From the NCBI GenBank assembly GCA_947623225.1, contig CANQGO010000015.1, positions 1 to 40,673 of the forward strand: DNA of 40,673 nt, given 5' to 3'. This stretch comes from an uncultured Clostridia bacterium (GTDB lineage: Bacteria > Bacillota > Clostridia > Christensenellales > CAG-314). The first letter of the stretch is position 1, and each line of letters starts with the position of its first letter. The position numbers were made by a program, and so were the translations under genes. Under the pieces are notes generated by a model, which saw only the letters and a list, made by a program, of their open reading frames with translations, ran no database searches and was not told the DNA's origin. Positions 1 through 40,673 of the stretch are shown here, piece by piece.

Positions 1-2128
1 CGGCGAACAGGTCCCTTATCATGGTGAATACGCCCGTATACGTGGCGGGATTGCTGCGAGGCGTGCGTCCTATCGCGCTCTGGTCTATGGAGATGACCTT
101 GTCCAGGTACTCCGTGCCTTCTATGGTATCGCACTCCACGTCGCTGCGGCGAGCGCGGTTGAGCTTCTGCTCCAGATATGGCAGGAGCACTTCGTTGACC
201 AGGCTGCTCTTGCCGCTGCCGGACACGCCGGTGACGAGATTCAGACAGCCCAGTCGGAAGTCCACGTCTATATTCTTGAGATTGTTTTTGCGTGCGCCCT
301 TGACGGACAGCACCTTGCCGCTGCCCTCGCGCCGCCGTGCGGGTACGGGGATATACAACTCTCCGCTGAGGTACTTGCCCGTCACGGAGTCTTTGCACTT
401 GACCAACTCCTCTACCGGACCGGCGAACACTATCTCTCCGCCGTGCACGCCTGCGCCGGGACCCACGTCCACCACGAAGTCGGCAGAGCGTATGGTGTCC
501 TCGTCGTGCTCCACGACTATCAACGTATTGCCTATATCGCGCAAGTGCGTCAGCGTATCGATCAACTTGCCGTTGTCGCGCTGGTGCAGACCTATGGAAG
601 GCTCGTCCAGAATGTACAGTACTCCCGTGAGACCCGAGCCTATCTGCGTGGCAAGCCGTATACGCTGTGCCTCACCGCCGGACAAAGTACCTGCAGACCT
701 ATTCAGCGTCAGATATCCCAGTCCCACGTCCACGAGGAACTTGAGACGGGCATTGATCTCGCGCAGTACCATATACGCTATCTTGGCGCGAGTCTCGTCC
801 AGTTGCAGATCGGCAAAGAACTCCAGTGCCTTGGTAATGGACAATTCGCCCACTTCCCATATATTCAACCCGCCTATCCTGACGGCGAGTATCTCATCTT
901 TCAGTCGCTTGCCGTGACACTTATTGCAGGGCTTGTCCACCATGAATTTTTCATATTCCTGCCTCGTCCAGTCGCTCTTGCACTCATTGTGCCGCCGCGT
1001 CATCATGGGAATGATGCCCTCCCAGGTGGCGTTGAAGGTGCGCCCGTCGCGCAGACGGCAGACCAGTTGCTCATTGCCGTTGCCGTACATAATGGTGTCG
1101 TATGCCTGCTTGGGCAGGTCTCTGACCGGTACGTCGCAGCTGAAGCCGTGCTTCTCCGCCAGAGCCTCGAACAGCGTGCGCATCCAACTTGCCGCGCCGA
1201 GATTGAAGCCCAGCAGTCTCACCGCACCGTCGTGCAATGACTTGGAATCGTCCGGAATGATGAGATTTTCGTCAAATTCCTGCTTGAAGCCCAATCCGAG
1301 ACACTCGGGGCAGGCTCCGAAGGGGCTATTGAATGAGAATGAACGGGGTTCCAACTCCTCTATGGTGAATCCGCACTCGGGGCAAGCCAACTTGTCCGAG
1401 TACACCGTGTCCTTGCCGTTTGCCGATACCGTCACCAGCCCGTCGGCGAGTTTCAACGCCGTCTCTATGCTGTCCGACAGCCGTGTATTCATCTCCGGCT
1501 TGACGGTCAGGCGGTCCACCACTACGCTGATATTGTGTTTGATATTCTTTTCCAGCTTGATCTCTTCGTCCAGAGTGTACGTATTGCCGTCCACCTGCAC
1601 GCGCGAGTAGCCCTGACGCTTGAATTGGTCAAAGAGCTTGGTATACTCGCCCTTGCGTCCGCGTACCACGGGTGCCAGTATCATCAACTTGGTACCTTCG
1701 CCCAACGCCGACACGCGGTCGCATATCTGATCTACCGTGGTCTTGCTGATGGGCAGTCCGCAATGCGGGCAATACGCCACGCCTATACGCGCAAAAAGCA
1801 AACGCATATAGTCGTATATCTCCGTGACGGTACCCACCGTACTGCGCGGATTGGAGGAGGTGGTCTTCTGGTCTATGGATATGGCCGGGGACAGACCCTC
1901 TATGCTCTCCACGTCCGGCTTGTCCATCTGTCCGAGGAACTGTCTGGCGTAGCTGGACAGACTCTCCACGTATCTGCGCTGTCCCTCGGCGAATATGGTG
2001 TCAAATGCAAGCGACGACTTGCCGCTGCCCGACAGACCGGTGAATACCACCAACTTGTCGCGCGGTATGGTCAGACTGACGCTTTTCAGATTGTTTTCTT
2101 TGGCATTTTTGATAACTATGTCTTTCAT
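1..2128 (-). CDS. uvrA: UvrABC excinuclease subunit A (3' end outside window)
   Basis: UvrA is the damage-sensing ATPase of nucleotide excision repair; it loads UvrB on lesions. The gene starts at ATG 2128 and leaves the window at base 1, so about 709 codons are seen and roughly the last 230 of a usual 940-residue protein are missing. Visible: N-terminal Walker A GLSGSGKSS at residues 31-39, a zinc-finger module with two CPEC pairs read near bases 1300-1390, an ABC signature LSGGEAQRI near base 670, and the second Walker A GVSGSGKSSLVN near bases 200-240. The last residues seen (SNPATYTGVF) match the conserved stretch after the second cassette. It lies 12 bp after uvrB and shares its SOS promoter. 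Identity is secure from the motifs. Confidence 0.97.
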   Translation of the reverse strand, partial: MKDIVIKNAKENNLKSVSLTIPRDKLVVFTGLSGSGKSSLAFDTIFAEGQRRYVESLSSYARQFLGQMDKPDVESIEGLSPAISIDQKTTSSNPRSTVGTVTEIYDYMRLLFARIGVAYCPHCGLPISKTTVDQICDRVSALGEGTKLMILAPVVRGRKGEYTKLFDQFKRQGYSRVQVDGNTYTLDEEIKLEKNIKHNISVVVDRLTVKPEMNTRLSDSIETALKLADGLVTVSANGKDTVYSDKLACPECGFTIEELEPRSFSFNSPFGACPECLGLGFKQEFDENLIIPDDSKSLHDGAVRLLGFNLGAASWMRTLFEALAEKHGFSCDVPVRDLPKQAYDTIMYGNGNEQLVCRLRDGRTFNATWEGIIPMMTRRHNECKSDWTRQEYEKFMVDKPCNKCHGKRLKDEILAVRIGGLNIWEVGELSITKALEFFADLQLDETRAKIAYMVLREINARLKFLVDVGLGYLTLNRSAGTLSGGEAQRIRLATQIGSGLTGVLYILDEPSIGLHQRDNGKLIDTLTHLRDIGNTLIVVEHDEDTIRSADFVVDVGPGAGVHGGEIVFAGPVEELVKCKDSVTGKYLSGELYIPVPARRREGSGKVLSVKGARKNNLKNIDVDFRLGCLNLVTGVSGSGKSSLVNEVLLPYLEQKLNRARRSDVECDTIEGTEYLDKVISIDQSAIGRTPRSNPATYTGVFTMIRDLFA

Positions 2129-2140
2129 GTTCCCGTATAG

Positions 2141-4108
2141 TCAGCCCCGCTTCTTCTTGCGGGCTTTTTCCAATTTTTTGGTCAGTTGCGACACCTGCTC
2201 GCGCAGTATGATAGCCTTCTCGAAGTCCAGTTGGTTGGCGGCGGTCTTCATACGCGCCGTCACGTTCTCTATCTCCCGTTCCAACTCGGCTGCCGTCATG
2301 GAGTCGTCGCCCTTTTGGGTGATCTCCAACGTGTTTTCCACCTCGTGCTCCACCGTGCGCGGTGTGATATGGTGTTCCACGTTGTACTCGTGCTGCACCT
2401 GTCTGCGCCTGTTGGTCTCGTCTATGGCGCGCCGCATACTGTCCGTGATGACGTCGGCGTACATGATGACGCGCCCTTCGCTGTTGCGTGCGGCACGGCC
2501 GATGGTCTGTATCAACGCCGTATCGCTACGCAAAAAGCCCTCTTTGTCCGCGTCCAATATAGCCACCAACTTCACCTGCGGCATATCCAATCCCTCGCGC
2601 AGCAGGTTGATACCCACCAGCACGTCGAACTCGCCCTTCTTCAGCGCGGACACTATCTCCACGCGCTCGAGGGTATCTATCTCGCTGTGCATATAGCGCA
2701 CACGCACGTCCTGCTTGGACAGAAACTCCGTGAGGTTCTCCGCCATGCGCTTGGTCAGCGTCGTCACCAATATCCTTCCGCCGCTGTCCACTGTACGACT
2801 TATCTCGCCCAGCAGGTCGTCTATCTGTCCCTCTATGGGGCGCACCTCCACCGACGGATCCAGCAGCCCCGTCGGACGTATCAACTGCTCGGCTATATTG
2901 TCCGCGCGCTCCAGTTCGTACTCTGCCGGAGTGGCGGAGACGCATATCAGCTGTCCCAGCCGCGCGTCGAATTCGTCAAACGTCAACGGTCGGTTGTCGT
3001 AGGCGGACTTCAGGCGGAAGCCGTAGCCGACGAGATTGACCTTGCGCGCGCGGTCGCCGTTGTACATTCCGCGTATCTGCGGTATGGTCATATGGCTCTC
3101 GTCTATGAATGTGATGAAGTCGTCCGGGAAGTAATCCAGCAACGTATACGGCGGCTGTCCCGGTTCGCGTCCGTCGAAGTAGCGTGAGTAGTTCTCTATG
3201 CCGCTGCAGTAGCCTATCTCGCGCATCATCTCCATGTCGTAACTCACGCGCTGCTTGAGACGCTGACCCTCGACCATCTTGTTGGCGTCCAGCATCTCCT
3301 GTACCTCTATGTCCATATCCGCGCTTATCTCTTTCAACGCCTTTTCCATAGTGATACCTTCCACTACGTACTGGCTCGCGGGGAATATGATGGTGTGCAG
3401 CAGATTAGCCACTACGTTGCCCGTCAGTGCCTCTATCTCCTGTATCTTCTCCACCTCGTCGCCCCAGAACAGCACCCGTACTGCGTGGTCGGAATAACTC
3501 GCCGGGTATATCTCCAGCGTATCGCCGCGCACGCGGAATGTGCCGCGCTTGAAGTCCATATCGTTGCGCGTGTACTGTATGGATACCAACTTCTTGATGA
3601 CGCTCTCGCGGCTGACCTCGTCGCCCGGTCGAAGGCTCAGGCTCAACTTGTAGTACTCGCCCGGTGCGCCCAGTCCGTATATGCAACTGACCGACGCCAC
3701 CACTATGGTATCCCTCCGCTCGAACAGGCTGCATGTGGCACTATGCCTCAGTCTGTCTATCTCGTCGTTGATATCTATCTCTTTCTCTATGTACAGGTCC
3801 CGCGACGGTATATAACTCTCCGGCATATAGTAGTCGTAGTACGACACGAAGAACTCCACCCTGTTCTCGGGGAAAAACTCCCTGAATTCGTTGCACAACT
3901 GCGCCGCCAACGTCTTGTTGTGGCAGATGACCAGCGCGGGACGATTCACATTGGCAATGATATTCGCCATGGTGAACGTCTTGCCGCTGCCCGTCACTCC
4001 GCGCAATACCTGCGTGGCAAGCCCGTCTCGGATGCCCTGCGTGAGCGACTCTATTGCCTGCGGCTGATCTCCGCAGGGAGCGAATTTAGAATGAAGTCGG
4101 AATTCCAT
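2141..4108 (-). CDS. uvrB: UvrABC excinuclease subunit B
   Basis: UvrB is the helicase-like damage-verification subunit that recruits UvrC. The protein has 655 residues, the normal length. Seen: the N-terminal GDQPQAI block, Walker A GVTGSGKT at 37-44, the beta-hairpin region [12 protein letters not shown], the [17 protein letters not shown] block, helicase C-terminal motifs ([22 protein letters not shown]), and a C-terminal UVR motif around [12 protein letters not shown] that binds UvrC. The reading frame extends to a TTG at 4129, but I place the start at ATG 4108 because the family begins just before the [12 protein letters not shown] block and because the LexA box and the likely transcription start would otherwise overlap the coding part. 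It is followed 12 bp later by uvrA. Confidence 0.97.
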
Positions 4109-4122
4109 AATACCTGTACATT

Positions 4123-4136
4123 CGAACAAATGTTCG
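4123..4136 (-). promoter_or_regulatory. LexA (SOS) box of uvrBA
   Basis: The 14-bp perfect palindrome CGAACAAATGTTCG fits the Bacillus-type LexA/DinR site (CGAAC-N4-GTTCG). It lies 15 bp before the uvrB ATG and directly after the -10 box, covering the expected transcription start, which is where a repressor would block initiation. The site is seen; control by LexA is inferred from the known SOS regulation of uvrBA in Bacillota. Confidence 0.9.
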
Positions 4137-4143
4137 CTATTCT

Positions 4144-4172
4144 ATTGTAGAATGTCTTGTGCGTTTTGTCAA
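4144..4172 (-). promoter_or_regulatory. uvrBA promoter
   Basis: On the minus strand, TTGACA (4167-4172) and TACAAT (4144-4149) are separated by exactly 17 bp. The -35 box lies 8 bp past the coaX stop codon, so the SOS operon has its own promoter tightly packed behind the upstream operon. Confidence 0.85.
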
Positions 4173-4179
4173 GCGGAAG

Positions 4180-4956
4180 TCAGCGGGCGGTATTGAGACA
4201 ATATATATAGTACAGACCCTTTAGTGATAGTTCTCTGTCTATATGGTCGAATATCGGCTCTATATCCGCTATCAGGTGCGCCATACCGCCTGTGGCGATG
4301 GTCTGTATGTGCTCTGCGCCCATCTCCGCCTTGATACGGTCCACCATATACTTGATCTGTCCCACCGCTCCGTATATGACGCCGCTCTGGATGGCTTTGC
4401 GCGTGGACTGTGCCGTGACGCGCTCGGGAGTCTCCAGTTCCACTCCCGGCAACTTGGCTGTGCACCGCGCCAGCGACTCTATGGTCGCCTTCAGTCCCAG
4501 CGTGATGGCTCCGCCGACGAACTCGCGACCGGCGTTGACGGCGTTGAATGTTGTAGCCGTGCCGAAGTCCACCAGTACAAAGGGTGCGCCGTACTGCTTC
4601 TCCGCCGCCACGCATGTGACTATACGGTCGCTACCCAGTTCCTTGGGGAATTCGTAGCGTATGGCAAGCCCAGTCTTGACGCCCACGCCTACGATGAGCG
4701 GTCGCACGCCGAATACGTACTGTATCACGTTGGTAAACGTATAGTCCAGCTGGGGTATGACGGAGGAGAGTATGGCTCCCTCTACCGAGCGAACGTCTAT
4801 GCCGTTGTAGGTGAGCAACTGCAACAGCAGTGCCACGTACTCGTCGGAAGTACGCTTGACGTCGGTGCTCATCTTGAAGGAATTGCACAGTCTGCCCTTG
4901 TCGTCGAAAAGCCCTATCTTGATATTAGTGTTGCCAATGTCAAATGTGATTATCAT
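4180..4956 (-). CDS. coaX: Type III pantothenate kinase
   Basis: CoaX phosphorylates pantothenate, the first step of coenzyme A synthesis, in the cytoplasm. The 258-residue protein has the family length. Seen: the N-terminal ASKHA phosphate-binding motif DIGNTN at 6-11, the LGSDRIV segment, the VDFGTATTFNAV motif, and the GGAITLGLK segment that lines the substrate pocket. Its ATG lies inside the end of the upstream membrane-protein gene (17-bp overlap), which points to translational coupling; AGAGG stands before the ATG. Type III kinases are not feedback-inhibited by CoA and need a monovalent cation (family knowledge). No terminator is seen after the stop; the uvrBA promoter begins at once. 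Confidence 0.94.
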   Translation of the reverse strand: MIITFDIGNTNIKIGLFDDKGRLCNSFKMSTDVKRTSDEYVALLLQLLTYNGIDVRSVEGAILSSVIPQLDYTFTNVIQYVFGVRPLIVGVGVKTGLAIRYEFPKELGSDRIVTCVAAEKQYGAPFVLVDFGTATTFNAVNAGREFVGGAITLGLKATIESLARCTAKLPGVELETPERVTAQSTRKAIQSGVIYGAVGQIKYMVDRIKAEMGAEHIQTIATGGMAHLIADIEPIFDHIDRELSLKGLYYIYCLNTAR

Positions 4957-5608
4957 CGCTACCTCTGTCGTTGTCCGCGTCCAAGTTAGCAGTCTCCTGC
5001 TGTGCGGCTATACGCCAATTGTTGCCGTCTATGCCCAGTTTCAGTCCTCGGCGCACGCCCAGCACCACCGCGGGTGCCAGAATGAGCGAAGTGAGATACT
5101 CGGGCAGGATATTCAGGAACACCACGCTTCTGATTGCCGCCACAAAGCCTTCTCCGCCCTCGGACAGGTAGCCGAAGGGCAGCAGGAAGAATACCGTATT
5201 GGACGCCAGTCCTACCGCTATCGCCGCCACCATCGCCACGATCTGCGCCACGCGGCGTTGGCTGACGCGGCGCACTGCCCACAGCATGAGCCGATACGTG
5301 CCGAAGCACATGACGCCCGCCAATATCCTCGGCAGGATATACACCACCGGCTTGTAGTACCACTGTATGGCGTCGGGGAATATAAATGCCTTGATGAAGG
5401 ACGCCACGCCGAAGCAGGTGAATGCCGCTACGCCATCCGCCCAACTATTCTGTATGAAGCAGAAAGAAAAGGTGACCAGCAGTACGCAAATAGCCATAGA
5501 AATAGGCAAAGCCGCGCTGATACCTCTGTCTATCATCATCGCCACGAATATCGTAGCGAACATGATCGCGTACTTTGCCAAAATGAAAGCCTTACTATTG
5601 TTTACCAT
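4940..5608 (-). CDS. ECF-type transporter S component-like membrane protein
   Basis: A 222-residue hydrophobic protein with about six membrane segments and a short hydrophilic, Asp-rich C-terminus. Length, topology and the glycine- and alanine-rich helices resemble substrate-binding S components of energy-coupling factor vitamin transporters, which share one ATPase/EcfT module encoded elsewhere. The start ATG 5608 has GGAG at good spacing. The last codons overlap coaX, so both proteins are probably made together. From that coupling I infer pantothenate, or another CoA precursor, as cargo (PanT-like); nothing in the sequence proves the substrate. It could instead be a different S-component subfamily. 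Confidence 0.7.
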   Translation of the reverse strand: MVNNSKAFILAKYAIMFATIFVAMMIDRGISAALPISMAICVLLVTFSFCFIQNSWADGVAAFTCFGVASFIKAFIFPDAIQWYYKPVVYILPRILAGVMCFGTYRLMLWAVRRVSQRRVAQIVAMVAAIAVGLASNTVFFLLPFGYLSEGGEGFVAAIRSVVFLNILPEYLTSLILAPAVVLGVRRGLKLGIDGNNWRIAAQQETANLDADNDRGSDDNHI

Positions 5609-5705
5609 AAAAACTCCTATATCGTCCCGAGTAGGGTACGACTATCTTTTTTTGGTAAAAGATATAAAAAACTGTGTATCGTTCCTTGCGGATACGACCG
5701 TTGAT

Positions 5706-5734
5706 ATTCTACCACAACGTGGGGTAAAATACAA
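5706..5734 (-). promoter_or_regulatory. Promoter of the ECF-coaX pair with short structured leader
   Basis: Minus-strand TTGTAT (5729-5734), 17-bp spacer and TAGAAT (5706-5711) with an extended TGG before the -10. The about 90-base leader down to 5609 carries two small hairpins, GTATC/GATAC followed by a run of six T, and ATCTTTT/AAAAAGAT. They might act as an attenuator, but they match no riboswitch I know. Confidence 0.65.
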
Positions 5735-5740
5735 ATATAT

Positions 5741-6340
5741 TTATATGTAATTTGCCAATATCTGTTCCAATTTGTCCAGTACAGGCTCCAGTCCGGTCTT
5801 ATTTTCCGCGCTGACGGGGAGCACATTGGCTTCGCCCAGTCCGAAGCAGTTGGCTATGGCTCGGCACCTGTTTTTCACCTGCGACTTGGACACCTTGTCC
5901 GCCTTGGTGGCTATCACCGTGAAGGGGATATGATTGACGAACAGATACTTGTACATAGTCATATCGTCCCGCGTCGGTTCGTGCCTTATGTCCACGAGGA
6001 ACAGAGCCTGCGCGAGCCTGCGCTCATTGGCGAGATACTTCTCCAGCAGGTCCGCCCACTTCAGCTTCTCCTCGTATGACACCTTGGCAAAGCCGTAGCC
6101 CGGCAGGTCCGCCAGCAGGAACTCCCTGCCGTCGGCGTACACGGAGAAGTAATTGATAAGTCGGGTACGACCGGGCAATTTGGACGTGCGGGCAAGTTTG
6201 CCGTCGCCGGTGAGCAGGTTGATGAAACTGCTCTTGCCTACATTGGACTTGCCCATCACCGCCACCTGCGGCAGTTCGGAAACTATGCACTGCGAATAGG
6301 TCGCCGCGCCCTTGACATACGTAGCGGACGTCAGTTTCAT
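5741..6340 (-). CDS. ysxC: Ribosome biogenesis GTPase YsxC/EngB
   Basis: A 199-residue TRAFAC-class GTPase needed for late assembly of the 50S subunit. Seen in order: G1 GKSNVGKSS at 30-38, the G2 region around PGRTRLINYF, G3 DLPGYGF, G4 TKADK, and G5 VSAENKTG. The length is normal for the family. The start codon overlaps the lon stop by 4 bp (ATGA), the usual lon-ysxC arrangement in Bacillota, so expression is coupled to lon. Confidence 0.95.
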   Translation of the reverse strand: MKLTSATYVKGAATYSQCIVSELPQVAVMGKSNVGKSSFINLLTGDGKLARTSKLPGRTRLINYFSVYADGREFLLADLPGYGFAKVSYEEKLKWADLLEKYLANERRLAQALFLVDIRHEPTRDDMTMYKYLFVNHIPFTVIATKADKVSKSQVKNRCRAIANCFGLGEANVLPVSAENKTGLEPVLDKLEQILANYI

Positions 6341-8649
6341 TTTCTCACCAATGCGTGCTCGTATACCGTGCGGATATCCTCCGCCAGTACGAACTCGATG
6401 CTGCTGCGCACCTCGGCGGGTATCTCCTCGAGGTCCTTGTCGTTGCCCTTGGGGATGATGACCTTGCGGATACCCAGTCTGTATGCGGCAAGTGCCTTCT
6501 CGCGCAGTCCGCCTATGGGCAGCACCTTGCCTCTCAATGTGATCTCGCCGGTCATTGCCACCTTGCCGGATACGGGTATGCCGGAGAATGCCGACATTAC
6601 GACCGTAGCCATAGTGACGCCCGCGCTGGGGCCGTCCTTGGGAATGGCTCCCTCGGGTACGTGTATGTGTATATCCGTATGCTCGAACTTGTCCTTGTCT
6701 ATGCCGTACTCATCGGCGAGACTCTTGACCAGCGATATGGCGGTACGCGCAGATTCCTTCATCACGTCGCCCAGATTGCCCGTCAGCAGTACCTCGCCCT
6801 TGCCGGGGAACAGGGTAGCGTCCACATTCAGCGTCACGCCGCCCACGCGCGTCCAAGCCAGTCCGCGAGCGGTGCCTACGGTGTCGTCCACCAAGCCCAT
6901 CTCGTCGCGGTGCCGCTCTACTCCGAGATACTCGTGCAGGTTGTCCCGAGTGACCGTCACCTTTGCGTTCGGGTCCTCGACCAACTTCAAAGCCACCTTG
7001 CGGCAGATGGCGGCTATCTCCCTCTCCAGGCTACGCACGCCCGATTCGCTCGTGTACCGTTCTATGATACCGGCGTACGCCTCATCGGTTATCTCTACCG
7101 CGCCCTCGGGTATGCCGTGCAACTTCACATTCTTCGGCAGAAGGTATCTCTTGGCTATAGCTATCTTTTCCAACTCCGTATATCCGCTCAGTTCGATGAT
7201 CTCCATGCGGTCCAGCAGCGGCTCGGGAATGTCATCGGTGGCATTTGCCGTGCATACGAACAGCACCTTGGACAGGTCGTACGGCACCTCCAGATAGTGG
7301 TCGGTGAAGCTGAAATTCTGCTCCGGATCCAGCACTTCCAGCATGGCACTTGCCGGATCTCCGCGGTTGTCCGCGCCCATCTTGTCTATCTCGTCCAGCA
7401 GCAGTACGGGGTTGATACACTCCGCCTGCTTCATCATATATATGATCTTGCCCGGTATGGCACCGACATACGTCCTGCGGTGTCCGCGTATCTCCGCCTC
7501 GTCGCGCACTCCGCCCAGGCTCAAGCGCAGATACCTGCGCCCCAGCGCACGCGCTATGCTCTTGACTATAGAGGTCTTGCCCACGCCCGGAGGCCCCACA
7601 AAGCACAATATGGGACCGTTCAGCTTGCCTGTCAGCTGCATCACTGCCAGGTACTCCACTATGCGGTCCTTGATCTTGGTCAAGCCGTAGTGGTCCTCGT
7701 CCAATATCTCGCGAGCGAGTTTCAGGTCCTTGTTGTCCGTCGTCTCGTAACTCCAGGGCACGTCGCACAGCCAATCCAGATAGTTGCGAATGACGGCGGC
7801 GTCGGGGGAAGTGGACGCCATCTTGGACATACGGTTCAGCTCCTTGCGTGCCTTGTCCGCTACTTCCTGCGGCATACCGCTGTTTTTTATCTTGTCCAGA
7901 TAGTCCTGCTTCTCGTTGGCGTCCTCGCCCAACTCGGCGGATATAGCCTTCATCTGCTCGCGCAGGTAGTACTCCTTCTGTCCGCTCGCCACCTGCTGCT
8001 TGACGCGGTTGGCTATGCGCTTCTCGGCGGTGACATAGTCCTCCTCCGCGATGATATACGCGCATATACGCTCCATACGCACGTCCACGTCCGTCTCTTC
8101 CAGTATGCTCTGTCTGTCCGGCAGACGCGTAACCACTTCGTTTGCGACTATATTGGTAAATGCCAGATAGTCCGTCTGACCGCCCGCGAGGTATATGCTC
8201 GGGTCGGTCTTGACGCTCACCTTGGCACGCTCGGAGTACTTCTTCACGCGCTCGATGGTCTTGTCGAACAGTGCCTTGGACAGGTTGTCCCGTCTGCAGG
8301 TGAATTCCAGCGAAGTCGCGTCGGCGAATATGATATCGTTGTTGAACGTCCAACGTGTGATACGAGCCGCGTCGAATGTACGCGCCATCACTATCGTGGA
8401 CTCCGTGGTTGCACTCTCCACGGAGGCTATCTCCGCCACTACGCCCACGGAGTAAAAGTCCGCCGGAGTCAACTTGGACGCCTTGTTGGCGTCTATCTGG
8501 CTCACCATGAGGAACTTGCCGCCGTTTTCCAACGCATACTTGAGCGCGTTGCGCGATATAGCCCTCGACACTTCCACCTTTGCACGTATATTGGGGAAGA
8601 AGAAATTCCCTCTCATAGCCAATACAGGCATATTGATATATTCTGCCAC
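6337..8649 (-). CDS. lon: ATP-dependent protease La (LonA)
   Basis: LonA is a soluble AAA+ serine protease that removes misfolded and some regulatory proteins. The 770-residue protein has the family length and layout: N-terminal substrate domain (begins MAEYINMPVLAMRG), AAA+ module with Walker A GPPGVGKT and Walker B LLLDEIDKM, and the C-terminal peptidase with the Ser-Lys dyad Ser675 (KDGPSAGVT) and Lys718 (GGLREKA). The start is GTG at 8649, chosen because GAGGTG lies just upstream and no in-frame ATG precedes it; the next Met is residue 7. It has its own promoter and leads into ysxC. Confidence 0.97.
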   Translation of the reverse strand: MAEYINMPVLAMRGNFFFPNIRAKVEVSRAISRNALKYALENGGKFLMVSQIDANKASKLTPADFYSVGVVAEIASVESATTESTIVMARTFDAARITRWTFNNDIIFADATSLEFTCRRDNLSKALFDKTIERVKKYSERAKVSVKTDPSIYLAGGQTDYLAFTNIVANEVVTRLPDRQSILEETDVDVRMERICAYIIAEEDYVTAEKRIANRVKQQVASGQKEYYLREQMKAISAELGEDANEKQDYLDKIKNSGMPQEVADKARKELNRMSKMASTSPDAAVIRNYLDWLCDVPWSYETTDNKDLKLAREILDEDHYGLTKIKDRIVEYLAVMQLTGKLNGPILCFVGPPGVGKTSIVKSIARALGRRYLRLSLGGVRDEAEIRGHRRTYVGAIPGKIIYMMKQAECINPVLLLDEIDKMGADNRGDPASAMLEVLDPEQNFSFTDHYLEVPYDLSKVLFVCTANATDDIPEPLLDRMEIIELSGYTELEKIAIAKRYLLPKNVKLHGIPEGAVEITDEAYAGIIERYTSESGVRSLEREIAAICRKVALKLVEDPNAKVTVTRDNLHEYLGVERHRDEMGLVDDTVGTARGLAWTRVGGVTLNVDATLFPGKGEVLLTGNLGDVMKESARTAISLVKSLADEYGIDKDKFEHTDIHIHVPEGAIPKDGPSAGVTMATVVMSAFSGIPVSGKVAMTGEITLRGKVLPIGGLREKALAAYRLGIRKVIIPKGNDKDLEEIPAEVRSSIEFVLAEDIRTVYEHALVRK

Positions 8650-8739
8650 TTCGTCACCTCACAGGTTTTTCTCATAGTGTGTGTAATTTTGCGCACAAAT
8701 CTCTCTCTCGTGCCGAAATTCCACCTATACATTATACAT

Positions 8740-8768
8740 ATTATAAAATATTCCACGCTATTTTGCAA
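8740..8768 (-). promoter_or_regulatory. lon-ysxC promoter
   Basis: Minus-strand TTGCAA (8763-8768), 17-bp spacer, TATAAT (8740-8745). It lies between the clpX terminator and the lon start. I see no CIRCE or CtsR-type heptad operator here, so heat regulation is not shown by the sequence. Confidence 0.75.
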
Positions 8769-8798
8769 CAAAAATTCCCGTGCACGGCACGGGAATTT
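8768..8798 (-). terminator. Terminator after tig-clpP-clpX
   Basis: A 12-bp perfect inverted repeat, AAATTCCCGTGC with a 3-base loop, is followed on the minus strand by a T-rich run. It lies 21 bp past the clpX stop and separates this operon from lon. Confidence 0.85.
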
Positions 8799-8819
8799 GC
8801 AATACACAACGTACTCGGA

Positions 8820-10034
8820 CTAACTCGCCTTGCGTATCATGATCGGCTCGCTATCCCCCTCCACGCAACTACGCGTGATACGCACACCTGTCACGTCGCC
8901 GCGCGAAGGTGCCTCGTACATACAGTTGAGCATCAGGTTCTCCAGCACGGAGCGCAGTCCGCGCGCGCCCGTCTTGAGGCGAATGGACTTCTGCGCTATG
9001 GCGATCAGAGCGTCGTCGTCGAACTCCAGATCTATTCCGTCCAGTTTGAACAGACGCTTGTATTGCCTGATGAGGCAATTTTTCGGTTCGGTGAGTATAC
9101 GCACCAGAGCGCGCTCGTCCAGCGGAGACAGTCCCACCGTGATGGGAAGTCTGCCGACGAACTCGGGGATAAGTCCGTACTTGATGAAGTCCTGCGGCTG
9201 CAGGTCCTTGACCAACTCGGCGTGGTCCGTCTCGTCGGTGCTCTTGATATGGTTGCCGAAACCCAATCCCGCGCCCTGCCGACGCTTCTCCGCTATCTTG
9301 TCCAGACCCACGAATGCGCCGCCGCAGATGAAGAGGATATTGGTCGTGTCTATGGGTATGCTCTCCGCCTGAGGGTGCTTGCGTCCGCCCTGCGGAGGTA
9401 CGTTGGCCACGGTGCTCTCGATGATCTTGAGCAAAGCCTGCTGCACGCCTTCGCCGGACACGTCGCGGGTGATGGACACATTCTCCGACTTCTTGGCTAT
9501 CTTGTCTATCTCGTCGATATATATGATACCGTGCTCGGCTCTGGCTATGTCGTAGTCTGCCGCCTGTATCAACTTGAGCAGGATATTTTCCACGTCGTCG
9601 CCCACATAGCCCGCCTCGGTAAGTGTGGTAGCGTCGGCTACGGCGAAGGGCACGTCCAGTATGCGCGCGAGCGTCTTGGCAAGCAGCGTCTTGCCGCTGC
9701 CCGTAGGACCGAGCATGAGGATATTGCTCTTTTCCAACTCCACGTCGTCCTCATCCGTAGCGTACATAACGCGCTTGTAGTGATTGTACACGGCGACGGC
9801 GAGAGTTTTCTTCGCCTCGTCCTGCCCCACCACATAGTTGTCCAACTCCGCCTTGATCTCTTCCGGCTTGAGCAGGCGGAAGTCCTCCGGCAGAACGCTC
9901 TGCTCATACTCGCTGTCCAGTATGCTCTCGCACACCTCTACGCACTCGTCGCAGACGCACGCGCTGCCGTCCGGCGAAACTATGAGCCGTCTCACTTCTT
10001 CTTCGGTTTTTCCGCAAAAAGAACATGTTCGCAT
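8820..10034 (-). CDS. clpX: ATP-dependent Clp protease ATP-binding subunit ClpX
   Basis: ClpX is the AAA+ unfoldase that feeds substrates to ClpP. The 404-residue protein starts with a C4 zinc finger (Cys4, Cys7, Cys28, Cys31), followed by Walker A GPTGSGKT, Walker [10 protein letters not shown], the pore-loop region around [15 protein letters not shown], and sensor motifs. The reading frame runs 6 codons further upstream, but I take ATG 10034 because AAAGGAG lies 5 bases before it and the family starts with this zinc finger. It follows clpP after a 108-bp gap and is closed by a strong terminator. Together with clpP and tig it forms the classic proteostasis cluster. Confidence 0.97.
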
Positions 10035-10116
10035 ATTTACTCCTTTATACACAAAGGGTGCAAAAATTCCGCATCCGACGAATACTTTTCCACCCCATGT
10101 ACTATCCAGATATAGT

Positions 10117-10129
10117 GCGGTCTGACCGC
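10117..10129. repeat. 13-bp palindrome between clpP and clpX
   Basis: GCGGTCTGACCGC is a perfect inverted repeat around a central T, 14 bp after the clpP stop. It has no T-run, so it is not a standard terminator. It may be a small mRNA hairpin (4-bp stem) marking a processing point, or an operator; no function can be assigned. Confidence 0.5.
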
Positions 10130-10142
10130 TATGTACACTATC

Positions 10143-10730
10143 CTACGCCTTACGTGTATAGAATATCTTATCCACTATGCCGTATTCCAGTGCCTCTTCC
10201 GCCGACAGATAGTTGTCTCTGTCCGTGTCGCGCTCCACCGTCTCGACGGGCTTGCCCACGTTCTCGGCGAGGATGGTATTCATTTTCTTTTTGGTCTTGA
10301 GCAACTGTCTGGTCTGTATCTCCACGTCGCTCGCCTGTCCCTGACTGCCGCCCAGCACCTGGTGGATCATGATCTCGCTATTGGGCAGGGCGTAACGCTT
10401 GCCCTTGGTGCCTGCCGCCAGCAGGAATGCGCCCATACTTGCCGCCATGCCTATGCAGATGGTGGACACGTCGCAGCGGATATACTTCATGGTGTCGTAT
10501 ATAGCCATACCTGCCGTGACGGAGCCGCCGGGGCTGTTGATATACAGAGATATATCCTTGGTGGGGTCCTTGGACTCCAGATATATCAGCTGCGCCACTA
10601 CCAGATTGGCAAGCTCGGCTGTGACTTCGCCGCTGAGGAACACTACGCGGTCCTCCAGCAGACGGGAGTAGATATCGTAACTTCTTTCGCCGCTGTCGGT
10701 GCGGTCGATCACCATAGGAATGAGCGTCAT
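10143..10730 (-). CDS. clpP: ATP-dependent Clp protease proteolytic subunit ClpP
   Basis: ClpP is the tetradecameric serine peptidase used by ClpX and related unfoldases. The 195-residue protein has the complete triad: Ser98 in GMAASMG, His123 in MIHQ, Asp172 in DTDRDN. The oxyanion-region motif SPGGSV is at 66-71. The ATG overlaps the tig stop by 4 bp (ATGA), with AAAGGAG upstream inside tig, so the two are translationally coupled. Length and motifs are fully typical. Confidence 0.97.
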
Positions 10731-12043
10731 TGTTTATCTCCTTTATCTGTAGATTTTTCGGCAAATTTATTTTGCTCTCTCAGCAATGCGAGCAAAGCCT
10801 CTGTGATGACCTGGTTTTCGAAATAGTATCTGTCCGCAGGCTGCAGGCTTGCGCTGAATTCGTCATAGTTCAGCCCGTTTCTCTCGGCGTATTCCTTGAT
10901 ACGCTTGTCCACTTCCGCGCTGTCGGCGGTGATATTCTCCGCGCGTACTATCGCCTCGAATACAAGTCTGGTGTGCACGGCGGTGACGGCGCGGTCATGG
11001 TAGTTGGCGCGCAACTGCGCCATAGTCTGACCGGTGTACTTGAAGTAGCCGTTGAGATCCAGTCCGTTGCCGCGCAACTGATACTCCAGATCCTCTACGT
11101 AGCTGTCTATCTGCTCCTCTATCATAGGCTCGGGGATATCGATGGGGGTATTGTTTACCACCGTCTCGATGAGCTTGTTTTCGTCGGCGCGCTCCGCGTC
11201 CTTGGCATAGCGTGCGGCGATATTCTTCTTGATATCCGCCTTGTACTCCTTCAGCGTCTCGAACTCGCTCACGTCCTTGGCGAAGTCGTCATTCAACTCG
11301 GGCAGTTCCTTGACGGTTATACTGTGCACCGTGACGGTGAATACAGCCTGCTTGCCCTTCAACTCCTCCGCGTGATAGTCCTCGGGGAAGGTGACCTCTA
11401 TGTCTCCCGTCTGACCGACGGTGTAGCCCACCAACTGCTCCTCGAAGCCGGGTATGAAGGTGTGCGAACCGATGGTGAGGGTCTGGTCCTGAGCCGTGCC
11501 CCCGTCAAATGCCACTCCGTCCACCTTGCCGCAGTAGTCCAACTTGATCCTGTCGCCCTCCGCTACGGGACGGTCGGTGACCTCGATGAAGCGGGCGTTG
11601 CGCTCGCGCACCTGACTCAGTTCCGCGTCCACGTCGGCAGCCTTGACCTTCTGCACGGGCGTTTTGTCGATGGTGAGACCCTTGTACTGTCCCAACTCGA
11701 ACTCCGGCTTGACGGTGACTACGACGGTGAAGGTAACGCCCTTGTCCGTCTCGCTGTGCTCGCCTATGGAAGGACGGGCTACAGGCTCCACGTCTTTATT
11801 TTTATCCAAAAACTCGCTGTAATATTCTTGTGCGCACATATACAGTGCGTCCTCGAAAAACAATCCCTTGCCGTAGCGGCTCTCCAGAACGTTCTTGGGA
11901 ACGTGTCCCTTGCGGAAACCGGGTACACTGTACTTGCCCTTGTTTTGCTCGTAGGCACGCAGGTCGAATTGGTGCCACTCGTCCGGCGTCACCTTGAACG
12001 TGATCGTCAGCGTGTTCTTTTCTCTTTTTTGAGTATATTTCAT
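10727..12043 (-). CDS. tig: Trigger factor (ribosome-associated chaperone)
   Basis: Trigger factor binds at the ribosome exit tunnel, folds nascent chains and has prolyl isomerase activity. The 438-residue protein shows the ribosome-binding signature as [13 protein letters not shown] near residues 43-55, a central FKBP-like domain (segments GDRIKLDY and [13 protein letters not shown], then [11 protein letters not shown]) at about 150-240, and a long helical C-terminal arm. The start ATG 12043 has GGAGG upstream. First gene of tig-clpP-clpX. Confidence 0.96.
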
Positions 12044-12087
12044 ATTGTCCTCCGATATATTATCCGAATGTATGCTTGCAATTTATT

Positions 12088-12116
12088 ATTTTAGCATATT
12101 ACCCGAACTTTTGCAA
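12088..12116 (-). promoter_or_regulatory. tig-clpP-clpX promoter
   Basis: Minus-strand TTGCAA (12111-12116), 17-bp spacer, TAAAAT (12088-12093). It is divergent from the rqcH promoter 65 bp away. Confidence 0.75.
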
Positions 12117-12180
12117 TAGATTTTCCCACCTTTGTACCGTATACGCGGACAATTTGCGCGGAATTTGTCCTACGGAGCGG

Positions 12181-12209
12181 TTGCTACGGCGATAGAATTG
12201 TGGTATAAT
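12181..12209 (+). promoter_or_regulatory. rqcH promoter
   Basis: TTGCTA (12181-12186), 17-bp spacer, TATAAT (12204-12209) with an extended TGG. The leader to the ATG at 12228 is about 12 bases and holds GGAG. Confidence 0.8.
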
Positions 12210-12227
12210 CCCATTCGGAGAGAAGAT

Positions 12228-13916
12228 ATGGCATTCGACGCACTTACACTGTCCGTCTTGCGCGAGGAGTGGACGACGCTCATCGGCGGCAAGATAACCA
12301 AGATATACCAGCCGGAGAAGGACGAGATAGTACTGTTTGTATTCAACAAGCAGACGTACAAGCTGCTCATCTCCGCCAATGCCAACGTGAACAGGATACA
12401 CCTGACGCAGATGCCTACGGACAATCCGAAGGTCGCGCCCTCCTTCTGCATGCTGCTGCGCAAGTACGTGACCAATGCCGCCGTGACGGATGTCAGGCAG
12501 ATGCCCTACGAGCGGGTGGTGGAATTTGCGCTGGAGGTGTCCGACGAACTGGGCTACAGGCGGCAGATGCGGCTCATCTTCGAACTCACCGGCAAGACCT
12601 CCAATATCATCCTGACGGACGGGGAGTACACCGTACTGGACAGTATCAAGCACCTGCCGCAGGATATCAACGCCTCGCGTATCATCATGGCGGGTGCCCG
12701 CTACAGCTTCTTCGCGCCGCAGCACAAGATAGAACCATTCGACCTGCCACGCGTGCGCGAATACCTCGCCGAGTGCCGCACGCCGCTGCGCAAGACTCTG
12801 CCTGAGGTACTGCTGGGCGTGTCCCAGTCCACCGTCAACGAGATACTGTACGGGCTGGACGAAAACGATCACGGCATAGTGAACAACTCCGCCATTCTGG
12901 ACAGGCTGGCGGCTTACCGTGAGGGACTGATACACAAGCAGCCCAACGTGGTATTGCAAAACGGCACGCCTATAGACGTGTGCCCCTTTGACTACCGCTC
13001 GCGCAAGGGAGAGAAACTCTTCTTCCCCACGCTGAACGAGGCGCACGACCGCTACTTTTACCTGCTGGACAGGACGCAACGCTTCGCAGACAAAGCCAAG
13101 TCCGTCTCCACCGTAGTCAAAAACGCCGTCTCGCGTACCGAGAAGAAACTCGCCGCTCAGCGGCAGACGCTGCTGGAAGCGGAAGAACGCGACCTGTACC
13201 GCCAATACGGCGATCTCATACTGTCCAACCTGCACAATATCCGTGACAGGACCAGTCTCACCTGCACCAACTACTACGACGGCACCCTCGTCACCATACC
13301 GCTGGACGCGCAACTCACGCCGCAGCAAAACGCGCAGGCGTACTACCGCAAGTACCGCAAGTTGAAGTCCTCCTACGAGCACAACACCCTGCTGGTGGAG
13401 CAAAACAGCCAATTGCTGGAATACCTGCTCACCATCAAGGAAAATCTGCGCTTCTGCACCGAGACGGAGGACCTGCAGCAGATACGCGACGAGTTGGTAT
13501 CGCTGGGGTTGCTGAGAGAGCAACACGCCCGCAAGAAGCAGGACGCGCCCGTGCGGCCGCTGGAGTACAATGTGGAAGGTTTCAAGGTATACGTAGGCAA
13601 AAATAACGTCCAGAACAACTATGTCACCTTCCGCCTTGCCCGTCCCGACGACATATGGCTGCACACGCAGAAGATACACTCCTCGCACGTGGTCATAGTC
13701 TCACAGGAGGGTGAAGTGCCCGACTCTGTCATAGAGATCGCCGCGCAGATATGCGCCTACTACTCCCAGGCGCGCGACGGCGGCAAGATACCCGTAGACT
13801 ATACCCGCCGAGCCAATGTCAAAAAGCCCAACAAGTCGGCTATGGGCTTTGCCGTATACAACACTTACCGCACCGTTGTCGTCACCGCAGACCGACACCT
13901 GCCCCTTCTGGTGTGA
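12228..13916 (+). CDS. rqcH: Rqc2/RqcH-type NFACT ribosome quality-control protein
   Basis: RqcH binds stalled 50S-peptidyl-tRNA complexes and recruits tRNA-Ala to add C-terminal alanine tails that mark the chain for degradation. The older name for this family is fibronectin-binding protein A. The 562-residue protein has the NFACT-N domain (starts MAFDALTLSVLREEW, with NVNRIHLTQ and PPSFCMLLR-like APSFCMLLRKY), a middle coiled-coil/HhH region (about 280-430), and the C-terminal NFACT-R domain with DDIWLHTQKIHSSHVV. The frame is open further upstream, but ATG 12228 is chosen for its GGAG and the family start. The tail ends early after a VVVTAD strand, which is normal. ClpP, a consumer of Ala-tailed proteins, lies just across the divergent promoter. 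Confidence 0.94.
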   Translation: MAFDALTLSVLREEWTTLIGGKITKIYQPEKDEIVLFVFNKQTYKLLISANANVNRIHLTQMPTDNPKVAPSFCMLLRKYVTNAAVTDVRQMPYERVVEFALEVSDELGYRRQMRLIFELTGKTSNIILTDGEYTVLDSIKHLPQDINASRIIMAGARYSFFAPQHKIEPFDLPRVREYLAECRTPLRKTLPEVLLGVSQSTVNEILYGLDENDHGIVNNSAILDRLAAYREGLIHKQPNVVLQNGTPIDVCPFDYRSRKGEKLFFPTLNEAHDRYFYLLDRTQRFADKAKSVSTVVKNAVSRTEKKLAAQRQTLLEAEERDLYRQYGDLILSNLHNIRDRTSLTCTNYYDGTLVTIPLDAQLTPQQNAQAYYRKYRKLKSSYEHNTLLVEQNSQLLEYLLTIKENLRFCTETEDLQQIRDELVSLGLLREQHARKKQDAPVRPLEYNVEGFKVYVGKNNVQNNYVTFRLARPDDIWLHTQKIHSSHVVIVSQEGEVPDSVIEIAAQICAYYSQARDGGKIPVDYTRRANVKKPNKSAMGFAVYNTYRTVVVTADRHLPLLV

Positions 13917-13955
13917 CGCCTTCAATCGTCAAAACATTCTCAATGAGGTGAAAAT

Positions 13956-14579
13956 ATGAAAGTTTTATTGTTCAACGGCAGTCCGCATGCCAACGGCTGC
14001 ACATACACGGCACTGTCGGAGATAGCCAAAGTGCTCGAGAAGCAGGGAATAGAGACCGAGATATTGCAGATAGGCAACAGACCCATACAGGACTGTATCG
14101 CCTGCGGCGGTTGTGCAGGCAAGGGAAGGTGCGTATTCGGCTCCGACCCGGTGAACGAGTGGCTGGACAAAGCCGCACATGCGGACGGGTTCGTATTCGG
14201 CACGCCCGTATACTATGCTCATCCGTCGGGACGTATCCTGTCCGCTCTGGACAGAATGTTCTACGCGGGGAGCAGCAACTTCCGTCACAAGCCCGCGGCG
14301 GTCGTAGCCTCGGCAAGACGGGCAGGCACCACTGCCTCATTGGACGCCATAGTCAAGTATCTCGGGATAACGGAGATGCCCGTCATCTCCTCCACCTACT
14401 GGAATATGGTACACGGCAACTCGCCCGACGAAGAGCGGCAGGACCTCGAGGGTCTGCAGACCATGAGAAATATAGCCCGCAATATGGCTTGGATACTCCA
14501 ATGTATCGACGTCGGCAAACGCGCAGGTATCGACGCGCCCGACACGGAAAGGGCGATCAAGACGAACTTCGTAAGATAA
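13956..14579 (+). CDS. Flavodoxin-fold NAD(P)H-dependent FMN reductase-like protein
   Basis: A 207-residue cytoplasmic flavoprotein of the FMN-reductase/iron-sulfur flavoprotein superfamily. Seen: first strand KVLLFNGSPHANG that holds FMN phosphate, the Cys cluster CIACGGCAGKGRC at about 49-61, and the GTPVYYAHPSGRILSALDRM segment typical of the flavin site. The Cys pattern could bind a 4Fe-4S cluster as in Isf proteins, or simply be a conserved Cys motif; I cannot decide. GAGGTG lies before the ATG, 39 bp after rqcH, with no promoter between, so it is probably cotranscribed with rqcH. Physiological substrate unknown. Confidence 0.85.
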   Translation: MKVLLFNGSPHANGCTYTALSEIAKVLEKQGIETEILQIGNRPIQDCIACGGCAGKGRCVFGSDPVNEWLDKAAHADGFVFGTPVYYAHPSGRILSALDRMFYAGSSNFRHKPAAVVASARRAGTTASLDAIVKYLGITEMPVISSTYWNMVHGNSPDEERQDLEGLQTMRNIARNMAWILQCIDVGKRAGIDAPDTERAIKTNFVR

Positions 14580-14606
14580 AGTAAAATATCCCGTTATGAA
14601 AATACA

Positions 14607-14636
14607 AAAGCAGCGAAGTCTTATCGCTGCTTTTTT
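14607..14636 (+). terminator. Bidirectional terminator after flavin reductase
   Basis: GCAGCGA (14610-14616), 7-base loop, TCGCTGC (14624-14630), then six T. The four A before the stem also give a T-run on the minus strand, so it may end the convergent zinc-ribbon operon too. Confidence 0.88.
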
Positions 14637-14704
14637 GCGTACATTTCTTTATAATGCGGATACGCGCATACGCGCCGTCCGAGCAAGCCTTGCGTATCTA
14701 CCTG

Positions 14705-15052
14705 CTAAATTATCATCAAAAGGACGAATACAATGTAGAATACCACGAGGAAAAAGCCGGACGCTATGCCCACAGCCGAAAGCACTATGCCGGCGGTGGC
14801 GAGGTCTTTGCCCTTCTCGCCGCTTTGGATGGCTTGCCTGCGTCCCAATATGGAACATATCAGTCCCGCGATCGCCACGAAGAAGGACAGGATGAAGCCG
14901 ACTATGCACATTACATTCCATCCCTTCTCGTAGCCCGAGGTGCGTATAGTGTCGTCGGTGGTCGCTCCCGAGCCGGCTACGGGATAGCCGCAGGTGGGAC
15001 ACACCGTCGCAGAGTCGTTCATCTCGGTGCCGCAACGTGTACAATATTTCAT
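14705..15052 (-). CDS. Small zinc-ribbon membrane protein (DUF4190-like)
   Basis: A 115-residue protein: N-terminal zinc ribbon with CTRCG and CPTCG (residues 4-8 and 18-22), a Gly/Ser/Thr linker, and two membrane helices separated by a short loop with GRRQAIQSGEKGKDLATAG, the pattern of the DUF4190 family. The zinc ribbon would face the cytoplasm. Strong AAGGAGG stands before ATG 15052. It is the last gene of the nine-gene minus-strand run, 29 bp after the transcarbamoylase-like gene. Function unknown; such proteins are common in Clostridia. Confidence 0.8.
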   Translation of the reverse strand: MKYCTRCGTEMNDSATVCPTCGYPVAGSGATTDDTIRTSGYEKGWNVMCIVGFILSFFVAIAGLICSILGRRQAIQSGEKGKDLATAGIVLSAVGIASGFFLVVFYIVFVLLMII

Positions 15053-15081
15053 ATCTAACCTCCTTAGTTGTACAGTTTAAC

Positions 15082-15918
15082 TTATTTACGCTGCAATGCG
15101 TACAGTACTGCCATAGCCGCAGCCACGTAGCAACCGTGACGTGCCGAGAGGGCGGAGTACTCGTATTCCTTGATAAGCGCGCCCTCCACCACCGTGTTCG
15201 CGCCCAGTAGCGGACAGTGGACACGTGCGGTATCCATCAGGTCGCGCGTGATACCGCCGCTGCTGCCGTAGTACTTGTCGTATTCGGAAAATGCCGTCAA
15301 GCCCAGATCTATCACGGCGTCGGCACCGGCGAATGCCGCCCGGATATTGTCCAGCACCACGCCTCTGCGCGCCGTCGCCATATCCTCTGTCGGCAGGTAC
15401 CATACCAGATCCGAGCCGAACAGTCTCAGGCAGTGCGTGAGTTCCTCTACCTTGTTGGCGTCGCGGTTGCCCACTGCCACCACGTTCAGATTGGATATCC
15501 CGTCCGCCTTGACGCACAGCGTGAGCAGGTCGGCAAGTACGCCTATGGGGTCGTATCTGCGCGAGCCGCCATTGACTATGCCCGCCCTGCACCGCAAGGA
15601 GAGCGTGCGGAATATGTTGTCGTTGTCGCACTGCATGACCAGCGTGCTTACGCCCATGCTGTCCAGAGCCAGACCCTGCGCCAGTTCGTCCTCCACGTCG
15701 TACAGGGGCACGCATGTACCGGACAGGTACGCCGTCGCCAGCTGTATCGCCGCCGAAGCCGTGCAGGGCTTTTTCCATACTCCGCCCACCGCCTGACCAA
15801 TTAGCTGCGGACCGCGCTTGTAGTCGGCAAGCACCATCCGACGCATCTGCGTGGCAAGCTCCAGCAGATCGTTCAGTTCAGTACGCGTTATATCCGTAAG
15901 CGAAAGCAAGTTTTTCAT
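15082..15918 (-). CDS. Aspartate/ornithine carbamoyltransferase-like protein lacking catalytic motifs
   Basis: A 278-residue protein with the overall fold signature of aspartate/ornithine transcarbamoylases: it begins KNLLSLTDITRTELNDLLEL, has the domain-linking LADLLTLCVKADGI helix, and the second-domain start NVVAVGNRDANKVEELTHCL. The residues that make the enzyme work are changed. The carbamoyl-phosphate loop, normally S-T-R-T after a KP pair, reads PCTAS. The HPxQ motif before LADLLT reads YDPIG. The HCLP-type motif in the second domain reads VHCPLLG. It is about 30 residues shorter than usual. I infer a non-catalytic or differently acting paralogue. It overlaps rluD by 4 bp and sits in a com/envelope operon, not with pyrimidine or arginine genes. 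Confidence 0.75.
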   Translation of the reverse strand: MKNLLSLTDITRTELNDLLELATQMRRMVLADYKRGPQLIGQAVGGVWKKPCTASAAIQLATAYLSGTCVPLYDVEDELAQGLALDSMGVSTLVMQCDNDNIFRTLSLRCRAGIVNGGSRRYDPIGVLADLLTLCVKADGISNLNVVAVGNRDANKVEELTHCLRLFGSDLVWYLPTEDMATARRGVVLDNIRAAFAGADAVIDLGLTAFSEYDKYYGSSGGITRDLMDTARVHCPLLGANTVVEGALIKEYEYSALSARHGCYVAAAMAVLYALQRK

Positions 15919-16832
15919 GATCTACCTCTATACTTATTGCGCAAGACGCCGAGCACCCTCTCGAAGTAGTCGGGCAGCGGCGCGTCGAATGACATGCTCT
16001 CGCCCGTCGTCGGGTGTGTGAATGAGAGCGTGCAGGCGTGCAGCAACTGTCCGTTCAGATCGAATCGGCACTTGGCGTAGCCGTATGTCCTGTCCCCCAC
16101 TACGGGGTGTCCGAGATATGCGGCGTGCACGCGTATCTGGTGCGTGCGTCCCGTTTTCAACTCGAAACGCGTCAGCGTATACTCGCCGAAACGTTCCTCT
16201 ACGGTGTAGTAGGTCAGGGCACTGCGCCCCTCCTCCGTCACCGCCATTTTCTTTCTGTCGCTGTGAGAACGGCCTATAGGCGCGTCCACGCAGCCGCTGT
16301 CCTGCTTGAGATTGCCCTCCAGCAGAGCCAGATATATCCGCCGACATTCTTTGCTCTGTATCTGCCGCTGCAACTCCACATGCGCTCGGTCGTTCTTGGC
16401 TACGACCAGCAGTCCGCTGGTGTCCTTGTCCAATCTGTGCACTATGCCGGGGCGCAAGACGCCGTTGATACCGCTGAGATCCTTCACGTGGTACAGCAAC
16501 GCGTTGACCAAGGTGCCCGTGTATACGTTGTTCGCCGGGTGCACCGTCATGCCCTGAGGCTTGTTGATGACTGCAAGATCTCCGTCCTCGTACACTATGT
16601 CCAGCGGAATGTCCTCCGCCGCTATATCCAGCGGTATATCCGGAGGCAGTACCACGCTCACGCTGCTGTCCGCCCTGACGGACGCGGACGCTTTGGTGAC
16701 TACCTTGCCGTCCACCGTGACGTTGCCGTCGTCTATCAGCCTGCGTATGTGCGAACGCGTCAAGCCGCTATTGTCCGCCAGATACACGTCCAGTCGGCGC
16801 GCGTCGGCGTCACAGATCAGTTCTATGTTCAT
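15915..16832 (-). CDS. rluD: RluA/RluD-family 23S rRNA pseudouridine synthase
   Basis: A 305-residue enzyme that converts uridine to pseudouridine in large-subunit rRNA. An N-terminal S4 RNA-binding domain (about 12-60, with RLDVYLAD and TRSHIRRLIDDGNVTV) is followed by the catalytic domain with HRLDKDTSG, where Asp135 is the nucleophile, and the later LKTGRTHQIRVH motif. Its start lies inside the lspA gene (23-bp overlap), the usual lspA-rluD coupling in Bacillota. The exact target uridines are not readable from the sequence. Confidence 0.92.
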   Translation of the reverse strand: MNIELICDADARRLDVYLADNSGLTRSHIRRLIDDGNVTVDGKVVTKASASVRADSSVSVVLPPDIPLDIAAEDIPLDIVYEDGDLAVINKPQGMTVHPANNVYTGTLVNALLYHVKDLSGINGVLRPGIVHRLDKDTSGLLVVAKNDRAHVELQRQIQSKECRRIYLALLEGNLKQDSGCVDAPIGRSHSDRKKMAVTEEGRSALTYYTVEERFGEYTLTRFELKTGRTHQIRVHAAYLGHPVVGDRTYGYAKCRFDLNGQLLHACTLSFTHPTTGESMSFDAPLPDYFERVLGVLRNKYRGRS

Positions 16833-17523
16833 CTTCCTGTCCGTCCGTCGCCTCGTCCGATACGCTCGCGTCCTCTTCTACCGTCGTCTCGTCCGAGCCG
16901 CTCGCGTCCGCTTCTGCCCTCTTGTCTGCGCCTTCGCCGGGTGCGTCCTCTGCGGAAGCCGCCTTATCGAGCCTTGCCCTACGCTCCTCACGGATGGTAT
17001 TGAGCAATGAGTCGGGGTCGAAGAAAATAATAGTGAACAGCGCGAGGAACACGCCCACCACCAGAAAACTGTCGGCTATATTGAAAATTCCGAAGAAGCC
17101 TTCCACCTGCACGAAGTCGCGCACTTCGCCCGTGAAGAAGCCCTCTCTGGCGAATGCCAGACGGTCGATGGCGTTGCCTATGGTACCGCCAATGATGAAG
17201 GAGAAGGCTATCTGACCGAACACGCTGCGCGTGCGGCTGCGCCACAGCAGCCAGCCGAATACGGGGCAGCCTATCGCCGTCATGAAGAAAAACAGCCAAT
17301 TGCGCCACTCGAGGTCGGAAAACATACCGCCCGTCGCGCCGTCGTTGGTCGTCCACACGATGGTGAGCCAGTCGCCTATGATACGAATGGGTCTGCCGCC
17401 CTGCTCGAAGTATCTCTGAAGAAAATATTTGCTCAATTGGTCCAGGGCGATGCATACCGCTATCACTGCCGCATACACGGTCCAGAACAGCCATATCGGC
17501 AATATCCTGCGCTTTTTACTCAT
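16810..17523 (-). CDS. lspA: Lipoprotein signal peptidase II with acidic C-terminal tail
   Basis: LspA is a four-helix membrane aspartic protease that cuts prolipoprotein signal peptides. Both catalytic aspartates are present, Asp120 in GNAIDR and Asp151 in NIADS, along with the conserved DQLSKY near residue 28. The enzyme core ends near residue 172; the protein then continues for about 65 residues rich in Glu, Asp, Ala and Ser, which looks disordered. LspA is usually about 160 residues, so this 237-residue form carries a real tail. Because rluD starts inside it, part of the tail may exist to keep translational coupling. AAAAGGA precedes the ATG. Confidence 0.92.
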   Translation of the reverse strand: MSKKRRILPIWLFWTVYAAVIAVCIALDQLSKYFLQRYFEQGGRPIRIIGDWLTIVWTTNDGATGGMFSDLEWRNWLFFFMTAIGCPVFGWLLWRSRTRSVFGQIAFSFIIGGTIGNAIDRLAFAREGFFTGEVRDFVQVEGFFGIFNIADSFLVVGVFLALFTIIFFDPDSLLNTIREERRARLDKAASAEDAPGEGADKRAEADASGSDETTVEEDASVSDEATDGQEDEHRTDL

Positions 17524-17545
17524 CAGTCGGTCCTTTTGTGTAATA

Positions 17546-18778
17546 TCACTTTTTGAAGGTGAATATATCGTCTATATCATCCTTGTGTGCGTCTTTTTCG
17601 TCGTTTTTGTCCTGCTCCTGCGCGAAGGAGAATATGTCCTCCGAGTCGGGCTTGTCGAATACGGTATTGTTCTTGACCTCGGCATGTCCGAGGATAGCCT
17701 GCTTTTTCAGCTTGCGGCTATACAGCCAGGTGCACAATGCCAATATGAGCAATACGCCCAGCACCACCAGGCTCGGCCACCAGCGGTTGTACAGCAGGGT
17801 GTTGTTCAGCAGCTGTCCGCGTGCCGCGCCCGCGACGTTCAAAAAGTTCTCGTCGCCTAAGGTAGCGCATATCGCGCTCGCCACGGTGGATATACGGGAC
17901 AGAAATGCGGGGTTGGCGTATTGCAGATTCACCAAAGTGTCCTCGTCCGTATTCATCATGCCGTCGCCCTTGTAGCCCAGCATATCGTACTCGCCGGAGA
18001 AGAACAGCGCGACGGGGATATCTTGCAAGCGGAAGGGCGTATGGTCGCTGCCCTGCACGTACTCGTAGTAGCCGTAGCCGAAGGCGTCATACACGCCGTA
18101 CACGCCGGCGGCGTAAGGCTTCTCCGCTATTTCCTCCGACTTGGACAGTATCATATCCGCCAGGTCGGTGTGCTTGTTCTCGCACATGAGATACAGTTGC
18201 TCGCCGGAGGCTATGCTGTCTATATTGAACATGACCAGCACGTCCTCGAACTCGGTATATATCTGCCGCTCGGTGTAGTATGTCGAGCCGACAAGACCAT
18301 CTTCCTCGCAGTCAAACGCCACGAAGTACACGTCGAAGGGCAGGCTGACGCCTTTCAGTCCCTTCATGATCTCGAACATGGTCGCCACGCCGCTCACGTT
18401 GTCGTTGGCACCCTCGCCCACCGCGTCGTAGTGCGCGCCTATGATCACGCACTTGTCCGTGCCGGGAGCGTCGTAGGTGACCTCTATATTGTACCCCGTC
18501 ACCGTCTCCACCGTGAAGTATCTCTCCTTCACCGCGCTCGCGTCCACGCCCAATGCCAGGCGAAATTGCTCCTTGAGCATGTCCCGCACCTGGCTCTTGG
18601 CGGCGTCCGCCTGACCGCTCGTCTCGGCAAGCTGCACGCCCCTGTTCAGCGAGGTCAGCCGACTTACGAACTGCTCGGCGTCCAGAAGTGCGCTCTCGCT
18701 CGTCTCGGCGTAGGCGGTAGTCCCGACGGATAGGCATATAAGTATCAGCGCGGCTATGACTACGATCCATTTTTTCAT
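17546..18778 (-). CDS. Secreted, membrane-anchored M28-family metallopeptidase
   Basis: A 410-residue protein: signal peptide at 1-24 ending AYA, an M28 aminopeptidase-like domain, then a membrane helix near 320-345 followed by RKLKK and a charged cytoplasmic tail. Predicted zinc ligands and catalytic residues are all there: His116 and Asp118 in GAHYDA, Asp126 in ANDNVSG, Glu158/159 in CEED, Asp187 in NID, and His246 in SDHTPF. The C-terminal tail carries two similar short motifs, EDIFSF and DDIFTF, about 23 residues apart. The frame is open 146 codons further upstream, but ATG 18778 is right since it starts the signal peptide and overlaps the preceding stop (ATGA). Substrate unknown. Confidence 0.88.
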   Translation of the reverse strand: MKKWIVVIAALILICLSVGTTAYAETSESALLDAEQFVSRLTSLNRGVQLAETSGQADAAKSQVRDMLKEQFRLALGVDASAVKERYFTVETVTGYNIEVTYDAPGTDKCVIIGAHYDAVGEGANDNVSGVATMFEIMKGLKGVSLPFDVYFVAFDCEEDGLVGSTYYTERQIYTEFEDVLVMFNIDSIASGEQLYLMCENKHTDLADMILSKSEEIAEKPYAAGVYGVYDAFGYGYYEYVQGSDHTPFRLQDIPVALFFSGEYDMLGYKGDGMMNTDEDTLVNLQYANPAFLSRISTVASAICATLGDENFLNVAGAARGQLLNNTLLYNRWWPSLVVLGVLLILALCTWLYSRKLKKQAILGHAEVKNNTVFDKPDSEDIFSFAQEQDKNDEKDAHKDDIDDIFTFKK

Positions 18779-19308
18779 AACAGCACCTCTAAAACAGTCA
18801 CTGCCACGAAGTAAACTATGGCGGCATTGCGGAAATAGTAAGGGCGGGTCACGTCGTTGAAGTACAACCGCGAAGTCACGGCGTAGAAGCAGATGACGCA
18901 GCCCAGCGACACTACGAAGGGGAAGAGTACTCCGCCCCACACCAGCAATACGGGGGTGAACAGGTCTACAAGTCTCAACGCGCCGCACACCACGAAGTAG
19001 ATGGTGCAAAACAGGTGCGCGAGCAGCGCGTACTCGGCTCGGGGCACATTGTAGAACTTGGACGAATTCAGAAACAGATTGGTCACAAAGGGTACCAGGA
19101 ACATGAGCACCACGCCTATCAAAAAGGACATAAGCAGTGCCAGCACTATGACGGTGGTCTCGGGCAGAGCCGCTATACCGTAGCTCATGCTCACCGTCTG
19201 CGCCGCAGCCAGACATTCCTGCCAGGAGTAGAACACATACGTCAGCACGAAGGCTATGCGTATGAGCACGTCGGACAGTTTGTAGTTTTGTCTCAATTTA
19301 TTAAACAC
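18775..19308 (-). CDS. Uncharacterised four- to five-helix membrane protein
   Basis: A 177-residue hydrophobic protein not recognised as a known family. It starts MFNKLRQNYKLSDV, a basic cytoplasmic stretch, then has about five membrane helices with few charged residues between them. Its stop codon overlaps the start of the M28 peptidase gene by 4 bp, so the two are probably made together; a partner or scaffold role for the peptidase is only an inference from that coupling. It follows holA by 16 bp. Confidence 0.75.
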   Translation of the reverse strand: MFNKLRQNYKLSDVLIRIAFVLTYVFYSWQECLAAAQTVSMSYGIAALPETTVIVLALLMSFLIGVVLMFLVPFVTNLFLNSSKFYNVPRAEYALLAHLFCTIYFVVCGALRLVDLFTPVLLVWGGVLFPFVVSLGCVICFYAVTSRLYFNDVTRPYYFRNAAIVYFVAVTVLEVLL

Positions 19309-19324
19309 CGTACACCTCTATATA

Positions 19325-20332
19325 TTACAGCGAAATGAGTTGCATTATAAGTATATTCATCGTCTGATCGGGGTCGACATACGCTCTCAGGCGTGCGTCC
19401 GCCTGCGCCAGATAGTCCAGAGCGCGCTTGAGCTGCATGGGCTTGTAGCGTTGCGCCGTCTCGCGGGCGAAGCCTACCGACGCCGTCTTGACTCCGAGGT
19501 AGCCTGCCGTCTCCTCGGGGGAGAAGGAGGATATCTTCACATAGTATACCCTGCGGTAGAAGTTGTACAGCAGCGAGAACAACGCTCTGGGTTCCTCGCC
19601 CCGTGCCACCAGTCCGCGGTATATCTCCAGCGCGCGTGCGGCCTTGCCGGATGCGATGGCGGAGGACAGGTCGTACACGGCGTACTCCGCGTCCCTGTGT
19701 ACAAGTAGATCCACAGACTCTACCGTCACCTCGCCGTAGTCGATGAGCTTCTGCGTCTCTATCGCCACGCGGGACATATCGTACAGGCAGTATGAGGCTA
19801 TGCGATCGGCACATTCGCCGTCTATCGCCACGCCCTGTCTGCGTGCATATGCCGTGATCCACTTGATGACGCTGCTCCTGTCCAGGCGGTTGCAGTCCAC
19901 CGTCTCCAGACCGACTATATTCAGGAAGTTTTTGTCGCTGTCGGCGAAAAACACCAGGCAAAAACTGCCGTCGGCGTGGGAGAGGATATCTTCCAACTCC
20001 CTGCGCAGGGTAGCGGACTTCTCCGCCGCTTTGCGGTTGTCCGCCTTTGCCTTCTCGCCGTAGGCGTCCTCTTTCATGGCGGGGAAGTAGGACTGCTCGC
20101 ATACGACCAACTTCACCGGTGCGAACATGGAGGGCGTGAAGCATGCCATACGCACGTTCTCGGGAGTGGGCGTTTCCACGCGGTCCACACCAAAGCCGTC
20201 GTCTTGGATACCGTATGCCTCCATTATATTGTCCAACGCTCTGCGCTTCACCCAGCCGTCGTTGCCGTACAGGCACAGGGCGGTGTATCGGGCGGTACGC
20301 AGTTTGTCTTTCAACTCGAGAAATCTTATCAA
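19325..20332 (-). CDS. holA: DNA polymerase III delta subunit (clamp loader)
   Basis: HolA is the clamp-loader subunit that opens the beta sliding clamp. The 335-residue protein has the family length and weak but recognisable marks: an N-terminal segment ending in LYGNDGWVKRRALDNI (the usual xxGxEx-Lxxxxxxxi start of the AAA+-like domain), the ENVRMACFTPSMFAPVKLVV block (first domain), FCLVFFADSDKN, and the C-terminal collar domain with FSLLYNFYRRVYYVK and LAQADARLR. Position directly after comEC is the standard order in Bacillota and supports the call. The usual rpsT neighbour is absent here. Confidence 0.88.
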   Translation of the reverse strand: MIRFLELKDKLRTARYTALCLYGNDGWVKRRALDNIMEAYGIQDDGFGVDRVETPTPENVRMACFTPSMFAPVKLVVCEQSYFPAMKEDAYGEKAKADNRKAAEKSATLRRELEDILSHADGSFCLVFFADSDKNFLNIVGLETVDCNRLDRSSVIKWITAYARRQGVAIDGECADRIASYCLYDMSRVAIETQKLIDYGEVTVESVDLLVHRDAEYAVYDLSSAIASGKAARALEIYRGLVARGEEPRALFSLLYNFYRRVYYVKISSFSPEETAGYLGVKTASVGFARETAQRYKPMQLKRALDYLAQADARLRAYVDPDQTMNILIMQLISL

Positions 20333-20341
20333 TTCCGCACC

Positions 20342-22456
20342 TCAGTCAAATCGTAACTTAATTGTACCACCTTTCGGCGTGATTGTAAAGTTTCCGTACT
20401 TATTTGCGCCGTAATTGTGCGGCATATCGTACTGATAAGGCGTGAAGGTATACTCCTGCCTGCCGTCGAACTCGCCGCTTATATCCGGGAACAGGTACGC
20501 GTCCGCGCCGGGGCATATATCGAGAAGGGGTGCGGCATTGTCGCCGTAGCCCATACACAACTTCATCTCGCCTATAGCCACCGTCACGCCCTGCACTCCT
20601 CCGCTGTGCACGGAGCGCACGAGTATATGCTCGCCCGTACAGGTATTGGGAAACTGGCGCAGGTACTCTATGCCCCTGCCGCTGAGCAGTCCCGTCACCT
20701 CGTCGTTGGCGTCCGTGGTCAGTATGTACACCTTGACTACATTCAGATGGTCCACTATCTCCGCTATGGCGTCCGGTTCCGTCTCGGACAGGCGGTATAT
20801 GTACAGCGTCACCGACACACGTCTGTGTTCCAACTCATCCACCGCGTCCTTGGCGGCGTATATGTCCGCAAAGTCGCCCACAGCCACCGCTTCGTCCTCG
20901 CATACCGCAGTCAGAGCCATGCCGTAGGTGCTATGGGATACGAAGGCGTGCGCGTCGTTGCGCTCGGGAAGGTATGCGCACGCTATGCCCAGTACCACGA
21001 GGGCTATGCACACCGAGCAATATACCGCCTTGTGGTTCGGGCGTATCAGTCCGCCCGCAAATGTGAGCAGCGCGATGACTGCCAATATCGTCCAGCCCTC
21101 CGCCTCGAATGAGAATGTAGCCGCCGGTATGGAAGCTATCCACTCCGCCGACTTGTCCATTCCCAATAGAACATAGTCGGAGGCTACGAGCAGCCAACGG
21201 AATACGGACGGTATCATGCCGAATATTCCCAAAACGAACGCCACGGATACCATGGGTATGGCTATCAGGTTGAACAGCACGCCGTACACAGCCACGTCGC
21301 TGCCCTCCGCAGCCAGCACGAGCAGCGTCGCCGCCACACAGCAAGCGGATATGCACAGCGAGTCGATGAGACGGCGGATCAGGGCGGGGATATGCCGACT
21401 CCCGAGCGCGCGGTTCAGCCTCGGGTGTAGCGTGATGATGCCGAATACCGACATAAAGGACAGTCGGAATCCCATATCGAACAGGTAAAAGGGGCATATG
21501 AGCAGGACTATAAGCCCCGACCAGCCCCAGGCGGTCAGCGGATCGTACCTGCAGAAGCATATATACGCCAGTTGCGCGCACATGGTCATCGCCACCGCTC
21601 GCACCACCGACGGCGTGAAAGCGCATATATACGCGTAAAACAGCAACGGTATGCACAATATCATACCTTGCGCCACGGGCGGCAGGCGCAAACGCCGGAG
21701 TATCCATCCCAGCAGCGTGGCGATGAAGCCGACGTGCAGACCGCTGACTGCCAACAGGTGCGCTATTCCCGCTCTGCCGAACGCCCACTCTATGCGGCTG
21801 TCCAGCGCGTTTCTGTCGCCGGTGAGCAAAGCGTACAGCGTACCGGCATTGTTGGGCATGTACCTGCATGCCGAGTCGTATATGTACCTGCGTATGGCTT
21901 CGTCCGGTTTCAACCTGCCCGCCTGCACTTCCAGAACGGCCGTGCTGTGCATCTGGTAATATATCCTGTTGCGCACGGCGTAGGTGTCAATGTCGTTTTT
22001 GACGGGGTAGACGCAGGCGATCCTGCCCTCTACCGACACCACGTCCCCTGTGGACAGGTCCTTGCCGCTATACACGCGCACCTTGCCGCGGTATCTGTTG
22101 CCCACGGTGTCCCGGCAGTCCTCGAGATAGTATATACTGCCGCTGTCGCCGTTCATACGCAGATCCGTCACCCTGCCCGTGAGTACGACGTGCGTATTCG
22201 TCACCTCACGGCTCATGGTCATCTCGCGGTATACCGCCGCATACCCTCCGCCTGCGATGAGAAAGGCGAGACATATGGCTCCGATACGCCATAGCGTACT
22301 CCTGCGTACCAGCCCGTATATGAGCAGAGCCGCCGCGCCCGCTACCGACAGCACAGCCACGAGGTACTTGCCGAAAAGTATCCTGTAAAAAGAAAATATG
22401 CCGAGAGCAAACGATACCGCTATGACGACGGCAGGTCGCATATTAATCCGCCGCAT
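20342..22456 (-). CDS. comEC: ComEC/Rec2-type DNA uptake channel, nuclease-like domain degenerate
   Basis: ComEC forms the inner-membrane channel for transforming DNA. The 704-residue protein has an N-terminal DUF4131/OB-like part (to about 200), the Competence domain with LLAVSGLHVGF near 234-244, TPSVVRAVAM, and FDMGFRLSFMSVFGI, and about ten membrane helices. The C-terminal part (about 513-704) occupies the place of the metallo-beta-lactamase-like nuclease domain, but the HxHxDH motif is not there; the corresponding stretch appears to read LSETEPDAI. The start is ATG 22456, which has GAGG at good spacing and overlaps the upstream gene. Whether this cell takes up DNA cannot be told from the window. 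Confidence 0.88.
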   Translation of the reverse strand: MRRINMRPAVVIAVSFALGIFSFYRILFGKYLVAVLSVAGAAALLIYGLVRRSTLWRIGAICLAFLIAGGGYAAVYREMTMSREVTNTHVVLTGRVTDLRMNGDSGSIYYLEDCRDTVGNRYRGKVRVYSGKDLSTGDVVSVEGRIACVYPVKNDIDTYAVRNRIYYQMHSTAVLEVQAGRLKPDEAIRRYIYDSACRYMPNNAGTLYALLTGDRNALDSRIEWAFGRAGIAHLLAVSGLHVGFIATLLGWILRRLRLPPVAQGMILCIPLLFYAYICAFTPSVVRAVAMTMCAQLAYICFCRYDPLTAWGWSGLIVLLICPFYLFDMGFRLSFMSVFGIITLHPRLNRALGSRHIPALIRRLIDSLCISACCVAATLLVLAAEGSDVAVYGVLFNLIAIPMVSVAFVLGIFGMIPSVFRWLLVASDYVLLGMDKSAEWIASIPAATFSFEAEGWTILAVIALLTFAGGLIRPNHKAVYCSVCIALVVLGIACAYLPERNDAHAFVSHSTYGMALTAVCEDEAVAVGDFADIYAAKDAVDELEHRRVSVTLYIYRLSETEPDAIAEIVDHLNVVKVYILTTDANDEVTGLLSGRGIEYLRQFPNTCTGEHILVRSVHSGGVQGVTVAIGEMKLCMGYGDNAAPLLDICPGADAYLFPDISGEFDGRQEYTFTPYQYDMPHNYGANKYGNFTITPKGGTIKLRFD

Positions 22457-22955
22457 AGTCTTGCCTCGACACGAAAAATTTATAATGAAACAACTCGTCG
22501 TACTCGCCGAGTATGTCTCTGAGCATTGCCTTGTTGCGTATGGTCCCGCTACGCTCTATATAGTCGGCAAGCATGGCTATCGCCTCGTCCGCTATCCCGT
22601 CCACATGTATGCGATTGCGTACTATGTAACCGTTGGCGTCTATGCAGGAGCGGGCAGCCTGCCCGTCGTAGTAGTCTATGCACAATTCCGTCACCGACGG
22701 GTCCACCGCACCCGTGTAGTACAGCGGAAGTACGCTCTGCGGCAGTATGCCCACCGACGCCAGCAATTCCACGTATCCCGTGCCCGCCTCCACCGTGTAG
22801 TAGCCTTCCCTCTCCACCGCGCCGCATACGTATACGTTTACGTACACGTCGCTCTTGTCCGGCAACGTCTGCACGGCATAGGGTAATGTCCCTCCGCAAC
22901 TCGCGAACAGACAGCAGCATAGTAATAAAAAAGCAACGGCTGCGCACCGCCTCAT
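22443..22955 (-). CDS. ComEA-like SLBB-domain lipoprotein (divergent)
   Basis: A 170-residue exported protein. The signal peptide ends in a lipobox-like FASC with Cys20, so a lipoprotein is likely. Residues about 36-85 (VYVNVYVCGAVEREGYYTVEAG) fit the SLBB domain found at the start of ComEA. Residues about 105-150 have the spacing of the ComEA helix-hairpin-helix pair (IHVDGIADEAIAMLADYIE, then LRDILGEYDELF), but the GIG turn reads GIA and other DNA-binding residues are weak. ComEA is the periplasmic or surface DNA receptor that hands DNA to ComEC, and the comEA-comEC order supports the link. I use ATG 22955; an upstream ATG at 22976 would lie inside the 6S RNA stem. Confidence 0.65.
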   Translation of the reverse strand: MRRCAAVAFLLLCCCLFASCGGTLPYAVQTLPDKSDVYVNVYVCGAVEREGYYTVEAGTGYVELLASVGILPQSVLPLYYTGAVDPSVTELCIDYYDGQAARSCIDANGYIVRNRIHVDGIADEAIAMLADYIERSGTIRNKAMLRDILGEYDELFHYKFFVSRQDYAAD

Positions 22956-22959
22956 AAAC

Positions 22960-23170
22960 AAAAAAAGCCCCGCCATAGCCGTGTTTTACTGACGTTCAAC
23001 CTAAAAAATAGGGTGGGTGATCTGCCACACGTCATCAGTCTTTTACCGGAGAGATCTCTTTGACTCCACACGGAAGCCGTAGTAACCTGACATCGACGGA
23101 CGGACGCGATCCCCTTTTACGAACTGTAGTTGACGCAAAATGTAAAACATTATCGTGCAAGGCAGGGTAT
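22960..23170 (-). ncRNA. ssrS: Probable 6S RNA (RNA polymerase regulator)
   Basis: A roughly 211-base minus-strand transcript starts 7 bases after a strong promoter and ends in six T. Its two ends pair: CCCTGCC at the 5' end with GGCGGGG just before the T-run. Further inward GTTTTAC pairs with GTAAAAC, CGTCAAC with GTTGAACG (one bulge), then GGGGATC with GATCACCC, and GTCAG with CTGATGAC. This makes one long interrupted hairpin with a central open region, the known shape of 6S RNA, which mimics an open promoter and binds sigma-A polymerase. No open reading frame explains it. Identity rests on size and fold only; another long hairpin RNA is possible. Confidence 0.62.
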
Positions 23171-23176
23171 GTATGG

Positions 23177-23205
23177 ATTATACCACACTTTGCGCCGATG
23201 CGCAA
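23177..23205 (-). promoter_or_regulatory. Promoter of the 6S-like RNA
   Basis: Minus-strand TTGCGC (23200-23205), 17-bp spacer, TATAAT (23177-23182) with extended TGG. The predicted start, near 23170, is exactly where the closing stem of the RNA begins. Confidence 0.82.
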
Positions 23206-23294
23206 CTGCCACTGCACATATATCCTGCGCCGCGATATACCATAACGCAATTAAAATGGATTTTGCGCATGCCGATCGCTACACGTACGGCAAA

Positions 23295-23323
23295 ATTGTA
23301 ACATAACGCCGCGCCTCTTTCAA
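23295..23323 (-). promoter_or_regulatory. Second upstream promoter on the minus strand
   Basis: TTGAAA (23318-23323), 17-bp spacer, TACAAT (23295-23300). It would start near 23288, about 118 bases before the 6S-like RNA, and could give a longer precursor, as tandem 6S promoters do in other bacteria. No gene is seen between 23183 and 23290. Confidence 0.5.
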
Positions 23324-23392
23324 GATATTTGCGCACTTTTTGTCGAAATTTGTCGCAAAATATAATCCCTCAGACAAATTGCCGCCAAACAC

Positions 23393-23421
23393 TTGCATAA
23401 ACCGGCACGCTGTGCTATACT
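23393..23421 (+). promoter_or_regulatory. tRNA-Glu promoter
   Basis: TTGCAT (23393-23398), 17-bp spacer, TATACT (23416-23421) with extended TGC. The start would be about 6 bases before the tRNA. Confidence 0.78.
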
Positions 23422-23433
23422 GTATATGCATGC

Positions 23434-23508
23434 GGCTCCATAGTCTAGCGGTCAGGACGTTGGCCTCTCACGCCGATAACATGGGTTCGAGTCCCATTGG
23501 AGTCACCA
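23434..23508 (+). tRNA. tRNA-Glu (anticodon CUC)
   Basis: A complete cloverleaf with encoded CCA. The acceptor stem GGCTCCA pairs with TGGAGTC (one G-T pair), the anticodon stem TTGGC/GCCGA holds loop CTCTCAC, anticodon CTC reading GAG, and the T-arm is ATGGG-TTCGAGT-CCCAT. Length 75. Parts of its 3' half are copied twice just downstream. Confidence 0.96.
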
Positions 23509-23517
23509 GATATATAA

Positions 23518-23549
23518 GCGAGGAAAGAAAATTCCTCGCTTTTTGTTTT
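23518..23549 (+). terminator. Terminator after tRNA-Glu (unit 1)
   Basis: GCGAGGAA, 6-base loop, TTCCTCGC, then TTTTTGTTTT. It lies 9 bases after the tRNA CCA and is duplicated at 23682-23713 as part of the tandem unit. Confidence 0.92.
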
Positions 23550-23586
23550 ATATTACGCACTACTCGAAACCAATAACATGGGTTCG

Positions 23587-23652
23587 GGAGCAGAGCGACC
23601 CTGACGCACGAGCGAAATGGAGTGAAACGACATTGACGCGAACGCGGCAGAG
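23587..23652 (+). other. 66-bp insert splitting a tRNA T-loop (unit 1)
   Basis: The insert lies between the G and A of the T-loop TTCG|AGT, so the T-stem halves ATGGG and CCCAT still flank it and could pair. Inside, GAGCGAA and GAGTGAA repeat 10 bases apart, TGACGC occurs twice, and GCAGAG occurs near both ends. The left edge can also fold as GGGTTCG with CGACCC. No coding signal; no match to a group I intron, which would be far longer. Confidence 0.85.
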
Positions 23653-23678
23653 AGTCCCATTGGAGTCACCAAGCAAAG

Positions 23679-23842
23679 TAAGCGAGGAAAGAAAATTCCT
23701 CGCTTTTTGTTTTATATTACGCACTACTCGAAACCAATAACATGGGTTCGGGAGCAGAGCGACCCTGACGCACGAGCGAAATGGAGTGAAACGACATTGA
23801 CGCGAACGCGGCAGAGAGTCCCATTGGAGTCACCAAATAAAG
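23679..23842 (+). repeat. 164-bp tRNA-Glu-derived unit, copy 2
   Basis: Second tandem copy, same layout: terminator 23682-23713, T-loop insert 23751-23816, tRNA 3' end to 23835. It appears identical to copy 1 except for the last few bases after CCA. Such identity implies recent duplication or ongoing gene conversion. Confidence 0.9.
23682..23713 (+). terminator. Terminator inside unit 2
   Basis: Exact copy of the terminator at 23518-23549: 8-bp stem, 6-base loop and T-run. Confidence 0.9.
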
Positions 23843-23847
23843 TAAAG

Positions 23848-23884
23848 GCGAAACCGTTTCCATCAGGAGACGGTTTCGCTTTTA
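23848..23884 (+). terminator. Strong terminator closing the tRNA-Glu region
   Basis: A 14-bp stem, GCGAAACCGTTTCC with GGAGACGGTTTCGC (one G-T pair), a 4-base loop ATCA, and a T-run. It differs in sequence from the two unit terminators and ends anything that reads through them. Confidence 0.92.
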
Positions 23885-23927
23885 TTGTGCAAAAGACATT
23901 TATTTCTAACAAACGGAAAGGAGTATT

Positions 23928-23975
23928 ATGAAAGAGATAGAAAAATTAGCGGAATATTACATTCATTGTAGTTGA
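23928..23975 (+). CDS. Possible 15-residue peptide or gene remnant before nifJ
   Basis: ATG 23928 is preceded by a good ribosome site (GGAAAGGAG) and opens a 15-codon frame, MKEIEKLAEYYIHCS, then TGA. It lies between the closing terminator and the nifJ promoter, and I see no promoter of its own. It may be the stump of a deleted gene or an unrelated short frame. The rest of 23976-24072 holds a small GCCA/TGGC hairpin and nothing else I can name. Confidence 0.3.
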   Translation: MKEIEKLAEYYIHCS

Positions 23976-27680
<3,705 letters not shown>

Positions 27681-27701
27681 TAACTCACTCTCTCTATAGA
27701 G

Positions 27702-27729
27702 ACGGTCGGGATATTCCCGACCGTTTCTT
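27702..27729 (+). terminator. nifJ terminator
   Basis: ACGGTCGGGA, 3-base loop, TCCCGACCGT, then TTTCTTTTT, 21 bases after the nifJ stop. Confidence 0.92.
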
Positions 27730-27763
27730 TTTGTGCACAAATGCGCGAAGTAAAAAAAAGTAC

Positions 27764-27792
27764 AAAAAAAGACTCCGATATTCTCGGAGTCT
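27764..27792 (-). terminator. rplM-rpsI terminator
   Basis: On the minus strand AGACTCCGA, 5-base loop, TCGGAGTCT and seven T, 21 bases after the rpsI stop. It faces the nifJ terminator. Confidence 0.92.
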
Positions 27793-27813
27793 GTAAGTTT
27801 GCAAATCGCTCGA

Positions 27814-28224
27814 TCAGCGTTTGCTGAATTGCGGAGCCTTGCGCGCTTTCTTCAAGCCGTACTTCTTGCGTTCCTTCATACGAGGATCGCGGGTAAGGAA
27901 GCCGTCCTTCTTGAGGATAGCCTTGTCCTCGCCTGCCACTACCAGTGCACGGGAGATACCGTGACGGATAGCACCTGCCTGACCTGTGTAGCCGCCGCCC
28001 TTCACATTGACCTCTACGTCGTACTTGGAGAGCGTCTCGGTGGCGTTCAGAGGTTGACGTACGATATACTTCAAGGTGTCCAGACCGAAGTATTGGTCTA
28101 TGTCGCGGTCATTGATGGTGATATTGCCGTTGCCGCCGGGTATGAGTCTGACGCGGGCGATGGATTTCTTTCTTCTGCCCGTGCCCCAGAATTGAACTCT
28201 CTTGGTCGCTTTGATCTTAGCCAT
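27814..28224 (-). CDS. rpsI: 30S ribosomal protein S9 (uS9)
   Basis: A 136-residue S9 whose flexible C-terminal tail reaches the P-site tRNA. Seen: the [12 protein letters not shown] block near residue 15, the [15 protein letters not shown] segment, [19 protein letters not shown], and the diagnostic end [18 protein letters not shown] precedes the ATG. It follows rplM by 13 bp, the universal rplM-rpsI pair. Confidence 0.97.
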
Positions 28225-28237
28225 ATATATACCCTCC

Positions 28238-28672
28238 TTAGTCCAGCGTCAGCACTTCGGGGTGCTGTGCTTCGTGCTTGTGCTCTGCGCCCTTGTACGT
28301 GCGCAGCTTCTTGAGCATCTGTCTGCCCAGACTGTTGTGAGGAAGCATACCCTTGACGGCGTGCATCATAGCGAAGTCGCTTCTCTCCGCCATCAACTTG
28401 GCGTACTGGGTCTGCTTGAGGTGACCGGGTCTCGGCGAACGGCGGACGTACATTTTCTGAGTGAGCTTGTTGCCCGTCAATACCGCTTGGTCGCAATTGA
28501 TAACTATAACGTAATCGCCGCAGTCTACGTTGGGAGTAAACGTGGGCTTGTTCTTGCCGCGAAGCAGGGAAGCGACTTGGCTGGCGACGCGTCCGAGCGG
28601 TTTGCCGGCGGCGTCCACAACGTACCACTTTCTCTCTACGGCTTCTTTGTGAGCCATGTAAGTCTTTAACAT
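28238..28672 (-). CDS. rplM: 50S ribosomal protein L13 (uL13)
   Basis: A 144-residue L13, an early-assembly 50S protein. Seen: the [20 protein letters not shown] start, [16 protein letters not shown], and the C-terminal [20 protein letters not shown] block. The frame is open 15 codons upstream, but ATG 28672 is right: AGGAG precedes it and the family starts at this point. First gene of the pair with rpsI. Confidence 0.97.
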
Positions 28673-28785
28673 AGTTGTCTCCTGAAATTTTAAGAATTGC
28701 TGTTCACGGTTGAACAATTACCGCCAGTGGAAAATGCGATTTAGACAAGACAGAGCTTAAAATATCCTGCCGAATTGCTCACAGC
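28673..28785 (-). promoter_or_regulatory. Structured 5' leader of rplM-rpsI
   Basis: The expected transcript has about 113 untranslated bases. It contains a hairpin AATTG-TTCA-ACCG-TGAA-CAG-CAATT near 28695-28725. Bacillota often control this operon through an L13-binding leader; this one has the right place and size, but I cannot match its sequence to that motif by eye. Confidence 0.4.
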
Positions 28786-28791
28786 GTATCT

Positions 28792-28820
28792 ATTATACCG
28801 ACCGAAGGGGATATTGTCAA
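28792..28820 (-). promoter_or_regulatory. rplM-rpsI promoter
   Basis: Minus-strand TTGACA (28815-28820), 17-bp spacer, TATAAT (28792-28797): a perfect consensus promoter, as expected for ribosomal protein genes. Confidence 0.92.
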
Positions 28821-28848
28821 GCAATCGACGCCAAAAACACGCGTATTG

Positions 28849-28877
28849 TTGCAAAATTCCTTCTCAAAACATATAGT
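28849..28877 (+). promoter_or_regulatory. glnN promoter
   Basis: TTGCAA (28849-28854), 17-bp spacer, TATAGT (28872-28877). The leader would be only about 10 bases. Divergent from the rplM promoter, with 28 bp between the two -35 boxes. Confidence 0.65.
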
Positions 28878-28893
28878 GACACGGGAATATGTT

Positions 28894-30888
28894 ATGAAAA
28901 GAAACAGGCAGACCTACGCCGAGAACGTATTCGACGCGAAACTACAGAAAAAACTTCTCCCCCGTCGCGTATATGAGGGGCTGGAGCGAGTGCGTGTGTC
29001 CGGTGGGACCCTACCCCAAGAGCACCTCGATATACTTGCAAAAAAACTCAGCCGCTGGGCGATCTCACGCGGCGCGACGCGCTACGTACACCTCTTCTGC
29101 CCTCTCGGGCTATCCCCCGCAGGCAAGCGGGACGGTCTGTGTCCGCCCTACACGCACTTCACGGCTACGCAGTTGTGCTCGGGAGAAGGGGACGCCAGCA
29201 GTTTCCCCAGCGGCGGGATATGCACTGCCGCCCTGGCGCGGGGGCTTACCGCCCGGATACCCTACGCACAGCCGTATGTGTACGGGGACTGCCTGTACCT
29301 GCCCGCAACTCTGCAAGCCGTGCACGGCGAGGTGCTGGATACGCTCACGCCGCTGTATCGCAGCCAACGCGCGCTGAACAGGCAATGTCTGCGCTTGCTG
29401 CACCGTCTCGGCGAGCACCCGAGCGAGGTGTACGCCGCCGTGGGCGCGGAGCAGGAATACTTTCTCATAGACCGCGCGACATATGCCAAGCGAGCCGATC
29501 TGGTGTACTGCGGCAGGACGCTTTTCGGTGCGCTTCCGCCCAAGCGCGGACAACTCTTCGACGGATATCTCGGTGCACCCGACGAGCGGATACGCACATT
29601 CTGGAAGGAGGTAGACGATACGCTGTGGAAGTTGGGCATTGCCGTGCGTTCCGAGCACCGTGAGGTGGCTCCCTGCCAATACGAGTTGGTGCCCTTTCAC
29701 GCGCGAGCGGACATAGCCGCCCTGCACGACTGTATGATACGCCGCGTGCTGTGCGACGTCGCCGAGCGGCAGGGGCTGGTGTGTCTGCTACACGAGAAGC
29801 CCTTCGACTGCTACAACGGCAGCGGCAAGCACAACAATTGGTCGCTGATGACGGACAGTGGCGAGGCTCTGCTGGAACTCGGGGACATTCCGCGTTCGCA
29901 AGCCCGAGCACTGCTGCTGATATCCGCCGTCGTCAAGGCTGTCGACGAGCACTCGGATCTATTGTGCGCGGCAGCCGCGTCCTACGGCAACGATCTGCGA
30001 CTGGGCGGTATGGAAGCACCGCCTGCCGTGCTGTCCGTATACCTCGGCGAGTCGCTCAGCCGCACCATAGCCTATGCCGTCGGCGGCAAATGGCAATGCG
30101 GCAAGACCCTTTTGCCGACTATGGGCGTCACCGAACGCAACCGCACCTCGCCCTTTGCCTTCACGGGCAGCAAGTTCGAGTTCCGCTCGGTAGGCTCTTC
30201 CGCCGACATTGCCCAAGTCAATACCCTGCTCAATACCGCCGTGGCGGAGAGCGTGAGGCAGTTCGCCGACAGGCTGGAGAAAACAACGGACGTATACGCC
30301 TGCGTGGGGGAGACGATCGCCGAGACATTCGCCCGTCACAAGCGGATACTGTACGACGGGGACAACTACAGCGAGGCGTGGCGAAAGGAAGCCAAAGAGC
30401 GCAGGCTCCGCTCCATGACCGCGCTGCAGGCGGTGGAAGCCCTGGCCTCACCGCACTGCGTAGGGGTATTCGAAAGGCACGACGTGCTCAGCCGCAGGGA
30501 GATATCCGCCCGTCGCAACGTCCTGCTTGCCGCATACGCCGACCAAGCGGAGCGAGAGGTGCTTACCGCGCTGTACCTGATGCGCGCACACATTCTCGCC
30601 GACGCGGAGAAGTACCTGTGCACCGTGAGCGAGGCGCGAGACGACGTTCCCGCACGCGTACAGGACATTCGCGCACTTGTAAAACGCGGCTATACCCTCA
30701 TTTCCGAAACGGACAAGGCTCTTGCCCTCATACCTACCGATCGATACGCGCGAGCGCACTACTGCGGCGAGAGCCTGTTGCCGCTTCTATACGATCTTCG
30801 CAAAGCGGCGGACGCTATTGAAAACCTGCTGCCTGCCGAGTATCTGTCCCTGCCCACATACGGGCAGATGCTCTTCGGGGCAAAATAA
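28894..30888 (+). CDS. glnN: Glutamine synthetase type III
   Basis: This enzyme makes glutamine from glutamate, ammonia and ATP. The 664-residue length and motifs fit type III (GSIII), not the shorter type I. Seen: FCPLGLSPAGKRDG-like N-terminal region with a substrate loop around SFPSGGICTA, the metal-site motif GAEQEYFLID, the GSGKHNNWSLMTD motif that binds substrate, and the type III signature RNRTSPFAFTGSKFEFR. The frame stays open upstream to 28846, but I choose ATG 28894 because the -10 box lies at 28872-28877. It is a little shorter than most GSIII (about 700). No nitrogen-control element is recognised in its short leader. Confidence 0.93.
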   Translation: MKRNRQTYAENVFDAKLQKKLLPRRVYEGLERVRVSGGTLPQEHLDILAKKLSRWAISRGATRYVHLFCPLGLSPAGKRDGLCPPYTHFTATQLCSGEGDASSFPSGGICTAALARGLTARIPYAQPYVYGDCLYLPATLQAVHGEVLDTLTPLYRSQRALNRQCLRLLHRLGEHPSEVYAAVGAEQEYFLIDRATYAKRADLVYCGRTLFGALPPKRGQLFDGYLGAPDERIRTFWKEVDDTLWKLGIAVRSEHREVAPCQYELVPFHARADIAALHDCMIRRVLCDVAERQGLVCLLHEKPFDCYNGSGKHNNWSLMTDSGEALLELGDIPRSQARALLLISAVVKAVDEHSDLLCAAAASYGNDLRLGGMEAPPAVLSVYLGESLSRTIAYAVGGKWQCGKTLLPTMGVTERNRTSPFAFTGSKFEFRSVGSSADIAQVNTLLNTAVAESVRQFADRLEKTTDVYACVGETIAETFARHKRILYDGDNYSEAWRKEAKERRLRSMTALQAVEALASPHCVGVFERHDVLSRREISARRNVLLAAYADQAEREVLTALYLMRAHILADAEKYLCTVSEARDDVPARVQDIRALVKRGYTLISETDKALALIPTDRYARAHYCGESLLPLLYDLRKAADAIENLLPAEYLSLPTYGQMLFGAK

Positions 30889-30915
30889 ATACCCCGTTTC
30901 GCGAGAAAGGGGTAT
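30889..30915. terminator. Hairpin between convergent glnN and alaS
   Basis: ATACCCC-G-TTTC, loop GCGA, GAAAGGGGTAT. The stem starts right after the glnN stop. The T-run on the plus strand is poor; on the minus strand the stem is followed by TTATTTTG, so it suits alaS better. Probably serves both genes. The AT-rich stretch to 30955 holds nothing else I can see. Confidence 0.7.
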
Positions 30916-30955
30916 CTATTCTATAACTATATATACTATATAATATTACGTTATA

Positions 30956-32746
30956 TTACTTGTGCAGTTCCGCCTTGATACGGCGCACGCCTGCGGAGGA
31001 GGACTGCTCCTTGGTGATGACGAACCGTCCCAGTTCGCCCGTGTGCTGTGCGTGGGGACCGCCGCATATCTCCTTGCTGAAGTCGCCCATGGTGTACACC
31101 TTGACCACCTCGCCGTACCTGTCGCCGAACAGACCTATGGCACCCGTCTTGCGAGCGTCCTCTATGGGCATCTCCTCGCAGGTGATGGGCAGGTCGCGCC
31201 GAATGGCTTCGTTGACCAGCCGCTCCGTCTCCGCTATCTCCTCCGCCGTCATGGGACGGGAGAAGCTGAAGTCGAAACGCAGACGTTCGGGGGTTATATT
31301 GCTGCCCTTCTGCTTGACCTCGTCGCCCAGCACGCGTCGGAGTGCCGCCTGCAGAAGGTGGGTGGCTGTGTGCAGGTGGGTGGTCTCTATGCCGCCGCCC
31401 TCAGCCATGCCGCCCTTGAAACGCTGCTCGCTGCCTGCGTGGGACTTGGCTTGGTGCTCGGCGTACTTTTGACGGAAACCTTCCACGTCCACCGTGTAGC
31501 CGTTCTCTGCGGCAAGCTCCACCGTCATCTCCACGGGGAAGCCGAAGGTATCGTACAGTTTGAACGCCGTGCCGCCCGGTACCGTCTTGCCGGGTATGTG
31601 CTCTATCACTTTGAAAAATTCCTTCTCGCCCGCGGCAAGCGTCCTGGAGAAGCGATCTTCTTCCTTGTTCAGTTCCTCTATGATCTTGTCGGCGTTGGCT
31701 ACAAGTTCGGGGTACACCTCTCTGTACACCTCGATATACACCTGCGCTATCTGCTGCAGACTAAGTCTAGGCATATCCAAAGTATTTGCCATGCGCACCG
31801 CTCTGCGAATGAGGCGGCGAAGCACATAGCCCTGGTCGACGTTGCTGGGTACCACGCCCACGGGGTCGCCCAGCAAGAAGGTCGCCGTGCGCACGTGGTC
31901 GGCGATGATACGCATGGCTCTGGTCGTCTTGGCGTCGCTGTCGTACTTCTTGCCGCTCAGCTGCTGTATCTTGTCCAGTGCTCCTGCAAACAGGTCTATA
32001 TCGTACACCGACTTGTACCCGTTCAGCACGCACACCGTGCGCTCCAGACCCATACCCGTGTCCACGTTCTTCTGCGCGAGGGGCAGGTAGGTGCCGTCCG
32101 CCTGGCGGTTGAACTGCATGAATACGTTGTTCCATATCTCCAGATACTTGCCGCAGTCGCAACTCGGATCGCACTTGTCCGAGCAGGCGGGCTTGCCCGT
32201 ATCCCAGAATATCTCCGTGTCCGGACCGCAGGGACCGGTAGTGCCCGCTATCCACCAATTGTTCTTCTTGGGCAGGTAGTATATCCTCTCCGAGGGAATA
32301 CCGCACTCTCTCCATACCGCAGCCGAGTCCTCGTCACGCGGCGCGTCGTCGTCGCCTGCAAACACCGTCACGGACAGACGCTCGGGGTCCAGTCCGAGGT
32401 ACTCCTTGCTTGTAAGAAACTCGTAACTCCAGGCTATGGACTGCCTGTTGAAGTAGTCGCCCAGCGACCAGTTGCCCAGCATCTCGAAGAACGTCAGGTG
32501 GCTGTCGTCCCCCACTTCCTCTATGTCTCCCGTCCGCACGCACTTCTGCACGTCCGTCAATCGTCTGCCCGAGGGGTGCCTCTGCCCGAGCAGATAGGGT
32601 ATGAGCGGATGCATTCCCGCCGTGGTGAACAGCACGCTGGGGTCGTTCTCGGGTATGAGGCTCGCCGACGCTATGACGGCGTGTCCGCGCTCCTTGAAGA
32701 AGTTCAAAAACTTGTCTCTCAGAAATTGTGAAGTTATATTCATCAT
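30956..32746 (-). CDS. alaS: Alanyl-tRNA synthetase, short form
   Basis: AlaRS charges tRNA-Ala and clears mischarged Ser or Gly. The 596-residue protein is far shorter than the usual 870. Class II catalytic core: motif 2-like FFEMLGNWSLGDYF and motif 3 DQGYVLRRLIRRAVR. The editing domain is present with HLHTATHLLQ and CGGPHAQHTGELG, the zinc-binding HxxxH and CxxxH sets. Two parts are absent: the beta-barrel before the editing domain (the TPFYAESGGQ motif is missing; the chain goes from GFPVEM to the HTATH motif in about 60 residues) and the C-Ala dimerisation domain after it. The protein ends 30 residues after the CxxxH motif, so this is a true stop, not an edge. Start ATG 32746 or the next codon. 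Confidence 0.92.
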   Translation of the reverse strand: MMNITSQFLRDKFLNFFKERGHAVIASASLIPENDPSVLFTTAGMHPLIPYLLGQRHPSGRRLTDVQKCVRTGDIEEVGDDSHLTFFEMLGNWSLGDYFNRQSIAWSYEFLTSKEYLGLDPERLSVTVFAGDDDAPRDEDSAAVWRECGIPSERIYYLPKKNNWWIAGTTGPCGPDTEIFWDTGKPACSDKCDPSCDCGKYLEIWNNVFMQFNRQADGTYLPLAQKNVDTGMGLERTVCVLNGYKSVYDIDLFAGALDKIQQLSGKKYDSDAKTTRAMRIIADHVRTATFLLGDPVGVVPSNVDQGYVLRRLIRRAVRMANTLDMPRLSLQQIAQVYIEVYREVYPELVANADKIIEELNKEEDRFSRTLAAGEKEFFKVIEHIPGKTVPGGTAFKLYDTFGFPVEMTVELAAENGYTVDVEGFRQKYAEHQAKSHAGSEQRFKGGMAEGGGIETTHLHTATHLLQAALRRVLGDEVKQKGSNITPERLRFDFSFSRPMTAEEIAETERLVNEAIRRDLPITCEEMPIEDARKTGAIGLFGDRYGEVVKVYTMGDFSKEICGGPHAQHTGELGRFVITKEQSSSAGVRRIKAELHK

Positions 32747-32758
32747 CGCCTCTCTATA

Positions 32759-32807
32759 CAGTACGAAAGACCACGACTATACGCAATGGTCCTTCGATCC
32801 CGTACTG
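32759..32807 (-). promoter_or_regulatory. Stem-loop in the alaS leader
   Basis: On the minus strand CAGTACG pairs with CGTACTG over 49 bases, and inside it GACCA pairs with TGGTC around a 13-base loop. It occupies most of the 80-bp gap between the zinc-ribbon gene and alaS, 13 bp before the alaS start. No T-run follows it. It is far too short for a T-box riboswitch. Confidence 0.55.
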
Positions 32808-32826
32808 TGTGTGTATTTTCTTATGT

Positions 32827-33744
32827 CTATTTGTCCTTTTTCTTACGCAGGCGCGCGCCCAACGATACGAAGAAGAATATCAGGTAGTAGGCGGGCAGAG
32901 CCAGAGCAGCCCAGCCTATCTCCGTTCCCGACGGCAGTCTGAACGCCTCAGCCACGCTGTGCAGGAAGTTGATATTGATAGTGACCTTGTTGAACAGGAA
33001 TATGAGTCCCACACCTATGCCGGATATGAGCAGCATCACGAAGTAGTACCAGTTGGCGTGCTTGCTGCGCTTGGTAGTGAATATGCGCACGATGAGCACG
33101 ATGAGTTGAATGACTACCGTCAATGCGGTCAGTATATACAGCGCGTCCAGTATCACATTTGCCAAGCCGTACGTGCGGTACGTCTCGACGAAGTTCAGAC
33201 CCTTGAGAGCCTTGACGGTGCCGAGGATATAGTCGTATCCGTAGTGCGCCGTGCCGTCGTATGTCGCGCCGTGATCCAGATTGGTCAGTACTGCCGGACG
33301 CGCCACTATAGGCGCGAAGAGGTAGTAGCCCAGCGCGAGCAGCAGGATGAAGGCGAATATAGCCCAAGCCCTGCCCCCTCTGGTGCGCTCCTTCTTGCCC
33401 TTGGCCTTGTCCGTGACGGACACGGGTGTGGCGGGCACTGGAGTTGCGGACGGGTCGACGCGGTCGAATCCGACGAAGGAATATCCGCATGTGCATACAT
33501 TGTCATGCGCGTCCACTTCCTTGCCGCACTTGGGGCAGATCTTGGTCTCCAGACCTACCTTCAACTCCGCGCCGCAGTTTCTGCAGAAGTTGGCGACGGG
33601 GCTGTTGTGCGTGTGGCACTTGTGGCACACTACCGGCTCTTCCGGTACGCGCAGTTGCTCTCCGCAACGGGAGCAATACTTAGCCGTCAGTGGGTTACTG
33701 TTTCCGCAACGCGGACACATATTGTAATTGTTAGCACCGTTCAT
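32827..33744 (-). CDS. Zinc-ribbon membrane protein, three ribbons plus four helices
   Basis: A 305-residue protein, family not identified. The N-terminal 95 residues hold four CxxC-type pairs: CPRCG/CSRCG, CHKCH/CRNCG and CPKCG/CTCG, forming three zinc ribbons. A Thr/Pro/Val linker and a basic stretch (KAKGKKERTRGG) follow, then four membrane helices from about 125 to 295 and a Lys-rich end. The zinc ribbons would sit in the cytoplasm. It follows the seven-ribbon protein by 13 bp and precedes alaS. Function unknown. Confidence 0.78.
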   Translation of the reverse strand: MNGANNYNMCPRCGNSNPLTAKYCSRCGEQLRVPEEPVVCHKCHTHNSPVANFCRNCGAELKVGLETKICPKCGKEVDAHDNVCTCGYSFVGFDRVDPSATPVPATPVSVTDKAKGKKERTRGGRAWAIFAFILLLALGYYLFAPIVARPAVLTNLDHGATYDGTAHYGYDYILGTVKALKGLNFVETYRTYGLANVILDALYILTALTVVIQLIVLIVRIFTTKRSKHANWYYFVMLLISGIGVGLIFLFNKVTININFLHSVAEAFRLPSGTEIGWAALALPAYYLIFFFVSLGARLRKKKDK

Positions 33745-33757
33745 AGGTACCTCCTAT

Positions 33758-34576
33758 CTATAGAGCCTTTTTTTGTCCGCAGTTGGGACAATACGTATCG
33801 TCTTTCTCATTGACATGGTTGCAGTGCGTGCACGTCCAACGCTCCACTCTGTCCGGCTGCTCGCCCTCGAAGCTGTACCTGCACCGAGCGCAGAAGCCGC
33901 TGTCGGAGTTGTTCTCCGCGCCGCAGTTGGGGCAATACTTTTTGACTTCCTCTATCTGCAACTTCAGTCCGCAATTGAGGCAAAATACCTCGCTCGGACT
34001 ATTCAGCGTGCCGCAGTTCGGGCAGATGACGTTCTTGCCGTTCAGCCCCTCGAGACATGCCTGCCGCACCGTCACCTCGCCCAAGTTGTGCAACTCGTGA
34101 GTGACCTGCATCTGCTCCGTCTTGGCGTCGGCGAGCGTGGCAAAGCAGTAGGTACACGTCTGGGCTTCCAGCGTGTTGTAATGCCCGCAATGCGGACACA
34201 CCTTGCGCTCCACTACCCTGTGACTGTGCAGATTGGCTACGCTCACGCCGCACTTGTGGCAGAATATAGCCGTGATGGGCACCAACGCGCCGCAGTGCGG
34301 ACACCGCGCCATCTCGGCGGGCACAGCCATAACGCCCGAGCCGTACATATCCGTCAGCCCCGCAGAGGCACCCGGACCCACCGGCACATATCCCTCTGCT
34401 CCGCCTGCGTCCAGCGTACCGCCGCAGTTGATGCAGTGGCTGTAACTCTTGTCGTTGAGCGCGCCGCAATGCGGACACACGGCGTCCTCACGCACTACAA
34501 ATTCGGAACCGCCGCAGTTGCAACAGTACAACGAATCGTTGACGTTTGCTTCACCGCAGTTTTTGCATACTTTCAT
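33758..34576 (-). CDS. Soluble protein of seven tandem zinc ribbons
   Basis: A 272-residue protein with no membrane segment, made almost wholly of seven double-CxxC zinc ribbons, 14 CxxC motifs in all. Each repeats the pattern CPxCG-(9 to 11)-CxxC, for example CPHCGALVPITAIFCHKC and CPNCGTLNSPSEVFCLNC. A 20-residue Gly/Ala/Val linker lies after the second ribbon and a 40-residue helical stretch after the fourth. If each ribbon holds one zinc, the chain binds about seven. Roles could be protein binding, nucleic-acid binding or zinc storage; none can be chosen from the sequence. AAGGA precedes the ATG. First gene of the operon with the membrane ribbon protein and alaS. Confidence 0.82.
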   Translation of the reverse strand: MKVCKNCGEANVNDSLYCCNCGGSEFVVREDAVCPHCGALNDKSYSHCINCGGTLDAGGAEGYVPVGPGASAGLTDMYGSGVMAVPAEMARCPHCGALVPITAIFCHKCGVSVANLHSHRVVERKVCPHCGHYNTLEAQTCTYCFATLADAKTEQMQVTHELHNLGEVTVRQACLEGLNGKNVICPNCGTLNSPSEVFCLNCGLKLQIEEVKKYCPNCGAENNSDSGFCARCRYSFEGEQPDRVERWTCTHCNHVNEKDDTYCPNCGQKKAL

Positions 34577-34607
34577 AGTCGCTGTCCTTGTAAATTTACT
34601 TCTTATA

Positions 34608-34636
34608 ACTATATACTATTTTGCCGCGATTGTCAA
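34608..34636 (-). promoter_or_regulatory. Promoter of zinc-ribbon pair and alaS
   Basis: Minus-strand TTGACA (34631-34636), 17-bp spacer, TATAGT (34608-34613). No other promoter is evident before alaS, so alaS may depend on it. Confidence 0.82.
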
Positions 34637-34655
34637 GACGTATATTTCATCTTAT

Positions 34656-36296
34656 TTATCTTGCGGTATTGAATCCGTCCTTCAGCGACACTATCTCGTT
34701 GAATACGAGCCTGTCGGGTGTGCTGTCCCTGTCCAGTACATAGTAGCCTACGCGCATGAACTGGAACCTGTCCTCCGGCTTGGCGTTCAGCAGCGTCCTC
34801 TCCGCCTTTGCCGTCACTATCTGCATACTGTCGGCGTTGAAACGCTCGTTGAAGTCCGTCACGCCGTCCACAGCGTCGGTGAGCAGGCTCTGCAACTTGC
34901 GCACGGTCACGTCTATGCCCGTCTCCGCGTCCACCCACTGGATGACGCCCTTGACCTTCAGCCCGCTGTTGTCCGCCCCCGAGCGGGAGTCGGGCACTAC
35001 GGAACACTTCAACTCCGTCACGTTGCCCTCGCTGTCGGTGACTGCCTCGTCGCAATGTATAATATATGCGCCCTTGAGCCGTACATACCCGTCGGGCTTG
35101 AGCCTGTAGTACTTGGGCGGGGGAGTGAGGGAGAAGTCGCTGCGATCTATATAGATATATTTGGAAAATGGTACGTCTCTGTACGTGGTATCCTCACCCT
35201 TGTTGAGATTTTCCACGCTCACCGTCTCTCTGCCCTCGTAGTTGGTCAGTTCCACGCGTATGGGGTCGAATACCGCCATGACGCGGTCTGCCGTCAGGTT
35301 GAGGTGCTCGCGCACGCAGGACTGCAGGTAACTCTCCTGCACCTCGCTGTTGGCTTTGGAAACGCCTATACGTTCGCAAAAGTCGCGGATAGCCTCGGGC
35401 GGATAGCCTCTGCGGCGGATACCGGACAGTGTGGGCATACGCGGATCGTCCCAGCCCATCACCTTGCCCTCGTCCACGAGCTTCTTGAGGTACCGCTTGG
35501 ACATTATGGTATTGGTTATATTCAGACGGGCGAATTCTATCTGCTGGGGCAGCGGCTCGGGGAAGCCGCACTCGCGCACCACCCAGTCGTACAGCGGACG
35601 GTGATCTTCGAACTCCAACGTGCATATGGAGTGCGTTATACCCTCGTGCGCGTCCTCGATGGGGTGGGCGAAGTCGTACATTGGGTATATGCACCACTTG
35701 TCGCCGGTATTGTGATGGGTGGCGTGCAGTACCCTGTATATGACGGGGTCGCGCATGTTCAGATTGGGCGAAGCCATATCTATACGCGCGCGAAGCACCT
35801 TAGACCCGTCGGGGTACACGCCGTCGCGCATCTCGTAGAACAGCCGCAGGTTCTCCTCCACGCTCCTGTTGCGGTAGGGGCTTTCTATGCCCGGCTCGTA
35901 CAGAGTGCCTCTGCGCTCGCGTATCTCCTCCGCGCTCTCGTCGCTGACGTACGCCAAGCCCTTGCGGATAAGTCCTACTGCGCAGTCGAACATGACGTCG
36001 AAGTAGTCGCTGGCGAACAACAACTCATCCCACTCAAATCCCAGCCAGCGAATGTCCGACTTGATGGACTCCACGTACTCGGTGTCCTCCTTGGATGGGT
36101 TGGTGTCGTCGAAGCGCAGATTGCACTTGCCGCCGTACTTTGCCTTCATGCCGAAGTTGATGCACAGGCTCTTGGCGTGCCCTATGTGCAGGTAGCCGTT
36201 AGGCTCGGGAGGGAAACGCGTATATACCTGCGTCACCTTGCCGCTGTCCAGATCGCTCTCTATAATATCTTCTATAAAATTTTTCGTTTCGCTCAT
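34656..36296 (-). CDS. glnS: Glutaminyl-tRNA synthetase
   Basis: GlnRS charges tRNA-Gln directly with glutamine. The 546-residue protein shows the class I core: PPEPNGYLHIGHAKS (HIGH motif) near residue 30, LRFDDTNP, and the KMSKS equivalent NTIMSKRYLKKLV. The C-terminal two beta-barrels bind the anticodon. A GTG at 36309 also lies in frame, but ATG 36296 has AGAGGA at correct spacing, so I use it. It follows dnaB closely (dnaB stops at 36308). A GlnRS in a clostridium means glutamine can be attached without GatCAB; the tRNA-Gln(CUG) at the end of the window is a likely substrate. Confidence 0.96.
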   Translation of the reverse strand: MSETKNFIEDIIESDLDSGKVTQVYTRFPPEPNGYLHIGHAKSLCINFGMKAKYGGKCNLRFDDTNPSKEDTEYVESIKSDIRWLGFEWDELLFASDYFDVMFDCAVGLIRKGLAYVSDESAEEIRERRGTLYEPGIESPYRNRSVEENLRLFYEMRDGVYPDGSKVLRARIDMASPNLNMRDPVIYRVLHATHHNTGDKWCIYPMYDFAHPIEDAHEGITHSICTLEFEDHRPLYDWVVRECGFPEPLPQQIEFARLNITNTIMSKRYLKKLVDEGKVMGWDDPRMPTLSGIRRRGYPPEAIRDFCERIGVSKANSEVQESYLQSCVREHLNLTADRVMAVFDPIRVELTNYEGRETVSVENLNKGEDTTYRDVPFSKYIYIDRSDFSLTPPPKYYRLKPDGYVRLKGAYIIHCDEAVTDSEGNVTELKCSVVPDSRSGADNSGLKVKGVIQWVDAETGIDVTVRKLQSLLTDAVDGVTDFNERFNADSMQIVTAKAERTLLNAKPEDRFQFMRVGYYVLDRDSTPDRLVFNEIVSLKDGFNTAR

Positions 36297-36307
36297 ATAT
36301 TCCTCTG

Positions 36308-37831
36308 TCACTTAGCCGGTTTGCCGTCTTTGATGAATGTATTGTCCTCTTCCTCTTCGTACTCGGGCACCTGGTCCAATTCCTCTTGCTGCAGGTCGCG
36401 GGGCTGCTGCTCGGAGGAGTTGTACGCGCTCACGCTGTATCTGCTCAGATACGACTCGTCCACGAAGCGCACTATCTTGCCCAGCCAGTAGATGGGGATA
36501 CTTCCCGTCTCGCCGTTGCGGTGCTTGGCGATGATGAGTTGGAACTTGCCGGTACCGGCGGACTCCGCGTCCTTGTGGATGAACAGAACTATGTCGGCGT
36601 CCTGCTCTATGGCTCCCGACTCCCTCAGGTCGGACAGCACAGGCTCGCCTCCGCCGCCCTCTTTGCCCTTGATACCGCGTATCTCCGCGTCACGCTTGAG
36701 CTGGCTCAGCGCGATGACGGGGATATTCAACTCCTTAGCCAGCAACTTGAGGGCGCGGGATATATTCGCCACCTCTTGCTGACGGTTGGTCTCACGGCTG
36801 CCGCCGCTGCCGTTCATAAGCTGTATGTAGTCTATGACCACCAGGTCCAGTCCCTTTTGCGCCTTGAGCCTGCGGCACTGCGAGGCTATCTCGGATGGGG
36901 TGATATTGGCATAGTCGTTGCCGTACAGGTTCATATTGGCACAGATGGTGTCGTGCGCCACGCGCAACTTGGACAGGTCCGCCACCTCGCCGGGCAGCAT
37001 GCCGCTCTTTATGTACTCCAGCGGTACGGTGGACATACTGGACAGCATACGCTCGACCAGTTGCTGATTGGACATCTCCAGGCTGAATATAGCCACCGTC
37101 TTGCCTTCCTTGGCTACGTGCTCGACTATATTCATAGCCAGTGCCGACTTGCCCACGCCGGGACGCGCCGCCAGCACTATAAGCTCGCCGCCGTGCAGAC
37201 CGTTGGTCAGTCTGTCAAAGCGGGCAAAGCCCGTCTGTATGCCGCGGAACTGTCCGGGGTTCTTGAAACGCTCGTTGATCTGCCACAGAGCCTTGCTCAC
37301 CTCGTCGGACAGGGACACCAGACCGCCGTTGGCTCCGCCCTGGGAGAGTTTGAATATCTCCTCTTCCGCGAAGGTGATAGCCTCCTCCGCACTGGCGAGA
37401 CTGCGCGCCTTGTTGGTGACCTCTTCGCATATGCGGATGAGTCGGCGCATCTTGGAAGCGCGCTGCACTATGTCCACATACTCGCGGTAGTTGGCTGTGC
37501 TGGGCAAAAAGTCGTTCAGACGGGTTATGTACTCTATGTCTCCCACCTCGGCAAGTTTGTCGCTGCGCCGCAGGTTGTCGATGAGCGACGCTATATTCAC
37601 CGTCGCCGATCTGCTCTCCTCCCCCGCGCGGTAGGTGGCGGCATTGATCTGCTTCATAGCGGAAAATATAACGGCGTGGTTGCGCTGATAGAAGTCCTCC
37701 TCCGTCAGTGCTGCGATGATATCCGCCTGAAATACTTCGTCGCGCATTATGCAACAAAGCACGCTCTGCTCCGCCTCAACGCTGTTGGGCATGAGTACGG
37801 GCAGGATATTTTGCTCCTTTTTGGCAGGCAT
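36308..37831 (-). CDS. dnaB: Replicative DNA helicase DnaB
   Basis: DnaB is the hexameric 5'-3' helicase of the replication fork (DnaC in Bacillus naming). The 507-residue protein has the N-terminal helical domain (PNSVEAEQSVLCCIM), a linker, and the RecA-like ATPase: Walker A AARPGVGKSALA, Walker B LDLVVIDYIQLM, ALSQLKRD and the arginine-finger region around SDLRESGAIEQDADIVLF. After the ATPase it has a Glu-rich tail (VPEYEEEEDN) of about 40 residues. GGAG precedes the ATG. It is longer than the family mean (about 450), mainly because of that tail and an insert near residues 65-75. Confidence 0.96.
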   Translation of the reverse strand: MPAKKEQNILPVLMPNSVEAEQSVLCCIMRDEVFQADIIAALTEEDFYQRNHAVIFSAMKQINAATYRAGEESRSATVNIASLIDNLRRSDKLAEVGDIEYITRLNDFLPSTANYREYVDIVQRASKMRRLIRICEEVTNKARSLASAEEAITFAEEEIFKLSQGGANGGLVSLSDEVSKALWQINERFKNPGQFRGIQTGFARFDRLTNGLHGGELIVLAARPGVGKSALAMNIVEHVAKEGKTVAIFSLEMSNQQLVERMLSSMSTVPLEYIKSGMLPGEVADLSKLRVAHDTICANMNLYGNDYANITPSEIASQCRRLKAQKGLDLVVIDYIQLMNGSGGSRETNRQQEVANISRALKLLAKELNIPVIALSQLKRDAEIRGIKGKEGGGGEPVLSDLRESGAIEQDADIVLFIHKDAESAGTGKFQLIIAKHRNGETGSIPIYWLGKIVRFVDESYLSRYSVSAYNSSEQQPRDLQQEELDQVPEYEEEEDNTFIKDGKPAK

Positions 37832-37881
37832 GGTGTTCTCCTTACGCTACGGTGCACATTTGCGCACATTATGGTATTATA

Positions 37882-37910
37882 ATTATACTTTATTCCGTGA
37901 TATAAATCAA
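37882..37910 (-). promoter_or_regulatory. dnaB-glnS promoter
   Basis: Minus-strand TTGATT (37905-37910), 17-bp spacer, TATAAT (37882-37887). The leader is about 45 bases. Confidence 0.82.
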
Positions 37911-37952
37911 TAAAATTTTCCAACAATTTTTTTCACCTTTCGCGTTAAACCT

Positions 37953-39152
37953 TCAACGCTCCAGATACCCTCGCGCTATCACCGCGTCCACACGTCGGTA
38001 GACGTCGCTGCGCAATAGCCTGCTGTACTCGAGCACCTCGCCGCGGTAGTACCTCAGATACGACTTGCTCCGCACTCCGTCCGAGCCGCTCGTTACCACC
38101 CGCGTCTGGTCGGTGTACAACAGGTCGGGATACTTGTCCCTGTCCGTCACGTAGCGCACTTGGAACGGTTCCCGCTCCTCCACGCTGTCGCGCACTATCC
38201 TGTATGGGTTGGGCGCGCCGTACACGCGGAAAGTGACGCTCTTGCCCTGTACGACAGAAGAGATATACAGCGGATAGCCCGTGTCGTTGACGAAGGTCAG
38301 ATCCGCTCCGCCGTCGCTGACCATGGCGTCGAAGCCCGCCTTGACATACGAGGAGACGAGCGAGTGCCTGTGCGCCTCGGGCAGGATATTCGCCAAAAGC
38401 AACGCGTTGTACAGCGTGGTGGATACCTGACACACTCCGCCGCCCACGCCTTCCGTGTATACGCCGTTGGATATGACCTTGCTCACCTTGTAACCGTTGG
38501 CTTCCGTACGCGCTCCCACGGTAGCGTTGAAGGAAAACGTCTCCCCCACGCCTACCGTCACGCCGTCGAGCGCGGCAGCCGCACGGGAGATATTGTGACA
38601 GCGGTTGGCGGAACTGTTGGGAAATTGCGTTGTGAACTGCCCCCTCTGCACCGTGATGGCGCGCAGATCCCTTACCGTCACCGCGCGATCGTACTCTATG
38701 GGCAGCGACACCTCGATACGTCTGCCTGCCGAGCGCAGCAACTCGGCGAACAGTCGCTCCATATCTATCTCGGCACCGTCCACGCCTTCAATGTACTTAA
38801 ATGTACCGTTAAAGCGCGTTTCTGCGTCCTTTTTGTCCCGCTCTACATATCGGAAGTGCCGCACTATTCCCTCAAAGCCGGGCAGTACGTACTCGTACAC
38901 CGCCTCGGGCGGCAGTTGCCGTGACAGCAGGCTGTGGGCGAGGTCCTCGCGTGCATGCGCGCCCAGATACCGCACGTCGGGAGAGACGGTAGCGAGGTGC
39001 TCGCTCATATCGTAGCGATACACGTCGCCGTCGTAGGACACGTCGGCTATTACGTTCCAGACGCTCACGTCTTGGGCATACGCCGTGTTACAAACAAAAA
39101 CGCCCGCGATCAATGCGAGCGTCACAGACAATATACAGATGAATTTTTTCAT
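37953..39152 (-). CDS. VanW-family secreted protein
   Basis: A 399-residue exported protein: signal peptide (MKKFICILSVTLALIAGVF, cleavage near residue 26 after AYA), an N-terminal domain of about 170 residues with the N-terminal repeats common to clostridial VanW proteins, and the VanW domain with HNISRAAAALDG, VGETFSFNATVG, and GGVCQVSTTLYNALL. VanW domains are found in vancomycin-resistance clusters and in many clostridial envelope proteins; their biochemical role is not established. No van genes are near, so this gives no evidence of resistance. It overlaps the PHP gene by 4 bp. Confidence 0.9.
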   Translation of the reverse strand: MKKFICILSVTLALIAGVFVCNTAYAQDVSVWNVIADVSYDGDVYRYDMSEHLATVSPDVRYLGAHAREDLAHSLLSRQLPPEAVYEYVLPGFEGIVRHFRYVERDKKDAETRFNGTFKYIEGVDGAEIDMERLFAELLRSAGRRIEVSLPIEYDRAVTVRDLRAITVQRGQFTTQFPNSSANRCHNISRAAAALDGVTVGVGETFSFNATVGARTEANGYKVSKVISNGVYTEGVGGGVCQVSTTLYNALLLANILPEAHRHSLVSSYVKAGFDAMVSDGGADLTFVNDTGYPLYISSVVQGKSVTFRVYGAPNPYRIVRDSVEEREPFQVRYVTDRDKYPDLLYTDQTRVVTSGSDGVRSKSYLRYYRGEVLEYSRLLRSDVYRRVDAVIARGYLER

Positions 39153-39961
39153 ACTCCCAATACCTTACGTGTATAGCCGTTAGGCGAGAAGTGCTGCTTG
39201 CCCAGTTCCGTACCGTGCGTGTGGTCGTGGAAGTCGCTTCCGCCGGTAGATATGAGCCTGTACTTCCGCGCGAGACGGTTATAGTATATACGCTCTTCGG
39301 TATTGTGTGCAAAATAGTTGCCTTCGATACCGGCAAGACCGCAGGCGACGAACTCCCGGACCAGGCTCTCCGTCTGCCGATGCGTCATATGCAGTTGCTT
39401 GGGGTGCGCCAGTACGGGCAGACCGCCGAAGCGCAACGTCAGGCGTATAGCCTCCTCGGGCGTCAGCCGCACGCTCTGTACGTAGCAGCTCTTGCCCGCC
39501 GCCAGGTACAGGTCGAATGCCTCCGCCACGTCCTTGCAGTAGCCCAGCCGCACCATCTCCCGCGCTATGACGGGACGTCCGACGAAGCCGTGCTCCGCTA
39601 TACGCGCAGGGTCTACGGGCATACCGGCAGCGGCGAGTTTGTCGTAGATGGCGCGGTTGCGCGCCTCTCTCAACTCCCTCGAGCGTTGCATGGCTTCCTC
39701 CAGCGCAGGGTCGTCCACGTCCACGTTGTACGCCAATATGTGTATGTCCGCACCCTTCCATACGGTGGACAACTCCGCTCCCACCACGTACCTCAAGCCC
39801 ACCTCCGCGGCATGCTTACGCGCACGACGTGTGCCCTCGAAGCCGTCGTGATCCGTCACGGAGATACATTCCAGACCGCGCTGACGCGCCATGTCCACCA
39901 ACGTCTCGGGGGAGAATATACCGTCCGACATATCCGAATGTATGTGCAGGTCGCATTTCAT
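39149..39961 (-). CDS. PHP-domain phosphoesterase (RNase AM/YciV-like)
   Basis: A 270-residue metal-dependent phosphoesterase. All PHP metal motifs are seen: DLHIHSDMSDG at 4-14, VTDHDGFEG near 35-43, GAELST near 62, LAHPKQ, and GSDFHD near the end. The family includes 3',5'-nucleotide phosphatases and 5'-3' exonucleases acting on short RNA; which one applies cannot be read here. AAGGA precedes ATG 39961. It is the first gene of a two-gene operon with the VanW protein, an unrelated partner by function. Confidence 0.9.
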   Translation of the reverse strand: MKCDLHIHSDMSDGIFSPETLVDMARQRGLECISVTDHDGFEGTRRARKHAAEVGLRYVVGAELSTVWKGADIHILAYNVDVDDPALEEAMQRSRELREARNRAIYDKLAAAGMPVDPARIAEHGFVGRPVIAREMVRLGYCKDVAEAFDLYLAAGKSCYVQSVRLTPEEAIRLTLRFGGLPVLAHPKQLHMTHRQTESLVREFVACGLAGIEGNYFAHNTEERIYYNRLARKYRLISTGGSDFHDHTHGTELGKQHFSPNGYTRKVLGV

Positions 39962-39970
39962 AGTCCTTCT

Positions 39971-39999
39971 ATGATAGCAAATTTTACAAAATGTGTCAA
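39971..39999 (-). promoter_or_regulatory. Promoter of PHP-VanW operon
   Basis: Minus-strand TTGACA (39994-39999), 17-bp spacer, TATCAT (39971-39976). The leader is very short, about 5 bases. Confidence 0.82.
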
Positions 40000-40035
40000 T
40001 AACCGACAGGTATATTGCCGTGACGCCGTGCCCTG

Positions 40036-40064
40036 TTGACTTTTGTCCCGCGCTGTGCTAAAAT
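40036..40064 (+). promoter_or_regulatory. Promoter of the YgjV-like gene
   Basis: TTGACT (40036-40041), 17-bp spacer, TAAAAT (40059-40064). Divergent from the PHP promoter. Confidence 0.8.
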
Positions 40065-40100
40065 AATATAAAGTAATCTTTACCACAGAGGAGAAGTTGT

Positions 40101-40469
40101 ATGTATTCCGTTTTGGGCGTTACGTTTGTCGAAGTCCTCAAAAACGAATGGCTGGGCATCATAGCCTCGGCATTCGTGCTCGTGTCCTTTCTGTTCAGCA
40201 AGCAGACGGTCACGCGCATCATCAATATGTGCGGCTGCGTCGCCTTCGTCATATACGGCTTGCTGCTGCCCGCCTACTCGACGGCATTTATGAACGCCGC
40301 GCTCATCATCGTGCATATCGTATTCCTCACCAAGGACTACCTCGCCCGTAGGAAGGCACGCAATGTCCAAGAGGACAAGCCTACGGAAGAACAGACTGAA
40401 CAAGCGACGGATCCGTTTGCAGAGGACGAGCAGGGCAAAGACGCTACAGACGACGAAAATATCGGATAA
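40101..40469 (+). CDS. YgjV-like small inner-membrane protein
   Basis: A 122-residue protein with three membrane helices at about 15-32, 38-55 and 58-78 and the pattern GIIASAFVLVSFLFS then INMCGCVAFVIYGLLLPAY and NAALIIVHIVFL, which fits the YgjV family of unknown function. The last 40 residues are hydrophilic and acidic (DPFAEDEQGKDATDDEN). GAGGAG precedes the ATG. The gene stands alone between its promoter and tRNA-Gln. Confidence 0.75.
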   Translation: MYSVLGVTFVEVLKNEWLGIIASAFVLVSFLFSKQTVTRIINMCGCVAFVIYGLLLPAYSTAFMNAALIIVHIVFLTKDYLARRKARNVQEDKPTEEQTEQATDPFAEDEQGKDATDDENIG

Positions 40470-40485
40470 AAAGCGCGACAAAACA

Positions 40486-40514
40486 TTGACAAGCGCGGAC
40501 AAAAGATATATACT
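40486..40514 (+). promoter_or_regulatory. tRNA-Gln promoter
   Basis: TTGACA (40486-40491), 17-bp spacer, TATACT (40509-40514), about 11 bases before the tRNA. Confidence 0.88.
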
Positions 40515-40525
40515 ATAGTGGTCGA

Positions 40526-40600
40526 TGGGGTATCGCCAAGCGGTAAGGCAACGGATTCTGACTCCGTCATCCGCAGGTTCAAATCCTGCTACCCTAGCCA
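40526..40600 (+). tRNA. tRNA-Gln (anticodon CUG)
   Basis: A complete cloverleaf with encoded CCA. Acceptor TGGGGTA pairs with TACCCTA (one G-T pair), discriminator G; anticodon stem ACGGA/TCCGT with loop TTCTGAC, anticodon CTG reading CAG; T-arm GCAGG-TTCAAAT-CCTGC. Length 75. The weak first pair U1-A72 is the identity mark used by GlnRS, which is encoded in this window. Confidence 0.96.
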
Positions 40601-40605
40601 GGCGG

Positions 40606-40625
40606 GCAACTACGCTTTTAGTTGC
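40606..40625 (+). other. Small hairpin after tRNA-Gln
   Basis: GCAACTA, 6-base loop, TAGTTGC. Likely a 3' processing or precursor element of the tRNA transcript. Confidence 0.6.
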
Positions 40626-40628
40626 AAC

Positions 40629-40661
40629 GGAAAGGAAGCACAACGAGGTGCTTCCTTTTCC
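40629..40661 (+). terminator. Probable terminator of the tRNA-Gln transcript
   Basis: GGAAAGGAAGCAC pairs with GTGCTTCCTTTTCC over a 6-base loop (one bulged T). The window stops 12 bases later and no T-run is seen, so termination is likely but not proven. Confidence 0.65.
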
Positions 40662-40673
40662 ATTGCTGCCCTA

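Follow-up and report, generated by a model that had tools for sequence, protein, structure and literature searches.

The window examined here, by which we mean the whole 40,673-nucleotide stretch of DNA from an uncultured Clostridia bacterium of the order Christensenellales, contains a tRNA gene whose 3′ end recurs further downstream within tandem repeats. The locus raises the question of what these repeats are, whether they belong to a wider class of element, and how they came to stand behind a tRNA gene. An earlier interpretation of the letters alone, hereafter the sequence-only reading, had singled the locus out as possibly undescribed, and several of its claims are taken up below where the results bear on them.

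The tRNA-Glu locus of the window

An intact tRNA-Glu(CTC) gene lies on the forward strand at 23434..23508, where it was called by ARAGORN and, in Rfam, matched RF00005 at 65.5 bits. It is followed on the same strand by two direct repeats of 164 bp (TRF period 164), unit 1 at 23515..23678 and unit 2 at 23679..23842, which differ at two of their 164 positions (159-160, in the linker after the CCA); the description of the pair as apparently identical tandem units was thus correct as to the tandem arrangement and slightly off as to the identity. Each unit opens with a hairpin resembling an intrinsic terminator, located at 23516..23541 in unit 1, where a 10-pair stem precedes a T-rich tail, and at 23680..23705 in unit 2. 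The tRNA variable loop and the 5′ half of the T-stem are then copied at 23570..23588 and 23734..23752, respectively, with 17 of 19 positions matching (two mismatches), and after this copy come a 63-nt insert (23589..23651 and 23753..23815) and an exact copy of the last 20 nt of the tRNA, from the T-loop purine to the CCA (23652..23671 and 23816..23835). In the gene itself the copied part occupies 23489..23508, so that, as had been claimed, the tRNA 3′ end is present three times, in exact occurrences starting at 23489, 23652, and 23816. Because the 63-nt insert stands between two tRNA-derived parts, we read it as interrupting the T-loop of the tRNA copy, and the unit is accordingly what the sequence-only reading took it to be, namely a terminator joined to a split tRNA 3′ part.

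Behind the last copy is a distinct hairpin with a T-rich end (23843..23884, forward strand; inverted repeat I2), which is possibly the original terminator of tRNA-Glu and which received no flag from the terminator scan. That scan reported three terminator-like sites on both strands, against a shuffle mean of 0.8. The predicted RNA fold of the unit was better than those of 200 out of 200 shuffles (z = −4.41), a result of which the terminator hairpin forms a part.

This is not a normal tRNA cluster, nor is it a CRISPR array, since the repetition extends over the full 164 bp without unique spacers; on both points the sequence-only reading stands. The copies are also unlike those of an attachment site, being 164 bp apart, with the repeat itself as the spacer and with no integrase or element body between them. 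The whole 164-bp unit was found at no other place in the window's genome (1.48 Mb in 52 contigs) and in none of 100 relatives, 11 of which contained partial matches that nearly always covered the tRNA 3′ end; the insert was matched in one of these 100 genomes alone (G024; 38 nt, 87%), a match taken for chance. The unit as a whole was hence not recovered from relatives, but related units were found both at the same locus and behind other tRNAs.

Related units in the genome, the genus, and the order

Within the genus, the tRNA-Glu 3′ end was present at no more than two mismatches in 14 of 25 genomes, and the loci inspected besides the window comprised one in each of 12 genomes and two in G008. 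The gene is bare in three of the 14 (G012, G018, and G020) and is followed by at least one unit in 11, the tandem arrays varying in number up to six units (G006); the arrays of G002 and G008 are truncated by contig ends, and the tRNA-end copies are incomplete in G010, G011, and G021. Two main kinds of unit occur at this locus: type A, which measures about 97 bp in several species, and type B, of about 180 bp. Both can be found within the same array, as in G006 and G019. The forms nearest to those of the window, by eye, are in G011 and G021. Near the tRNA-Glu array of G021 there is also an Rfam match to 6S RNA below the threshold (L010, 911-1118; 34.7 bits, with a cut-off of 46.4).

In a type-B unit, a linker with a terminator-like hairpin comes first, followed by an arm, by a structured core that is conserved, and by a copy of the T-loop-to-CCA portion of the cognate tRNA; by our reading, the copy would begin at the T-loop purine (position 57). 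The type-A form seen in the window has the terminator and then the tRNA 3′ part with the 63-nt insert that splits the T-loop, and is without a long complementary arm. Unit spacing is mostly about 95-330 bp, with one spacing of 501 bp. Searched at no more than one mismatch, the conserved core CGAAATNACGTAGCGCTCC gave 58 matches in 19 of 201 genomes, all of them inside the genus, and 55 sites were retained after the removal of identical contexts. At 32 of the 55 sites a tRNA precedes the core and its last 20 nt are repeated beyond the core with at most two mismatches; among the other 23, no tRNA was detected upstream at 10, no copy was present at 11, and the copy had three or four mismatches at two. 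The tRNAs that carry type B at these 32 sites are those for Glu, Ala, Pro, Ser, Val, Ile, Leu, Met, Arg, and Gln, and the distance from tRNA to core is 107-114 nt in 25 of the 32 units.

RNAalifold, applied to the 32 units, gave a short core stem with changes on both sides, plus a second hairpin. The compensatory changes are at columns 44/56 (GC in 19 units, AT in 13) and 45/55 (CG in 19, TA in 12), and the core stem of the sister genera is GTGACG/CGTCRC. On the sense strand, G-T pairs outnumber A-C mismatches by 19 to 1 in the sister genera, with the excess mostly at one column, and by 3 to 2 in the genus alignment, so that these counts are a weak indication that the sense strand of the core folds. 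By eye, a hairpin element of about 50 nt with the end GGCTAAG was seen inside the type-B core of one species (L055, the tRNA-Glu array of G006), and the same hairpin was seen in two other species within the D-loop of copies of tRNA-Leu (for example, L072 of G004); it looks like a putative second small mobile element.

The window's own genome shows that tRNA-Glu is not alone. ARAGORN called 26 distinct tRNAs in the examined loci, 19 of which have at least 250 nt of downstream sequence, and five of these 19, namely Glu, Leu(cag), Ser(cga), Ser(tga), and Trp, have an extra copy of their last 20 nt at no more than three mismatches within 700 nt, while reversed tails, serving as the control for chance, gave no match in 37 windows. 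Other tRNAs of the genome are truncated by contig ends, including the second tRNA of the window, tRNA-Gln(CTG), at 40526..40600 on the forward strand. Behind this gene is the left half of a type-B unit (40601..40673, forward strand), cut off by the end of the contig; contig C49 of the same genome, when reversed, opens on the window's final 66 bases and runs into the type-B core, and the assembly was probably broken at this point by the repeat. The array of tRNA-Leu(cag) (L262; G000:C1, reverse strand, 1584-2083) holds two consecutive units of 250 bp, whose tRNA copies are interrupted twice, by separate inserts in the D-loop and the T-loop. A D-loop kind of array was also found, made of copies that run from the D-arm to the CCA without the 5′ acceptor strand; two such arrays, at contig ends (L269 on G000:C12 and L273 on G000:C38), contain three copies apiece, spaced 163 and 172 bp apart, and the copies, in which ARAGORN calls no tRNA, would be of tRNA-Thr(ggt) and tRNA-Arg(acg) as we read them. 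A further observation is a weak second tRNA match (G000:C7:1634-1701; 31.3 bits) near tRNA-Thr(cgt), on the side opposite its integrase gene.

The units recur at many tRNA types and in many species and genera. A covariance model built from the 32 genus units (R1) matched 23 of the 25 genus genomes at an E-value of 0.001, with up to 16 matches per genome and nine in that of the window; no listed match lies on the window's contig, and the window's own units are unmatched by R1. Together with the ten amino acids at which type B is found, this distribution bears out the earlier suggestion of a class of tRNA-born repeat. In the family, R1 matched 32 of 41 genomes, including 9 of 16 outside the genus, where the sister-genus matches are weak and where 14 of the 25 loci read show a tRNA followed by a core and a copy of the tRNA end. 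A second model (R2), made from 22 sister-genus units, matched 66 of 396 genomes and 19 of 142 genera of the order at an E-value of 0.0001, counts that are lower bounds, as few candidates were scored per genome. The matches fall in families f1, f3, f6, f15, f17, and f29, with f15, f17, and f29 known from model matches alone. A tRNA and a copy of its end at no more than three mismatches are present at six of the 12 loci L300-L311 (L300, L301, L303, L308, L310, and L311), four of these six being from families f3 and f6, and the remaining six loci do not have this combination. One genome of the genus, G020, has no match to either model. Two sub-threshold Rfam matches to sX4, in L300 (1319-1523; E 0.005) and L291 (1323-1452; E 0.09), each extend over a tRNA-Ser into the beginning of the unit that follows.

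Cores standing at unlike tRNAs in one genome have a similarity of 0.784, versus 0.741 under label shuffling (29 pairs; reached in 0 of 2,000). For cores that share an isoacceptor across genomes the similarity is 0.769 (25 pairs), which is less strong, being reached by 33 of 2,000 shuffles. As both the within-genome and the isoacceptor similarity exceed the shuffles, we infer that spread or conversion within genomes has occurred together with vertical descent.

The arm, taken as the 26 nt preceding the core, was compared with the end of its own tRNA in pairing energy against permutations. The mean energy of 32 genus arms with their cognate 3′ ends was −12.67 kcal/mol, versus −9.05 kcal/mol when permuted, and none of 20,000 permutations was as low. 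This cognate pairing is a group effect, with 14 of the 32 arms in the best tenth and 18 outside it, the latter including several of Ser, Ala, Pro, Leu, and Met; 11 of the 32 outrank all ends of other amino acids. A second test on 22 sister-genus units gave −12.19 versus −8.15 kcal/mol (0 of 20,000) in a set that is not fully independent, eight of the 22 units being without a detected tRNA tie and a few being near-identical. These units were absent from the first arm test and were found with the model of the first set, which contains no arm pairs. The units of the window have no 12-nt stretch complementary to the tRNA at one mismatch or fewer.

Comparison with the tyrT repeat and other known systems

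The plan of these repeats is already known from the 178-bp tyrT repeat of E. coli and its RtT RNA. Egan and Landy are said to have first reported the E. coli repeat in 1978, and although it has been known for decades we know of no settled role for it. In E. coli K-12, the 20-nt end of tRNA-Tyr (tyrV) occurs again at +178, +356, and +534, each with one change, and one upstream copy of the tRNA end, also with one change, lies at −119; as a positive control, Rfam recognised the three downstream units as RtT at 134-138 bits. The RtT core was present in 4,680 of 5,426 complete E. coli genomes at one to nine BLAST places each, and of two complete genomes that were inspected one has five units behind one tRNA-Tyr and the other has one plus two units.

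The Clostridia units resemble RtT in being tandem units behind a tRNA that each end in a copy of its last 20 or so nucleotides including the CCA, and also in the complementary arm of type B, the T-arm-like stretch ahead of the hairpins, and the varying number of units. In the RtT model the outer stem pairs an arm with the tRNA end, a feature that is present for type B as a group and absent in the window's units; in layout, it is the window's type-A unit that comes nearest to RtT. They differ from RtT in that the core sequence is dissimilar, in that each unit has a terminator-like hairpin, and in that tRNAs for ten amino acids are involved within one genus. RF00391, the RtT family, had no match in the window stretch at E-values up to 10, nor in seven loci at E-values up to 0.5 or nine loci at E-values up to 1, one of these 16 being from the window's genome, and no Rfam family fits the units in the window stretch and 16 other loci. 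The Clostridia units tested are, by score, not members of RtT. The expectation that the locus represents something not yet described therefore has to be divided, because the plan is that of the tyrT repeat, whereas the host lineage, the different conserved core, the ten tRNA amino-acid types within a single genus, and the cognate complementary arm are new as far as our literature searches show, which returned no paper on such arrays in Clostridia.

Elements that integrate into T-loops carry a block running from the T-loop to the CCA, and the units are like these tRNA-targeting integrative elements (T-loop attB, attL/attR) in carrying the 3′ end and in restoring the tRNA. They differ in being mostly shorter than 330 bp, in having cores common to unlike tRNAs, and in that no integrase was seen tracking them. 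An analogy is also offered by the attC arrays of integrons, whose units terminate in inverted repeats that are imperfect and conserved in their 3′ part; here, however, it is a tRNA 3′ end that recurs, and the tyrosine recombinases that are present were tied to no unit in the loci read. REP/BIME sequences and other small palindromic repeats are similarly short, structured, and interspersed, whereas the location of the present units is bound to tRNA 3′ ends, with cognate copies. A link between rtT-like sequences and BIMEs is reported in PMC2965389.

Candidate movers and explanations

Tyrosine recombinases (PF00589) had matches in 24 of the 25 genus genomes and were compared across 38 loci (L206-L243). 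One, a protein of about 354 aa, was read at a single locus (G000), with matches of similar score elsewhere. Another, a 299-aa XerD-like protein, was confirmed in 10 genomes, among them G020, the genome without any unit match, and is assigned to an eleventh (G024) by score alone; in three genomes (L206, L212, and L214) its gene lies upstream of tRNA-Leu(cag) and points away from it, and at L206 type-B units stand behind that neighbouring tRNA-Leu(cag). The third is a solo family of about 302 aa (L208, L210, L211, and most of L224-L241), with several copies in some genomes, which in the stretches read is mostly away from tRNA genes. The labels XerS-like and XerD-like are ones that we presume to apply to these recombinases. 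No family was seen tracking the units in the loci read among the 25 genus genomes, and tyrosine recombinases were set aside as the mover. Y1 transposases, found in 11 of the 25 genomes (E 1e-5, some as fragments), were likewise set aside, on account of their distribution; none is present in the window's genome, which is possibly incomplete and which, as assembled, does not show what would mark an IS200/IS605 element. Reverse transcriptases, in four of the 25 genomes and absent from that of the window, were set aside on the same ground. Three exact patterns searched for viral carriage had no match in viral contigs. The proposal that the units form a landing pad for integrating elements was not borne out, as in the window's genome tRNA-Thr(cgt) and tRNA-Pro(ggg), which have an integrase gene beside their 3′ ends, are without tRNA-end copies within 700 nt, and no integrase family was seen to follow the units.

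The reading that we prefer, at a probability of about 0.5, is that the units are cassettes without genes of their own, which spread from tRNA gene to tRNA gene and leave the tRNA intact through the 3′ end and terminator they carry. Such cassettes would reach new tRNA genes through insertion into the T-loop, with a sister form at the D-loop, and a putative enzyme would recognise their hairpins. The tRNA would stay functional because the cassette supplies its 3′ end and terminator, and arrays would lengthen or shorten by recombination between the tRNA-end copies. Any RNA function of the kind proposed for RtT would be secondary. Part of the similarity among units is to be ascribed to vertical descent, given that units at the same isoacceptor are alike across species.

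The main rival, which we regard as possible though rather unlikely, holds that the units encode an RtT-type RNA, in which read-through transcripts would yield a stable hairpin RNA ending in a tRNA-like CCA minihelix, perhaps concerned with amino-acid stress, and in which spread would occur by gene conversion and not by insertion. The shared plan with RtT, the compensatory changes, the cognate minihelix, and the excess of G-T pairs in the sister genera, mostly at one column, are all consistent with it, as are the Northern signals for RtT RNAs in Actinobacillus and the modulation of the stringent response by RtT, both reported in PMC4986893. The genus alignment, however, shows hardly any such G-T excess, bare tRNA-Glu genes exist in relatives, and in the Clostridia units the tRNA is separated from the remainder by a terminator-like hairpin, so that read-through should be rare.

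A very improbable alternative is that the units are serial remnants of attachment sites, each left behind by a phage or an integrative element for which the T-loop served as attB, the cassette itself never having been mobile. The copied block from T-loop to CCA is indeed the cargo of T-loop-integrating elements, and recombinase genes lie upstream of the tRNA-Leu(cag) arrays in G006 and G023, but conserved cores at unlike tRNAs and the nearly constant tRNA-to-core distance in most type-B units do not fit the decay of unrelated elements, and both the two integrase-adjacent tRNAs without copies and the lack of exact matches in viral contigs speak against it. Just as improbable is plain tandem duplication, in which replication slippage would have multiplied the tRNA 3′ end with its terminator and descent would account for the conservation: the near identity of the window's units and the variation in unit number within E. 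coli and among relatives agree with it, whereas the presence of a single core at ten types of tRNA, together with copies and arms that are cognate, and the similarity within genomes are left unexplained, and as the whole story we judge it a poor prospect. An assembly artefact, which might be suspected from short contigs, several of which end at or inside such units, is extremely improbable given that the plan recurs, in different sequences, in assemblies made independently, that the three junctions in the window's array differ from one another, and that RtT arrays are present in complete E. coli genomes.

Beyond the cassette reading itself lies the wider proposal, which we consider unlikely and put forward as speculation, that mobile cassettes devoid of genes form a general class, whose members would insert into the loops of tRNAs and be guided to new targets by pairing between the arm and the tRNA 3′ end, with RtT of E. 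coli as a long-known relative. If this were true, a changed arm would mean a change in the tRNA used. For practical purposes, tRNA 3′ ends of this kind can break short-read assemblies and can be mistaken for phage attachment sites, and they should be treated with corresponding caution. The occurrence of the same plan across part of a Clostridia order, at many types of tRNA and with arms that fit their own tRNA as a group, turns what was a single oddity of E. coli into a comparative system. In it, the agent that copies the tRNA end, the process by which the arm stays matched to it, and the nature of the units as parasites, terminators, or RNAs become testable.
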